In this document: piece by piece, positions 1 to 64,000 of the stretch
Numbering within the stretch: position 1 is the stretch's first letter
How the letters are laid out: the number at the start of each line of letters is the position of its first letter
Assembly: GCF_002776575.1 (NCBI RefSeq)
Contig: NZ_CP022548.1
Span: 759,001 to 823,000, forward strand
Direction: 5' to 3'
Origin: Sphingorhabdus sp. YGSMI21
Lineage (GTDB): Bacteria; Pseudomonadota; Alphaproteobacteria; Sphingomonadales; Sphingomonadaceae
Length of the DNA: 64,000 bases
The notes under the pieces: model-generated
Databases searched by the model: none
Seen by the model: only the letters and a program-made list of their open reading frames with translations
Told to the model about the DNA's origin: nothing
Translations under genes and position numbers: made by a program

Positions 1-1286
1 TCCTGGTCGCGATAATAGCATTCCATTACCGCCGGGCCCTTCATCCAGACCTTGCCAACGGCCTTTTCAGCGAGCACCGCTCCGTTTTCCTCACGGATTT
101 CAAGCTGCGTATCGCGAACCGGTTTCCCGCAATTGACGATCGCGCGATAGCGTTTCGGACGGCTGCCGTCGCTCTTTTTCTCGCCGGACAGTTCGGTCTC
201 TTCAACCAGTTCGACTTCCATGCCTTCGCCGGATGGCATCAGGGTTACGGCCAGCGTCGCTTCGGCGAGACCGTAGCTCGGCAAGAAGGCCTTGGCGTCG
301 AATCCTGCGGGCGCAAACGCATCGGTAAAGCGCTGCATCACGTCGGGCCGAATCATGTCGGCGCCATTGCCCGCCAGCCGCCAGCGCGAGAGGTCGAACC
401 GCTCCTGCACATTGGACTGGCTGCCGATGCGCCGCGCGCAAATCTCGTAGCCGAAGGTCGGCGAGAAGCTGCAGGACGTGCCGGGATTGCGGGTGATCAG
501 GTCCAGCCATGACAGGGGCCGCCGGGCGAAATCGGCGGTCTTGAGATAGTCGGTCGACACCTGGTTGGCGACCATCGACAGGAAGCAGCCGACCAGACCC
601 ATGTCATGATAAAAAGGCAACCAGGAGATACAGCGATCGGTACCATTGATCAGCATGCCGTGGGCGTGCGAACCCAGATTGTGCAGCAGCGCCTTGTGCG
701 AGACGGCAACGCCATGCGGAAAGCGGGTCGAACCGCTGGAATATTGCAAATAGGCGATATCGCTGCTGCTGGCTGTCGGCAATTCCACCTCAGATGCGTC
801 CTGTTGCGCGAACGCGTCCCAGCCGGAGATCGGGATCGAACGGGACTGGCCGGCCGGGCCTGCCAGTTCGGCAATCTCGTCCGGGAACAGCAACAGGGCG
901 GGGTCGCAGCTGTCCAGCTGCACGCCGATCTGGTCGATATAGCTTTCCTTGCCGCCGAAAGACGTCGGCAATGGCAATGGCACCGGCAGCGCACCGGCGT
1001 AAACAGCGCCGAAGAAAAGCGCGCAAAACTGCGGCTCGGTATCGGCGATCAGCGCCACCCGGTCGCCCGGTTTTATGCCAGCAGCGATCAGGCGTTTTGC
1101 CGCCGCCAGTGCGTCGTCACGCAACTCGCTGAACGGATAGGCCCGAACCAGCGAAGCGCGGGCATCGTGAAAGTTGAAGCCCTTTTCCCCTCTGGCCGCA
1201 TAGTCCAGAGCTTCCCCCAGCGTCTCGAAATCGGAGAAGCGGCGCGGAAGTTCATCCAGGGTCGGGGTTGGTGTCAATTCGGTCAT
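1..1286 (-). CDS. Fatty acyl-AMP ligase / acyl-CoA synthetase (ANL superfamily), C-terminus missing
   Basis: Partial gene: the ATG is at 1286 and the frame runs off the left edge, so about 428 N-terminal residues are visible. It activates a carboxylic acid, probably a fatty acid, as the acyl-adenylate. The nucleotide-binding signature SSGSTRFPHGVAVSH lies at about residues 183-197 and is followed by SWLPFYHDMGLVG, which is characteristic of fatty acyl-AMP ligases and their close synthetase relatives. In sphingomonads such ligases often sit beside serine palmitoyltransferase and acyl-carrier-protein genes (family knowledge); those neighbours would lie outside this window. FAAL and acyl-CoA synthetase cannot be separated without the C-terminal part. 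It is transcribed divergently from recX. Confidence 0.88.
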   Translation of the reverse strand, partial: MTELTPTPTLDELPRRFSDFETLGEALDYAARGEKGFNFHDARASLVRAYPFSELRDDALAAAKRLIAAGIKPGDRVALIADTEPQFCALFFGAVYAGALPVPLPLPTSFGGKESYIDQIGVQLDSCDPALLLFPDEIAELAGPAGQSRSIPISGWDAFAQQDASEVELPTASSSDIAYLQYSSGSTRFPHGVAVSHKALLHNLGSHAHGMLINGTDRCISWLPFYHDMGLVGCFLSMVANQVSTDYLKTADFARRPLSWLDLITRNPGTSCSFSPTFGYEICARRIGSQSNVQERFDLSRWRLAGNGADMIRPDVMQRFTDAFAPAGFDAKAFLPSYGLAEATLAVTLMPSGEGMEVELVEETELSGEKKSDGSRPKRYRAIVNCGKPVRDTQLEIREENGAVLAEKAVGKVWMKGPAVMECYYRDQ

Positions 1287-1455
1287 TCAATATCCATTTC
1301 CGGGAGGTCCAGCCTTCCCAAAATCAATCTCGTTCGCGCTAACAGGGAAGGAATAGTCATTTTCCCCCCATTCAGCCGCATCTGCCAATGTCATTGCTAA
1401 CCTCTGGCGTTTAAATTTCGGCCCGACTGTGGCACAAAAAGGGCAAAGGGCATAG

Positions 1456-1989
1456 TTGAAGGTCAAACCGTTGAAAAACAGCGTTAAAACGTTAGATCAG
1501 GAGAGCTTGCATCGGCTGGCTATACGCTATGTCGAACGATATGCAACGAGCCGCAAAAAACTCGCCGATTATCTGCACCGGAAAATCCGCGAAAGGGAAT
1601 GGCTGGATACCGAGCCGCCGGCAGTCGAACAGCTGATCGCGCGTTTCGTTGATCAGGGCTATATTGACGACGCATTATATGCCCAGACCAAGGCCGCGTC
1701 GCTCATCCGGCGCGGCTATGGAACCCGCCGGGTCTCGCACGCGCTTTACCAGGCCGGCATCAGTGAAACGGACGGGCGGGAAGCCTTTCAGATCAGCGAA
1801 GCGAACAAATGGGCCGCGGCGGACAAATTTGCCCGCAAGCGGAAAATTGGCTGCTATGCCGAAACCGAGCAGGACGCGGACAAATGTCGCAAGCAATTGC
1901 AGGCTTTTCTGCGGGCGGGCCATGATTTCGACCTGGCATCCCGCTTTGTCTTCGCCCGACCCGGCGAAGAAATAACAGTGGAAGACTAG
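1456..1989 (+). CDS. recX: RecX family regulatory protein
   Basis: The 177-residue product matches RecX, a modulator that caps or destabilises RecA filaments. The sequence is built of three-helix repeats; the segment FVDQGYIDDALYAQ at residues 64-77 followed by RGYGTRRV is the typical RecX signature. The proposed start is TTG at 1456 with AAAGGG about five bases upstream; another TTG at 1471 is possible and would remove five residues. RecX genes often follow recA, but no recA is visible here, so this is a stand-alone copy. It is preceded by a 169-bp divergent intergenic stretch shared with the acyl-AMP ligase gene. Confidence 0.85.
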   Translation: MKVKPLKNSVKTLDQESLHRLAIRYVERYATSRKKLADYLHRKIREREWLDTEPPAVEQLIARFVDQGYIDDALYAQTKAASLIRRGYGTRRVSHALYQAGISETDGREAFQISEANKWAAADKFARKRKIGCYAETEQDADKCRKQLQAFLRAGHDFDLASRFVFARPGEEITVED

Positions 1990-2141
1990 TTCATATCTGG
2001 GCAAGTAGATTTTGCCCAATAATTGGATCGGGCGCTTTGGCGGCAAGAATCGCCAGCCTAATAATATTATGATATATAGTGCCGACCGAGTCGGAATGTG
2101 TTAGATTTTTGATTTGGCTTAGTTTTGTTCGGAGATGCATA

Positions 2142-2756
2142 GTGGCAAGCTTGTTTGCGGAACCTGACCCTGCGGGTAATCGCGCGCCCGGTGACAGCGA
2201 GCATGATCATATATCAACCGGCGGCGAGTTGCTGCGCGCCACCGGCCGCGTAAAATGGTTCGACAGCCATCGCGGCTTCGGCTTCATCGTTCCGGAAAAT
2301 AGCGACACAGACGGTCCCGCTCCGCAATCCGACATATTGGTCCACTGGAGCCTGCTGGAATCGCTCGGCACGCGGGAATTGCCGGAAATGGCGATGGTCA
2401 CCTGCGAATATGCCGTCGCGCCCAAAGGCCTGCAGGCGACGAGAATTCTCGACATTGATCTTTCCGATTGCGGACCCAAGAAAGATACGTCTCCACCGAC
2501 AGGCTCGCGCCAGGCGATGCACATCGTCGACGAGGATTCCGCTTTCGTCAATGCCGAGGTAAAATGGTTCAATCGGGCCAAAGGCTATGGTTTTCTGGTG
2601 AGCGACGATTTCGACGGCGATATATTCCTCCATATGGAAACCCTGCGTGACGCCGGGATTGCGGAAATTGCTCCGGGCCAATTGTTGCTGACCCGAATAA
2701 GAGACGGAAACCGCGGGCATATGGCGGTGCAAGTCTGCCTGCCCCCGTCGGACTGA
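2142..2756 (+). CDS. Double cold-shock-domain protein
   Basis: This 204-residue protein carries two cold-shock (OB-fold, nucleic-acid-binding) domains. Domain 1 has RGFGFIV at residues 44-50 and DILVHWS at 64-70; domain 2 has KGYGFLV at 147-153 and DIFLHME at 160-166. These are the RNP1 and RNP2 motifs that stack on single-stranded RNA or DNA. The start chosen is GTG 2142, which has GGAG at 2131-2134; the frame is open upstream to 2079, but that extension is hydrophobic, lacks a ribosome site and is unlike the family. Two-domain versions are common in alphaproteobacteria and are often growth-phase or stress regulated. A DUF192 gene follows 17 bp downstream. Confidence 0.88.
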
Positions 2757-2773
2757 AAAAGAGACCCTCCCGA

Positions 2774-3274
2774 ATGATCAAGATTTCAAAAGCGATCGCG
2801 CTTTCCCTGGCCCTGCTTGGCACGGCCGGCATTTCCGGCTGCTACGCCCGGACCGGCGACAGCGCGGCGGCCAGCACGCAAGCGGAACTGCCAGTATCCG
2901 AGGCGGGACTCCGACAGGTACCGCTCAGCGTCCGGACCGCGGATGGCCGGCATGATTTCGTCGTCGAAGTGGCAGAAAGCGGCGCCCAGCAGGCCCAGGG
3001 TCTGATGTTCCGCACCCGCCTGGCTCCCGACAAGGGCATGATATTCCCCTTTCCCCAGGATCGCATCGCGAGCTTCTGGATGAAGAATACGGTGATCCCG
3101 CTGGATATCATTTTCGTTCGCAGGGACGGGACAATCGAATCGATCGCCGCCAATACGCCTCCCTATTCGCTGGAATCGGTCCGCTCCAACGAACCGGTGG
3201 GTGCGGTGCTCGAAATTGCAGCCGGCCGGGCAGCGGAACTGGGCATCGGGCCGGGTGACACCGTCACCTGGTAG
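2774..3274 (+). CDS. DUF192 lipoprotein
   Basis: A 166-residue exported protein with a signal peptide ending in the lipobox ISGC (Cys23), so probably lipid-anchored. Residues about 48-166 match DUF192, a small beta-rich domain of unknown function; the conserved stretch GLMFRTRLAPDKGMIF and the later SFWMKNTVIPLDIIFV are diagnostic. In related species the gene commonly lies next to a cold-shock gene, as here, with only 17 bp between them, suggesting co-transcription. The biochemical role of the family is not established. Confidence 0.85.
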   Translation: MIKISKAIALSLALLGTAGISGCYARTGDSAAASTQAELPVSEAGLRQVPLSVRTADGRHDFVVEVAESGAQQAQGLMFRTRLAPDKGMIFPFPQDRIASFWMKNTVIPLDIIFVRRDGTIESIAANTPPYSLESVRSNEPVGAVLEIAAGRAAELGIGPGDTVTW

Positions 3275-3358
3275 TGACCGTCCCGACGCCCGCTTACATC
3301 CGTCCTGTTTGACATTTTTTCATTGCGAAGCGCATGGCTGCGGGGCTAAGCGCACAGC

Positions 3359-3766
3359 ATGAACATATTGGCGAAAATATTCACTTGGTGGGACGGCGCA
3401 ACGATCGGCACCGCCCTGTTCAGCGCCCGCAAAGGCAAGCGCGTCGGCGAAGATGTGTTTGGCAATATCTATTATCAGGCGAAAAAGCCCGGGACCGGCC
3501 ATCCGGCGGGGCAGCGCTGGGTCATTTACAATGGCTCCAATGACGCAAGCCGCGTGCCGCCGGAATGGCATGGCTGGCTGCATCACAGCTATGACGAAAT
3601 CCCCGAAAGCCATTTGCCGCAAGCGCGCATCTGGGAAAAAGAACCGAGCGGGAACCTGACCGGCACCGCGCGTGCCTATCGCCCGGCAGGGGCACTGGAA
3701 GAAGGCGGCCACCGTGCCGCAGCAACCGGCGACTATGAATCCTGGAACCCCGCCGAAGCGGAATGA
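3359..3766 (+). CDS. NADH:ubiquinone oxidoreductase subunit NDUFA12
   Basis: The 135-residue protein resembles the NDUFA12 (B17.2) accessory subunit of respiratory complex I, which alphaproteobacteria share with mitochondria. Diagnostic stretches are FGNIYYQ near residue 37 and RWVIYNGSNDASRVPPEWHGWLHH read across residues 53-76 (only the RWVIY and PPEWHGWLHH ends are essential to the match). It would attach to the peripheral arm at the membrane face. The stop codon overlaps the ATG of the following DUF2155 gene by four bases, so the two are probably translationally coupled. Its separation from the main nuo operon is normal in this group. Confidence 0.9.
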   Translation: MNILAKIFTWWDGATIGTALFSARKGKRVGEDVFGNIYYQAKKPGTGHPAGQRWVIYNGSNDASRVPPEWHGWLHHSYDEIPESHLPQARIWEKEPSGNLTGTARAYRPAGALEEGGHRAAATGDYESWNPAEAE

Positions 3767-4521
3767 CGGGCATGATGCGCCACTCCGTGACATTTCCGAT
3801 GCTGGCGGCCATGCTGCTGCTGACCGGTTGCGGGTGGTTCAGCGACGACAATGTCGATGAAAACGCGACCGGCCAGGCTGCTGAAAAAGGGGAGGTTGCT
3901 GCCACCGACGGTGATCTGGTCGCATCGGTTACCGAGCAGATCGGAACACCGATGGCGGAACGCGTCGCCACGCTCGGCTTTCTCAACAAGCGCAACGGAC
4001 TCACGCGCGATCTCGAGCTGCGGCCGGGCCAGTCGATCCGCATCGGCCGCGCAATCGTCCGCCTGCGCGCGTGCGAGCGGACGGCGCCCTGGGAACTAAC
4101 CCCGGAACAGGGCGCCTTTGTCCAGTTGCTGGTCAACGACCGCCCCTCCAACCGGTCGGGCGAAGACCAGTGGAAAAGGGTTTTTTCCGGCTGGCTGTTT
4201 CGCGAATCACCGTCGCTGAATGTCGTCGAGCATCCGATTTATGATGTCTGGGTTAAAAGCTGCGCGATGAGCTTCCCCGGTGAAGAGGATCCGCCCGAGG
4301 ATTCGGGCAATCCGACGGCGCCACGCACATCCTCGTCCAATCTGGCCAATAATATATCGAGCGCGCCAAATGAAACCGTGCCGGAAGCCCCGGCGCCTTC
4401 AGCCGCAGCACCGAGAGCTGCGCCGGCTCCCGCGCCAGCGGCCAGGCCCGCACCGCCGGTCAGCAACCCGCCAGAAGACCTGATCGGCGACTTGATCGCC
4501 GATACCGATGACGGCGCATAA
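3763..4521 (+). CDS. DUF2155 lipoprotein with Pro/Ala-rich tail
   Basis: A 252-residue exported protein with lipobox LLTGC (Cys23). The DUF2155 domain spans roughly residues 60-172; the motif WKRVFSGWLFRESPSLNV followed by HPIYDVWVKSC is diagnostic. Function of the family is unknown; it is an alphaproteobacterial cell-envelope protein. Residues about 180-252 are low complexity, rich in Pro, Ala and Asn. This tail and the end of the domain (residues about 159-252) are encoded antisense to the last 94 codons of aat, a 283-bp tail-to-tail overlap. ATGA overlap with the NDUFA12 gene upstream suggests one operon. Confidence 0.85.
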   Translation: MTGMMRHSVTFPMLAAMLLLTGCGWFSDDNVDENATGQAAEKGEVAATDGDLVASVTEQIGTPMAERVATLGFLNKRNGLTRDLELRPGQSIRIGRAIVRLRACERTAPWELTPEQGAFVQLLVNDRPSNRSGEDQWKRVFSGWLFRESPSLNVVEHPIYDVWVKSCAMSFPGEEDPPEDSGNPTAPRTSSSNLANNISSAPNETVPEAPAPSAAAPRAAPAPAPAARPAPPVSNPPEDLIGDLIADTDDGA

Positions 4522-5108
4522 TTCCGCACTTTCGCGAGCATCTCGAGATAGGTTTTCTGGCTGATTTCAACCGCTCCCAATGATGCCAGATGGTCGGTCA
4601 TGAATTGGCAGTCGAGCAGCGGAAATCCACCGACCTTCAACCGGGCCACCAGCCAGGCCAGTGCCACTTTCGACGCATCGCTGGCGCGCGAGAACATGCT
4701 TTCGCCGCAAAAGGCCCCGCCAATCGCCAGTCCATAAAGTCCGCCGACCAGCTTTTCCTCGCCGGTTTCGGCATCTTGCAGCCAGCATTCGACGCTGTGC
4801 GCACGGCCGAGTTCGTGCAGCCGGTTGAACGCCTCCTCGATCTCGGCATTGATCCAGGTCTCCTTGCGATCGGCGGCCTCGCTCGCGCAAATCCCGATCA
4901 CGTCGGCAAAGGCGCTGTCGGTCGAAACGCGAAACCGGTCCGACCTGATGGTCTTGCGCAGCGAGCGCGACATCCGGAAATTGTCGAGCGGGATGATCGC
5001 GCGCGCCTTGGGCTCGACCCAGAAGGTTTCCGGATCATCCCGGGCGTCCGCCATCGGAAAAATACCCGATGCATAGGCTTTGACGAGGAGATCAAGATCA
5101 ATGGTCAT
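4239..5108 (-). CDS. aat: Leucyl/phenylalanyl-tRNA--protein transferase
   Basis: Aat transfers Leu or Phe from charged tRNA to proteins with N-terminal Arg or Lys, marking them for ClpS/ClpAP degradation. The core (residues 1-about 195) has the expected motifs: YASGIFPMA at 12-20, FWVEP at 29-33, LVGGLYGLAIGGAFCGESMF at 120-139, and LLDCQFMTDHLASLGA at 164-179. The frame then continues for about 94 Gly/Ala-rich residues to a TAA at 4239, all antisense to the DUF2155 gene. The family is usually about 200-240 residues, so this is a long C-terminal extension; whether it is kept in the mature protein is unknown. Start ATG 5108. Confidence 0.9.
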   Translation of the reverse strand: MTIDLDLLVKAYASGIFPMADARDDPETFWVEPKARAIIPLDNFRMSRSLRKTIRSDRFRVSTDSAFADVIGICASEAADRKETWINAEIEEAFNRLHELGRAHSVECWLQDAETGEEKLVGGLYGLAIGGAFCGESMFSRASDASKVALAWLVARLKVGGFPLLDCQFMTDHLASLGAVEISQKTYLEMLAKVRNYAPSSVSAIKSPIRSSGGLLTGGAGLAAGAGAGAALGAAAEGAGASGTVSFGALDILLARLDEDVRGAVGLPESSGGSSSPGKLIAQLLTQTS

Positions 5109-5171
5109 GGACAGGGGATAACGCGGCGAACATCATTCGCCCAGAGTGAAAGCGATAAAGATTTCCAGCCG

Positions 5172-6077
5172 TCAGGCCGTCATCAGAACGCGTGCTTCCT
5201 CGGCGATTTTCTCCGCTATCGCCGCATATTCGCTGGCAAAGCCGGCATTGGTGCGCCAGGCCGCGCCGATGCTGCGGGTCACCGACCAGCCCTCGACATC
5301 GAGCAAGGCAACGTCGCCGCCGCGGGGCAGTTCGGATCGCACATAAAGCGCGGGCAATATCGCCAGTCCCAGCCCGGATGCGACCATCTGCCGGACGCTG
5401 TCCAGGCTGGTGCCTTCATAATCGCGCAGCAGGTTCATATCATGCTGCTGACACTGCCGGGCCACGTCGCGGTGAAGGTGATGCCGTCGGTCCATGCTCA
5501 GCACCGGCGAGCCGGCCAGATCGGACAGGGTCAGATGGTCGTGCGCGGCCAGCGGATGGTCGGGAGGCGCGACCAGCAGCAACGGTTCGCGAAACAGCGG
5601 TTCGATATGCAGATTTTCGCCCTCGATCGGCAACGGCCCCAGCAGCATGTCGATAGACCCTTTGGTCAGTTCCATTGCCTGCAGATCGGGTATCCCCTCG
5701 CGCATGTAAAAACGCAGGTCCGGACGGCTGCGGTGGAGCGCCGCAATCACCGGCGGCATCAGATAGGGGCCCAGGGTTGGCGACACACCGAAGCGCAATA
5801 TGCCCGCCAGACTGTCGCTGGCCCGTTCGGCCAGATCGCGGATATCCTTGACCTCGACCAGAACCTGCCGCGCACGCGCGGCAATTTCCCGGCCCACCGG
5901 TGTGAGTTCGGCGCCATGGGTGCGCCGCTCGATCAGGGTTACACCCAGTCTTTGTTCGAGCGTCCGCAGTTGGTGGCTCAACGTCGGCTGCGAGGCTCCG
6001 GCCGCTTGTGCAGCCTTGCCGAAATGGCCCTGGTCCGCGACCGCAACGAGATATTCAAACTGGCGTAATGTCGGCAT
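5172..6077 (-). CDS. OxyR-like LysR-family regulator lacking the peroxidatic cysteine
   Basis: A 301-residue LysR-type regulator. Residues 1-60 form the winged helix-turn-helix (GHFGKAAQAAGASQPTLSHQ); the remainder is the periplasmic-binding-fold effector domain. It aligns closely with OxyR throughout, including ATSLETLR-like GTSLDSVRQMVASGLGLAIL. Aligning without gaps from LAG (188-190), the position of E. coli Cys199 is His200, while Cys208 is kept as Cys209, which is the only cysteine in the protein. It therefore cannot form the OxyR disulfide switch and may sense something else or act constitutively. It is divergent from the small gene at 6201 and may control it. Confidence 0.85.
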   Translation of the reverse strand: MPTLRQFEYLVAVADQGHFGKAAQAAGASQPTLSHQLRTLEQRLGVTLIERRTHGAELTPVGREIAARARQVLVEVKDIRDLAERASDSLAGILRFGVSPTLGPYLMPPVIAALHRSRPDLRFYMREGIPDLQAMELTKGSIDMLLGPLPIEGENLHIEPLFREPLLLVAPPDHPLAAHDHLTLSDLAGSPVLSMDRRHHLHRDVARQCQQHDMNLLRDYEGTSLDSVRQMVASGLGLAILPALYVRSELPRGGDVALLDVEGWSVTRSIGAAWRTNAGFASEYAAIAEKIAEEARVLMTA

Positions 6078-6200
6078 GACGCTGCTCCATGTTATAGAAA
6101 CAGTCTATTGATAAAGACAATTTCATTCGATTGTACTTATCACCTGCCTTGCATCATATCAACACTATCGATGCCGATGCACGATAGAAAGAGGATAGTC

Positions 6201-6380
6201 GTGGAACAATATAGCAACAGCCTGATCCGCAAACATCGCAAGCTGGGCGATCAGATCGCCAATCATAAGAACCATGGCGAACAGGTCCGCGAGCTGCAAC
6301 GGTTGCAGCGCAGCCTGGCCGAACGCATCCGTAAAATCCAACGGGGCGCCGCATATCGCCAGCAGGGCGAAACCGCCTAG
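6201..6380 (+). CDS. Small coiled-coil protein, DUF465/YdcH-like
   Basis: A 59-residue charged, helical protein. The start is GTG 6201, supported by GAGGA at 6191-6195; the longer upstream frame has no ribosome site. The pattern LIRKHRKLGDQIANHK followed by VRELQRLQRSLAERIRKI is a short antiparallel hairpin of heptads, resembling the DUF465/YdcH family of tiny alphaproteobacterial proteins, but the match is by architecture rather than by a strict signature. Function unknown. It lies in the divergent region next to the OxyR-like gene and 100 bp upstream of nhaA. Confidence 0.6.
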   Translation: MEQYSNSLIRKHRKLGDQIANHKNHGEQVRELQRLQRSLAERIRKIQRGAAYRQQGETA

Positions 6381-6482
6381 TCACGCTTACCCTTCCCCCC
6401 ACTGGGGCGGCAGCTTCCCCCTCGACGGCTGGCCGCCCCGATTTTTTTGTAACCGCTATTCTGGAAAGAGGACGATGGCCTG

Positions 6483-7688
6483 ATGGTAGGAAAGATGAAC
6501 GCGGCGCTGCAGGAATTTATCGCGCGGGAAACCAGCGCAGGCATCATCCTGTTCTGCGCGGCGGTGGCGGCAATGGTTGCCATGAACAGCGCCTTCAATC
6601 CTTATTATCTGGCCTTTCTCGACATTCCGGTGGCCTTGCAGTTTGGCGCGCTGGAAATCGCCAAACCGCTGTCGCTCTGGATCAACGACGGCCTGATGGC
6701 GATCTTCTTCTTTCTGGTTGGCCTGGAAGTGAAGCGCGAGCTGATCGAGGGGCAGCTTTCCAGCATTGAGCAAGCGGCGCTCCCGGCTATCGCCGCGGTT
6801 GGCGGCATGGCGCTCCCGGCGCTGGTATTTCTCTATTTCAACTGGAATATTGCGGAAAATGTCAACGGCTGGGCGATCCCGGCGGCGACCGACATCGCCT
6901 TTGCGCTCGGTGTGCTGGCCCTGCTCGGCAAACATGCACCGGTGTCGCTGAAAGTGCTGCTGCTCGCGATCGCGATTATCGACGATATCGGCGCGATCAT
7001 CATCATCGCTCTGTTCTACACCGCCGACGTCTCGAGCATCTCCTTGTTGCTGGCCGGTGGCGGAACCGTGTTGCTGTTCGCGATGAACCGGCTGGGCGTA
7101 ATCCGCACCGCGCCCTATATATTGGTCGGCATATTTCTCTGGATCTGCGTCCTGAAATCCGGCGTCCACGCTACGCTCGCCGGGGTGATCGCGGCGCTGG
7201 CGATCCCCCTCTCCGCCAGGGACGGCAGCTCGCCGCTGAAACATCTCGAACATATCCTGCATCCCTGGACTGCCTTTCTGGTGCTGCCGATATTTGCCTT
7301 TGCCAATGCCGGCGTATCGCTGGCAGGTCTGCAGATATCCGACCTGATGGCGCCACTGGCGCTGGGCATTGCCGCCGGTCTGGTGGTCGGAAAACAGCTT
7401 GGCGTGTTCGGCTGCATCTATCTGGCCACCCGGACCGGTCTGGTGAAACGGCCCGCCGGCGTGTCCTGGCTGCAGCTTTACGGTCTCGCCTGCCTGACCG
7501 GCATCGGCTTCACCATGAGCCTGTTCATCGGCAATCTTGCCTTTGTCGATCCCGGGCAGATCGAAACCGTCAAGCTGGGCGTAATCAGCGGTTCGGTGGT
7601 TTCCGGCCTGCTCGGATATTGCCTGTTGCGCTTTGCTCCTCCGACAGGCGCGAAGCGGGTCGGAGAGGCGCAGGCTGAAACGGGCTGA
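6483..7688 (+). CDS. nhaA: Na+/H+ antiporter NhaA
   Basis: The 401-residue inner-membrane protein is NhaA, which exchanges cytoplasmic Na+ for external protons and sets pH and sodium homeostasis. About twelve membrane segments are visible. The ion-binding aspartate pair is present in AIAIIDDIGAIIIIAL, near residues 161-176; the conserved IPAATDIAFALGVLALLG helix precedes it, and GIGFTMSLFIGNLAF near the C-terminus is also typical. The start ATG 6483 is preceded by GAGGA at about 6468. A marine or saline habitat would fit but is not proven by this gene. Confidence 0.95.
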   Translation: MVGKMNAALQEFIARETSAGIILFCAAVAAMVAMNSAFNPYYLAFLDIPVALQFGALEIAKPLSLWINDGLMAIFFFLVGLEVKRELIEGQLSSIEQAALPAIAAVGGMALPALVFLYFNWNIAENVNGWAIPAATDIAFALGVLALLGKHAPVSLKVLLLAIAIIDDIGAIIIIALFYTADVSSISLLLAGGGTVLLFAMNRLGVIRTAPYILVGIFLWICVLKSGVHATLAGVIAALAIPLSARDGSSPLKHLEHILHPWTAFLVLPIFAFANAGVSLAGLQISDLMAPLALGIAAGLVVGKQLGVFGCIYLATRTGLVKRPAGVSWLQLYGLACLTGIGFTMSLFIGNLAFVDPGQIETVKLGVISGSVVSGLLGYCLLRFAPPTGAKRVGEAQAETG

Positions 7689-7693
7689 ATCTA

Positions 7694-9313
7694 TCAGGCA
7701 AGACCGATTTCTGCGGCCGTCCAGCGCCGTGAATAGGCCGGATTTTCGGTATCACCGACCTCGTAAAAGGATTCGGTGAAGCCGCCATCATCATGCAGGG
7801 TGACCAGCGCATAACCGTTTTTCATCCGCGGAACATCGTCGGAAAATGCCGGATCGTGGCAATGGGCGTAATAATCGATATTGTCCTTCACCGCCGCATT
7901 CTCGAGGCCCCAAGCGGGACCAAAGGGCACAGCTCCGTGGCCACAGCAGCGGCTCTTGGTGACAGAAGTGGTGTCCTTGCCGACGATCATCCGGTCATAG
8001 ACGATCCCATTATGGACATGCCCCCAATACCATAAGGAAGGAGGCGAACCGATTGCCTTGCAGACCTGATCATAGAGGATATTGGTTTCTGCGGTGATCG
8101 TGTCGCACGGATTGTGGTGGGTCATGACCATGATCGGTCCCTGATGCCCTGCGCAGACATTCTCGATCATTTCGATTTGCTTGCGATGCCGGTCAATGAA
8201 GAGAAAGCCGTCGGTGCCAATCGCGCCTTCCATATACATTTTGATACCATTTCTGGTGTCCGAATAATAAGCCGAATCGAGCCCGAGCACCAGCCAGCTT
8301 TGGCCTTCTTTTCCATCGGTCGGCCGGATCGGATATTCCAGCGCAAAAACGCTCGCCCCGTTCTGCGCCGCGAAATATTCCGACTGGGTCAGCGCGGTAC
8401 CGAAAATGCCTTTGCCGGCGCCGTACATTTCGTGGTTGGAATTCAGCGTGAAATTACGCCCCTGGCCCTGATCCGGCCATAGGCTGACAAGATTGTCCAG
8501 CTCCTCGTGCGCAGAGTCCGGACCGAGTCGCGATTCCGCTGTCCCTGCATAATAGGTGTCACCCAGATGGATCAGATAGTCGGTCGGCTGCTTTTTGACA
8601 TCTTCGATGACCCGCATCGCAGGACTGGCCACAGAGGCGTTGTTCCTGCCCGTTTCCGCGTAATTGCCGCCGCCCCAATCGCCGATAATCCCCAGAACGG
8701 GTTCGGGATTGTCCGGCTTCTCCGGCCCCCGCGCTTTCGGTGACAACGCTATAGGCCTCAGTTCCGGATTGGGGAAAGGATGATAAATATCCGCAGGATG
8801 CACGAGGTTGAGGACATAGTTGAGCGTTGCGACCATCCATTTCGGGTCGAGCTGCTCGTAGCGCGCCAGTCCGAATATCGTGCCGTCATCGCCCACCAGT
8901 CCCGGGGATTTCGCCTGGGCCATCAGCTGCTGATATTCCTGCTCGCTCATTTCGATTGCGGCGAGATCCCTGGTCAAATATCGAAGTATATCGAACGCCA
9001 TCCGGTGCAGCTCGCTCTTCGCCAGCCATTCGGAAAACCAGGCGGGAGGGGAGGTCTCCCATTTGTTCAGCCAATGCACCATCAGCCCGAATTCCGTTTT
9101 CGATGTCAGGTGAAGATAGCCCAGTGGCGTAACCGGACTATCGATATTCTCCACGGCCTTGCGCAGATCAAGATGACAATCAGCAAGAAATGCAGAAAAT
9201 TTCTTCAATCGGACATAGGCTTCAGCATCTTCAGCATTATCAAATTTGTCTACTTTCAATTGACTTTGAAAGCTTTCAAGATGAGACATGAAATTGGTAT
9301 CTACGATGCTCAT
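7694..9313 (-). CDS. Calcineurin-like metallophosphoesterase with unassigned N-terminal half
   Basis: A 539-residue, apparently cytoplasmic protein (no signal peptide). Residues about 206-470 carry the dinuclear-metal phosphoesterase motifs in order: GDWGGG at 211-216, GDTYY at 251-255, NSNHE at 291-295, THHNP near 405 and GHVHNG near 440. The first 205 residues show no family I can name; they are mostly helical and Trp-rich. Substrate is unknown: this superfamily covers nucleotide, phospholipid and protein phosphatases. The gene ends 5 bp from the nhaA stop, convergently. Confidence 0.8.
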   Translation of the reverse strand: MSIVDTNFMSHLESFQSQLKVDKFDNAEDAEAYVRLKKFSAFLADCHLDLRKAVENIDSPVTPLGYLHLTSKTEFGLMVHWLNKWETSPPAWFSEWLAKSELHRMAFDILRYLTRDLAAIEMSEQEYQQLMAQAKSPGLVGDDGTIFGLARYEQLDPKWMVATLNYVLNLVHPADIYHPFPNPELRPIALSPKARGPEKPDNPEPVLGIIGDWGGGNYAETGRNNASVASPAMRVIEDVKKQPTDYLIHLGDTYYAGTAESRLGPDSAHEELDNLVSLWPDQGQGRNFTLNSNHEMYGAGKGIFGTALTQSEYFAAQNGASVFALEYPIRPTDGKEGQSWLVLGLDSAYYSDTRNGIKMYMEGAIGTDGFLFIDRHRKQIEMIENVCAGHQGPIMVMTHHNPCDTITAETNILYDQVCKAIGSPPSLWYWGHVHNGIVYDRMIVGKDTTSVTKSRCCGHGAVPFGPAWGLENAAVKDNIDYYAHCHDPAFSDDVPRMKNGYALVTLHDDGGFTESFYEVGDTENPAYSRRWTAAEIGLA

Positions 9314-9432
9314 TTATTTATCCCCTATCCCGACCCTGCTACATGAATAGTATATGTTACTTGTTCCATTCTTGATAATATTGCAAGTGCAGATACCGTG
9401 ATATTTGCGCAATTGCGTGCTATCGGCACCGA

Positions 9433-9828
9433 ATGAAGCGACAATTCTATCTGGTGGCCGGACTGGCTTCGCTTGGCCTGGGCGGCATCGGCATCATCCT
9501 GCCCTTGCTCCCCACGGTGCCGTTCATGATTCTCGCCGCTTTCTGCTTCGCCAACAGTTCGCCGCGGCTGGAAGCCTGGCTGGTCGAGCATCATGTCTTC
9601 GGCCATCATATCAAAAACTGGCGCGAGCGGCGGGCAATTACCCGGCGCGGCAAATGGGCCGCCACGGTGGCTTTTGCGGTCAGCTGTGTGCTCGCCCTGC
9701 TGTTTGTCAAACTGCCGTGGAACCTCATCCCGATCGCCGCTGCGCTGATCAGTGGCAGCTGGATCTGGACCCGCAACGAGCCCGATCCGGCGAAATTGCC
9801 GGCCCACCCCCCTTCGCATAAAGAATAG
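9433..9828 (+). CDS. YbaN/DUF454 family inner-membrane protein
   Basis: A 131-residue membrane protein with an N-terminal helical hairpin GLGGIGIILPLLPTVPFMIL, the hallmark of the DUF454 (YbaN) family, then the conserved FANSSPRLEAWLVEHHVFG and a second hydrophobic pair at about residues 78-110. The function of YbaN proteins is unknown. The gene lies between the divergent metallophosphoesterase gene and the Rieske oxygenase gene and ends 52 bp before the latter, so co-transcription is possible but not evident. Confidence 0.85.
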   Translation: MKRQFYLVAGLASLGLGGIGIILPLLPTVPFMILAAFCFANSSPRLEAWLVEHHVFGHHIKNWRERRAITRRGKWAATVAFAVSCVLALLFVKLPWNLIPIAAALISGSWIWTRNEPDPAKLPAHPPSHKE

Positions 9829-9880
9829 TTTGCGGCGCGCGCGAATCTGATAATCTCTGCCGGAATCTGAGGAGAGAAAA

Positions 9881-11101
9881 ATGTCGCGGCAGCAATTGTT
9901 GGAAATGACCCGTTCGCTGGTCGAGCATGGCAAGGCGGATACAATGGAACTGGTCGATGACGTGGTCGCAGTGCCAGCGTCCGACTATACCGACGAAGCA
10001 CGGTTCGAGCGCGAAAAAGAACTGATCTTCAAGCGGCTGCCGTTGATGATGGCGCCATCCTGCGAACTGCCCGAGCCGGGCTGCTACAAGGCTATGGAAA
10101 TGGCCGGCATTCCGGTTTTGATCACGCGGCAGAAAGACGGCACCGCCCAGGCCTTTCTCAACAGCTGCACCCATCGCGGCAATCCGGTGGCGCAGGGCAG
10201 CGGCAAGGCGTCACGCTTCACCTGCGGCTATCACGGCTGGACCTTCAAAAATGATGGCGACCTGCTCGCAATCGCCTCGCCGAAAGATTTCGGAACGGTC
10301 GACAAGGCGAATTTCTGCCTGCAGAAATTCCCGACGCTGGAGCGGGCGGGCCTGATCTGGGTGACGCTCGATCCGAACAGCAAACTGGATATCGAATCCT
10401 ATCTCTGCGGCTATGACAGCCTGCTCGAGCATTTCGGCTTTGATGGCTGGCACCTGTTTGACCAGCGGACCATTCCGGGGCCGAACTGGAAGACCGCCTA
10501 TGACGGCTATCTCGATTTCTACCATCTGCCGGTTCTTCATAAAGACACGTTCGGTTCCGACTTTTTCAACCGGGCGAACTATTTCGCTTGGGGTCCGCAC
10601 CAGCGCCTTTCCTCCCCATCGAAATTCATCCAGAAAACCGGCAGCGACGAGCAGCTTGACCTTACCGAGATGGATGAAAAAGACTGGCCGATCGACGCGC
10701 TGTTACAGGGCGTCTGGACGATCTTCCCGCATATCTCGATCGCCAGCTTCTATGGCGGCGGCGGGCGCGGAGCGATGATCTCGCAGCTGTTCCCGGGCGA
10801 GAAGGTCGGCGAAAGTTACACGACCCAGTTCTATGTGATGGAACATGAACCGACCGATGACGCCGTCCGCCAGGGCGCGCGCGAGCAGTTCGATTTTCTC
10901 GAAGTCGTGGTCGCCGAAGAGGACTATAAAACCGGAAAACGGCAGCACGAAGCCCTGCAATCCGGCCTTATCGACAAGGTCTGGTTCGGCCGCAACGAAG
11001 GCGGCGGGCAGGCTTTTCACCAGTGGGTGGATCGCCTGACCGAGGCGGATGATGACGAACTGAACCGGATTTTTGCGCCGCAATTGCAAGCCGCAGAATA
11101 A
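9881..11101 (+). CDS. Rieske non-heme iron oxygenase, alpha subunit
   Basis: A 406-residue aromatic-ring-hydroxylating oxygenase large subunit. The Rieske [2Fe-2S] ligands are Cys96, His98, Cys115 and His118 (CTHRGN, then CGYHGW). The catalytic mononuclear iron site shows the D-x-x-H-x4-H pattern at Asp212, His215 and His220 (LDFYHLPVLH). Ribosome site GGAG at about 9870. No small (beta) subunit, ferredoxin or reductase gene is adjacent, so electron-transfer partners must be elsewhere. Such orphan subunits are frequent in sphingomonads and act on aromatic, steroid or carnitine-like substrates; the substrate here is unknown. A cupin gene converges on it. Confidence 0.9.
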   Translation: MSRQQLLEMTRSLVEHGKADTMELVDDVVAVPASDYTDEARFEREKELIFKRLPLMMAPSCELPEPGCYKAMEMAGIPVLITRQKDGTAQAFLNSCTHRGNPVAQGSGKASRFTCGYHGWTFKNDGDLLAIASPKDFGTVDKANFCLQKFPTLERAGLIWVTLDPNSKLDIESYLCGYDSLLEHFGFDGWHLFDQRTIPGPNWKTAYDGYLDFYHLPVLHKDTFGSDFFNRANYFAWGPHQRLSSPSKFIQKTGSDEQLDLTEMDEKDWPIDALLQGVWTIFPHISIASFYGGGGRGAMISQLFPGEKVGESYTTQFYVMEHEPTDDAVRQGAREQFDFLEVVVAEEDYKTGKRQHEALQSGLIDKVWFGRNEGGGQAFHQWVDRLTEADDDELNRIFAPQLQAAE

Positions 11102-11119
11102 GGGGAAACAGCCCCCGGT

Positions 11120-11665
11120 TCAGGCGTTGCGATAGTCCCTGACCGGGGGCAGCGCCTCTTTCCATTTCGGCTGTTCGGCGCGGAGCTTTTCGAGCATCTT
11201 TTCCCAATAGGATTCGGTTTTGCCCTTGAATTGGATGTCGAAATCCTCCTGCGTCCGGAATTCGAGCAGTTCGACGCCTTCATCCCCGATCGTATAGGTG
11301 TAAGGCGTACCGGCGGGCAGGAAGAAGCCGTCACCCGCGGCCATCTCCTCGGTGCCCATGCGGATATCGCCGCTGATCAGATAATAGAGACAGTCGCTGT
11401 CATGGCTGTGCAGCGGTAGCGGATAGCCTGGCTTGAACCAGACATAGTGGAGCGAAAAGCCGAAGCCGCTGAACAGGCATTTCAGCACCGCCCCCTCGCC
11501 AATCCCGGCTTCGCCAAGCTTCGCTGCGCCATCGAGAATGACCGGATCGTCATCGACATAGGTCATGTGCCCCGCCTCATCGAGACTGGGCGCGTCCTTC
11601 CCACGGAAAATGCGCATGACTTTCAGCGGTTCGGGCTTGTTGGGAACGGGAGCAGCGTCTGTCAT
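11120..11665 (-). CDS. Cupin-domain protein
   Basis: A 181-residue protein with a single cupin barrel at about residues 62-145: PLPLHSHDSDCLYYLISG supplies the first metal-binding motif (two His and a Glu-equivalent region) and GDGFFLPAGTPYTYTIG the second. It is preceded by an N-terminal part with the phrase MRIFRGKDAPSLDEAGHM and followed by a helical tail. Function cannot be fixed from sequence; cupins include dioxygenases, isomerases and binding proteins. It converges on the Rieske oxygenase gene with 18 bp between stops, and together they may handle one class of substrate (inference from proximity only). Confidence 0.75.
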   Translation of the reverse strand: MTDAAPVPNKPEPLKVMRIFRGKDAPSLDEAGHMTYVDDDPVILDGAAKLGEAGIGEGAVLKCLFSGFGFSLHYVWFKPGYPLPLHSHDSDCLYYLISGDIRMGTEEMAAGDGFFLPAGTPYTYTIGDEGVELLEFRTQEDFDIQFKGKTESYWEKMLEKLRAEQPKWKEALPPVRDYRNA

Positions 11666-11746
11666 TTCTTCCTCCGGAGCAGAATGGGATGATGACCCTA
11701 ACAGCAGTCACCCCGTCCGGGAAAGCCGACAAAATGTCAGGACCAG

Positions 11747-12115
11747 CTAAGGGGCCTGATATTTGGCGATATAATGGTCCAGTACCGCCGGATTGAGCTT
11801 GTTCCGGAAAGAGCAGGCGATGCCCTGGTTGCCGTTGCGGACGACCGCGGCCTCGAGCGCGCCGAGCCCCGGCAATGTCAGCCAGCATAATGTACCGGGA
11901 TGCGCGCTCTGCAGGGCGTCGCATGTAAAGCCGGCGAGCGACATGGCAGTGACTTCCACCGCAAAGCTGCTGGAGCAGGAAAAGCGCATCTTGGCCGGAA
12001 TCGCAACCCGGTGCTGGGGCGCACTGCACTCTTCACCGGATGGGACGGCATAGGGCATGGCCGGCTGGGGGCTGACTGCGGAAATCGGTGATCTGTGAAC
12101 CAGTGAATCTGTCAT
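11747..12115 (-). CDS. Degenerate PilZ-domain protein
   Basis: A 122-residue protein whose residues about 30-118 fit the PilZ beta-barrel pattern: HRVAIPAKMRF, then VEVTAMSLAGFTCDAL, then PGTLCWLTLPGLGALEAAVV and GIACSFRNKLNPAVLDHYI. PilZ domains bind cyclic di-GMP through RxxxR and (D/N)xSxxG. Here only one Arg of the first motif is present (the residue at i+4 is Pro) and the second motif reads AMSLAG, with Ala in place of Asp or Asn. It may therefore not bind the nucleotide. Start ATG 12115; Met20 is an alternative. No chemotaxis or pilus gene is adjacent. Confidence 0.65.
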   Translation of the reverse strand: MTDSLVHRSPISAVSPQPAMPYAVPSGEECSAPQHRVAIPAKMRFSCSSSFAVEVTAMSLAGFTCDALQSAHPGTLCWLTLPGLGALEAAVVRNGNQGIACSFRNKLNPAVLDHYIAKYQAP

Positions 12116-12359
12116 GTCTGCTTCCTAAGCGTGGGCTTCGGCTTTGGCGGTGGCTCACCTGGTCAATGAAGAAACCGCGACAGAAGCTGTTTCGTCTTCC
12201 CGGGTAAATCCCCTCTTCCGAGCTTCGGTAAACAGCGGGCGGGGGAAATTTAACCATATTGCATTTCGACACAGGAGCGAACAATCACGCTTGCCGAAAT
12301 CGTCTCGGGACGCTAAGGCGCGCGAACCGGCTGTTTCGCAAGGGTGATACGGCCCGTGC

Positions 12360-12435
12360 AGGAGTGTAGCTCAGTTGGTAGAGCATCGGTCTCCAAAACC
12401 GAGGGCCCACGGTTCGAGTCCGTGCACTCCTGCCA
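12360..12435 (+). tRNA. tRNA-Trp (CCA)
   Basis: A complete 76-nt cloverleaf can be folded. The acceptor stem pairs 12360-12366 with 12425-12431, the anticodon loop CTCCAAA is 12391-12397 with anticodon CCA at 12393-12395, the T-arm contains GGTTCGAGTCC, the discriminator base is G 12432 and the terminal CCA is encoded at 12433-12435. In alphaproteobacteria this tRNA usually lies just upstream of secE; here secE is 3.4 kb away. Confidence 0.97.
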
Positions 12436-12463
12436 TTTTCCCCCTTCAACAACCGAAATCCTC

Positions 12464-12853
12464 ATGACCCAGTTTATCTCCGCCATCAGCCTGATTGTTC
12501 CCGATTATGATCAGGCTATCGCTTTCTATGTCGGCCTGATGGGTTTTGAACTGATCGAAGACACCGAGATTTCCGAGGACAAGCGCTGGGTGCTGGTGGC
12601 GCCGCCCGGAAGCACCGAAACGCGACTGCTGCTGGCCAAGGCGACCAACGAAGCGCAGGAGGAGATCATCGGCGAACAGGCCGGTGGCCGGGTATTCCTG
12701 TTTCTCGAAACCTATGATTTTGACGGCGATCTTGCGCTGATGGAGCGGGCCGGCATCGATATAATCGAGGAGCCGCGAGTCGAAAGCTACGGCAAAGTGG
12801 TGGTGTTTCGCGATCCGTTCGGCAACAAATGGGACCTGATCGAACGGCATTAA
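12464..12853 (+). CDS. VOC (glyoxalase/bleomycin-resistance-like) family protein
   Basis: A 129-residue vicinal-oxygen-chelate protein. The two beta-alpha-beta-beta-beta halves are visible: ISLIVPDYDQAIAFYVGLMG at residues 7-26 begins the first, and the C-terminal GKVVVFRDPFGNKWDLIE ends the second. This family includes lyases, dioxygenases and antibiotic-binding proteins, and the substrate cannot be told. The ATG is 28 nt after the 3' end of tRNA-Trp with no obvious ribosome site and no room for a promoter, so it is probably transcribed with the tRNA and freed by tRNA processing. It converges on the TetR gene with 3 bp between stops. Confidence 0.85.
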   Translation: MTQFISAISLIVPDYDQAIAFYVGLMGFELIEDTEISEDKRWVLVAPPGSTETRLLLAKATNEAQEEIIGEQAGGRVFLFLETYDFDGDLALMERAGIDIIEEPRVESYGKVVVFRDPFGNKWDLIERH

Positions 12854-12856
12854 GGC

Positions 12857-13465
12857 TTATCGCTCGATATCGAGTGCTCCGGCAATCATACCCCATATCT
12901 GGTGGGTCAGCTTGGCCGGGTCCGGCCTCGGCTCCATACCCATGGCGTGGATGATCCCACTGCGTATCGCACCGGTGATCGCTGCGCCGGCTATCGTCGG
13001 ATCGATATGGGAACCGATATCGCCGCGCCTGATGCCGAAATTGATATTGCGGATCGCCATTTCGACCATTTCTTCATGGCGGGCCGCTTCCACCGCCGCG
13101 ACCTGGTTGGTCCGGGCCATTTTCCCGAGGATGACCGGCGCCATCGGATCATTGTAGAGAAATTCTGCAGCGGCCATCAGCCGGCTTTTTTCCCGCACGC
13201 GCCAGGTGATATCCGGATCAATATACTGGTTCACCACATGATTGTAGCGATCGTAAAAGGCGTGGATGATCGCGCCCAGCATACCGGATTTTGAACCGAA
13301 ATAATGATAGGCGAGCCCGACGGACACACCGGCCTGCTCGGCCACCTGACCCATTTCAAGCTCTCCGTCGCCTTCGCGCAAGATCTTTTCCGCCGCCGCC
13401 AATATCCTGGCCGCGCGCATGATCTTGCGGTCCGAACTTTCCCTTGTCTTGCCTTGACCGGCCAC
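12857..13465 (-). CDS. TetR/AcrR family repressor
   Basis: A 202-residue TetR-family regulator. The helix-turn-helix occupies about residues 38-60 (MGQVAEQAGVSVGLAYHYFG, ending in the conserved YYHF-like segment), and the C-terminal helices form the ligand-binding dimer domain. It is divergent from phyH, and a perfect 42-bp palindrome lies in the 107-bp space between the two starts, so the likely role is ligand-responsive repression of phyH and the isomerase genes, and of itself. The ligand is unknown; a substrate or product of the cluster is the simplest guess. Confidence 0.88.
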   Translation of the reverse strand: MAGQGKTRESSDRKIMRAARILAAAEKILREGDGELEMGQVAEQAGVSVGLAYHYFGSKSGMLGAIIHAFYDRYNHVVNQYIDPDITWRVREKSRLMAAAEFLYNDPMAPVILGKMARTNQVAAVEAARHEEMVEMAIRNINFGIRRGDIGSHIDPTIAGAAITGAIRSGIIHAMGMEPRPDPAKLTHQIWGMIAGALDIER

Positions 13466-13497
13466 GCCCCGCCTTCCCTATTCGCTATCCCGTTCCA

Positions 13498-13539
13498 CTA
13501 GCGACTATTTGAATTGAATTCAATTCAAATAGTCGCTAG
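13498..13539. promoter_or_regulatory. 42-bp perfect palindrome, probable TetR operator
   Basis: Both arms are 21 nt (13498-13518 and 13519-13539) with no spacer and no mismatch; the centre is GAATTGAATTCAATTC. The core contains the short repeat TTGAATTGAATTCAATTCAA, in which half-sites themselves repeat, so two dimers could bind side by side. It lies 32 bp upstream of tetR's start and 33 bp upstream of phyH's start, an almost symmetrical position. TetR-family operators are typically 15-30 bp palindromes in exactly this place; this one is longer and perfect. Confidence 0.8.
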
Positions 13540-13572
13540 ACAGGCTCCATAAGCAAAGCACGGAGCGGATCG

Positions 13573-14454
13573 ATGACTATAGCGAGCGAGATCGAAACAG
13601 CGGCAGAAGATCTGAGCCGCTACTTGCATGGCCGCAGTTTAGACGATGCCTGGGACCAGTATCAGGAGGAAGGCTATGTAATCTTCCCCGATGTCCTGAG
13701 TCCCGAGCAGCTGGAACAGCAGCGCGCGGCGCTCAAACCCTGGATCGATGCCGATATCCGCGGCCGCAACAATTTCGAAGGTGACCAGTCCAATCGCATA
13801 TATGCTATGCTCGACAAGGATCCGGTCTTTGCCGACCTGATTTCCCATCCACTGCAACTGGCCTTTGCCGAGCGGGAACTGGGGAAAAGCTGTCTGCTCT
13901 ATGCCTGTCTGGCGATCAACCTGCATCCCGGCGAAACCGTCCAGCCCTGGCATTTCGATGACAGCCATTGCGGTCTGGCCCGGCCGCGCGATCCGCTCAG
14001 CCTGTCGACTTTCTGGTCGATCAGCGACACGACCGAGACCAATGGTGCCACCGAAATCATCCCCGGCAGCCACAAATGGGGCGCCGAACAGCCGGTGGGC
14101 GCCAATCGCGGCTCCGACTTCCAGACCGGTGTCATTGACAAGAAGACAGGTGCAGATGATGGCCATCCCGACATGATCAAGGCGACCATGCCAGCCGGTT
14201 CACTAATGATCGCCAAGGGGACCTTGTGGCATCGCGGCGGCGGCAACAGTTCGGACGACCAACGCCTGATCGTGACGCCGCAATTCTGCAAGGGATGGTG
14301 CCGTCCGCTGGAACAGCAATTGCTCGCGGTCTCTCCCGAAAAAGTTGCGCGCCTCCCGAAGCGGGTGCAGGAACTATTGGGTTACAATATCCACCCACCC
14401 TTCATGGGCTATGTTGACGGCATGCACCCGGGCAGGGTTTTGACGCAGATCTGA
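13573..14454 (+). CDS. Phytanoyl-CoA dioxygenase (PhyH) family protein
   Basis: A 293-residue Fe(II)/2-oxoglutarate-dependent oxygenase of the PhyH family. The iron ligands are seen as the HxD motif in WHFDDSHC at about residues 129-136 and a distal His in KGTLWHRGGGN at about 215-225; a 2-oxoglutarate-binding Arg is likely in SDDQRLIVTP. It would hydroxylate an unactivated carbon of its substrate. The family covers fatty acyl-CoAs, amino acids and small metabolites, so the substrate is open. It is the first gene of a three-gene unit with two kappa-class isomerase-like proteins, divergent from the TetR gene. Confidence 0.88.
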   Translation: MTIASEIETAAEDLSRYLHGRSLDDAWDQYQEEGYVIFPDVLSPEQLEQQRAALKPWIDADIRGRNNFEGDQSNRIYAMLDKDPVFADLISHPLQLAFAERELGKSCLLYACLAINLHPGETVQPWHFDDSHCGLARPRDPLSLSTFWSISDTTETNGATEIIPGSHKWGAEQPVGANRGSDFQTGVIDKKTGADDGHPDMIKATMPAGSLMIAKGTLWHRGGGNSSDDQRLIVTPQFCKGWCRPLEQQLLAVSPEKVARLPKRVQELLGYNIHPPFMGYVDGMHPGRVLTQI

Positions 14455-14477
14455 ACTGCCCTCGAAGGGAGACCATT

Positions 14478-15170
14478 ATGAAAGCCCTGAAAAGCGACGC
14501 GCCACTGATCGTCTATGTCGACATCAAGAGTCCCTATGCTTTTGTGGCGATCCGGCCGACGTTGGCACTGGAAAAAGCGCTCGGCATGCGTTTCGACTGG
14601 CGGCCGCTGACGCTCGATATCCCCAGCTATCTGGGGTCGGCGCGTAAAAGCGGGGGCAAGGTCGTCGAAAGCACCCGCAGCGCCAGCCAGTGGGTGGGCA
14701 TTAAATATGGCTATCGCGATGCCCGCCGCTATGCCGAGCGTCAGGGCCTGATGCTCAAAGGCACCGAGAAAATCTGGGACTCGTCGATCGCCAATATCGC
14801 TATATCCTGGGCGATGCAGACGGACCGTGACCGCTTGGGTGACTATTTTGAAGCGGTCTATCCACCCTTCTGGCGGCGGGAGCTTGATATCGAGGATGTT
14901 GCGGTGGTCGAGGCCTGTCTGGAACAGGCCGGTATCGACTCGACCGGCTTTGCGGCCTTCGTCAACGGCGAGGGTCGCGCGCAGCATGACGCGCTGCAAG
15001 CGCAGCTTCACCCGAGTGGCATCTACGGTGTCCCGACCTATGTCTTTGACGGCACCATCCTGTTTGGCCGTGAACATCTCCCCTATGTCCGCTGGCACCT
15101 GCAGGGCCGCAAAGGTCCGGCGCCCGACATCGCTTACGAAATTGACGGCGCGGAGGCATTGCCATGCTGA
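14478..15170 (+). CDS. 2-hydroxychromene-2-carboxylate isomerase-like (GST-kappa/DsbA fold) protein
   Basis: A 230-residue thioredoxin-fold protein of the DsbA/GST-kappa group. The N-terminal YVDIKSPYAFVAIRPTL carries a Ser-Pro pair where DsbA has CxxC, as in 2-hydroxychromene-2-carboxylate isomerases, which use glutathione during naphthalene-type catabolism. The C-terminal GVPTYVFDGTILFGREHLP is the conserved substrate-side segment. Ribosome site GAAGGGAGA precedes the ATG. The stop overlaps the start of the following paralogue by seven bases, so the pair is probably made together and may form a heterodimer (inference). True substrate unknown. Confidence 0.85.
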   Translation: MKALKSDAPLIVYVDIKSPYAFVAIRPTLALEKALGMRFDWRPLTLDIPSYLGSARKSGGKVVESTRSASQWVGIKYGYRDARRYAERQGLMLKGTEKIWDSSIANIAISWAMQTDRDRLGDYFEAVYPPFWRRELDIEDVAVVEACLEQAGIDSTGFAAFVNGEGRAQHDALQAQLHPSGIYGVPTYVFDGTILFGREHLPYVRWHLQGRKGPAPDIAYEIDGAEALPC

Positions 15171-15739
15171 CCGTCTTCATCGATTTCAAATCGCCCGCGT
15201 CCTTCCTTGCACTCGAACCGACACTGGCTCTGGCGCGCGAAACCGGCGTTCCTGTCGACTGGCTTCCCTTCTCGGTCCGCCCCTTTGTGATCCCCGAAGA
15301 ACAGGCCGACGAGACGGTCGGCGAGCGCCATCGCCGCGTCCGCGCCATCGCCCGGCGCGACACCCATTTGCATTATGCTGCGGTTCAGGGGCGGGAGATG
15401 CATTTCGCTCAGGCTCCGGCGGGTAGCGGTGCCGCTCTTGCCGCCTTGGCCGGGCTGGACGGTGACCCGGTGCCGTTTCTCCGCGCCGCCTTTGATGCCT
15501 ATTGGACGGATCAGGCGGACCTTGATGACGAGGCGGTGGTCGCGGGCCTGTTGTCAGATGTGAACCTTGCTCTTCCCGACATGCAGTCGGCCCGTGAAAC
15601 GCTGGATTCCATCCGCGCCGAGGCAGAAGAATCCGGCATTTTCGAATCGCCTTCCTATGTCATTGCAGACCAGCTATTTGTCGGCCGCGAGCATCTCCCG
15701 TGGATCGGCTCGCTGATCAAAGCGGCGACCGTCCGGTAA
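15164..15739 (+). CDS. Second 2-hydroxychromene-2-carboxylate isomerase-like protein
   Basis: A 191-residue paralogue of the preceding gene, with FIDFKSPASFLALEPTLAL at residues 5-23 (again Ser-Pro, no CxxC) and SPSYVIADQLFVGREHLPWI near the C-terminus. It lacks about 40 residues relative to the first copy. The ATG lies inside the last codons of the upstream gene, indicating translational coupling. Two divergent, overlapping members of this family after a PhyH gene suggest one pathway with two glutathione-type isomerisation steps or a heteromeric enzyme. It ends 145 bp before secE. Confidence 0.83.
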   Translation: MLTVFIDFKSPASFLALEPTLALARETGVPVDWLPFSVRPFVIPEEQADETVGERHRRVRAIARRDTHLHYAAVQGREMHFAQAPAGSGAALAALAGLDGDPVPFLRAAFDAYWTDQADLDDEAVVAGLLSDVNLALPDMQSARETLDSIRAEAEESGIFESPSYVIADQLFVGREHLPWIGSLIKAATVR

Positions 15740-15754
15740 AATCCGGTTCTTTTT

Positions 15755-15782
15755 CTTGCGAATCCGGGAATCTGGGTATAAA
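15755..15782 (+). promoter_or_regulatory. Candidate promoter for secE-nusG
   Basis: CTTGCG at 15755-15760 and TATAAA at 15777-15782 are 16 bp apart, about 100 bp upstream of the secE start. The match to the sigma-70 consensus is moderate. A promoter is expected here because secE is separated from its usual upstream tRNA gene. Confidence 0.35.
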
Positions 15783-15883
15783 GGGCTGGTTCTTTCCGAA
15801 ACCATGCATATATCCGAACACAGTCAAATGACTGACACCCGGAGTTTATGTGGAAACCGGCGAGAAATTTTAGGGAATCAAGC

Positions 15884-16078
15884 ATGGCGAAAGTCAATCC
15901 AGGCGAATTCATGAATCAGGTCAAGGCCGAGACCAACAAGGTCGTCTGGCCGACATGGCCCGAGACCGTCCGTACGGCGATCCTCGTGCTGATCATGACC
16001 ACCATTCTTGGTCTGTTTTTTCTCGGCGTTGATTCGGTTTTTAACGGGATCGTGGCCTGGCTCCTCAGCCTTGCCTAA
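15884..16078 (+). CDS. secE: Preprotein translocase subunit SecE
   Basis: A 64-residue SecE, the essential small subunit of the SecYEG channel in the inner membrane. The amphipathic helix FMNQVKAETNKVVWPTWPET at residues 9-28 and the single membrane helix at about 33-60 are typical of the short, one-span form found in most bacteria. The start is ATG 15884 with AGGGAA at 15872-15877; an upstream in-frame ATG at 15848 lacks a ribosome site. nusG follows 31 bp downstream, the standard order. Confidence 0.95.
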   Translation: MAKVNPGEFMNQVKAETNKVVWPTWPETVRTAILVLIMTTILGLFFLGVDSVFNGIVAWLLSLA

Positions 16079-16109
16079 ACGCCCCACTCAGTTTTTTTAG
16101 GTTATTCGC

Positions 16110-16646
16110 ATGGCACGCTGGTACATCATTCACGCTTATTCGGGCTTTGAACACAAGGTCAAGGAAGCCATTGAGGCGGACGCCAAGCGTCTCGGCCTGA
16201 CCGAGCTGGTCGAGGATATCGAAGTCCCGACCGAGACCATCACCGAAGTCAAGCGCGGCAAGAAGATCCAGTCGGAACGGAAATTCTTCCCCGGCTATGT
16301 TCTGGCCAAGCTGGAAATGACCGATGATGTCTATCATCTGGTCAAGAACCAGCCCAAGGTAACCGGCTTTCTCGGCAGCAGCGGCAAGCCGCAGGCGATC
16401 AGCGAAGCCGAAGCGGCCCGCATTCTCAACACCAAGGAAGAAGCCGCCAACGCTCCGAAAGAACGGATCACGGTCGCTTACGAAATTGGCGACGAGGTCA
16501 AGGTCAAGAGCGGCCCGTTCAACAGCTTCAACGGCATTGTCGAGGAACTGGATTTCGACAAGAACAAGGTCAAGGTTTCCGTGTCCATCTTTGGTCGCGC
16601 AACCCCGGTCGAACTGGACTTCGGCGAAGTCGACCTGATCAGCTAG
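16110..16646 (+). CDS. nusG: Transcription termination/antitermination factor NusG
   Basis: A 178-residue NusG. The NGN domain (residues about 1-115) opens with [20 protein letters not shown] and contacts RNA polymerase; the KOW domain (about 125-178) holds [20 protein letters not shown] and binds S10 or Rho. It keeps RNA polymerase processive and couples it to the ribosome. Length and order (secE upstream, rplK downstream) are standard. A strong hairpin starts 7 bp after the stop. Confidence 0.97.
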
Positions 16647-16652
16647 TTTTCA

Positions 16653-16676
16653 TGCTTCGGACCCAAGTCCGGAGCA
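16653..16676 (+). promoter_or_regulatory. Hairpin between nusG and rplK
   Basis: Ten base pairs (16653-16662 with 16667-16676, one G-T) close a CCAA loop. No run of T follows, so it is not a classical intrinsic terminator. It may stabilise or process the transcript between nusG and rplK. The 171-bp leader also contains GGTGG/CCACC complementarity around 16687-16714. Confidence 0.5.
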
Positions 16677-16771
16677 CAACAGAATTTGGTGGCTTTCAGC
16701 TGCCGAATACCACCGCGGGAGGAAGTTTCGGCTTCTGTCTGACCGCTTAATTTGAGGTTTCGGAGACCCGC

Positions 16772-16796
16772 TCATCCCGAGCTTGTCGAAGGACCG
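16772..16796. repeat. Dispersed intergenic repeat, copy in rplK leader
   Basis: TCATCCCGAGCTTGTCGAAG and the following GACCG match the repeat at 22921-22948 (CGTCCTGAGCTCGTCGAAGG). This short element is scattered through many sphingomonad genomes (general knowledge). Here it sits 22 bp before the rplK start. Confidence 0.55.
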
Positions 16797-16817
16797 AAAG
16801 AATGAAAGGACTGCCAA

Positions 16818-17249
16818 ATGGCTAAGAAAATTGATGGTTATATCAATTTGCAAGTACCGGCCGGTATTGCAAATCCATCCCCGCCAATCGGCCCTGCACT
16901 GGGTCAGCGCGGCGTTAATATCATGGAATTCTGTAAGGCGTTTAACGCGGCTACGGACAAGCTTGAAAAAGGCACGCCGATCCCGACCAAGATCACGGTC
17001 TATGGCGATCGCAGCTTTACCTTTGAAACCAAGACGCCACCGGCCAGCTATCTGATCAAGAAGCTCGCCAAGCTGAAAAAGGGTTCGAGCGAACCGGGCA
17101 AAACTTCCGGCGGGTCGATCAAGGCTTCGCAGATCAAGGAAATCGCCGAAACGAAAATGGCCGACCTCAATGCCAACAGCATTGACCAGGCTATGAAAAT
17201 CATTTCAGGCACCGCACGCTCGATGGGCGTAGATGTGGTGGAGGGATAA
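16818..17249 (+). CDS. rplK: 50S ribosomal protein L11
   Basis: A 143-residue L11, the GTPase-centre protein that binds 23S rRNA helices 43-44. The N-terminal [20 protein letters not shown] and the C-terminal [15 protein letters not shown] are canonical. Length is standard. rplA starts 4 bp after its stop codon, so translation is coupled. In many bacteria L1 represses this pair by binding the rplK leader; the leader here is 171 bp. Confidence 0.97.
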
Positions 17250-17253
17250 GAAC

Positions 17254-17955
17254 ATGGCGAAACTCTCCAAAAAAATGCAGGCGATCAACGAGAAAGTCGA
17301 TCGCGAAAAACTGTACAGCATCGACGAAGCTATCAAGACGCTGAAAGGCCTCGCTGCCGACTCGAAATTTGACGAGACGCTCGACGTCGCGATCAATCTC
17401 GGCGTTGATCCTCGCCACGCTGACCAGATGGTCCGCGGCGTGGTCTCGCTGCCAGCCGGAACCGGCAAGACCGCCCGGGTTGCAGTATTTGCCAAGGATG
17501 CGAAAGCGGACGAAGCACGGGAAGCGGGCGCTGACACGGTTGGTGCCGAAGACCTGATGGAAGCCATGCAGGGCGGCGATCTCAACTATGATCGCATCAT
17601 CGCTACCCCGGACATGATGGGCGTTGTCGGCCGTCTCGGCAAGGTTCTCGGTCCGAAAGGCCTGATGCCGAACCCGAAACTCGGCACGGTTACCCCGAAC
17701 GTCGCGCAAGCGGTCAAGGACGCCAAGGGCGGCCAGATCGAATATCGCGTCGAAAAAGCGGGTATCATCCACAACGGCATTGGCAAGGTCAGCTTCTCCG
17801 AAGCCGATCTGCGCAAGAATTTCGATGCGCTGGTCAACACCGTGATCAAGGCAAAGCCAGCCGGCGCCAAGGGCAAATATGTCCGCAAGGTCGGCCTGAG
17901 CACGACCATGGGCCCGGGCCTGAAAATCGATCTCGGCGAGATCGAAGGCGCCTGA
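17254..17955 (+). CDS. rplA: 50S ribosomal protein L1
   Basis: A 233-residue L1, which forms the ribosome's mobile stalk at the E site and represses its own operon. The signature [20 protein letters not shown] is present at about residues 125-144. The start is ATG 17254, four bases after rplK; a longer in-frame start at 17233 would lie inside rplK. Unlike the common arrangement, rplJ does not follow: an intrinsic terminator and two unrelated genes intervene. Confidence 0.97.
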
Positions 17956-18005
17956 TTGATATGGCTCATCCCGGCGCGAGCAGGGATGATACACAAAGCT
18001 TATAG

Positions 18006-18036
18006 AAAAAGGCCGGGCGCGATCCCGGCCTTTTTT
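18006..18036 (+). terminator. Rho-independent terminator after rplA
   Basis: GGCCGGG (18011-18017) pairs with CCCGGCC (18024-18030) around the loop CGCGAT, followed by six T. A five-A run upstream can pair with the T tail. It ends the secE-nusG-rplKA transcript and separates it from rplJL. Confidence 0.88.
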
Positions 18037-18064
18037 CATGCGCGATAATTTTAGAAGGACCGAC

Positions 18065-18844
18065 ATGACCCACTTGCAGATCAGCGCGGACCTAAGCTAC
18101 CGCCTGCCCGCGCCCTGCACGATATTGGTCCAGCTCGAGGCGGCGGCGACACCCGACCAGACACTCACCCGCACGGACATCCATATCGGACCGGCCAACA
18201 GCCAAGCGGTGGTCCCGGCCCATGACAGTATCGGCACAAGATTGTGGACCACGCAACAGGAACAGCTCACCGTCTCCTATGCCGCGCAGGTCGCGATCGA
18301 TCGCGCCACCCCGGATTTTGCTACCCTGCCCGCGACCGCGCTGAATGACTTGCCCGGCCAGGCCGTGCCTTATCTGTTCAACTCGCTCTATTGTTCGGTC
18401 CATGCCTTTGACGAACTGGTGGCCGGAGAATTTCCCGGCCTGACCGGCGGTCCGCTCGTGTCGGCGATGGCCGATTATATCGGGCAGACCATGACCTATG
18501 GCTCGGATGTCGACAATGCCAACAGCAACGCCCGGCAAAGCTTTGACGCGCGCAAGGGCGTGTGCCGCGACTATGCCCATATATTGATCAGCATGGCCCG
18601 CGCCGCCAATATCCCGGCCCGCTTCGCCAGCACTTATGCGCCCGACGTCCGCCCGCAGGATTTCCACGCCGTAGCCGAAATATTTCTCGACGGCCGCTGG
18701 CACCTGATCGACCCGACCGGCATGGCGCAGGCATCGGATATGGCGGTCATCGGCATCGGCCGCGACGCCACCGACGTCTCTTTCCTGACGGCCTTCGGCA
18801 GCATGCAAATGGTCGAGCAGAAAGTGGACGTAAGACGCATCTGA
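18065..18844 (+). CDS. Transglutaminase-like domain protein
   Basis: A 259-residue protein of the transglutaminase-like (papain-fold) superfamily. The catalytic triad is visible: Cys167 in KGVCRDYAH, His201 in DFHAVAEIF and Asp216 in HLIDPTG. Residues 1-110 form the beta-rich N-terminal region common in bacterial members. Members act as cysteine proteases or amide hydrolases; the target is unknown. The start is ATG 18065 with AGAAGGA upstream; an in-frame ATG at 18038 lies in the terminator tail. It interrupts the usual rplKA-rplJL order. Confidence 0.85.
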   Translation: MTHLQISADLSYRLPAPCTILVQLEAAATPDQTLTRTDIHIGPANSQAVVPAHDSIGTRLWTTQQEQLTVSYAAQVAIDRATPDFATLPATALNDLPGQAVPYLFNSLYCSVHAFDELVAGEFPGLTGGPLVSAMADYIGQTMTYGSDVDNANSNARQSFDARKGVCRDYAHILISMARAANIPARFASTYAPDVRPQDFHAVAEIFLDGRWHLIDPTGMAQASDMAVIGIGRDATDVSFLTAFGSMQMVEQKVDVRRI

Positions 18845-18925
18845 GCCGCGACCCGCAATTTCCGGCTTTCAAAGCGCGCCCGTTTTCCGGTAATATTGCT
18901 CCCGAACAACTCGCGGGAGGAAAAT

Positions 18926-19306
18926 ATGCACAAGGGTTCCTGCCTCTGCGGCGCCATCCAGATCGAAGTCGCCGGCGACCTGCCCGAGGCCGATGCCTGC
19001 CACTGCAGCCAGTGCCGCAAGCAGTCCGGCCATTACTGGGCCTCGATCGACGTCCCGACCAGCGCCGTCACCATCCACGGCGAAGACCATATCCGCTGGT
19101 ACCAGTCCTCCGAAAAAGTCCGCCGCGGCTTCTGCGACACCTGCGGCTCCTCCCTGTTCTGGGACCCGATCCACCACGACAAGATCGCCATCGCCATGGG
19201 TTGTCTCGACCAGCCGACGGACACCAAGATCTGGAGCCATATCTTCGTCGCCGACAAGGGGGACTATTACGAGATTGAAGCGGGGGTGCTGCAGCGGGAT
19301 CGGTAA
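18926..19306 (+). CDS. GFA (glutathione-dependent formaldehyde-activating-like) family protein
   Basis: A 126-residue zinc-binding protein of the GFA/CENP-V family. Metal ligands are seen in CLCGAI at residues 6-11, CHCSQCRKQSGHYW and FCDTCGSSLFWDP. Most bacterial members are small cysteine-rich proteins of unproven activity; the namesake reacts formaldehyde with glutathione. Ribosome site GGGAGGAAA at about 18914-18922. It lies with the transglutaminase-like gene in the block separating rplA from rplJ. A repeat-filled region follows directly. Confidence 0.87.
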   Translation: MHKGSCLCGAIQIEVAGDLPEADACHCSQCRKQSGHYWASIDVPTSAVTIHGEDHIRWYQSSEKVRRGFCDTCGSSLFWDPIHHDKIAIAMGCLDQPTDTKIWSHIFVADKGDYYEIEAGVLQRDR

Positions 19307-19307
19307 A

Positions 19308-19329
19308 CCTTCTCCCGCGAGGGAGAAGG
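19308..19329. repeat. Perfect hairpin CCTTCTCCC/GGGAGAAGG
   Basis: Nine-bp arms 19308-19316 and 19321-19329 with loop GCGA. It begins within 2 bp of the GFA gene's stop codon and could also help end that transcript, though no T run follows. Confidence 0.7.
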
Positions 19330-19448
19330 ATACGAAGCCTTATTCGCGAAGCGGATTAGGCGCAGTTGGATGAGGGCGTTCTGCCCTCGACGGCCCGGAA
19401 CACCCTCACCCAGCTACGACTAGGCAACAAGTTGCCAAGTCTCCACAT

Positions 19449-19470
19449 CCCTCTCCCTCACGGGAGAGGG
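19449..19470. repeat. Perfect hairpin CCCTCTCCC/GGGAGAGGG
   Basis: Nine-bp arms 19449-19457 and 19462-19470 with loop TCAC. Nearly the same arms as the hairpin at 19308-19329, so the two look like ends or copies of one repeat unit about 140 bp apart. Confidence 0.7.
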
Positions 19471-19745
19471 GAATAAGCACGTCGTAAAATCGCTGCTGAA
19501 CATTGACATTGCAGAGAATCCCGTTAATGGCTCCCCTACAAATTGTGCTTCCGTCAAAAGAATCGCAATTTCCGTCCGAGACAGCGGGTGAGGGTAATTT
19601 GGCCCTCTTAATTTCCAGCCTAGACGGGGATCAGTTTTTTCGTGTGGCAACACACGGGCACGCAGCCAGCGTTTTCTAACGCGGCAGAGCGACCAAAACC
19701 CCCCCTTCGGATTATACAGGATTGGTTTCGATCAGTCCTTTCGCT

Positions 19746-19823
19746 CGTCATGCTGAACTTGTTTCAGCATCTCTCGGGGACGCACATTGCCTCCCGGGGT
19801 CCTGAAACAAGTTCAGGATGACG
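19746..19823. repeat. Inverted pair of palindromic repeats
   Basis: CGTCATGCTGAACTTGTTTC at 19746 and its near reverse complement GAAACAAGTTCAGGATGACG ending at 19823 flank a 25-bp spacer (19773-19797). About 22 of 26 positions agree. Each copy is itself palindromic around TGAAC/GTTCA. The arrangement resembles REP doublets, which are mobilised by RAYT-type transposases in other bacteria; no such gene is present here. Confidence 0.65.
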
Positions 19824-19876
19824 ATAACTTGAATCGGATGTGGGTTTCGGCCCCCATCCACGTGAAGGAGCAAAAT

Positions 19877-20389
19877 ATGGATCGTGGTCAAAAGACCGAA
19901 GCGGTTGCCGCTCTGAACGCACTTTTCAAAGAGGCCGGGGTGGTCGTGGTGACACGCAACCTGGGTCTGACTGTCGCGCAATCAACGGCGCTGCGGACGA
20001 AAATGCGGGACGAAGGCGCAAGCTTCAAAGTCTCTAAAAACCGCCTTGCCAAGCTGGCTCTGGAAGGTACCGACTATGCCCCGATAGCAGATATGCTGAC
20101 GGGTCCGGTCGCGCTTGCCACATCGGATGATCCGGTGGCCGCTGCAAAAATCGCAGTGGAATTTGCAAAAACCAACGACCGTTTGGAAATCGTTGGCGGT
20201 GCAATGGGCGACACCCTTCTCGACGAAGCTGGCGTCAAATCACTGGCATCCATGCCTTCGCTTGACGAACTGCGCGGAACGATTGTTGGCCTGCTTCAGG
20301 CACCAGCAACCAAGATCGCACGGGTTCTCGTCGAGCCGGCGACCAGTGTTGCACGCGTAACCAGCGCTTATGCTGCTACGGGTGAATGA
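19877..20389 (+). CDS. rplJ: 50S ribosomal protein L10
   Basis: A 170-residue L10, the base of the ribosomal stalk that carries L7/L12 dimers. Recognisable stretches are [20 protein letters not shown] and [11 protein letters not shown], with the C-terminal helix that anchors L12. The start is ATG 19877 with GAAGGAG at 19864-19870; the frame is open upstream through repeat sequence. rplL follows 42 bp downstream. In most bacteria L10-L12 represses this operon through the mRNA leader; here the leader directly follows the REP-like pair. Confidence 0.96.
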
Positions 20390-20431
20390 ATTTAACTTCT
20401 CAAATATTTAGAAAATTGGAGCGTATTTAAA

Positions 20432-20806
20432 ATGGCTGATATTGCAAAACTGGTCGAAGAACTTTCGAAACTCACCGTCATGGAAGCGGCTGAACTGTCC
20501 AAGGCACTGGAAGAAGAGTGGGGCGTTTCCGCTGCTGCTGCAGTTGCTGTTGCTGGTCCTGCTGCTGCAGGCGGCGGCGAAGCTGCTGAAGAGCAGACCG
20601 AATTTGACGTAATCCTGACCGGCGACGGCGGCAAGAAAATCCAGGTGATTAAAGAAGTCCGTGCGATTACCGCTCTGGGCCTCACCGATGCCAAAGCCCT
20701 CGTCGAAGGCGCGCCTAAAGCCATCAAGGAAGGCGTTGCGAAAGCCGAAGCTGAAGAAATCAAAGCGAAGATCGAAGCAGCCGGCGGTACCGTCGAACTC
20801 AAATAA
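20432..20806 (+). CDS. rplL: 50S ribosomal protein L7/L12
   Basis: A 124-residue L7/L12, the multicopy stalk protein that recruits translation factors. The N-terminal dimerisation domain (about 1-32), Ala/Gly-rich hinge (about 33-52) and C-terminal factor-binding domain with [20 protein letters not shown] are all present. Codon choice is strongly biased, as expected for a highly expressed gene. It is followed by an intrinsic terminator instead of rpoB, which is 6.8 kb downstream. Confidence 0.97.
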
Positions 20807-20832
20807 GCCTGACGGTTTATTGCAAAAATTTG

Positions 20833-20864
20833 GGGCGGCTTCCGGTTCGGGAGCCGCCCTTTTT
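20833..20864 (+). terminator. Rho-independent terminator after rplL
   Basis: GGGCGGCT (20833-20840) pairs with AGCCGCCC (20852-20859), extended by three more pairs including one G-T, and five T follow. It ends the rplJL transcript. Confidence 0.88.
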
Positions 20865-21043
20865 CATGCTGGGCGTGACGGCCCGATGGGCGGCCTGATC
20901 CAAAGCGGCCCGCCTGCCCACCGGCGCGCGCTCTTGTCGGTTGCGACTTGCCTGTCCGGACCCTGCCCTCGCCAGCTTTGACTAAAATGGTGCACCGGTA
21001 TATTCTGGGCGATATTGGTTTCGACCAGGATCGGAGGCACCGG

Positions 21044-21574
21044 ATGTTCACATTTCCGCTACTCATTCAAATTCATGTGATCGCTGCTGTCGTCGCGATT
21101 GTCACCGGGACGGTTGTCTTCTCGCTGCCAAAGGGTGACAGGCGCCACCGGTTCTGGGCCTGCGTCTATGTCACCGCGATGATGGTCACCACCGGCATAG
21201 TCATATTCGTGCCGGCAACGGTGCTGGAATTTGGCGACAGCGGCTGGGGCTTTTTCCACCTGTTCATTCTGGTCGGCGGAGTCAGCGCCTTTGTCGGGAT
21301 TTTCGCCCTGTTCAAGTGGCGCAGGACGCGCGACCCGGCTTGGCTGCGCAATCACCAGATCCGCTTCGCATTCTCTTATGCAGGGTTGCTGATGGCCGGC
21401 GTCAGCCAGCTTTCGACCAATCCCCGCTTCGGCCTCGTCAACGCATTGACCCCTTCCCAATTCTGGCTGAGCTTCATCGCCACCAATTTTGCGATCCTGA
21501 CAGTCGCGATGTTTTTCGTGTCGCGCTATCTGGCGAAAGGCGATCCCCGCCGGCGCTACGCGATGAAAATCTGA
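21044..21574 (+). CDS. DUF2306-like membrane protein
   Basis: A 176-residue integral membrane protein with about five helices. Positions of HxxA in the first helix (IQIHVIAAVVAIVTGTVVF), the GDRRHRFWACVYV loop-helix and the later RNHQIRFAFSYAGLLMAGV agree with the DUF2306 family, whose members look like heme-free relatives of b-type cytochrome membrane domains; function unknown. Start ATG 21044 has CGGAGG at 21032-21037. It ends 51 bp before apt. Confidence 0.65.
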   Translation: MFTFPLLIQIHVIAAVVAIVTGTVVFSLPKGDRRHRFWACVYVTAMMVTTGIVIFVPATVLEFGDSGWGFFHLFILVGGVSAFVGIFALFKWRRTRDPAWLRNHQIRFAFSYAGLLMAGVSQLSTNPRFGLVNALTPSQFWLSFIATNFAILTVAMFFVSRYLAKGDPRRRYAMKI

Positions 21575-21625
21575 TCGCGCGCCTTTTTCCTTGCAGCGGA
21601 CCCGCGCCGCTCTAGACTCCCGCGG

Positions 21626-22165
21626 ATGACCGATAATGATGATCTCGCCGCGCTGGTGCGCACGATTCCCGACTATCCGAAACCGGGCATCCAGTTTCGC
21701 GATGTATCGACCCTGCTGCTCGACGGCCCCGCCTTTCGCCAGACCATCGACCGGATGATCGCGCTGGTCGACCCGGAGAGTTTCGACCTGATCGCCGGTA
21801 TAGAGGCGCGCGGCTTCATCGTTTCGGCGGCAATGTCCTATGCGCTCGGCAAGGGCAAGGTGATGCTGCGCAAGCCGGGCAAGCTTCCCGGAAAATCGGT
21901 AAGCATCGACTATGCGCTGGAATATGGCACGGACAGGATCGAGATGCATGACGACGCGATCCTGCCGGGTCAGCGGGTTTTGCTGGTCGATGATCTGCTC
22001 GCCACCGGCGGCACCGCCATGGCGGGCGTGGAGTTGCTCCGTGGCCAGGGTGCCGTGGTCGAAAGGGCACTGTTCATTGTCGACCTGCCCGATCTCGGCG
22101 GCGCGGAGAACCTTGCCGCCGCAGGGGTAAAGCCAATGACCCTGATGGCCTTTGCCGGTGATTGA
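21626..22165 (+). CDS. apt: Adenine phosphoribosyltransferase
   Basis: A 179-residue Apt, which converts adenine and PRPP to AMP and pyrophosphate. The PRPP-binding loop VLLVDDLLATGGTAMA is at residues 118-133, and the N-terminal IPDYPKPGIQFRDVSTLLLD is typical. The stop overlaps the start of the nucleosidase gene by about 14 bp. The pair fits one salvage route: the nucleosidase releases adenine and Apt recaptures it. Confidence 0.95.
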   Translation: MTDNDDLAALVRTIPDYPKPGIQFRDVSTLLLDGPAFRQTIDRMIALVDPESFDLIAGIEARGFIVSAAMSYALGKGKVMLRKPGKLPGKSVSIDYALEYGTDRIEMHDDAILPGQRVLLVDDLLATGGTAMAGVELLRGQGAVVERALFIVDLPDLGGAENLAAAGVKPMTLMAFAGD

Positions 22166-22877
22166 TCTCCAACCCCAGATTGATCGAATAGCGGTCATAA
22201 CCGGCGTCCAAGATGAAGCCGATGCGTTTCTGCGCGGTCACAACGCTGCCAGGCATGGCGGCCCTTTCGGCGATTACCGGACGGTCGATCATCCAAGATT
22301 GAACAAGGTCCCGGCCAAGCTTGCGATCATGTGTTCGGGTATCGGCAAGGTCCATGCAGGTGCTGCCGCGATGTTTTTGCGGCAGCATTTCAAACCGGAT
22401 CTATTCCTTGTTATCGGAACAGCGGGACAGGTGAGCGACATAGACGGGGACTGTTTCTATCTGCACCAAAGCCTGCAAGCCGACTATGGCACGCTGGAAA
22501 GATTTGGCGACCATGAAGGCTTTACCCACTATGATGCGGGCGCATGGCCGATTGGCCCGGCCGACTGGTCTCCGTTTGCAGCACTAGCCCAGCCAAATGG
22601 GTTCGACCTTCCTCATGCCCGCATCGCCACCGCCGACTGTTTCGTCAAATGCCCCGATCGCTCAGGCTATCTGCGCGATGTCTTGCAGGCCGATCTGGTA
22701 GATATGGAAACCGCTGCGGTGGCCCAGATAGCCGCGCTGCTCGGCCTGCCCTGGGCCGGGATCAAGGCAGTAACCGACGGCGCCAACAGCGACAGTTCCG
22801 GCGACTTTCACGCCAATCTCGAAAGGGCCGCCAACCGCGCCGCCAGCGAGGCAGCGCGGTTTATAGAATTGCTGTAG
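22152..22877 (+). CDS. Nucleoside phosphorylase / MTA-SAH nucleosidase family protein
   Basis: A 241-residue protein of the PNP-UDP phosphorylase superfamily. FLVIGTAGQVSDI near residues 85-97 corresponds to the phosphate/ribose site, DLVDMETAAVAQIA near 185 carries the ribose-binding Met-Glu, and IKAVTDGANSDS contains the catalytic Asp. It most resembles 5'-methylthioadenosine/S-adenosylhomocysteine nucleosidases. The start is TTG 22152 or GTG 22158, both inside the end of apt, so translation is coupled. Substrate identity is inferred from the apt neighbour. Confidence 0.8.
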   Translation: MPVIDLQPQIDRIAVITGVQDEADAFLRGHNAARHGGPFGDYRTVDHPRLNKVPAKLAIMCSGIGKVHAGAAAMFLRQHFKPDLFLVIGTAGQVSDIDGDCFYLHQSLQADYGTLERFGDHEGFTHYDAGAWPIGPADWSPFAALAQPNGFDLPHARIATADCFVKCPDRSGYLRDVLQADLVDMETAAVAQIAALLGLPWAGIKAVTDGANSDSSGDFHANLERAANRAASEAARFIELL

Positions 22878-22920
22878 CCAGACCCGTTCGCCCTGAACCG
22901 GTCAATTGACGACCCATTCC

Positions 22921-22948
22921 GTTCGTCCTGAGCTCGTCGAAGGACCGC
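22921..22948. repeat. Dispersed intergenic repeat, second copy
   Basis: GTTCGTCCTGAGCTCGTCGA followed by AGGACCGC matches the element at 16772-16796. A weaker relative (GTTCGCCCTGAACCGGTC) precedes it at about 22887. It lies between two convergent genes. Confidence 0.55.
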
Positions 22949-22977
22949 TACAGACGGAACTCCAGCAGCAGGAAAAC

Positions 22978-24420
22978 CTAGCTCGCCACCCAGTTACCGT
23001 GGAATCCCGGAGGGATGCGATGCGGCAGATGGATCACCGCCTGCGGCTCGCCTAGAAAATCGTCGGCGTTGAGGATGTGCAATTCGGTTTTCTCCTGCTC
23101 CGCGTCGATCACCAGACCGATCAGCCAGCCCTCGTCCTCGGCCGCATCCGGCGAGCGGGGCACGAAGACAAATTCGCCCGGATGGCAGCCCAGACCGAAA
23201 TCGCGCACCAGCTTGCTGCCCTCTTCCAGATCATGTTTGAACAATTCGGTGCCCGCCATATCCAGTTCATCGGGACGGCCCGCCAGCGCGATATCGTAGA
23301 TATAGCGATAGGGCTGCATCGTTTTCCGCTCGTCATAGCGCGGGAATTCCTGCGCCCGGTCGTCCAGAATCTTGCGGTCGACTTTCTTGCTCACCGGATC
23401 GACGGTCCAGCGTTCCAGCCGTGACCATTCGCCGCCCGGACCGAAGGTTGTTCGTGCGTAGGTGCTTTCGTGCACCACGACATCGACAATCACCTTGCCG
23501 TCGGCGGTTTCGAAGGCATTGGCAGGATGATAGACATAGCAGGGCTCGTCCAGCTCGCACCAGATGGTCTCCATACCCAGCCCCTCGCGCGGGCACAGGC
23601 CGACGCGGGCGCCATGCTCCGGGTTCCAGTCATAGGGGAATTCGAATCCGGCGAGCATCCGCTTCATCGAAAAAGTCGCCGGCAGATCGAAAACCAGCAC
23701 ATGGTTTTCGGTAATCTGGCAATCGTGGATCGATGGCCCCTGGCGCACCGGAATCGGTTCCTCGCGGCGGACCTTGCCGTCCTTGTCCAGCACCACATGC
23801 CAGACCTTGTCCATCACCGGCGCGTCATAGCAGATGGCGTGCATCTCGCCGGTGGCCGGATCGAGATGGGGGTGGGCAGAAAAGGCGTGATTCAGTGTAT
23901 TATCGAACGGATTATGCGCAATCGTGTCCAGTTCTGCGGACATTTCGACCGGAAAGCCCCCCGCTTCGACGATCGCGAAGGTCCGGCCGTTGATGCCGAC
24001 GATATTGGTATTGGCATTGTCGGTGCGCGGCTTGCGGGTGCCCGGCTTGCGCTCTTCGCCGAGCGCATCGCTCACCTTGTTCGACCGGATCCAGCGGTTG
24101 CGATACCATTCCGCCTTGCCATCAACGATCCGGATGCCATGGGCCATGCCGTCGCCGGTGAACCAGTGATAACTCGCCTCGTCCGGCGCCTGGACCGGAT
24201 TGGGACCGATCCGCAGATAGCGACCGTCAAGCTGGGCCGGAATTGTACCGTCCACGTCGAGGTCCGCCAGCGTCACCTCTTCGGTCATCGGCTTGTGGAC
24301 ACCGGTCAGATAGGGATGCCCGCCCTCGGGCTTTTCCAGCCGCTTGCGGTTGAAGCTCGACACGGCGCCCATGACGGGCGTAACGGCGGCACGGATAGTT
24401 TTTTCAATTGCAGAGGCCAT
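22978..24420 (-). CDS. Carotenoid oxygenase (RPE65/lignostilbene dioxygenase) family protein
   Basis: A 480-residue Fe(II) dioxygenase of the carotenoid-cleavage family, which splits C=C bonds of carotenoids, stilbenes or related phenolics. The four iron-ligating histidines are visible in AHPHLD (about 183), IHDCQ (232), YHPANAFE (298) and FHGNW (474). The start is ATG 24420 with GGAAGGAAAT upstream; an upstream in-frame start at 24540 would run through the divergent promoter region. The TetR gene next door is divergent. Sphingomonads use members of this family for lignin-derived stilbenes and for apocarotenoids; the choice is open. Confidence 0.92.
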   Translation of the reverse strand: MASAIEKTIRAAVTPVMGAVSSFNRKRLEKPEGGHPYLTGVHKPMTEEVTLADLDVDGTIPAQLDGRYLRIGPNPVQAPDEASYHWFTGDGMAHGIRIVDGKAEWYRNRWIRSNKVSDALGEERKPGTRKPRTDNANTNIVGINGRTFAIVEAGGFPVEMSAELDTIAHNPFDNTLNHAFSAHPHLDPATGEMHAICYDAPVMDKVWHVVLDKDGKVRREEPIPVRQGPSIHDCQITENHVLVFDLPATFSMKRMLAGFEFPYDWNPEHGARVGLCPREGLGMETIWCELDEPCYVYHPANAFETADGKVIVDVVVHESTYARTTFGPGGEWSRLERWTVDPVSKKVDRKILDDRAQEFPRYDERKTMQPYRYIYDIALAGRPDELDMAGTELFKHDLEEGSKLVRDFGLGCHPGEFVFVPRSPDAAEDEGWLIGLVIDAEQEKTELHILNADDFLGEPQAVIHLPHRIPPGFHGNWVAS

Positions 24421-24545
24421 GGATATTTCCTTCCGGGTTGAAACAGCTGTCAGTCGGCAACAGAAGATTTGGACCATGCAAAGGAAATCGCGTGCATCAT
24501 TGGCAATTCCCCTCTTCCAGCTTGGCAAACCGAGTCGCAATGTTT

Positions 24546-24585
24546 ATGCTGTTAACATGACCGACAATGATAACAGTGTCAACAT
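24546..24585. promoter_or_regulatory. Candidate TetR operator between carotenoid oxygenase and TetR genes
   Basis: TGTTAACAT at 24550-24558 and ATGATAACA at 24567-24575 form an inverted repeat (8 of 9 positions) with an 8-bp gap; GTCAACAT follows at 24578-24585. It sits in the 186-bp divergent intergenic space, 22-60 bp before the TetR start. Confidence 0.45.
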
Positions 24586-24606
24586 AAGAGTGGCGGAAGG
24601 TGGAAC

Positions 24607-25197
24607 ATGCTTCCAATTCTTACAGTGAGCGGGCCCTATCATCACGGGGATCTGCGCGCTGCGGCGCTGCAATTGGGGATGGAGCGGCTGGAAAATCAGG
24701 AACAGCCGGATCTTGGCCTGCGTGCCCTTGCCCGCGATCTCGGGGTCTCGGCAACCGCGCTTTACCGCCATTTTCCGAACAAGGATGCCCTGCTGGATGC
24801 GCTGGCGCTGGAAGGCCTCAACCGGCTCGGCGGGAACCAGGCAGAGGCGGCCGCGAAAGCCGGCGGCGGCCGCGACGGTTTCGGCGAAGTCGGCGTAACC
24901 TATGTCAAATGGGCGGTCGAACACCCCGCCCTGTTGCGGCTGATCTACAACCGCGTCGGCCAGGTCGATCTGGCTGCCGATGATCCTACCGCGATGGGCG
25001 AGGCCTTTTACCAGCTGCGCGCCGGCATCGCCGCAACCATGCCGGACGATATGCCGAACGACCAGCGGGCGGCCGCCGCTCTCCACGCATGGTCGCTGGT
25101 CCACGGTCTCGCCATGCTGATCCTCGACGGGCAGGTGGCCTACGATCCCGAGATGGTGCGCAAGGTGGTGCTGATGAAGGATTTCGGCGACTGCTGA
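24607..25197 (+). CDS. TetR/AcrR family regulator with WHG domain
   Basis: A 196-residue TetR-family regulator. YHHGDLRAAALQLGMERL at residues 11-28 is the signature opening of the WHG-domain subgroup, and the helix-turn-helix LRALARDLGVSATALYRHFP follows at about 42-61. The C-terminal domain is helical with LHAWSLVHGLAMLILDGQV near its end. Being divergent from the carotenoid oxygenase gene with a shared inverted repeat, it probably represses that gene and itself. Effector unknown. Confidence 0.88.
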   Translation: MLPILTVSGPYHHGDLRAAALQLGMERLENQEQPDLGLRALARDLGVSATALYRHFPNKDALLDALALEGLNRLGGNQAEAAAKAGGGRDGFGEVGVTYVKWAVEHPALLRLIYNRVGQVDLAADDPTAMGEAFYQLRAGIAATMPDDMPNDQRAAAALHAWSLVHGLAMLILDGQVAYDPEMVRKVVLMKDFGDC

Positions 25198-25305
25198 ACG
25201 CCAGCGACAAACGCCAAAGCCGGCCTTCCTGTGCTTAACCTGCCTTTTACCTGATTCTGCTAGGCCTCCACCCCGGACAAGAGGCGGGGATCAAGACACA
25301 GGCGG

Positions 25306-27285
25306 ATGAGAGATTTCTTCACCAAAGGTGACTTGCCGGCCAAGCTCTATACCGGAATAATTCTCGGGCTGATGGGGGTGCTTACCGCGCTCGAGCTCGC
25401 CCTGGCCGACCGCAAATACGGACTTTTCACCGGTGGCTTCGGCCAGTCGCAGGCGGTCGACACGCTGACCGAGCGCATGATCTTCCTTGCCGGCTATTTC
25501 TCCGCGATGGCGTTGCTGCTTTTCGGCATCTGGTGGATCATCGTCCGGCTGTTCCGAAGCCGGAGGTCCTGGCCTCCGTTGTTCCTTCTGGTGACGATTG
25601 CAGGGGGAACCTATGTCCTGCTGCTCGCTCTTACTTTCCAGCTACACCAATATTTCAGCGACACGATGAGTTTCGCTCTTATGGCCAATCTCGGCGGCGG
25701 CAGTCTGACCGATGCGCTGCTATTTGCCTCGAACGAGATTGTTCTCGGCGCCGCGGTGCTGGTCATCGGCCTGATCGCCTATGTCTATTCATTCCGGCTA
25801 CTGTCGCGAAAATTTCCGACGCGCGCCGGCCATCGCGAATGGCCAGCCCATGGCCGCCGGGCCATGCTTGCATTCGTCTCGACGCTTCTGCTGGCGATCG
25901 CGGTGCCGGCGGCATCAGCCGATGTGAAAAATGGTCTCAACCGCACGCTCGCCTGGGGGCTGTTCACGCAAGCAGCCAACCAGATTACCGACTTTGACCG
26001 TGACGGCTATGGCTGGGTCTCCAGCATGCCGGACCGGCATCCATTCAACAGCGCCCGCTATCCGCTGGCGCTGGATATCCCGGGGAACGGAATCGATGAG
26101 GATGGCTATGGCGGCGATCTGGAACTGGCGCCCATGCCAACGCAACCGCCGGCCACCCTGATAACGGGCAAACGTCCGCATCTGATCCTGATCGTCATGG
26201 AGAGCGCGCGCTATGATGTGATTGGCAAGCGCATCGATGGCAAGCCGGTTGCGCCCAATCTCGAAGCCATTGCCGAATCCGGCAGCCTTGTCTCTCCGGC
26301 CTTCAGCCATGTGGGCTTTACCACCGCATCGCTCAAATCGCTGTTTGGCGGGGCCCTGCAACCGGCAGACGGATCACCCTCGCTGTTCCGCGAACTCAAG
26401 TCCAGCGGCTATGGAATCGCGGTCTTTTCCGGGCAGCCGGAGGATTTCGGTGATATTTCGGAGACCGTCGGCATGCGCGAGAATGCCGATATCTTTATCG
26501 ATGGCGAGAAGCTGAAACATCTGCGCGCTTTCGGCAATGGTGCCCAGGGTTCGATCCTGGTCGACGAGAAACATCTGCTGAAAGCCTTTGCCGAAGAATA
26601 TCGGCAGCCCGCGAAATGGCAGCAACCGCAATTTCTCTATTTCAATTTCCAGTCTCCGCATTTTCCCTATTTTCACGAGGGAATGCCCGTCAAACTGACC
26701 GACAGGCCCCTGCCCCGGCCCGAGATCAACGCCGGTAACCGGGACCGGCTGCAGCGGACCTACTGGAACGCGGTCCACTATTCCGACCAGCAACTTGGCA
26801 TTCTGGTTTCCCGCCTGAAGCGGGACGGCCTGTGGGAGGACAGCGTGGTTGTCATTACCGGCGACCATGGCGAAGACCTGTTCGAGGACGGATTTCTCGG
26901 CCATGGCCACAATATCAACATTCGCCAATATGGCACGTTTCTGGTAACCAACCGTCCGGGCGTTGAGGCCAGCGGCCCGATTGGCATGAGCGACTATCGC
27001 ACCATCATATTGTCGCTGCTCAAGGGCGAAAAACCGGAGATCCCGGCAGAACCCGTGCTGATGACGGTCGGCGACCTCGAACGGCCGACACAGATCGGCA
27101 TCGCCGAAAGCGCCTCGACGCTTACTTCGCTGCGGCTCGACACCGGCGAGGCCTGTATGGTCGAAAAGAAACAATGCGCCGGCGCCGGCGACCTGACCGG
27201 AGCTTTCAGGGACCGCGTCGACCGGCTGATCCGCGTCTGGGGATCGGCAAGATGGCAGAACCGGAGCGATCCGGAGCGCGATTGA
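25306..27285 (+). CDS. Membrane-anchored sulfatase/LTA-synthase-like protein with degenerate metal-binding linker
   Basis: A 659-residue protein. Five membrane helices occupy about residues 15-34, 56-82, 90-112, 143-165 and 186-205. A linker has DFDRDGYG (229-236) and IPGNGIDEDGYGGD (258-271), which recall the Asp-rich DxDxDG and PGNGIDEDCDG metal motifs of secreted proteins. The alkaline-phosphatase-fold domain begins at about 280 (HLILIVMESARYD), with the nucleophile region SHVGFTTASLKS, then GDHGED at 519-524 and GHGH at 532-535. The topology is like lipoteichoic acid synthase and phosphoethanolamine or phosphoglycerol transferases, so the catalytic part would face the periplasm. Substrate unknown. 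Confidence 0.82.
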   Translation: MRDFFTKGDLPAKLYTGIILGLMGVLTALELALADRKYGLFTGGFGQSQAVDTLTERMIFLAGYFSAMALLLFGIWWIIVRLFRSRRSWPPLFLLVTIAGGTYVLLLALTFQLHQYFSDTMSFALMANLGGGSLTDALLFASNEIVLGAAVLVIGLIAYVYSFRLLSRKFPTRAGHREWPAHGRRAMLAFVSTLLLAIAVPAASADVKNGLNRTLAWGLFTQAANQITDFDRDGYGWVSSMPDRHPFNSARYPLALDIPGNGIDEDGYGGDLELAPMPTQPPATLITGKRPHLILIVMESARYDVIGKRIDGKPVAPNLEAIAESGSLVSPAFSHVGFTTASLKSLFGGALQPADGSPSLFRELKSSGYGIAVFSGQPEDFGDISETVGMRENADIFIDGEKLKHLRAFGNGAQGSILVDEKHLLKAFAEEYRQPAKWQQPQFLYFNFQSPHFPYFHEGMPVKLTDRPLPRPEINAGNRDRLQRTYWNAVHYSDQQLGILVSRLKRDGLWEDSVVVITGDHGEDLFEDGFLGHGHNINIRQYGTFLVTNRPGVEASGPIGMSDYRTIILSLLKGEKPEIPAEPVLMTVGDLERPTQIGIAESASTLTSLRLDTGEACMVEKKQCAGAGDLTGAFRDRVDRLIRVWGSARWQNRSDPERD

Positions 27286-27338
27286 GCGCAACCGCCACAA
27301 TGTCGGTGTCTCCGGCACGCCAATCTCGGACACGCCTC

Positions 27339-27367
27339 TTGACCCAAAGCCGCTATCTCCCTATATC
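27339..27367 (+). promoter_or_regulatory. Predicted sigma-70 promoter of rpoBC
   Basis: TTGACC at 27339-27344 and TATATC at 27362-27367 are separated by exactly 17 bp. It lies about 200 bp upstream of the rpoB start. It is the best promoter match I noticed in the window and is consistent with rpoBC being detached from rplJL. Confidence 0.65.
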
Positions 27368-27453
27368 CCGCGCTCACCACAGATTTCGAGACAGGGCGTG
27401 CAGTCGCGCGGCGCGCCAGAAGAAATGAAATTTGCACGGTTTTCAGGACGCTA

Positions 27454-27493
27454 AAAAGCTGCAGTTTCCCGCTTCGGGAGACATGCGGCTTTT
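27454..27493 (+). promoter_or_regulatory. Leader hairpin upstream of rpoB, possible attenuator
   Basis: AAAAGCTGCA (27454-27463) pairs with TGCGGCTTTT (27484-27493), with a smaller inner stem TCCCG/CGGGA. The T-rich tail TTTTGTTGTCTT follows. It lies between the predicted promoter and the rpoB ATG (71 bp downstream), so it could act as a partial terminator or as a processing site. Confidence 0.55.
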
Positions 27494-27563
27494 GTTGTCT
27501 TGAAGCGCCTCCATAAATTGATTTTCCGCCGGTTTTCCGGCGATGGCGAGAAGGCAAAATTAT

Positions 27564-31958
<4,395 letters not shown>

Positions 31959-32021
31959 AGCGCTAGTTTCACACCACGCAGCATTTCAAATTTGGGGCGA
32001 AAGCCCAAGAGGAATTAAGAC

Positions 32022-36425
<4,404 letters not shown>

Positions 36426-36454
36426 TCTTACCCGTCTGAAAGCGAATTAAAAAA

Positions 36455-36488
36455 GGCCCCGCCGGATTATCTCCAGCGGGGCCTTTTT
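36455..36488 (+). terminator. Rho-independent terminator after rpoC
   Basis: GGCCCCGC (36455-36462) pairs with GCGGGGCC (36476-36483), followed by five T and preceded by six A. The A run makes it usable in the reverse direction for the convergent gene at 36524. Confidence 0.9.
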
Positions 36489-36523
36489 CATGTTGGTGAG
36501 ACCGGCGCGAACATTTCTGTCCG

Positions 36524-37390
36524 CTAGAATCTGATCTCGCAGACCGACATCTTGCCCTGCACAGTGGTCCGCCACTGGCCGGTCCACTCGCCACCCTGCG
36601 ATGCGGCGACGGCCGGACATTTCCTGCGTGCATCCTGCTGGTTCCAGATCGGTCCGGCATTCACATCGCGTGTTCGACTGGCCGGAGGTGGAGCCGGACG
36701 GGACGGCGTGCCTTGCCGTGATGTCGATGTGATCCGGTACAGATCGGACTTGGAACCACCGTTCTGGCCATAGCCGACCCACTGGCGATGCAGATCCAGC
36801 TGCAATTGGACATTGCGTGAGCTGTCATTCAGATAGACCGACCATTGATCACGCCCGGTTTCCGTGAAACGGAACGTGGCCTGCCCCCGGTCGTTAAATT
36901 CGGCCCAGCGCCGCGGTCCGGTCTGTCTGAAGCTGCCGCCAGAGAAGAACACCTGTTTGACATTGCGGCCGTTGGTCACGGCGCGTGGAGCCGGCGACGG
37001 CGAACGCACGCGCCCCTCGTTGCGATAGGCGCTGACGATCGGATAAAAGTCGCGCTTGGGACCTCCGTTGTCGCCAAGCCGAATCCACTTGCGGTGGATA
37101 TCGATCTGCAACTGCACGCTGCGTGAAGGATCGTTGAGATAGACCGACCAGTCATCGCGGCCGGTTTCGTTGAAGGTAAATTTCACACGGCCGTCACCAC
37201 CATATTCGGTCCAGTGCCCTCTCCCGGTTTCCCGAAACAGCCCGCCGTTGAACCGTACTTCCGACACATTATAGCCATTCACGCCCTGCTGCTGCCGTTG
37301 CGCGACTGCTGCTTCGGAAAAGATCAGGGACGTCGGGCCCAGCGCGGCAACGGTCAGGCCCATTGCCACCGCTCTGTTTAATAATTTCAT
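36524..37390 (-). CDS. Secreted protein with two internal repeats and a C-terminal MVL-type mannan-binding domain
   Basis: A 288-residue exported protein; the signal peptide ends at AVA (residue 30). Residues about 40-120 and 143-223 are two copies of one roughly 80-residue unit: each has F-x-GG-x-FR-x-TG, then W-x-E, ETGRD-x-WSVYLND, VQLQ-x-D-x-HR-x-W and NGG-x-K-x-D-x-Y. I know no family for this unit. After a Pro-rich linker (224-240), residues 243-288 contain AGPIWNQQDARRKCPAVAAS and GEWTGQWRTTVQGKMSVCEI, which match the repeat of the Microcystis viridis lectin MVL (AGPLWSN...GQW...MSV). Two cysteines could pair in it. Likely a secreted or surface glycan-binding protein. Confidence 0.8.
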   Translation of the reverse strand: MKLLNRAVAMGLTVAALGPTSLIFSEAAVAQRQQQGVNGYNVSEVRFNGGLFRETGRGHWTEYGGDGRVKFTFNETGRDDWSVYLNDPSRSVQLQIDIHRKWIRLGDNGGPKRDFYPIVSAYRNEGRVRSPSPAPRAVTNGRNVKQVFFSGGSFRQTGPRRWAEFNDRGQATFRFTETGRDQWSVYLNDSSRNVQLQLDLHRQWVGYGQNGGSKSDLYRITSTSRQGTPSRPAPPPASRTRDVNAGPIWNQQDARRKCPAVAASQGGEWTGQWRTTVQGKMSVCEIRF

Positions 37391-37531
37391 GGATTCCCCA
37401 TTATTTTTGGCGCGACCCGGGATAAGGTTGGCACAATACGGCCATGGTTGCCATGGTTCTTTCCATATTTAACGAAAAGTCCGCCGGCGGTTGGCCGGCG
37501 GACTATGTGATTATGCTGGTCGGCAAGCCGA

Positions 37532-38113
37532 TCAGATCGAAGCGACTTTTCCGAGCGCCTGGTCGAGCGCCGCCTCGCCCTTCATCATCTGCTGGTCAGC
37601 AGCGATAATCGTCACGTCGGTGATGCCGACAAAACCGAGAATATGACGCAGATAGCCGGAGGCGAAGTCGATCTCGCTGCCCACTTCAGTGCCGCCCGAT
37701 GCAATCAGCACATAGGCCTTCTTGTCTTTCAGCAGCCCTTCGGGACCATTGGCGGTATAGTGAAAGGTCTTGCGGGCGCGGGCGATAAGGTCGATCCATG
37801 CCTTGAGCGCCGCCGGCACGGCAAAATTGTAGATCGGCGTGCCAATTACCAACGTATCGGCTGCGACAAGCTCGTCGACCAGCCTATCCGACAAAGCCAG
37901 TTCCGCCTTTTGCGCATCGGTGCGTTCACTTTCGTCGGTGAAGTTCGCGCCTACCCAATCTTCTGTCACGAAGGGCAAAGCTTCGGAGAGATCACGGGTG
38001 ACAATATTGTCCGGCGCCAGCCTTGCGATCACGGCATCAGCGAGCGCACGGGAGGATGAACCGGCTTTGCGTGCACTGGCATCTACACGGAGGATATTCT
38101 TGGACTGGGTCAT
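37532..38113 (-). CDS. azoR: FMN-dependent NADH:quinone oxidoreductase / azoreductase AzoR
   Basis: A 193-residue flavodoxin-fold protein of the AzoR family, which reduces quinones (and azo dyes) by two electrons with NADH. The FMN-phosphate loop VDASARKAGSSSRAL is at residues 10-24, and IGTPIYNFAVPAALKAWID (about 90-108) is the flavin-ring segment. It lies 93 bp downstream of the pirin gene on the same strand. Together with pirin and the divergent LysR gene it forms a typical quinone/electrophile-stress module. Confidence 0.92.
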   Translation of the reverse strand: MTQSKNILRVDASARKAGSSSRALADAVIARLAPDNIVTRDLSEALPFVTEDWVGANFTDESERTDAQKAELALSDRLVDELVAADTLVIGTPIYNFAVPAALKAWIDLIARARKTFHYTANGPEGLLKDKKAYVLIASGGTEVGSEIDFASGYLRHILGFVGITDVTIIAADQQMMKGEAALDQALGKVASI

Positions 38114-38206
38114 GGCATTGTTCCTTTTGCTGTGGAATGAGACGGAAAAATGAAGGGGCGCTCCGGGGATCAGGGGGATAGGGAGCGCCCCTCCGGGTGC
38201 GGGGAG

Positions 38207-38923
38207 TTAGTCTTGGGGCTCCCACGCTTCGACAAAGACGAACTCGGCCTTGTCAATGGCTTCGATCTGCAGCGATGCGACGTCCCGGATCGCCAGGGAA
38301 TCGCGAGGACCGACAAGCTCGCCATTGACCCGGACCTGGCCGGTGGAACCGACCAGATAGACATGGGCGCCATCGGCAATCTGGTGCTCGATCGTCGTTC
38401 CTTCGCCAAGCGTAGCACCATAGAGGCGTGCATCCGCTCCGATCATCAGTGCACCACCCTTGATGTCCTCCTCGAAGCCGCTGGCGAGGATTTCGAGCTG
38501 GTTGGAGCGTTCGCCCTTGGGGAAAGCTTTCGCATCCCAGCGGGGGGCACCGCCGGCTGCACGGGGCTCGATCCAGATCTGGAACAGACGGGTCTGCTCG
38601 TCCTCCAGATTATATTCGCTGTGCATCACGCCAGTGCCGGCGCTCATCACCTGGACATCGCCAGCTTCGGTACGGCCTTCATTGCCCATATTGTCGCGGT
38701 GGGTAATCGCCCCTTCGCGGACATAGGTGATGATTTCCATATCCTTGTGGCCGTGCATCGGAAATCCGGTCTTCGGCTTGATCTCGTCATCATTCCACAC
38801 CCGGATCGGGCCAAAGCCCATGCGGGCCGGGTCCCAGTAATTGCCGAATGAAAAATGATGCCGGGCCTGCAGCCATTCATGGTCGACATGGGCCAGATCC
38901 TTGAACTCTCGTTTCTCCATCAT
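38207..38923 (-). CDS. Pirin family protein
   Basis: A 238-residue bicupin of the pirin family. The N-terminal cupin holds the metal ligands in GFPMHGHKDMEIITYV (two His and a Glu) and a further His in MHSEYN, as in quercetin 2,3-dioxygenase-type YhhW. It may oxidise quercetin-like phenols or act as a redox-responsive partner. The start ATG 38923 has GGAGA upstream. It is divergent from the LysR gene and precedes azoR, so joint induction is likely. Confidence 0.9.
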   Translation of the reverse strand: MMEKREFKDLAHVDHEWLQARHHFSFGNYWDPARMGFGPIRVWNDDEIKPKTGFPMHGHKDMEIITYVREGAITHRDNMGNEGRTEAGDVQVMSAGTGVMHSEYNLEDEQTRLFQIWIEPRAAGGAPRWDAKAFPKGERSNQLEILASGFEEDIKGGALMIGADARLYGATLGEGTTIEHQIADGAHVYLVGSTGQVRVNGELVGPRDSLAIRDVASLQIEAIDKAEFVFVEAWEPQD

Positions 38924-39049
38924 TGTATTTCTCCTGTTCGAGCGGGCCTTGTTTCCGCTCTGCTTGAGAAAGAGATAGGGCGACCTCAGTGTTTCGGAAA
39001 TAGCCGATATTGAATTTGATTGTTTCCATTTTTTGTTTAATATGATGCC

Positions 39050-39940
39050 ATGGCATTACCCGACTACGAAGCCTGGGCGATTTTTGCGGCGGTTGCGCGG
39101 CTCGGCAGCTTTACCGCTGCCGCGCAGGAACTGGCACTATCCAAACCCACGATCTCGAAGGCCATATCGCGGCTGGAAGAGTCGCTCGGCACCGTGCTGT
39201 TTCACCGCACCTCGCGCAGGATTTCGCTTTCCACTGCAGGCAAGGCGCTGCTCCCGCATGCGCGGCAGATCGCTATGGACGGTGAAGCAGCGATGGAGGC
39301 CGCGCGCGATACAACCCATTTGTTGCAGGGACAGGTGCGTCTGGCCGCTCCCCTCAGCTACGGCCTCTCGCATCTCGCACCGGTGATCGCCGACTTCATG
39401 TGCGCCTATCCCGAAATTACCGTCGACCTGCAGCTCAATGACGCGCGGATTGATCTGGTCGAGGAAGGCTTTGACTGCGCGATCCGGATTGGCGCGCTCC
39501 CCGACAGCAGCCTGAGAGCGATCAAGCTGCGCAGGATGGACGGCTATTTCATCGCCGCCCCGAGCTATGTCGAGCGCAAGGGCGAGCCGGAAAGTCCGGA
39601 TGATCTGGGCAATCACGATTGCTTCATCTACTCGAACACGCCGAGCCCCGAACATTGGCCGGTAACCGGCCCTGATGGCCATATCACCAATGTGCGGCCC
39701 AAATGCCGGTTTCGCAGCAACAATGGCGACGTCATGCTGCCGGCGCTGATTGCCGGACGCGGGATTGGCTATCTGCCCGATTTTCTCTGCCAGAAGGCAC
39801 TGGACGCAGGTGACCTGATCAATATTCTTCCGGGATGCCACATCGGCGATATTGCCCTCAATATCGTCATGCCCCCGTCCCGCCTGCGACCGGCCCGGGT
39901 GGATGCACTGGTGGACTTTCTGAAGGACAATTTGCGCTAG
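39050..39940 (+). CDS. LysR family transcriptional regulator
   Basis: A 296-residue LysR-type regulator with the helix-turn-helix at about residues 18-45 (LGSFTAAAQELALSKPTISK) and the effector domain from about 90. It belongs to the AaeR/DsdC-like group seen beside pirin and quinone-reductase genes. It is divergent from pirin; in the 126-bp space GGAAA at 38996 and TTTCC at 39023 flank an AT-rich stretch that could be its binding site, though this is weak. Effector probably an electrophile or quinone (inference). Confidence 0.9.
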   Translation: MALPDYEAWAIFAAVARLGSFTAAAQELALSKPTISKAISRLEESLGTVLFHRTSRRISLSTAGKALLPHARQIAMDGEAAMEAARDTTHLLQGQVRLAAPLSYGLSHLAPVIADFMCAYPEITVDLQLNDARIDLVEEGFDCAIRIGALPDSSLRAIKLRRMDGYFIAAPSYVERKGEPESPDDLGNHDCFIYSNTPSPEHWPVTGPDGHITNVRPKCRFRSNNGDVMLPALIAGRGIGYLPDFLCQKALDAGDLINILPGCHIGDIALNIVMPPSRLRPARVDALVDFLKDNLR

Positions 39941-40160
39941 CCAGAGCTGCGCACAGTTTTGCTGTCCTACATCGTCCGGATCTAGTAGCCTTTCCCCATG
40001 ACCTGGAAAATGCCGATCCATCTTGCTGCGAACGGGACTTTTCCGCCATATATCGGGGTTGTTCCCGACGGATTGAATCTGCAAATTTCGTGAAGAGTTT
40101 GATTTTTTCATAACACTGTAAAGTTTGTAAAGTTCATCAGGAAAACAGGCCCGATAATTA

Positions 40161-40841
40161 ATGCCGCTCGAGACCATCCTGCTTTTTGTCATCGCCGACC
40201 TGATGTTCTGCTTCACGCCGGGGCCGGCCACCATGGTCACCGTCAGCCATGCCCTGCCCCATGGTCCGGCGGGCGGCATGCGCGGGGCCCTGGGGCCGAT
40301 CGTCGGGGTCAATCTCGGCAATTTCATTTGGTACGCTCTGACCGCCTTTGGCCTCATTGCCCTGATCAACGCCGTGCCTACGGCTTATGCAGTCCTCCGA
40401 TGGATCGGCGTCGCCTATCTGGCGTGGATGGGAATAGGGATGCTGAAGGGCAGTGCCGGCAGGCTTGCCAGCCAGACCGCCCGCCGCGCCGGTTTTGCCA
40501 AGGGATTGGTCAATGGTCTGGCCGTTCACATGTCCAATCCCAAGGCGCTGCTGTTCTACACCGCGTTCATCCCGCCCTTCATCGACCCGGACGGCAATCT
40601 GCTGCTCCAGTTCGCTATTCTCGCCGCGCTAACCGTCTTTACCGAAACCACCGGCCTGACCTTTTATGCCGCGCTCGCGTCAAAGGCGCGTAATCTCGGC
40701 AATGCCGACCAGGCTCAACCGTTGTTCCGGAAAATCGCTGCGGCTATATTGTTGGGCGCAGCCTTGATACTGGCATTGTGGAACCTCAATGACAGCGCGC
40801 TGCAGAGCGCGCTCAACCTGCCGCAAGGCGCGATTGGCTAG
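40161..40841 (+). CDS. LysE/RhtB family exporter
   Basis: A 226-residue inner-membrane protein with about six helices. The family signature is DLMFCFTPGPATMVTVSHAL near residues 14-33 and GLAVHMSNPKALLFYTAFIPP near 115-135. Members export amino acids or homoserine-lactone-like compounds. Substrate unknown. Upstream is a 220-bp intergenic region with no gene; it holds a tandem 9-bp repeat TGTAAAGTT at 40117-40134 near the start. The M48 gene begins 6 bp after its stop. Confidence 0.9.
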   Translation: MPLETILLFVIADLMFCFTPGPATMVTVSHALPHGPAGGMRGALGPIVGVNLGNFIWYALTAFGLIALINAVPTAYAVLRWIGVAYLAWMGIGMLKGSAGRLASQTARRAGFAKGLVNGLAVHMSNPKALLFYTAFIPPFIDPDGNLLLQFAILAALTVFTETTGLTFYAALASKARNLGNADQAQPLFRKIAAAILLGAALILALWNLNDSALQSALNLPQGAIG

Positions 40842-40847
40842 ATAAAT

Positions 40848-41867
40848 ATGATGAACAGAATATGGCCTTTCCTCCTCGTCCTGAGCTTTTCCGCGCCGCT
40901 GTCGGCGCAGGAGGAGCCCGATAGTGAGGTTAGCGCGGAAACGATATTGGCTTTGAAAGGCCTGCAACTGCTGGACCAGCGGATGAACACCATCGGCTTT
41001 CGCCTGATCAGCGCCAATGCCACTTATTGCGATCAAAAAGCCGCCACAACCGGCCTGCTACTGAATGATGTCGCCCAATATGCCGATCAGGAAACCGCCC
41101 GTTTCGCGCTCGGATTCGATGGCGCGATAGGGATCACGGCCGTGGCTCCGGACAGCCCCGCTGCGGCGGCGGAACTGTCGCCGGGGAACAGCCTTCTGGC
41201 GATCAACAACAAGGCGATCGAGGATATCGCGGTCGATCTCTCGCAGTCGTCGATCGAAGAACCGGCCTATCGCCGGATCGATACGATCAACCGGGTGTTT
41301 CGACAGATGCTCGCCGCGGGCGAAGTGCAACTGACCATATCGGAAGGTGGCGTCCGCCGGACGGTACCGATCAAACCGGTCGAGACATGTGCAGGGCAAT
41401 TCCAGATCCGGGTCAGCGCCGACCGAAGCGCCACCGCCGATGGTCGGCTGGTCAGCGTTTCCTCGCGGCTTGCCGAATATTTTCTGAGCGATGACGAATT
41501 TGCTGCCGTTGTCGCGCATGAACTGGCGCATAATCTGCTGAAACACCGCGACCGGCTCGACGCGCAACAGGTCAATCGCGGCTTTTTCGGCCAATTGGGC
41601 AAGAGCGCCGGCCGGATCAGGGAAACCGAGATTGAAGCGGACCGGCTATCGGTCTGGCTGATGGCCAATGCCGGCTATGACCCGCAGGCGGCGATCCTTT
41701 TCTGGACCCGCTACGGCAAGGAACATGGCAAGGGCATCTTCTCCGCCTCGACTCATTACCGCTGGAAGAAGCGGGTGCAACTATTCGAAGAAGAAATTGC
41801 AAAAATGGACGCGATGGAACCTGTCGATGGCAAATATGCGCCGCCACTGCTGACCGGGTCCGACTGA
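40848..41867 (+). CDS. PDZ-containing M48 family metalloprotease
   Basis: A 339-residue exported protein with a signal peptide ending at about residue 20 (PLSA-QEE). Residues about 88-160 look like a PDZ domain (ITAVAPDSPAAAAELSPGNS, then LLAINNKAIEDI). The M48 zinc protease motif VVAHELAHNLLKH places HExxH at 224-228, with the third ligand Glu in ETEIEADRLSVWLM. It is probably a periplasmic quality-control protease. A PDZ placed before an M48 domain is less common than the M48-TPR arrangement. It converges with the small lipoprotein gene at one base's distance. Confidence 0.87.
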   Translation: MMNRIWPFLLVLSFSAPLSAQEEPDSEVSAETILALKGLQLLDQRMNTIGFRLISANATYCDQKAATTGLLLNDVAQYADQETARFALGFDGAIGITAVAPDSPAAAAELSPGNSLLAINNKAIEDIAVDLSQSSIEEPAYRRIDTINRVFRQMLAAGEVQLTISEGGVRRTVPIKPVETCAGQFQIRVSADRSATADGRLVSVSSRLAEYFLSDDEFAAVVAHELAHNLLKHRDRLDAQQVNRGFFGQLGKSAGRIRETEIEADRLSVWLMANAGYDPQAAILFWTRYGKEHGKGIFSASTHYRWKKRVQLFEEEIAKMDAMEPVDGKYAPPLLTGSD

Positions 41868-41868
41868 C

Positions 41869-42138
41869 TCAATTGTCGTCCTTGTAGGCGTCCTTGCAAT
41901 TGCGGCGTTCCCGCTTGTTGCGCGCTTCATCAAGGCACAGGTCGCGCTGCTTTTTCCGGTCGGCCAGCGCCTTGCGTCCCAGATCCTCTTCCCTCTCGGA
42001 CTGGGTCTGGGTGGTCGCATCCACTGCGGTCTCGACAACCGTACCGGCGGCCCTGAACGGCGCCGTTACGATTTTGCTGACGCAGCCGGACAAGAGCAGG
42101 GGAACAAGAGCGGCCGTCAATATGGGTGATATGCGCAT
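41869..42138 (-). CDS. Small lipoprotein of unknown function
   Basis: An 89-residue exported protein with lipobox LLSGC (Cys19). The mature part is short, first small-residue rich (APFRAAGTVVETAVDATTQT) then highly charged (RKALADRKKQRDLCLDEARN), with two further cysteines that may pair. I recognise no family. Its stop is 1 bp beyond the M48 gene's stop, on the opposite strand, and it is upstream of galU on the same strand with 49 bp between. Confidence 0.7.
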   Translation of the reverse strand: MRISPILTAALVPLLLSGCVSKIVTAPFRAAGTVVETAVDATTQTQSEREEDLGRKALADRKKQRDLCLDEARNKRERRNCKDAYKDDN

Positions 42139-42187
42139 GATATGCTCCTCAATTGCTCCGTGCCGGCATCGTGATCGCCTGAAAGAT

Positions 42188-43057
42188 TCAGGACTCCGCC
42201 AGCAATTTCTCTGCTATTTCCCTGATGTCGCTGCCAATCTCCGGATGGGCCAGCGCCAGCGCCAGATTGGCTTCGACATAGCCCTGTTTCGACCCGCAAT
42301 CATAGCGCTTGCCGTCAAAGGTCATACCGTGGAACGGCTGCTGGCCGATCATCTGCGCCATCGCGTCGGTCAGCTGTATCTCGCCGCCAGCGCCCGCTGC
42401 CTGGGTTTCCAGGATCCGCATCACTTCGGGTTGCAGAATATAGCGGCCGGGCAGAATGAGGTTGGATGGCGCGGTGCCGGCGGCCGGTTTCTCGACCAGC
42501 CCCTTGACCTCGGTGATCGGACCGTCGCGATAACCGGGATCAATGACACCATATGAGGGCGTTTTCTCGATCGGAATTTCCAAGGCACAGACGATATTGC
42601 CGCCAAGCTTGTTATAGGCGTCGACCATTTGCTTCATGCAACCAGGCGAACCGACCATGAACTCGTCGGGCAGGAAGATGGCAAATGGCTCGTCACCGAT
42701 GATGTCGCGCGCGCACCAGATGGCATGACCGAGCCCCAAGGGCTCCTGCTGCCGGACAAAAACGCAGTCACCGGGCTTGAGCCGGGTTCCTTCGAGCACC
42801 GACCGGTCTTTTCCCCGGTCAGCCATATTGCGCTCGAGTTCAAACGCCATGTCGAAATGATCCTCGATCATGCCCTTGCCGCGACCGTTGACGAAGATCA
42901 TCTGCTCGATCCCGGCCTCCAGCGCCTCGTCGACGGCATATTGCAGCAACGGCCGGTCGACGATCGGGAACAGTTCCTTGGGCATGACCTTGGTCGCCGG
43001 CAGAAAACGGGTGCCCATGCCGGCAACAGGGAACACGGCTTTTTTGATCGGTTTCAT
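42188..43057 (-). CDS. galU: UTP--glucose-1-phosphate uridylyltransferase
   Basis: A 289-residue GalU, making UDP-glucose for lipopolysaccharide, exopolysaccharide and glycolipid synthesis. The nucleotide-binding N-terminus KAVFPVAGMGTRFLPATKVM is at residues 6-25, and VEKPAAGTAPSNLILPGRYI near 190-210 is also diagnostic. Length is standard. msrA lies immediately upstream (9 bp) on the same strand, so the two may be co-transcribed. In sphingomonads UDP-glucose also feeds glycosphingolipid synthesis (family knowledge). Confidence 0.96.
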   Translation of the reverse strand: MKPIKKAVFPVAGMGTRFLPATKVMPKELFPIVDRPLLQYAVDEALEAGIEQMIFVNGRGKGMIEDHFDMAFELERNMADRGKDRSVLEGTRLKPGDCVFVRQQEPLGLGHAIWCARDIIGDEPFAIFLPDEFMVGSPGCMKQMVDAYNKLGGNIVCALEIPIEKTPSYGVIDPGYRDGPITEVKGLVEKPAAGTAPSNLILPGRYILQPEVMRILETQAAGAGGEIQLTDAMAQMIGQQPFHGMTFDGKRYDCGSKQGYVEANLALALAHPEIGSDIREIAEKLLAES

Positions 43058-43066
43058 ATTTCTGTC

Positions 43067-43600
43067 CTAGTCCTTCAACTTGTTGGCGAAGCTGGTCCGC
43101 AATTTTTGCAGTTTCGGCGGGATGGTGGCGACACAATAAGGATTGGAGCGCCCTTCGTCAGCCCAATATTGCTGATGATAGTCTTCCGCCACATACCAGG
43201 GGGCCGGCCCCTCGATAGTGGTCACAACCGGTTCGGCACGCCCCTCTGCCGCCCGCTTGATGCCGGCTTCGGCTTCGGCGCGCTGCTGGTCGTCGAGCGG
43301 GAAAATCGCCGACCGGTACTGGGTGCCGATATCATTGCCCTGCCGGTTGAGCTGGGTCGGATCATGGGTAGCGAAGAAAATATCCAGCAGATCGGCATAG
43401 CTGACGACCGCATCGTCGAAACCGATCTTGATCGCCTCGGCGTGCCCCGTGGTCCCGGAACAGACTTCACGATAGGTCGGGTCGGGCTTGGCGCCGCCAA
43501 TATAACCACTTTCGACGGAAGTGACTCCGGCAATATCGTTGAACACCGCTTCGGTGCACCAAAAACAGCCACCGGCAAAAATGGCTTCCTGCTTGGCCAT
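43067..43600 (-). CDS. msrA: Peptide-methionine (S)-S-oxide reductase MsrA
   Basis: A 177-residue MsrA, repairing methionine-S-sulfoxide in proteins. The catalytic motif [11 protein letters not shown] is at residues 10-20, and GYIGG and EAIKIGFD (near 80) support it. The start is ATG 43600 with AAGGAG upstream; the frame is open further upstream but without a site. The gene sits between galU and the RND permease gene on the same strand. Confidence 0.96.
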
Positions 43601-43610
43601 ATAAACTCCT

Positions 43611-46600
43611 TTACAGGGTGGCAGTCTCGCCCCCTTCATTTGCAATGCCCCGCGCTTCATCGCGCCTGGCGACAAGAAGATACATGGCGGGTGTTACCAC
43701 CCGAGACAAGAGGGTCGAACTGATCAGCCCGCCGATGATGATCCCCGCCAATGGCGCATAAAGTGCTCCGCCCCATAGTGCGAGCGGCGTCAAGCCGCCG
43801 ATCGCCGTGATCGATGTCAGCAGCACCGGCAGGAACCGGACCTCCCCGGCTTTCTCGATCGCGTCGCGCAATCCCATGCCCTGCGCGCGCAGCTGGCTGG
43901 TGAAATCGACCAGCAAAATCGAGTTTTTGATTTCAATCCCGATCAGCGCGATAAAGCCGATCAGCGCCATGACGCTCAGCGAGTTGCCGGTGAAATAGAG
44001 GGCGAGAATGCCGCCAACCGTGCCCAGCGGGATAACGCCCGCCACCACGATCGTTTCGCGGAACCGCCTGAACTCGGCCACCAGAACCGCAAAGATCAAC
44101 ATGAATGCGGTCAGGATCAGGGGACCGAAATTACCGAATGTTTCGCCGATTTTCTCGGCCTCGCCACCGATGGACCAATCATAGCCTTCGGGAAACTTGA
44201 TCTGTTCCAGCTGTTCCACGGCACGGTCATTGACCGTCGAGGGAACTTCGCCGAAATCGACCTGGGCGGTAACCAGCACCGTCCTGCGCAACTGATGCCG
44301 CTGGATTTGCGGAGTGACATTGGTCAGCTTGGGATCCGTGATCTGGGCCAGCGGCACCGGGTCGCCGGCGCGCGTTGCGACGTAGATCTTGTCCAGCACC
44401 GATATCGGCAGATTACCCTCAAACGGGAAGCGAACCGTCACCGGATAAATATCCCCTTCCTGATCCCGGAAAGAGGCTGCCCGTTCGCCACTGATCGCCA
44501 GCCGGATGGCGCGCCGCGGTTCGCCCGATGGAATATTGAGCAGGGCCGCTTTCTTCTCGTTCAACCCGATGTCGAGATCGATCTTGTCGGTCTCCACCGG
44601 ATTGACGATATCCCGGGCACCCGGCGTTTTGCGCAGAACATCGGCAATCGTCCCTGACAATTGCTTGAGCGTATCCAGTTCCGGGCCGGACACCCGGATG
44701 ACAATCGGTGCTTCCACCGGCGTACCGTTCTGGAACAGCTCGATCTTCACCCGCGCGCCTGCAATCTGGTCGAGCTGCTTGCGCAACCGGTCGATCATTT
44801 CCGGACCTTCCCGGGTGTCCCATTCGTCCAGCACCGCCAACACTTCGCCATAATTGATGCGCTCGGCCCTCGGACCGACATTGTAAAATACCTGGGGATT
44901 GCCGTTGCCGATATTTTCCGCCCGTACTTTGATGCTGGGTTCCGTCTCCAGAATTTTCGTCACTTCAGCCACGATCCGGTCGGTACGATCCAGACTGCTG
45001 CCCTGTTCCGCTTCCACCGAAACCCGGAAATAGGGAGCGTCGGCAAAAGGAAATAGCGAGAAGCCGAGGCTTGGCACCAGCGCAAAAGCCGACAGGCACA
45101 AGACCATGGCCAGCACCACCGTCTTGACCGGCGCCGCCAGAGCTATGTGCAAGAAGGGACGATAGAAGCGCTGGATCTTGTCGTTAACCCAGCGCAGCGC
45201 GCGATTGCCTTCCGGATTTTCATCCCGTCGCAACATGCGACTGGCGAGAAAAGGGATCAGGGACAGCGAGATTATCAGCGAAGAAATGACCGTCGCAATG
45301 ATCGCTATGAAGAAAGACCGGGTATAGGAGCCGGCACCGCTGGGCAGGAACAGCAATGGCACGAATGCCAGCACCAGCACCGCGGTGGAGCCGATAACCG
45401 CAGCGCGGATTTCCAGACTGCCCTCGATCGCCGCCTGGGTTCTGGTTTTGCCCATTCGCAAATGACGCGCGATATTTTCCGTCACGACGATACTGTCGTC
45501 GACCAGCAACCCCAGCGAAACGATAAAGCCGGCAATGGAAAGCTGGCTGAGATTATATCCCATCGCATAAAGCACGAGCAGACCCGAAGCGAGCGAGAGC
45601 GGAATCGAGATCATGACGATGCCCGAAGAGCGCAATCCAAGCGGAAAAAGTGTGAAAATCACCAAAGCGATAGCAATGGAAAAGTCGCGCGTCAGTTCGT
45701 TCAATCGCCGTTTCACGTCGCGACTCTGGTCAAACTGCATGACCAGCTCGATATCCGGAGGCAGCACCAGCCGCTGCTGATCCATTACCACATCAAGTTC
45801 TTGCTTCAGTCGCGTGACATCAACAGCATCTTTTTGTGTAACAGTAAGAAACACAGCGCGCTGACCATTGTGACGGGCGCGATAAAGCTGCTCCTCCGCG
45901 CCCCAGCTGACGTCTGCAACATCATCGACGGTCAAAAGCGATCCACTCGATGCCCGCAAAGGCAATCCGCGAATGGCATCAAGGTCCCGAAACGCGCCGC
46001 CTGCTTCCACATTCAGCCTGCGTTCGCCACTCTGGACTGCTCCACCGGGCAAGTCGGCCCCGCCCTGACGGACGGCATCGGCTATTGCACTGGCCGGAAC
46101 GCGCAGTTCGGAAAGCCGCTCCGGCTTTACCTCCACGCTGACTTCCGGCTGCGGCAGGCCGAAAATTCTGGCCTCCCGAACGCCGGAATTCCGCATAAAA
46201 ATATCGGCCATATCTTCGGCATATTTTTCCATCCGCCGCCACGAAGCGGTTTCACTGACCAGCGCCACCTGCATGACCGCAGCCTCGGTCGTGCGGATCT
46301 TGCGAAACTCCAGCTTCTGCAGTCCGGCCGGCATCTCGTCCCGGATCGCGGATACTTCCCGCACCACGTCATCGAAATAGCCGTCGACATCACCGGACCA
46401 TCGGCTGAATTCGACCCGGATGACGGTTCCGCCATCGGTGCTCGTTGATCGCACTTCCGCTATATCGTCCAGTCCCTGAACGACGTCTTCGATCGGCTTG
46501 GCAACCGTCTCTTCCATTTCCTGCGCATCGGCGCCCGGCTGGATTGCGATGATATTGACAGCAGGTATGGGAAAATGCGGATCGACGGCTTTTGGAATAC

Positions 46601-46688
46601 CACTGAGCGCGGTTAGCCCCAGCAGTGTGAGCAGGATGAACAGGACCGAAGAGAGCTGCCAGCGGGAAATGACGAAGCGGGCAAGCAT
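43611..46688 (-). CDS. RND efflux transporter permease
   Basis: A 1025-residue resistance-nodulation-division pump of the inner membrane. The proton-relay Asp pair is seen in [19 protein letters not shown], twelve membrane helices are arranged in two halves, and the long periplasmic loops follow helices 1 and 7. The N-terminus [20 protein letters not shown] is typical. The adaptor gene lies 36 bp upstream. No outer-membrane channel gene is adjacent, so it must borrow one. Substrate class (drug versus solvent) cannot be decided from sequence. Confidence 0.94.
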
Positions 46689-46724
46689 CTCAGACCCGGC
46701 AATCCTTTTGATAAAAGTTGATGC

Positions 46725-47792
46725 TCATCGTACTGGCCGGATGGGTTTGATCAAATCGCCGTCTCTCAGCTTCTCGACGCCCCGGGTCACGATCACCTCG
46801 CCCGCCGACAGGCCAGCGAGAATTTCAAGATTCCTGTCGGTCAATTTTCCGATCTGGACATTGCGCTGCTTCACCCGGTCTTTGTCATCGACCACGAACA
46901 CAAGGCCTTCACCGGTGCGGACCCCGAATATCGCGTTGGCGGGAATGACGAAGGTCGCTTGGCCCTCGCGGGGCACCTGCACTGCTACCATGCCCAATTG
47001 CCCGGACCGCAGTCGATCGCTCGCAGGGAGCCGGAAATTCACCTCGAAAGTTCCGGTCCGCTCGTCTGCCCGCCCGTCCTTCTCGCTGACCACTGCATCC
47101 AGCGGCGTCTTGGAAACCGCGGACAGCAAGACCTTGGCCGGCATGCCGACGCTGATACGGGCGGCATCGGCATCGGTCATCGGCACCCGCAAGACGAAAC
47201 CCTTGTCGATTTCACCCAATATCATTGCGGTCATGCCGGCGGTCACTATTTGCCCTTCATCGATATTGCGCGATAGAATGATACCGCTACTCGGGGCGCG
47301 GATATAGGACGTGCGGCTGGCGAATTCCGTGGCCTCGATCTGGGCCCGCGCCGCGCGCGCTGTCGCTTCGGATTGTTCGAGCCGGGATTTGGTTACCCAG
47401 CCGTCCTTGAACAATTTCGCAATCCGCTCATATTCCGCTTCGGCACGATCCCGCTCGGCGCGCGCCACGCTCAGATCTGCAGCCACTGTACTGCCGTCCA
47501 GAGCCGCCAGAATCGCGCCCTGCTTGACCCTGTCACCTTCTTCATAACGGACGGAAGCGACTTTACCGTCGGTGGTAAAGCCCAGCGCAGTTTCGCGGCG
47601 CAAGCGAACGGTCCCGGCGGCATTCAGGACTTCGCTCTCGCTCGCCGGCTGGACCGTGGCCACTGCTGCCGGGATCGGCTCGGAGGAGCTGGGCTTTGCC
47701 TCTGGTTCGCTGACACTGCATCCGGTCATGAAAACCAGACCGCCGAAAATCGATACTATCGTTCTGCCAAGCGTCATATTGCGCACTATCAC
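46725..47792 (-). CDS. RND efflux periplasmic adaptor (membrane-fusion lipoprotein)
   Basis: A 355-residue membrane fusion protein with lipobox FMTGC near residue 25. The lipoyl half-motif EGDRVKQGAILAALDG (about 80-95), a helical hairpin (about 98-150) and the second lipoyl part IRAPSSGIILSRNIDEGQIV are in order, followed by the beta-barrel domain. It bridges the inner-membrane permease encoded 36 bp downstream and an outer-membrane channel. Start ATG 47792 or the in-frame ATG 47777. Confidence 0.92.
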   Translation of the reverse strand: MIVRNMTLGRTIVSIFGGLVFMTGCSVSEPEAKPSSSEPIPAAVATVQPASESEVLNAAGTVRLRRETALGFTTDGKVASVRYEEGDRVKQGAILAALDGSTVAADLSVARAERDRAEAEYERIAKLFKDGWVTKSRLEQSEATARAARAQIEATEFASRTSYIRAPSSGIILSRNIDEGQIVTAGMTAMILGEIDKGFVLRVPMTDADAARISVGMPAKVLLSAVSKTPLDAVVSEKDGRADERTGTFEVNFRLPASDRLRSGQLGMVAVQVPREGQATFVIPANAIFGVRTGEGLVFVVDDKDRVKQRNVQIGKLTDRNLEILAGLSAGEVIVTRGVEKLRDGDLIKPIRPVR

Positions 47793-47912
47793 CCCTAATC
47801 AATTTGTCTTAAGTCGCTATCGGGCGCGGTCCAATAGAAAATTGCGAATTCAAACCAAAAAGGGCCGGATTATGAAACCCGGCCCGTGAAATGTGCTATT
47901 AAAGAGTCAGTA

Positions 47913-48635
47913 TTAATTTTCTGTGCCGACGATCTCCTGGCCGGAACCGCCCATGACCTTGTAGACGATACCTGCCAGGACCGCGCCGACGATTGGTGCC
48001 ACCCAGAAAACCCATAGCTGCGACAAAGCGATACCGCCTTCGATCAGGGCGGGACCGGTGCTTCTCGCCGGATTAACCGAGGTATTGGTTACAGGAATGC
48101 TGATCAGGTGGATCAGCGTCAATCCCAAGCCGATCGCCAGTGGTGCAAAGCCAGCCGGTGCCCGGCCGTCCGTCGCACCCAATATGATCAGCAGGAAGAA
48201 GAAGGTCAGCAATATTTCGATCGCGATGCCAGAGCCTATCGCGAAACCGCCGGGCGAATGTTCGCCGACGCCGTTGGATGCCAAGCCGTTTATCGCAAGA
48301 CTATAATCCGCATTGCCCGAAGCAATCAGATAGAGCGCGGCGGCGGCAATCGTCGCGCCAGCGACCTGTGCGATGATATAGACGGGAATTTCGTGCGCTG
48401 GAAAACGCCCTCCCATCCAGAGGCCGATGGTGACGGCGGGATTGAGGTGGCACCCGCTGATATGGCCAATAGCGTAGGCCATGGTGACAACAGTTAGTCC
48501 GAAGGCGAGAGAAACCCCCAATAGACCAATACCGACCTCTGGATAGGCGGCCGAGATCACCGCGCTCCCGCACCCTCCGAAAACAAGCCAGAATGTCCCC
48601 AGAAACTCAGCCAAGGATTTTTGCAAAGCAGTCAC
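47913..48635 (-). CDS. aqpZ: Aquaporin Z-type water channel
   Basis: A 240-residue aquaporin with six membrane helices and both NPA boxes: [11 protein letters not shown] (about residue 62) and [12 protein letters not shown] (about 185). The Arg after the second NPA and the aromatic residues favour a water-selective channel. The start chosen is GTG 48635 with GAGGGAGAG just upstream; the frame is open to 48668 but without a better site. It is monocistronic between the RND adaptor and the Sua5 gene. Confidence 0.93.
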
Positions 48636-48751
48636 GATATCTCTCCCTCTCCGGTCGAAGCGCAGCATCAGCTCGCGCCATATCGCCTTACCCTATGGCA
48701 GATATCCCGTTTCTCCAAGGCGATGGCCTGTAATGTTATGTAAACTGGCGG

Positions 48752-49711
48752 TTATCTGGGGCTTGCAGCGCGACGCAGCCGGTCATTCAGTGCGTTTCCG
48801 ATGCCGGCGTTCGGGATGGGTGCGACGGCAATTCGCGGCTTGCCGCTCGCGTCAGCGTCATGAAGCGCGGCAAACAAAAGACTGGCGGCTTCTGCGAGAT
48901 CCGCATCCGGTGAAAGATTCCGGTCACCGGGCAGATTTCCAAAGCCGATATGATATTCATCATCCGCAGCGGTTTCAGCATTGAGGCGCAACGGCTTCGA
49001 TGGCGCGTAATGCGACAGCATTTGGCCGGGCGCCTCGATCAGGTTGGTGTCTGCCAATATCGGCGCTTTCCCGGCGACGGCTTCCAGTTGCGCTTCTGTG
49101 ACCGGACCGGGTCGCAATATCCGGTATTCTCCGCCGGCCACGGCGATTATCGTCGATTCGATCCCCCGTTCGCAGGGGCCACCATCCAGTATCAACGGCA
49201 CCTTGGCGCCCAGGCTGCGCGTGACATGCTCCGCCGTTGTCGGGCTGATCCCGCCGCTGCGGTTGGCCGACGGCGCGGCGAGATACAGCCCCGACTGTTC
49301 GAGCAACTCGCGCATCACCGGGTGCGCCGGACAGCGCAGGGCGATCGTTTCGAGACCGGCCGTAACAGCAGCCGCAACCGGGCAATTGTCACGCTTCGGC
49401 ACCACAATCGTCAAAGGCCCCGGCCACAAGGCGTCCGCGAACAACGACGCGAGATCGTCAAATTTGCCTAGTTTTCCGGCTGATTCGCGATCCGGGACAT
49501 GAACGATCAGCGGATTGAAATCCGGTCGGCCCTTGGTCCTGTATATCTCCGCCACGGCGGCGGCATTGGTCGAATCGGCAGCCAGACCATAGACGGTTTC
49601 CGTCGGCACAGCGACCAGTCCGCCTGCGCGCAGACGGGCCACGGCCTCGCCAATAGTCGCATTGCCGTAACGGCGCGCTTCGCCGCCAATATGATCATTT
49701 GAGCCGGACAT
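48752..49711 (-). CDS. tsaC: L-threonylcarbamoyladenylate synthase (Sua5/YwlC type)
   Basis: A 319-residue enzyme making threonylcarbamoyl-AMP for the t6A37 tRNA modification. The YrdC domain (residues about 10-195) has GLVAVPTETVYGLAADSTNA and RPDFNPLIVHV; the C-terminal Sua5 domain (about 215-319) starts after a linker with GQMLSHYAPSKPLRL, which is typical. It is the longer two-domain form. The ACAD gene starts divergently 52 bp away. Confidence 0.93.
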   Translation of the reverse strand: MSGSNDHIGGEARRYGNATIGEAVARLRAGGLVAVPTETVYGLAADSTNAAAVAEIYRTKGRPDFNPLIVHVPDRESAGKLGKFDDLASLFADALWPGPLTIVVPKRDNCPVAAAVTAGLETIALRCPAHPVMRELLEQSGLYLAAPSANRSGGISPTTAEHVTRSLGAKVPLILDGGPCERGIESTIIAVAGGEYRILRPGPVTEAQLEAVAGKAPILADTNLIEAPGQMLSHYAPSKPLRLNAETAADDEYHIGFGNLPGDRNLSPDADLAEAASLLFAALHDADASGKPRIAVAPIPNAGIGNALNDRLRRAASPR

Positions 49712-49763
49712 GACCCTGCGCTATAGCCCAGCGGAAAATCAGGCAACAACGGATAGCAAATAG

Positions 49764-51515
49764 ATGAGTTTTACAGCCCCCGGTCGCGAACAGAATTTTG
49801 TGCTCAAACATATCGCCAATATCGGCGAACTGGCGAGCCACGAGCGCTTTGCCGGTGCGAGCGAGGATATGGTCGAAGCGATTGTCGAAGGCATCGGACA
49901 ATTTGCGGCTGGAGAATTTGCACCGCTCAACCGGATCGGCGACACGGTCGGCGCGCGCTGGCAGGACGGCAGCGTGACCATGCCCGAGGGTTACAAGGAG
50001 GCTTATGCGCAATTCGTCGAAGGCGGCTGGGCATCGATTGACGGCCCGGAAGATTTTGGTGGCCAAGGCCTGCCCTATTCGCTCTCGGCGCTGATCCTCG
50101 AAACCTGCGGCGCGGCCAATTTCGCTTTCACCTTGTGCCCGATGCTCAGCTTCGGCGCGATCGAGGCGATCCATGTCCACGGGTCCGACGAGCAGAAGGC
50201 CCAATATCTGCCCAATCTGATTTCCGGCGCCTGGACCGGCACGATGAACCTGACCGAGCCGCAGGCCGGTTCCGACGTCGGCGCGCTGCGCTCGACTGCC
50301 GAACCGATCACGGAGGGCGAACATGCCGGCAAATACCGGATCAAGGGGCAGAAAATCTATATCACATTCGGCGAACATGATCTGACCGACAATATCATCC
50401 ATCTCGTGCTTGCCCGTACCCCGGGAGCACCCGAGGGCACGCGCGGGATTTCGCTGTTCATCGTCCCAAAATTCCATCTCGATGCCGACGGCAAGCCCGG
50501 CGCGCCCAATGATGTGACCTGCGTGTCGATCGAGCACAAGATCGGTATCCACGCCTCGCCGACATGCGTCATGGCTTATGGCGAGCAGGACGAATGTATC
50601 GGCGAAATGATCGGCGGCGAGTTCGGCGGCATGAAGGCGATGTTCACGATGATGAACAATGCTCGCATCAATGTCGGCTCGCAAGGCGTGCAGATCGCCG
50701 AACGCGCCACCCAGCAGGCCAGCCATTATGCCACGGAACGGGTCCAGTCGGCCCGCGCCGGAAGCGGTAGCAAGGAACCGGTTGCGATCATTGAACATCC
50801 CGATGTCCGGCGGATGCTGCTGCGGTCGAAGGCGCTGACGCAGGCTGCCCGCGCGTTGCTCTATTATGCAACGTCGAGCGTTGACCGCGCTACCCTCGGC
50901 ATCGAAGGAGCCAAGTCCCGCGCCGAAACCCTGACACCGCTGATCAAGGGCTATGGCACCGATGTCGGCAATGAAGTCGCCTCGCTCGGCGTGCAAGTGC
51001 ACGGCGGCATGGGCTTCATCGAGGAAACCGGGGCCGGACAGCATTTCCGCGACGCCCGGATTGCCCCGATCTACGAAGGCACCAACGGCATCCAGGCCGC
51101 CGATCTGGTTGGCCGGAAACTGGGGCTGGACGGCGGCGAGGCTATGCAGACATTTATCGCCGAAATTCGCAACGAGGCGAAGGATGAAGAGAGCCTGCTG
51201 GCGCTCGCCGACAGCTGCGAGAATATCAGACAGTGGATGGCGAGCGGCGACGCGTCGATCGATGACCGGCTAGCGGGAAGCTATGCCTTCATGACCATGC
51301 TGGCGACCGCGACCTGCGGCATGCTGATGAAGAAGCAGCACCGGATTGCCAAGGCGGAACTGGGCGGCGGGAATGATCTTTTCCTCAAGGCCAAGCTGGT
51401 GACCACCCGCTATTATCTCGATCATATCGTCCCCGAAGCGCTGGGCCTGAAAGCGGCAGCAACGGGCGGAGCGGATATATTATACAGCCTGAGCAGCGCC
51501 GAGCTGGCCGGCTGA
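49764..51515 (+). CDS. Acyl-CoA dehydrogenase (FadE-like, with C-terminal extension)
   Basis: A 583-residue flavoprotein catalysing the first step of beta-oxidation or a related dehydrogenation. The FAD/acyl-CoA site motifs include MNLTEPQAGSDVGALRSTA (about 160-178), and the C-terminal catalytic region has QVHGGMGFIEETGAGQHFRD and APIYEGTNGIQAADLVGRKL. After residue about 460 comes the helical domain of the AcylCoADH_C-like subgroup. The substrate chain length cannot be read. The DUF815 gene follows 2 bp after its stop. Confidence 0.95.
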   Translation: MSFTAPGREQNFVLKHIANIGELASHERFAGASEDMVEAIVEGIGQFAAGEFAPLNRIGDTVGARWQDGSVTMPEGYKEAYAQFVEGGWASIDGPEDFGGQGLPYSLSALILETCGAANFAFTLCPMLSFGAIEAIHVHGSDEQKAQYLPNLISGAWTGTMNLTEPQAGSDVGALRSTAEPITEGEHAGKYRIKGQKIYITFGEHDLTDNIIHLVLARTPGAPEGTRGISLFIVPKFHLDADGKPGAPNDVTCVSIEHKIGIHASPTCVMAYGEQDECIGEMIGGEFGGMKAMFTMMNNARINVGSQGVQIAERATQQASHYATERVQSARAGSGSKEPVAIIEHPDVRRMLLRSKALTQAARALLYYATSSVDRATLGIEGAKSRAETLTPLIKGYGTDVGNEVASLGVQVHGGMGFIEETGAGQHFRDARIAPIYEGTNGIQAADLVGRKLGLDGGEAMQTFIAEIRNEAKDEESLLALADSCENIRQWMASGDASIDDRLAGSYAFMTMLATATCGMLMKKQHRIAKAELGGGNDLFLKAKLVTTRYYLDHIVPEALGLKAAATGGADILYSLSSAELAG

Positions 51516-51517
51516 TC

Positions 51518-52348
51518 ATGACCGACACGGGCAACAGGGACGTGCTGGAACGCATTGCCGATGCGCTCGAACGTCTGGCTCCGCCAGTTGCAGAACCGCT
51601 CGATTTGGCGTCCGGTGAGGCGTTTCTGTGGGACAGACGCACCGCAAGGGCGATTGCGCCGTTCCAGCCGACCGAAATCGAATTGCTCACCGGCATTGAT
51701 CAGCAGAAAGACCGCCTGCTGGACAATACGACCCGCCACGCGCAGGGTCACGCCGCCCATGATGTGCTGCTCTGGGGCTCGCGCGGCATGGGAAAATCAG
51801 CCCTCGCCAAGGCGGTGGTCCGGACGCTGCAGGCGCAAGGCGAGGATATTGCCCTGGTCGAGGCACCGTCGGACCATCTGGAGACGCTCCCGGCGCTATT
51901 CGAACTTCTGGCATCGTCGCAGCGGCGGTTTGTTATCTTTATCGACGATATCGGCTTTTCCGAGGGCAGCAGCGAACCGCGCACGCTACGCTCGATGCTG
52001 GAGGGCGGTGCCAGCCAGCGGCCGGCCAATGTCCGCCTCTATGTCACTTCGAACCGCCGCCACATCGTACCGCGCCAGATGAGCGAGCAGGACGATCCGG
52101 TAAACCCGCGCGACGCAGTCGATGACCAGCTGGCGCTTTCCGACCGTTTCGGCCTGCGGCTCGGCTTCCACGCCGCATCACAGGACAACTATCTCGCGAT
52201 CATCGCCCGCTATGCCGAGGTCCACGGGCTGGAATTCGATCGCGAGGATGCCCTGCTCTGGGCGAAACAGCGCGGCAGCCGGTCGGGCCGGGTGGCATGG
52301 CAATATATTGTCGAACTGGCCGGACGGGCCGGCACGTTTCTGTCCTAG
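51518..52348 (+). CDS. DUF815 family AAA-type ATPase
   Basis: A 276-residue P-loop ATPase. Walker A GSRGMGKS is at residues 87-94, Walker B with FVIFIDDIGF near 142-151, and an arginine-finger-like SNRRHIVPRQ near 175. The domain matches DUF815, whose members are soluble ATPases of unknown target found in many proteobacteria. It starts 2 bp after the acyl-CoA dehydrogenase stop, so the two are probably one transcript, though no functional link is evident. Its end is 1 bp from the convergent gene. Confidence 0.87.
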   Translation: MTDTGNRDVLERIADALERLAPPVAEPLDLASGEAFLWDRRTARAIAPFQPTEIELLTGIDQQKDRLLDNTTRHAQGHAAHDVLLWGSRGMGKSALAKAVVRTLQAQGEDIALVEAPSDHLETLPALFELLASSQRRFVIFIDDIGFSEGSSEPRTLRSMLEGGASQRPANVRLYVTSNRRHIVPRQMSEQDDPVNPRDAVDDQLALSDRFGLRLGFHAASQDNYLAIIARYAEVHGLEFDREDALLWAKQRGSRSGRVAWQYIVELAGRAGTFLS

Positions 52349-52349
52349 C

Positions 52350-53708
52350 CTATTCCTCGGCCACCGCAGCCGGTTTGGCCGCATCCTTGCGCGAGACCCG
52401 CCAGATAATGCCGCCGACATCGTCGCTGACCAGCAGGGCGCCGGTCTGGTCAAAGGCCACCATTGTCGGACGGCCACGCGCCTGCTGCTCGTCATCGACG
52501 AAACCGCTCAGGATCGTGACCGGCTTGCCTTCCGGCTCGCCGCGCTGGTTGAAATTGACATAGATCACATCATAGCCGGACAGGGGTTGGCGGTTCCACG
52601 AACCATGGCGCGCGACCACCGCACCGGTGGCAAAGGGCTTGCCCAGCGCCTGACCATGGGAAAAGGCGAGGCCAAGCGGCGCGACATGCGCGCCTAACGC
52701 GTAATCCGGACGCCGCTCATATTGCCGGTGATCAAGATTTTTCGGATCGACCCGCGGGTCGACATGACCGCCCCAGAAATGCCAGGGCCAGCCATAATGC
52801 GCACCCCAGCGCACTTCGGTCAGATAGTCGGGCACCATATCGCTGCCCAGCATGTCACGTTCGTTGACCACGGTATAAAATTTGTCGGTACCGGGCAGAT
52901 AGGCCATGCCCACCGGATTGCGCATGCCATCGGCGTAGATGGACTTTTTGTTGGTCGCGAGTTCGACCTGCAAAATGGCAGCGCGCTGTTTTTCGACATC
53001 CATGCCGTTTTCACCGATATTGCTGCTCGAACCGACCGAGATATAGAGATATTTACCATCCTGACTGGCCAGCAGATCGCGGGTCCAGTGATTGTTCGGA
53101 GCCTTCGCGTTCAGATTGGCAACCTTGCGACCCTCGGCTGTGATTTTCGTGTCGCCTTCCGCATAGGGATAGGCATAGACCGCATCGGTGTTGGCGACGT
53201 AAAGCGTATCATCGATCAGCGCCATGCCGAACGGCGAATTGAGATTTTCAAGAAAGGCGAATGTCTCGTCGACCTTGCCGTCCTTGTCGCTGTCACGCAG
53301 CAGGCTGATCCGGTTGGCCGATTCGGTGCCCGCTCCGGCCTTGCTCATCAGGTTGCGCATGATCCAGCCTTCGATTCCGCTGTTGGTCCGCGGCGGGCTG
53401 TTGGTTTCCGCCACCAGCACATCGCCATTGGGCAGGCGAAACATGCTGCGCGGATGGTCCAGCCCCTCGGCGAACCGCTCAACCACAAAGCCTTCGGCTG
53501 CCACCGGACCTTCACCCTCGCCCCAGGGTTCGGCCTTGGCGATATTGATGGTCGGGAATTTTTCCGTACGGACATTGGTCAGATCGGGTTCGACGCCGGT
53601 GGTCGCATCGAGCGGCAAGCGCGCGGTATCGCCGCGGGTGAAATAATATCCTGCCCCGATCCCCAGAACGATGAGCAGAATCGCGATATTTCTAATATGT
53701 TTCAGCAT
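52350..53708 (-). CDS. L-sorbosone dehydrogenase-like (PQQ/beta-propeller) protein
   Basis: A 452-residue protein with an N-terminal membrane helix (LLIVLGIGAGYYF, about 11-23) and a six-blade beta-propeller of the sorbosone/glucose dehydrogenase type. Motifs include FAEGLDHPRSMFRLPNGDVL, NSPFGMALIDDTLYVANTDA and RNPVGMAYLPGTDKFY. It probably oxidises a sugar or aldehyde in the periplasm with a quinone cofactor, but cofactor binding cannot be confirmed. The gene lies 51 bp from the small membrane gene at 53760 and 1 bp from the convergent DUF815 gene. Confidence 0.85.
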   Translation of the reverse strand: MLKHIRNIAILLIVLGIGAGYYFTRGDTARLPLDATTGVEPDLTNVRTEKFPTINIAKAEPWGEGEGPVAAEGFVVERFAEGLDHPRSMFRLPNGDVLVAETNSPPRTNSGIEGWIMRNLMSKAGAGTESANRISLLRDSDKDGKVDETFAFLENLNSPFGMALIDDTLYVANTDAVYAYPYAEGDTKITAEGRKVANLNAKAPNNHWTRDLLASQDGKYLYISVGSSSNIGENGMDVEKQRAAILQVELATNKKSIYADGMRNPVGMAYLPGTDKFYTVVNERDMLGSDMVPDYLTEVRWGAHYGWPWHFWGGHVDPRVDPKNLDHRQYERRPDYALGAHVAPLGLAFSHGQALGKPFATGAVVARHGSWNRQPLSGYDVIYVNFNQRGEPEGKPVTILSGFVDDEQQARGRPTMVAFDQTGALLVSDDVGGIIWRVSRKDAAKPAAVAEE

Positions 53709-53759
53709 GCGCGGATAATAGGTGGCGTCAATCGTCCTGACAAGCGCGGTCTGAAATGG

Positions 53760-53963
53760 TCAGCGGCCCTTCCACCATATGAGCAGTGCCGCCAGCACGC
53801 CCAGCGCCAGTCCGGCCAGCAAGCCGGCAGAAGGCTGTCCCATATAGCCGCCGATAAAAGCGCCGGCTATCGCGCCGATCGCAATGAATATGCCGCCGCC
53901 ACTGCGGTTTTTCACGCCGTCTGCGGAAGATTTGGAAGCAGGTTCGGGGGTTTCTGGATTCAT
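53760..53963 (-). CDS. Small Gly-rich two-helix membrane protein
   Basis: A 67-residue protein. A hydrophilic N-terminus (NPETPEPASKSSADGVKN) is followed by two glycine-rich hydrophobic stretches (IFIAIGAIAGAFIGGYM and AGLLAGLALGVLAALLIWW), a pattern like glycine-zipper membrane proteins. Start is ATG 53963; the upstream in-frame ATG would add seven residues without a site. No family recognised. It is upstream of the sorbosone dehydrogenase-like gene on the same strand. Confidence 0.6.
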   Translation of the reverse strand: MNPETPEPASKSSADGVKNRSGGGIFIAIGAIAGAFIGGYMGQPSAGLLAGLALGVLAALLIWWKGR

Positions 53964-54124
53964 GGCCGCTGCCCTAAACCACAACGTGGAGAATGACCAG
54001 AGCTTCCCGCATGACTATGCTTAACGTTCTGGTAACCTTAGCTTTTGAAGATATTTCCACCGGTCGACCGTAAAGACGGTGATGAGCTTGGAGACGAAGA
54101 AGTCTCCCGAAACAGGAGCCATAA

Positions 54125-54334
54125 ATGCAACTACCCGTATTCATTGACTCCACCCATTATAGCGATGCCGAGCGACTGATCACCAATTATGGCGAGGAAG
54201 CCGGTCTGGAAGCAGCCAACCGCGCCGACAAGAGCCGGTCTCTGGGCAATCATCTCCATTATTGCAAATGGCGGCAGGTCGAACGGCTCTGCATCTTGCT
54301 GGCAATCGACCAGTCAATCGGCACGGTTCACTAG
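54125..54334 (+). CDS. Small protein of unknown function
   Basis: A 69-residue soluble protein (FIDSTHYSDAERLITNYGEE, then a basic/aromatic half containing HLHYCKWRQVERLC). A strong AGGAG at 54114-54118 precedes the ATG by seven bases, and codon use is normal, so I consider it real. I recognise no family. It stands alone, ending exactly where the convergent DUF2807 gene ends. Confidence 0.62.
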   Translation: MQLPVFIDSTHYSDAERLITNYGEEAGLEAANRADKSRSLGNHLHYCKWRQVERLCILLAIDQSIGTVH

Positions 54335-55042
54335 CTATCGGTCGGGGTTGCAGACGATCGTGGCGGCCCCGTCGGTTCTCACCGTACAATTGGGCCTGCC
54401 GGCGATATTGATTCGTCCGGTGCCATTGTTGGTAATGATCGCTTCCCGCGTCACCGTCATCTGACTGCTCGCAGGTCCGCGGTGGATCAGCGTCAGCTTT
54501 TCAACCGTCAGTTCCGGGCCTTCAAACATGCTGGCTCCCTGCAGTTCGATCCGGGCGTCGCGTACCTCGCCCGCCATCGTCACTTGCCCGCCGCCGGTCA
54601 TTGCCAGATCCAGCCGGTCCGCATCGATGGCATCGATATGCAATGTGCCAAAGCCGCCAAGACGGACGCGCGGATTGCGGCCAGACAATTTGTCGAGAGT
54701 CACCCGGCCCGATCCCAGGTGCAAGATATTGCTGATCGCATAGCTGCTAAGATACAGGGTTACCGGTCCGTCACCATCATAATTGTCACGGTCCAGCGAC
54801 TTGGGTCGCACCGAGACGATCAACTGCTTGCCGTTTCGCTGCAGCGATACCCGATCCAGAAGCTCGCGAGTCTCTCCTTCTGCGCGGGCAGAGGGACCCT
54901 TGCCCGACATCAGCACCACATTCACGCCATTGCCGATCCGGATATCGTCAAAACCGAACAGGGAAAATTTCCGCTCTGCAGCCTGCGCCACAGCGGGCAG
55001 CAGCAAGGCGACGGAAAGCAAAACTATCGAGAGGAACCTCAT
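54335..55042 (-). CDS. DUF2807 (head GIN domain) protein, copy 1
   Basis: A 235-residue exported protein; the signal peptide ends at about residue 21 (AQA-AER). The rest is a repetitive beta-helix or adhesin-like domain with GIN-type repeats such as NVVLMSGKGPSARAEGE, LSSYAISNILHLGSGRVTLD and AMTGGGQVTMAGEVRDARIE. The family is of unknown function and is surface- or periplasm-located. The start overlaps the methyltransferase stop by four bases, so translation is coupled. A paralogue lies on the other side of the methyltransferase. Confidence 0.83.
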   Translation of the reverse strand: MRFLSIVLLSVALLLPAVAQAAERKFSLFGFDDIRIGNGVNVVLMSGKGPSARAEGETRELLDRVSLQRNGKQLIVSVRPKSLDRDNYDGDGPVTLYLSSYAISNILHLGSGRVTLDKLSGRNPRVRLGGFGTLHIDAIDADRLDLAMTGGGQVTMAGEVRDARIELQGASMFEGPELTVEKLTLIHRGPASSQMTVTREAIITNNGTGRINIAGRPNCTVRTDGAATIVCNPDR

Positions 55043-55680
55043 AGCGGCCTCGCTTCGCCGAATTCCATCCAGCCGAGCCAGCGCGGGGTCTTCGGCGCAT
55101 AATGGCCGGCATTTTCGATCAGCTTATAGCCGTTGGCTTCAAATGCCCTGGCCACCGGCCGGTGCAGATGGCAACCGCCGGCGATATGCTTCCACACGGG
55201 TTCGATGCGCCTTTGCCATTTTTCCGGCCCCTTGTCGGGTGCCCGGCCATGTTCGAGAAAGAGGATCTTGCCGCCGGGCTTCAGGACCCGCCGCATTTCC
55301 GACATCACCCGATCGCCATCCTGAACTGAGCAGAGCGTGAATGTGGTCAGCACCGTGTCGAAACTGGCATCGGCAAAGGGCATGTCCTCGCCGATACCGT
55401 CGCATATTTCCATGTCGAAACCGCGCTCGCTCGCTTCCTGGCGGGTATAGTCGAGCAGTCCCGCGGAGGGATCGAGTCCGGTCAGCCTGTTGACCCTGGA
55501 CCGGTCGTAAAATTGCAGATTGATGCCACCGCCGCAGCCCAGTTCGAGCACATCGCCATCGGCTTTCGGCACGATCTGGCTGCGGTCCTTCATCACCGCC
55601 GGCTGCGAACAGGCGAAGCGGATCAGCTTCGGTACCGCATATTTATCCCATAGATTTGCCATCGCGGGCGAATCTGCCAC
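55039..55680 (-). CDS. Class I SAM-dependent methyltransferase
   Basis: A 213-residue methyltransferase. The SAM-binding motif I is VLELGCGGGINLQFY (about 45-59), the acidic motif FDTVLTTFTLCSVQD (about 108-122) and the post-motif GGKILFLEHGRAPDKGPEKW is typical of the UbiE/phosphatidylethanolamine-type group. The substrate could be a phospholipid, quinone or small metabolite. It is sandwiched between two DUF2807 genes, overlapping the first by four bases. Confidence 0.88.
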   Translation of the reverse strand: MADSPAMANLWDKYAVPKLIRFACSQPAVMKDRSQIVPKADGDVLELGCGGGINLQFYDRSRVNRLTGLDPSAGLLDYTRQEASERGFDMEICDGIGEDMPFADASFDTVLTTFTLCSVQDGDRVMSEMRRVLKPGGKILFLEHGRAPDKGPEKWQRRIEPVWKHIAGGCHLHRPVARAFEANGYKLIENAGHYAPKTPRWLGWMEFGEARPL

Positions 55681-55725
55681 AGCGGCGACAGATCGCCAAG
55701 CGATTTCAGCGAGATGGCCGGGCGA

Positions 55726-56472
55726 TCAACCGCATTTGACGGTACCGTTGCCCATTACCCGCGACTTGCACTTCGCATCGCCATGGATGCGGACATCGCC
55801 GGATCCCATGACATTAGCGTCGACCGATCCGTCGGAGGACAGCTCGACATCGCCGCTGCCGGCAACCGCTATGGTGGCGCTCTTCGCGTTCAGATCCTTG
55901 CCGCTGATATCACCGGAACCGGCGATCGAAATCTCGATGGATTCCGCGGTGCCCGCGAGAGCCAGATTACCGGAACCGGCAATCTTGGAACGGAGCGAAG
56001 CCGAATTGATTTTTGCCACGCTGATATTGCCCGAACCGGCAATGCTCAGCGCGGACGAATCCGTGGTCATCGCATCGACCTGCATATCGCCAGATCCGGC
56101 GAGCTTGGCGTTCTTCAGCGACGGCGCGCTGATATAGATCGTGGCCTTGCCGCTATCGCCCCAGAATTTGTCATCACCATCGCGACCGATTTTGATCTCG
56201 TCACCGGATATTTTGTAGCGCAACTGTTCGATCGCGTCTGAATCGCCTTCCGCCCGGATCGAGAAATCATCCGCGGTGGTGAAGATCACATCATCGGGAC
56301 CGGCCAGAGTGACGCCTTCGAACGCTCCGGGATTGCTGGCGCTGGTGCCGATGGCACTGCCGTCGGCAAAGCTGCTGCCGGAGCTGGATGCGGCATCGCC
56401 CACGGCATCGACAATCGACCCTTCGCAAGCCGCGAGCGCCAATAAGGGTGCCAAAAACAATATTCTCTTCAT
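55726..56472 (-). CDS. DUF2807 (head GIN domain) lipoprotein, copy 2
   Basis: A 248-residue exported protein; the lipobox LAAC (Cys15) suggests lipid anchoring. The body is strongly repetitive, with units of the type IAGSGNISVAKINSASL and SIAGSGDISGKDLNAKS repeated with small changes, the classic GIN-domain pattern of a right-handed beta-helix. It shares this fold with copy 1. Repeats with SGSGD-like turns suggest metal or glycan contact, but function is unknown. It precedes the methyltransferase by 45 bp. Confidence 0.85.
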   Translation of the reverse strand: MKRILFLAPLLALAACEGSIVDAVGDAASSSGSSFADGSAIGTSASNPGAFEGVTLAGPDDVIFTTADDFSIRAEGDSDAIEQLRYKISGDEIKIGRDGDDKFWGDSGKATIYISAPSLKNAKLAGSGDMQVDAMTTDSSALSIAGSGNISVAKINSASLRSKIAGSGNLALAGTAESIEISIAGSGDISGKDLNAKSATIAVAGSGDVELSSDGSVDANVMGSGDVRIHGDAKCKSRVMGNGTVKCG

Positions 56473-56552
56473 CCATGCCTCCGTTGCTGTATTAATCGAC
56501 TAATACGCCCGCGCCGGATGGAGATCAACTGAAAAATGCTGCTCCTCCGGAC

Positions 56553-56588
56553 AAAAAAAAGGGGCTGCCACATCTCTGTGTCAGCCCC
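56553..56588 (-). terminator. Rho-independent terminator of carD (usable in both directions)
   Basis: GGGGCTG (56561-56567) pairs with CAGCCCC (56582-56588), with an inner CACA/TGTG stem. On the minus strand the stem is followed by eight T, making it a strong terminator for carD. Confidence 0.85.
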
Positions 56589-56622
56589 TTTTCAATTTCG
56601 ACAAACGCCGGAACGCTATCGA

Positions 56623-57153
56623 TTAATCTTCTTTCACTTCATAATATTGCGGTGCCGCAATATTGAGAATATCGAGAATTTTCGCCAGAGCCGTCGGCTC
56701 GTCGGTTTCTTCCATCGCCGCCAGTTCGCGGGCGAGGCGGCTCGATGCCGCTTCGAAAATCTGTCGTTCGGAATAGCTCTGTTCGGGCTGGTCGTCAGCG
56801 CGGAAAAGATCGCGGGTCACTTCGGCAATCGAGACCAGATCGCCCGAGTTGATCTTCGCTTCATATTCCTGCGCCCGGCGCGACCACATCGACCGCTTGA
56901 CCTTGGGCTTGGCTTTCAGGGTTTCCATGGCTTCACGGAGTGTTTTGTCGGAAGACAATTTGCGCATTCCTACGCCTTCTGCCTTGTTGGTCGGAACCCG
57001 AAGGGTCATCCGTTCTTTTTCAAAGCGCAAAACATAAAGTTCGAGTTGCATGCCCGCAATTTCTTCATTTTGCAGTTCAATAACCCGTCCAACGCCATGT
57101 TTTGGGTAAACAACATAATCGCCCACATCAAAGGACAGCACATTCGCAGCCAT
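56623..57153 (-). CDS. carD: CarD family transcription factor
   Basis: A 176-residue CarD. The N-terminal RNA-polymerase-interacting domain (about 1-70) begins SFDVGDYVVYPKHGVGRVIE, and the C-terminal helical domain holds RSMWSRRAQEYEAKINSGDL and ETVRDLFRADDQPEQSYSER-type sequence. CarD stabilises open promoter complexes, especially at rRNA promoters. Preceded by a 292-bp intergenic region with its promoter; that region includes the small inverted repeat GAACG/CGTTC at 57182-57198. fdxA is upstream on the same strand, the usual order in sphingomonads. Confidence 0.94.
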   Translation of the reverse strand: MAANVLSFDVGDYVVYPKHGVGRVIELQNEEIAGMQLELYVLRFEKERMTLRVPTNKAEGVGMRKLSSDKTLREAMETLKAKPKVKRSMWSRRAQEYEAKINSGDLVSIAEVTRDLFRADDQPEQSYSERQIFEAASSRLARELAAMEETDEPTALAKILDILNIAAPQYYEVKED

Positions 57154-57445
57154 AAAAAGCCTTTCTTGAATAAATGGAAAAGAACGCTGCTAACGTTCGA
57201 ATTTCGTACAAAGTGACGAAAAAACCCTTCCGTACATATGTTTAACGACCGAACACCACCCGCTTCCTCAGGTGTCCAGCCGCCAAGTGATGCTTATGTA
57301 GCAGATTCGTCACAAAAAAGCAATTTATCGTTGCATTGCACAACTCATCATGACCAGAAATGCCCATTTCCGGCATCTGGATGACAAATTCTATCTGTCC
57401 TGGCGCAACAATATCGCGGAACGGCTGTTCCGGCCAAATCCGGGC

Positions 57446-57784
57446 TTAGTCGCCAGCGCCGGGCTTTTCGGAGAAGAAGGCCTCGAACTTGCCTTCCATG
57501 CCCTTATATTCGTCGGCATCGGCTGGCGGGTCGCGGCTGACCGTGATGTTCGGCCATTCTTCGGAGAATTTCGTGTTGATCTCGAGCCACTTTTCCAGCC
57601 CGTCTTCGGTGTCGGGCAGAATCGCCTCGGCCGGGCATTCGGGTTCGCAGACGCCGCAGTCAATGCACTCGCTGGGGTTGATGACCAGCATATTGTCGCC
57701 TTCGTAAAAGCAGTCCACCGGACAGACTTCCACACAGTCCATATATTTGCATTTGATACAGTCTTCGGTAACAACATAGGTCAT
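57446..57784 (-). CDS. fdxA: 7Fe ferredoxin FdxA
   Basis: A 112-residue ferredoxin with nine cysteines: Cys9, 12, 17, 21, 25, 40, 43, 46 and 50, in the CxxCxxxxC...CxxCxxCxxxC arrangement of the FdxA type that binds one [3Fe-4S] and one [4Fe-4S] cluster. The C-terminal half (about 60-112) is the acidic tail common to alphaproteobacterial FdxA. Its partner enzymes are unknown. It is essential-gene-like in many alphaproteobacteria. The 292-bp region between it and carD holds no gene. Confidence 0.96.
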
Positions 57785-57888
57785 CTGGTCTTAAACTCCC
57801 CAATACCGGCCCACGATTTCAGGACGGCAGAATTTGTCCTAGCTATTGCGCAATTTCTGACACGTCAACAGTTGGTTTGGCCGCTATT

Positions 57889-58191
57889 TCAATTACCAGT
57901 CTGCAATATCTCATAACAGGATTGCGCCTGCAAAGCGCTGCTGCGACGTTCGGGTAGCGCAATGATGCGCACCACATGCACGTCATGGCCCTGCGGTACG
58001 GTGAGAATATCGCCCTGCCGAACCCGGACATGGCCCCGTTCGATCCGCCGGCCGTTCAGCCGGACATGTCCCTTTTCAGCCAGCTTGCGGGCCATCACCC
58101 GGTTGTGGGCAAAGCGCAGATACCAGAGCAGCTTGTCGATCCGCAGCACGGGCTGTGCTGCAAGGATGCGTTGCTCCGCCCTGCCGCTCAA
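57889..58191 (-). CDS. S4-domain RNA-binding protein (HslR-like)
   Basis: A 100-residue protein with an N-terminal S4 RNA-binding domain at about residues 15-60 (LRIDKLLWYLRFAHNRVMARKL, read in two parts, and KGHVRLNGRRIERGHVRVRQ). It resembles heat-shock protein Hsp15, which recycles stalled 50S subunits with tRNA. The gene lies 9 bp downstream of the SUV3-like helicase gene, so the two RNA-related proteins are probably made together. Confidence 0.9.
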   Translation of the reverse strand: MSGRAEQRILAAQPVLRIDKLLWYLRFAHNRVMARKLAEKGHVRLNGRRIERGHVRVRQGDILTVPQGHDVHVVRIIALPERRSSALQAQSCYEILQTGN

Positions 58192-58200
58192 GCCTGCATC

Positions 58201-61011
58201 CTATTTCTTCATGCTGTCCCGGAGCGCCGCCAGCTCGGCAAAGGCCCCGCCAGCGGTGGCGAGAACCGGTTCCGCCTTGCGCTTGGCGGGCGCGCCCTTG
58301 TTCTTTTTCTGGTGCTTCTCGCGGGGTTTGAAATAGCTTTGGTTTTTCTTGCGCGCCATGCCTTTCCAGCGCCAATATTGAACGGCCGGTGCCGGTTCTG
58401 CCGGATCGGATTCTGCGTCGGAAGAAACCTCTTCCACTGTCGCTTTCGCCGCATCCGCCGTGTCGGCAACCGCGTCCGGTGTGGCAGGCTTTTCCGCTTC
58501 CGTGCCGGTGTCGGCAGCACTGGCTTCCTGTGACGCCGTGGCCTCCGCGTCCGCCGGGACCACCGGATCTGCCGCAGCGGCAGGCGCTTCGACCGGCGCC
58601 GGCTTGTCATCGGTTTTGACAAAGCCTGCCAGATCGAGCAGCGCTTCATGACAGGCTTTCGACAGGCCGAGGGATGTTGCCAGAGCCGAGTCCACAGCGA
58701 ATACCGCGTCCTGCTTGCGGGCCTCATGTGCCTGCTTGACCAGTCGCTCGACCATGTCGACCCTGACATATTCGTCGGCAATCCTGCGGAAACCGAGACG
58801 CGTGGCATGGCCGGCAGAGGAGAATGTCCCCTGTTTCAGATGCACCGCATTGTCTGGCGCCTGTTCGATCATCGGCTCTTCGTCATAGGCGGCAAACAAG
58901 GCCGTCCGCCAGAGCACAGCACCGGGCTTCATCAGCGCGTGGTGAAAAATATCGAGCGCGCCGAATACCAGACCGGCGCGGCGCGCGTGCCCGCGCATAT
59001 CATTGTCGAGCGCCCGGACGGCCTGATCGATTTCGCGCCGCGAGAGAATCCCGCCCGCGTCGACAATCTGCGCGAACAGCGCACGCACCGCCGGCGGCGT
59101 TGCCGGCTCGTTGGCAAGAGCGTCAATCTTGACCAGCCCCTGCAAATGCTTCGCCTTCATCGAATCAACCCAGGCCTTGACCCGGTCCATGACCTTCTGG
59201 CTGTCCTCGGGCGTCATATCCTTGATCGAGCGCTCGAACCTGATCTCGGGTTGCAACAGCGTCTTGCCCTTCGTCAGGACCGCAAGCCGGCTGTCGCCCC
59301 AGAGGATTGCCGGCTGTCCGGCCGAATCGGCAACCAGCTCCAGAACGGAGTCCGGTGCCTTGGCAAGAGCGTCTGCATTGTCCGTCATAATCCGTCCCAA
59401 ATATCTTTCTGCCGCAGCCAGCAGCATTTTTCGATCTTCTCTCCGGCTATCGGAAGGCACGACAAATTGAAAGCCCTTGAGTGTTCCTATTTCCTGTCCC
59501 TCGACCAGGACCTTGCCATCGTCATCGACGATGACATCCTGATGCAACATATCTTTCAGCAGACCGCGCATCAACACCCGTGTCCGCTTGTCGACGAAAC
59601 GCTGGGTCAGCTGGCTGTGCATGGCATCACTGAGGCGCGACTCCAGCGCCCGGGTCCGGTCAACCATCGCTTCGGGCTGTTCCACCCAGCGGGACTTTTG
59701 CGCGATATAGCTCCAGCTGCGCGCGGCAGCGATCCGCGCGCCCAAAGTGGCGATATCGCCCTGGACATTTTCCAGCCGGGCAATTTCCTGCGCCATCCGG
59801 GCGTGGGGAATGCGACCCGATCCGCTGGCGAGATGCGGCCAGAGCGAAGCGACGAAGCGCGCCTGGTGATCGGCACCGACCTTGCGAAAATCTGGGATGG
59901 AGGCCGCTTCCCAGAGCAGCCGGATCTTGTCGGGTGATTGCGCGAGACCGGCCACCGCCTGATCCTGCGCCAGCCGTTTCAATACCGCCAGATCGACCGC
60001 TTCCGGAGCCGCCTGCAACCGGCGACCCTGCGGAAATTCCTCCAGCGAGCCGATCAGGCGGTCGACCGAACCGAAATCCGGCTCGGCGTTGCGCCAGTAG
60101 AGCCATTCCAGCTTCGGGAAATGATGCGATTCAAGATTTTCGATATCCTCCGGCTGCAGTTCGTCCGACGTGGCAAGGCCGGTCAGCACGCCGAAACTAC
60201 CGTCCTTCTGGTGCCGGCCGGCGCGCCCGGCAATCTGTCCGATTTCCGCCAGGGTGAGCGGCCGGCGGCGGCGACCGTCGAATTTCTTCAGCGCGGCAAA
60301 GGCGACATGAGTGACGTCGAGATTGAGCCCCATGCCGATCGCATCGGTGGCGACAAGATAGTCGACTTCACCGTCCTGGTACATTTTGACCTGGGCGTTG
60401 CGGGTCTGCGGCGACAGGCTGCCCATGACGATCGCCGCGCCACCATGCTGGCGCCGCAGCATTTCGGCGATCGCGTATACATCCTCGAGCGAGAAGGCGA
60501 CGATGGCCGAACGCCTCGGCAAGCGCGAGAGCTTGCGCGGGCCGGCATAGCTGAGGGTCGAAAACCGGGGCCGGGTGACGATTTCGGCATCGGGCAGCAA
60601 GGCCTCGATCAGTGGGCGCAGGCTCTCGGACCCGAGGATCATCGTTTCCTCGCGGCCGCGCGCGTGCAGCATCCGGTCGGTGAAAATATGGCCGCGTTCG
60701 GGATCAATGCCGATTTGCGCCTCGTCGATCGCGACAAAGGCGAATTCCCGGTCCATCGGCATCGCTTCTGCGGTGCACAGGAACCATTGCGCGTCTTTCG
60801 GAATGATCTTTTCCTCACCCGTGACCAGCGCTACCCGGTTGACACCTTTCAGCGCCACAACCCGGTCATAGACCTCGCGCGCCAGCAAGCGCAGCGGAAA
60901 GCCGATCATCCCGCTCGAATGGGCACACATGCGCTCGATGGCAAGATGGGTTTTGCCGGTGTTGGTCGGGCCGAGAACGGCGACAAGAGACGACTGGGAA
61001 AACGGGGACAT
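58201..61011 (-). CDS. SUV3-like superfamily 2 RNA helicase
   Basis: A 936-residue helicase resembling mitochondrial SUV3, which works with the RNA degradosome. Walker A GPTNTGKTH is at residues 14-22, AIDEAQIGIDPERGHIF is motif II (DEAQ, about 95), and the second RecA domain has MGLNLDVTHVAF and IGQIAGRAGRHQKDGSFG (motif VI, near 270-290). The C-terminal part contains a Pro/Ala/acidic low-complexity region (about 830-890) then a basic tail with KKNQSYFKPREKHQKKNKG. The S4 protein follows directly. Confidence 0.92.
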   Translation of the reverse strand: MSPFSQSSLVAVLGPTNTGKTHLAIERMCAHSSGMIGFPLRLLAREVYDRVVALKGVNRVALVTGEEKIIPKDAQWFLCTAEAMPMDREFAFVAIDEAQIGIDPERGHIFTDRMLHARGREETMILGSESLRPLIEALLPDAEIVTRPRFSTLSYAGPRKLSRLPRRSAIVAFSLEDVYAIAEMLRRQHGGAAIVMGSLSPQTRNAQVKMYQDGEVDYLVATDAIGMGLNLDVTHVAFAALKKFDGRRRRPLTLAEIGQIAGRAGRHQKDGSFGVLTGLATSDELQPEDIENLESHHFPKLEWLYWRNAEPDFGSVDRLIGSLEEFPQGRRLQAAPEAVDLAVLKRLAQDQAVAGLAQSPDKIRLLWEAASIPDFRKVGADHQARFVASLWPHLASGSGRIPHARMAQEIARLENVQGDIATLGARIAAARSWSYIAQKSRWVEQPEAMVDRTRALESRLSDAMHSQLTQRFVDKRTRVLMRGLLKDMLHQDVIVDDDGKVLVEGQEIGTLKGFQFVVPSDSRREDRKMLLAAAERYLGRIMTDNADALAKAPDSVLELVADSAGQPAILWGDSRLAVLTKGKTLLQPEIRFERSIKDMTPEDSQKVMDRVKAWVDSMKAKHLQGLVKIDALANEPATPPAVRALFAQIVDAGGILSRREIDQAVRALDNDMRGHARRAGLVFGALDIFHHALMKPGAVLWRTALFAAYDEEPMIEQAPDNAVHLKQGTFSSAGHATRLGFRRIADEYVRVDMVERLVKQAHEARKQDAVFAVDSALATSLGLSKACHEALLDLAGFVKTDDKPAPVEAPAAAADPVVPADAEATASQEASAADTGTEAEKPATPDAVADTADAAKATVEEVSSDAESDPAEPAPAVQYWRWKGMARKKNQSYFKPREKHQKKNKGAPAKRKAEPVLATAGGAFAELAALRDSMKK

Positions 61012-61181
61012 TGCCGATACAACAGCCGATCAGGCGCGCAGTTGCAAGAGGCTTGGCGCAAAAAGCGCGGACGCTGACCGGATAACCTTGATTTTACACG
61101 ATTCACCGCATGTAAACGGCCTGCACGGCGGCTTAATTTGACTTTAACCAAGTTCCTGCACAGAGGTTGCTCATATACAGG

Positions 61182-62786
61182 ATGCAAAGTCATGAATTTG
61201 CATCGCAAGGGGTTCGTTTGTTCAAGAGTATCGACGATATCGACATGCAAATTCAGGGGTCTGCAGCGATCGCAGCCAATCCCCTTTCGTCGTCGCCAGC
61301 CCGAACCGGCCTTTCCCGAGAAAAATTCGCCGAATGGCGTGAATATCTTTCCGAACTCGACTGGGTGCCCGATCTGGGCGTCGACATCGGCAGCCCGACC
61401 TGGTTTCGCGGGCTGGTAACGCTGACCGCGCTGTGCGGCTTTGCGATCAGCGCGCTTCCCGATTTTGGTCCGATTGCCGGACATCGCGCCGAGCCGCTGA
61501 GCGGCTACCGCGCCGACCAGGCCCGCTCGCAAATGATTGCCCCGCTCGCTTATGGCTCCGACACCGGCATCAGGATGGCGGCGACGGACGCGGTGCGCCC
61601 GCTGGCGGAAAGTCCCGAACGGCCCTCGATCGAACTGGTCGCCACGCTTGGTCGCGGCGACAGCCTGCGCCGGGTGCTGCAGCGCGCCGGGGTCGCCAGC
61701 GACGAAGCCGCCCAGGCCAATGACCTGATCAGCCGTGCCGTTCCGCTTGGTGATATCAAGCCCGGCACCAAGATCGACGTGATACTGGGCCGTCGCCCGG
61801 CCAAGAATCAGGCACGACCGCTCGACCAGCTGGCCTTTCGCGCCCGCTTTGACCTCAATCTCGAGATATTGCGCGACAGCGCGGGTTTGAAACTGAACCG
61901 CAAGCCTATTCTCGTCGACGACACGCCGTTGCGGATCAGGGGCACGGTCGGTTCGAGCCTCTATCGCTCGGCGCGCGCCGCGGGCGCACCGGCTGATGCG
62001 GTGCAGAAATATCTCCAGGTCATCGGCTCCAAATTGTCGGTATCCCGCGACATCCGCGCCACCGACGAATTTGATATCATCCTGTCCTATCGCCGCGCCG
62101 AAACCGGAGAGGTCGAAGTTGGCGACCTGATTTACGCCGGCCTCGATCGCGGCGGCAAGCCGCAGGCGCAGATGCTGAAATGGCAGAGCGGCGGCCGGAC
62201 CAACTGGTTCGAAGCTTCGGGTGTTGGCCAGTCCAGCGGCGAACTGGCCCGGCCGACCAACGGACGGATCACCTCCGGCTACGGCATGCGCCGCCATCCG
62301 ATCCTGCGCTACAAGCGTATGCACAGCGGACTGGATTTCGGTGGCGGCTATGGCGCCCCCATTTATGCCGTGACCGACGGCACCGTCACCTATGCCGGAC
62401 GCAAGGGCGGCTTTGGCAATTATGTCAAGCTGCGGCACAGTGGCGGCCTGGCTTCCGGCTATGCCCATATGAGCCGCATTGCGGTGAGCAACGGGCGGCA
62501 AGTCCGCCGGGGCCAGATCATCGGCTATATCGGCTCGACCGGCCTGTCGACGGGCCCGCATCTTCATTATGAACTTTATCGCGGCGGACGTGCCATCAAT
62601 CCACAGTCGGTCAAATTTGTCGAACGCGCGCAGCTGGGCGGACGCGAACTGCGCCGTTTCAAGGGCGAGTTGCAGAAGCTGCAGCAAGTGGCACCGGGCG
62701 CGGCCCTCGCGCCGCTGAAAAGCGCTTCGGTACAAAGCGAACCGGAACGCGAGATCAACCGGCTGAACAAACCCCTGAAAAGCTAG
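61182..62786 (+). CDS. M23 family peptidoglycan endopeptidase
   Basis: About 534 residues. An N-terminal cytoplasmic stretch is followed by a membrane helix (LVTLTALCGFAISALPDF), then a LysM-less periplasmic linker domain (ELVATLGRGDSLRRVLQRAG and later repeats) and the C-terminal M23/LytM domain. Zinc ligands are seen in RMHSGLDFGGGYG (His, Asp near 380) and GPHLHYEL (His near 460-462), with SGYGMRRHPILRYKRM ahead. It would cut cross-bridge peptides in the sacculus. Start uncertain: ATG 61182, TTG 61167 or TTG 61218 (the last with AAGGGG five bases upstream). Confidence 0.9.
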   Translation: MQSHEFASQGVRLFKSIDDIDMQIQGSAAIAANPLSSSPARTGLSREKFAEWREYLSELDWVPDLGVDIGSPTWFRGLVTLTALCGFAISALPDFGPIAGHRAEPLSGYRADQARSQMIAPLAYGSDTGIRMAATDAVRPLAESPERPSIELVATLGRGDSLRRVLQRAGVASDEAAQANDLISRAVPLGDIKPGTKIDVILGRRPAKNQARPLDQLAFRARFDLNLEILRDSAGLKLNRKPILVDDTPLRIRGTVGSSLYRSARAAGAPADAVQKYLQVIGSKLSVSRDIRATDEFDIILSYRRAETGEVEVGDLIYAGLDRGGKPQAQMLKWQSGGRTNWFEASGVGQSSGELARPTNGRITSGYGMRRHPILRYKRMHSGLDFGGGYGAPIYAVTDGTVTYAGRKGGFGNYVKLRHSGGLASGYAHMSRIAVSNGRQVRRGQIIGYIGSTGLSTGPHLHYELYRGGRAINPQSVKFVERAQLGGRELRRFKGELQKLQQVAPGAALAPLKSASVQSEPEREINRLNKPLKS

Positions 62787-62856
62787 GCCGGCTCTGCCGC
62801 AGCAAAGTTTTTACAGAAGAGTTGAGCAGCGCTTCCGGCTCGGCTAAGCCTTTCCC

Positions 62857-63858
62857 ATGTCACAGCCAGCCTCTTTCCCGCACAGCCGATTGCGCCGCAC
62901 GCGCACCCACTCCTGGAGCCGGGATATGGTCCGGGAGACGCGCCTGACGCCCTCCGATCTGATCTGGCCACTGTTCATCACCGGCGGAGAGGGCGTGGAA
63001 GAACCGATCGCCGCGCTGCCCGGCGTCTCGCGCTGGTCGGTCGACGGAATCGTCGAACGGGCAAGGGAAGCGCGCGATCTTGGCATTCCCTGTCTTGCCC
63101 TGTTTCCCAACACGCCGGCGGATAAACGCAGCGATGACGGCAAGGAAGCGCTCAATCCGGACAATCTGATGTGCCGCGCCACCAGGGCGGTGAAGGATGC
63201 GCTGGGCAACGATATCGGAATTCTGACCGATGTTGCGCTCGACCCCTATACCAGCCACGGCCAGGACGGGCTGATCGACGACAATGGCTATGTCGAGAAT
63301 GACCGCACGCTCGACATGCTGACCAAGCAGGCGCTGAACCAGGCCAATGCCGGCGCGGACATTATCGCGCCATCGGACATGATGGACGGCCGGGTCGGTG
63401 CAATCCGCAATGTGCTGGAACTCGCACATCATCACAATGTCCAGATCATGGCCTATTCGGCCAAATATGCCAGCGCCTTTTACGGCCCGTTCCGCGACGC
63501 GGTGGGTTCGGGTGGGCTGCTCAAGGGCGACAAGAAAACCTACCAGATGGATCCGGCCAACAGCGACGAGGCAATTCGCGAAATCGCCTTTGATATCGCC
63601 GAGGGCGCCGACAGCATCATGGTCAAGCCGGGCCTTGCCTATCTCGACATCATCTATCGCGCCAAGTCAAAATTCAACGTGCCGGTCTTCGCCTATCAGG
63701 TGTCCGGCGAATATGCGCTGATCAAGGTCGGCGCCGAAGCCGGCGTCGGCGACCATGACGCGCTGATGATGGAGAAGCTGCTCGCGTTCAAGCGGGCCGG
63801 ATGCTCGGGCATACTCACCTATTTCGCCGCCGATGCGGCGCGTTTGCTGAATGGCTGA
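62857..63858 (+). CDS. hemB: Delta-aminolevulinic acid dehydratase
   Basis: A 333-residue HemB (porphobilinogen synthase), joining two 5-aminolevulinate molecules for heme, chlorophyll and cobalamin synthesis. The Schiff-base lysines are Lys203 (YSAKYAS) and Lys257 (SIMVKPGLAYLD). The metal-site segment reads TDVALDPYTSHGQDG with Asp in place of the Cys triad of zinc enzymes, so it is the magnesium- or potassium-activated type found in alphaproteobacteria. It overlaps the next gene by 8 bp. Confidence 0.96.
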   Translation: MSQPASFPHSRLRRTRTHSWSRDMVRETRLTPSDLIWPLFITGGEGVEEPIAALPGVSRWSVDGIVERAREARDLGIPCLALFPNTPADKRSDDGKEALNPDNLMCRATRAVKDALGNDIGILTDVALDPYTSHGQDGLIDDNGYVENDRTLDMLTKQALNQANAGADIIAPSDMMDGRVGAIRNVLELAHHHNVQIMAYSAKYASAFYGPFRDAVGSGGLLKGDKKTYQMDPANSDEAIREIAFDIAEGADSIMVKPGLAYLDIIYRAKSKFNVPVFAYQVSGEYALIKVGAEAGVGDHDALMMEKLLAFKRAGCSGILTYFAADAARLLNG

Positions 63859-64000
63859 GAAAACCGGCGATATTGTCCTGGAAACCGAGCGGCTGATCCT
63901 GCGCAAATGGCGCGCGAGCGATATCGAGCCGTTCATGGAGCATCTCAACACCCGCAATGTCATGCGCTGGCTGGGCGGGGTGCAGAGCCGCGAGAAATTC
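63851..64000 (+). CDS. GNAT family N-acetyltransferase (truncated at the right edge)
   Basis: Only the first 50 residues are in the window. ETERLILRKWRASDIEPFME is the characteristic opening of the RimJ/RimL-like GNAT group, which acetylates ribosomal proteins, antibiotics or small amines. The start ATG 63851 overlaps the hemB stop, so the two are likely translated together. The catalytic core lies outside the window. Confidence 0.75.
   Translation, partial: MAEKTGDIVLETERLILRKWRASDIEPFMEHLNTRNVMRWLGGVQSREKF

Follow-up and report, generated by a model that had tools for sequence, protein, structure and literature searches.

A perfect palindrome of 42 bp without any spacer (13498-13539) was found between divergent tetR and PhyH-family genes in a 64,000-nt stretch of Sphingorhabdus sp. 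YGSMI21 DNA (the window). Its two arms (13498-13518 and 13519-13539), each of 21 nt, are 100% complementary, 0 nt apart and centred on GAATTC. These properties, listed by a first-pass annotation, were all recovered upon recomputation, as was the nearly midway position of the element, 32 bp from the GTG of tetR (13465) and 33 bp from the ATG of phyH (13573), with start codons taken from a mechanical ORF list. The annotation was also right about the repetition of a half-site in the inner part, since the core reads TTGAA twice and then TTCAA twice. The features of the locus are the following.

12857..13465, minus strand: tetR, 202 aa, TetR_N domain, recognition segment SVGLAYHYFGSK
13498..13539, no strand: perfect spacer-free palindrome, 42 bp
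13498..13508, no strand: left outer arm, letters variable among species and mirroring the right arm in the main clade, with invariant TA at 13499-13500
13509..13528, no strand: 20-bp core TTGAATTGAATTCAATTCAA, made of four TTGAA/TTCAA pentamers and likely the operator of TetR, invariant across the TetR-bearing genomes of the two genera
13529..13539, no strand: right outer arm, letters variable among species and mirroring the left arm in the main clade, with invariant TA at 13537-13538
13573..14454, plus strand: phyH-like gene, 293 aa, PhyH Pfam 1e-25, with 2-oxoglutarate/Fe(II) dioxygenase relatives
14478..15170, plus strand: gene of a DsbA-fold protein downstream of phyH, there in some, not all, relatives
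15164..15739, plus strand: gene of a second DsbA-fold protein

The tetR product contains the TetR_N helix-turn-helix (PF00440, 37.2 bits for a cut-off of 24, Pfam E 2.6e-9), and the solved relatives of the PhyH protein are mostly named 2-oxoglutarate/Fe(II) dioxygenases of natural-product pathways. Beyond tetR, a glyoxalase-fold relative is encoded in 13 of 18 genus-group loci, some of the others ending too early to tell; this set of 18 was kept apart from the two second-genus and eight distant loci of the comparison. In some loci, phyH is followed by two DsbA-fold genes (for example L046, L047, L048, L067 and L078), and in L022, L041, L054, L061 and L076 no DsbA match was found between phyH and nusG. 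In G198, the palindrome adjoins a distant relative of the Rieske oxygenase of the window, a phyH relative being located beyond. Elsewhere in the window, a 539-aa open frame (7694-9313) matched neither a Pfam nor an NCBIfam family at E 0.001.

The length and perfection of the element are far beyond chance. In random letters, about 64000 x 4^-21 such palindromes are expected (near 1e-8), and the second-longest perfect spacer-free palindrome within the window measures 16 bp. When 400 kb were sampled from each of the G000 and G008 genomes, the maxima were 20 and 22 bp; six other palindromes of 20-22 bp were present in these 800 kb, none of them grown long, together with short-loop inverted repeats having arms of up to 27 nt. 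An assembly artefact is unlikely, because the arms differ among genomes and are also perfect in assemblies of 1-5 contigs (G000, G006, G008, G009 and G019). A dispersed repeat was discarded as well, because the 4.06 Mb genome has a single copy of the core even when 3 mismatches are tolerated. Separately, the 400 kb of G000 contain three inverted repeats that are almost identical, with 25-nt arms (TCGTCATCCTGAACTTGTTTCAGGA) around a variable loop of 10 nt; they are perhaps copies of a dispersed palindromic repeat:

L096:11118-11177, L096:13513-13572 and L098:15944-16003: inverted repeats with TCGTCATCCTGAACTTGTTTCAGGA arms

The first-pass annotation had advised looking for the palindrome beside orthologous tetR-phyH pairs in related genomes, and the 20-bp core is indeed conserved there, so that the sequence-based part of its refuting condition did not apply. 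A TetR orthologue (E <= 1e-20) is present in 19 of the 32 genus genomes; the core, searched with a tolerance of up to 2 mismatches, was found in exactly these 19, always with 0 mismatches, and in none of the 13 others. When 298 genomes of the family were drawn, TetR was detected in 7 of them, from two genera (E <= 1e-30). Of the three second-genus genomes, two possess TetR, and both carry the core. Six phyH relatives from the family draw (57-73% identity) showed neither the core nor a TetR match within 1.5 kb on each side, and perfect palindromes of at least 16 bp were also absent from these same regions.

Among 385 genomes drawn from the class, 3 (G000 being one of them) showed the core with at most 1 mismatch, as did 2 of 18 in one family. 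Distant lineages were thus dropped as a second test set, core-bearing genomes being too few. Copies of the core with one mismatch were noted at L122:1501-1520 and in L124, two genomes of one distant family, the outer arms of L122 being asymmetric. A scan of genome contigs provided 46 stretches with the exact core, 16 belonging to this group (L051 and L057 included) and 30 to others. A TetR relative was located nearby in 24 of these 30 stretches, the remaining 6 having no TetR match. Alignment of the 24 distant proteins and that of L051 with the G000 TetR showed that the segment around SVGLAYH-F-SK is strongly conserved in 24 of the 25; the L045 TetR is unaligned at this segment. As the distant TetRs were found via the core, these data show linkage rather than testing specificity. 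At L079:7782-7801 (Herbivorax), the core is included in a 56-bp perfect palindrome, TetR matches being absent from the locus, and this copy looks unrelated. The 20-bp core is likely the operator of the adjacent TetR, which would bind there, and the possible loading of two TetR dimers on these 20 bp can be envisaged.

For the analysis of the outer arms, positions were numbered k1, k2 and so on outward from the core. The symmetric set comprised 12 complete genus rows (clade A) and two second-genus rows, giving 14 rows. Two sequences with contig ends in or just beside the palindrome were excluded: G014, whose contig ends within it, from the symmetry counts, and L057, a second core of the G020 assembly cut by a contig end and probably belonging to a second strain, from the counts. 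The G020 metagenome assembly contains two versions of the palindrome region (L057:1031-1050 and L003), one of them resembling G002, and this bin probably represents two strains.

In the 14 rows, the perfect palindromes measure 40, 40, 40, 42, 44, 44, 44, 44, 46, 46, 48, 48, 50 and 56 bp. The k1-8 spacers are of 12 kinds, for instance ATAGTCGC, ATATTGGG (three rows), ATATTAAG, ATGGCAGT and AGAATGGC, and in spite of this diversity all 112 of the 112 cells at k1-8 are symmetric (70/70 at k4-8). Further out, symmetric cells numbered 32/56 at k11-14, 16/84 at k15-20 and 86/280 at k21-40. In clade A, where symmetry was seen in 12 of 12 rows at each of the eight positions, Fitch counts indicated 23 changes per arm at k1-8, equal position by position; these counts rest on a tree in which 8 of 19 inner branches are weak, and which was built without the tetR of G018 and G005 and without the phyH of G014 and G198. 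Considered as a structure, the 14 rows have 280 of 280 cells paired, with 38 two-sided changes, no one-sided change, no broken pair and no G-T pair. Thus, the arms are more alike than independent mutation allows, and their changes are common to both. The covariation score was 0.382, compared with 0.075 (sd 0.019) for shuffles, none of the 500 shuffles reaching 0.382; related sequences can exceed such shuffles, and the slid controls attained at most 0.065. In addition, the TA at k9-10 is shared on each side by every one of the 21 rows, symmetric (14/14) or asymmetric (7/7).

The arms nevertheless change rapidly. At k4-8, 21 changes were counted over 5 positions (4.2 each), against 27 changes over 6 positions (4.5 each) at k15-20 on either side, in ungapped comparisons where indels may inflate the flank change. 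The mean divergence at k3-8 was 0.56, versus 0.37 at 4-fold sites. Between G002 and G022, which are separated by a 4-fold divergence of 13/216, the same two adjacent bases differ in both arms; their flanks are the same as far as k39 (left) and k45 (right), and zero differences were observed over TetR residues 20-75.

The palindrome of G012 extends to k18, and its k11-18 letters were compared with those of its relatives over these eight positions. They match the right arms of G006 and G015 at 6/8 each, of G020 and G002 at 4/8 each and of G008 at 3/8; with left arms, the agreement was 4/8 for G014, G015, G020 and G008, 3/8 for G006 and 2/8 for G002. From k19, each side of G012 goes with its own kind, the left arm (k19-40) matching the left arms of G014 (17/22) and G015 (16/22) and the right arm matching the right arm of G006 (20/22). 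This single case, over few positions, suggests that copying went from the right flank to the left.

Seven close relatives (G005, G017, G025, G018, G029, G004 and L051) possess the core and TetR, with palindromes of just 20-26 bp. Their arms behave like shuffles (covariation 0.064 vs 0.074). These rows do not form a single clade, G005 branching with the symmetric second genus (support 83/84), so that the tree implies at least two gains or losses of the symmetric state. Among the 24 distant TetR-linked cores, five extend to 30-40 bp (L036, L037, L038, L050 and L069) with unrelated arm letters, the chance of five further pairs being about 0.001 per locus, and 19 remain at 20-24 bp. Homogenisation of the arms is therefore not automatic for a 20-bp core, as neither the seven close relatives nor 19 of the 24 distant copies show it. 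The earlier equation of a longer site with a stronger operator does not agree with the asymmetric arms of the former or with the barely extended palindromes of the latter.

On both strands, the arrangement of TTGAAT, 17 bp and the invariant TA suggests divergent promoters overlapping the palindrome:

13514..13542, plus strand: candidate phyH promoter, TTGAAT (13514-13519), 17 bp, TAGACA (13537-13542), placed by the invariant TA spacing
13495..13523, minus strand: candidate tetR promoter, mirror image of the former, TTGAAT, 17 bp, TAGTGG, placed in the same manner

The hexamers following the TA are variable. As a scan of 13380-13660 for the E. coli-type consensus revealed no promoter, this placement relies on the constant distance between TTGAAT and the invariant TA.

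Taken together, we consider with a probability of about 0.6 that the core is a TetR operator whose outer arms are homogenised by template switching, one arm being copied onto the other. The operator would correspond to the central 20 bp, between the divergent tetR and phyH promoters, which it probably overlaps. The perfect, AT-rich core would let a single strand fold back while it is being replicated, and the polymerase would then synthesise one outer arm by reading the other, a template-switch mutation also termed quasipalindrome correction and reportedly described by Ripley in 1982 and by Dutra and Lovett in 2006. A fresh mutation in one arm would be either erased or transferred to the opposite arm. 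In this way, the outer arms could change about as fast as the flanks while remaining mirror images, and could extend outward. If one-sided changes were harmless, asymmetric arms would be expected, and if they were harmful, change should be slow; copying would give speed and symmetry at once.

E. coli SbcCD acts on long palindromes, and the absence of SbcD may make hairpins tolerable. An SbcD above the family cut-off was found in 1 of the 32 genus genomes (G007, which has no TetR), with weaker matches in five others, G000 included; in the genome of the window, the weak match (1.4e-12, below the cut-off) is on the second contig. Loss of SbcD was rejected as the cause of the split between symmetric and asymmetric arms: no asymmetric genus member has an above-cut-off match either, and since such a match is missing in symmetric and asymmetric members alike, SbcD loss does not explain their difference.

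The main rival holds that pairing itself is selected, a cruciform or single-strand hairpin tuning the divergent promoters with supercoiling, so that a change in one arm needs compensation in the other. Perfect pairing in 14 rows with zero one-sided changes would agree with such selection, as would the AT-rich centre and the stable single-strand DNA hairpin of the palindrome (-19.9 kcal/mol, z -9.98). However, compensation via a harmful intermediate should usually be slower than neutral change, and the arm rate is about the flank rate, even if a very large population could also yield paired changes this fast. Moreover, seven relatives retain the core, TetR and phyH without pairing, and the extent of pairing varies from 40 to 56 bp, so that we regard this explanation as unlikely. 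If true, the palindrome would be a structure-only DNA element in which letters turn over and pairing is enforced, a DNA counterpart of the covarying RNA stem. Covariation usually signals RNA structure, and an RNA hairpin in a 5' leader, or a bidirectional terminator, might likewise hold the arms paired. The probability of this is very low: G-U pairs number 0 among the 280 cells, no terminator-like site was found in 13380-13660, and an Rfam scan of 12000-15500 returned a tRNA (12360-12432) as its sole match, with none at the palindrome. An RNA element or terminator was rejected on these grounds. Furthermore, if the invariant TA belongs to a -10 element, the palindrome would be upstream of both transcripts.

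Two other readings were weighed. The whole palindrome might be a long TetR operator, its outer half-sites coevolving with TetR specificity and perhaps receiving two cooperative dimers; a dimer would read both arms alike, and half-sites are repeated in the core. This extends the first-pass claim that length and perfection suggest a strong, possibly cooperative switch. That claim was not supported, as sequence conservation is limited to the central 20 bp and the outer 22 bp vary under identical TetR DNA-binding segments. TetR residues 48-59 (SVGLAYHYFGSK) are identical across all 22 aligned orthologues, and G000, G020 and G011 have three different spacers under identical residues 37-64. Conversely, spacer ATATTGGG is common to G002, G008 and G012, whose helix-turn-helix sequences differ. 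Coevolution with TetR specificity was consequently rejected, and given also the asymmetric arms of seven relatives, a long operator appears improbable. The other reading, quite improbable too, is that both genes need equal promoters and the whole unit is held symmetric, in line with the TA found on both sides 17 bp from TTGAAT. However, a promoter should have no need for the exact mirroring of its variable spacer letters, seven relatives have the TA on both sides with unrelated spacers, and in L036 and L037 the divergent gene is absent from the simple ORF list.

A long perfect operator invites a reading in terms of strong or cooperative binding. Here, the extra perfection goes without sequence conservation and may stem from DNA copying. 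Covariation is a standard argument for selected structure, and a palindrome with complete covariation and flank-like rates, together with relatives lacking this covariation, offers a natural test of the amount of covariation that copying alone can produce. As many species have varied arms around one fixed core, the copying question can be addressed in a reporter.

In a small literature search, nothing relevant to the core motif with TetR, or to tetR-phyH in sphingomonads, was present among the matches listed; similarly, lockstep arms in a bacterial operator were undescribed in the titles and abstract openings of the matches listed, which does not prove their absence. The kind of process is already known, and within this limited search, a probable bacterial operator whose arms evolve together throughout a genus seems to be new.

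TetR and QacR exemplify TetR-family operators between divergent genes. The present palindrome resembles them in that a tetR-type gene and a target gene diverge from it, and differs by a sequence conservation limited to 20 of the 42 bp.

As for the arms, template switching that perfects inverted repeats by copying one arm from the other is established in E. coli (PMC7202029), and template switching is proposed in mitochondrial palindromes (PMC6649704). The outcome here is like that of quasipalindrome correction as presented in the former, where arms are perfected by copying one from the other; unlike it, the data are between-species differences around a fixed regulatory core, not reporter events, and copying is proposed from this outcome. 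Template switching has also been proposed to create and maintain RNA hairpins and stems (PMC8794818), where, as proposed here, it would explain paired changes without slow compensation; that work deals with RNA genes, whereas our palindrome has no apparent RNA role and no G-U pair. Finally, homogenisation of inverted-repeat arms by template switching was proposed in yeast genes (PMC8604942). There too, the homogenised arms are short, with clustered changes in the yeast repeats; these repeats lie in coding sequences of yeast strains, whereas the present arms surround a probable bacterial operator and were compared across species.
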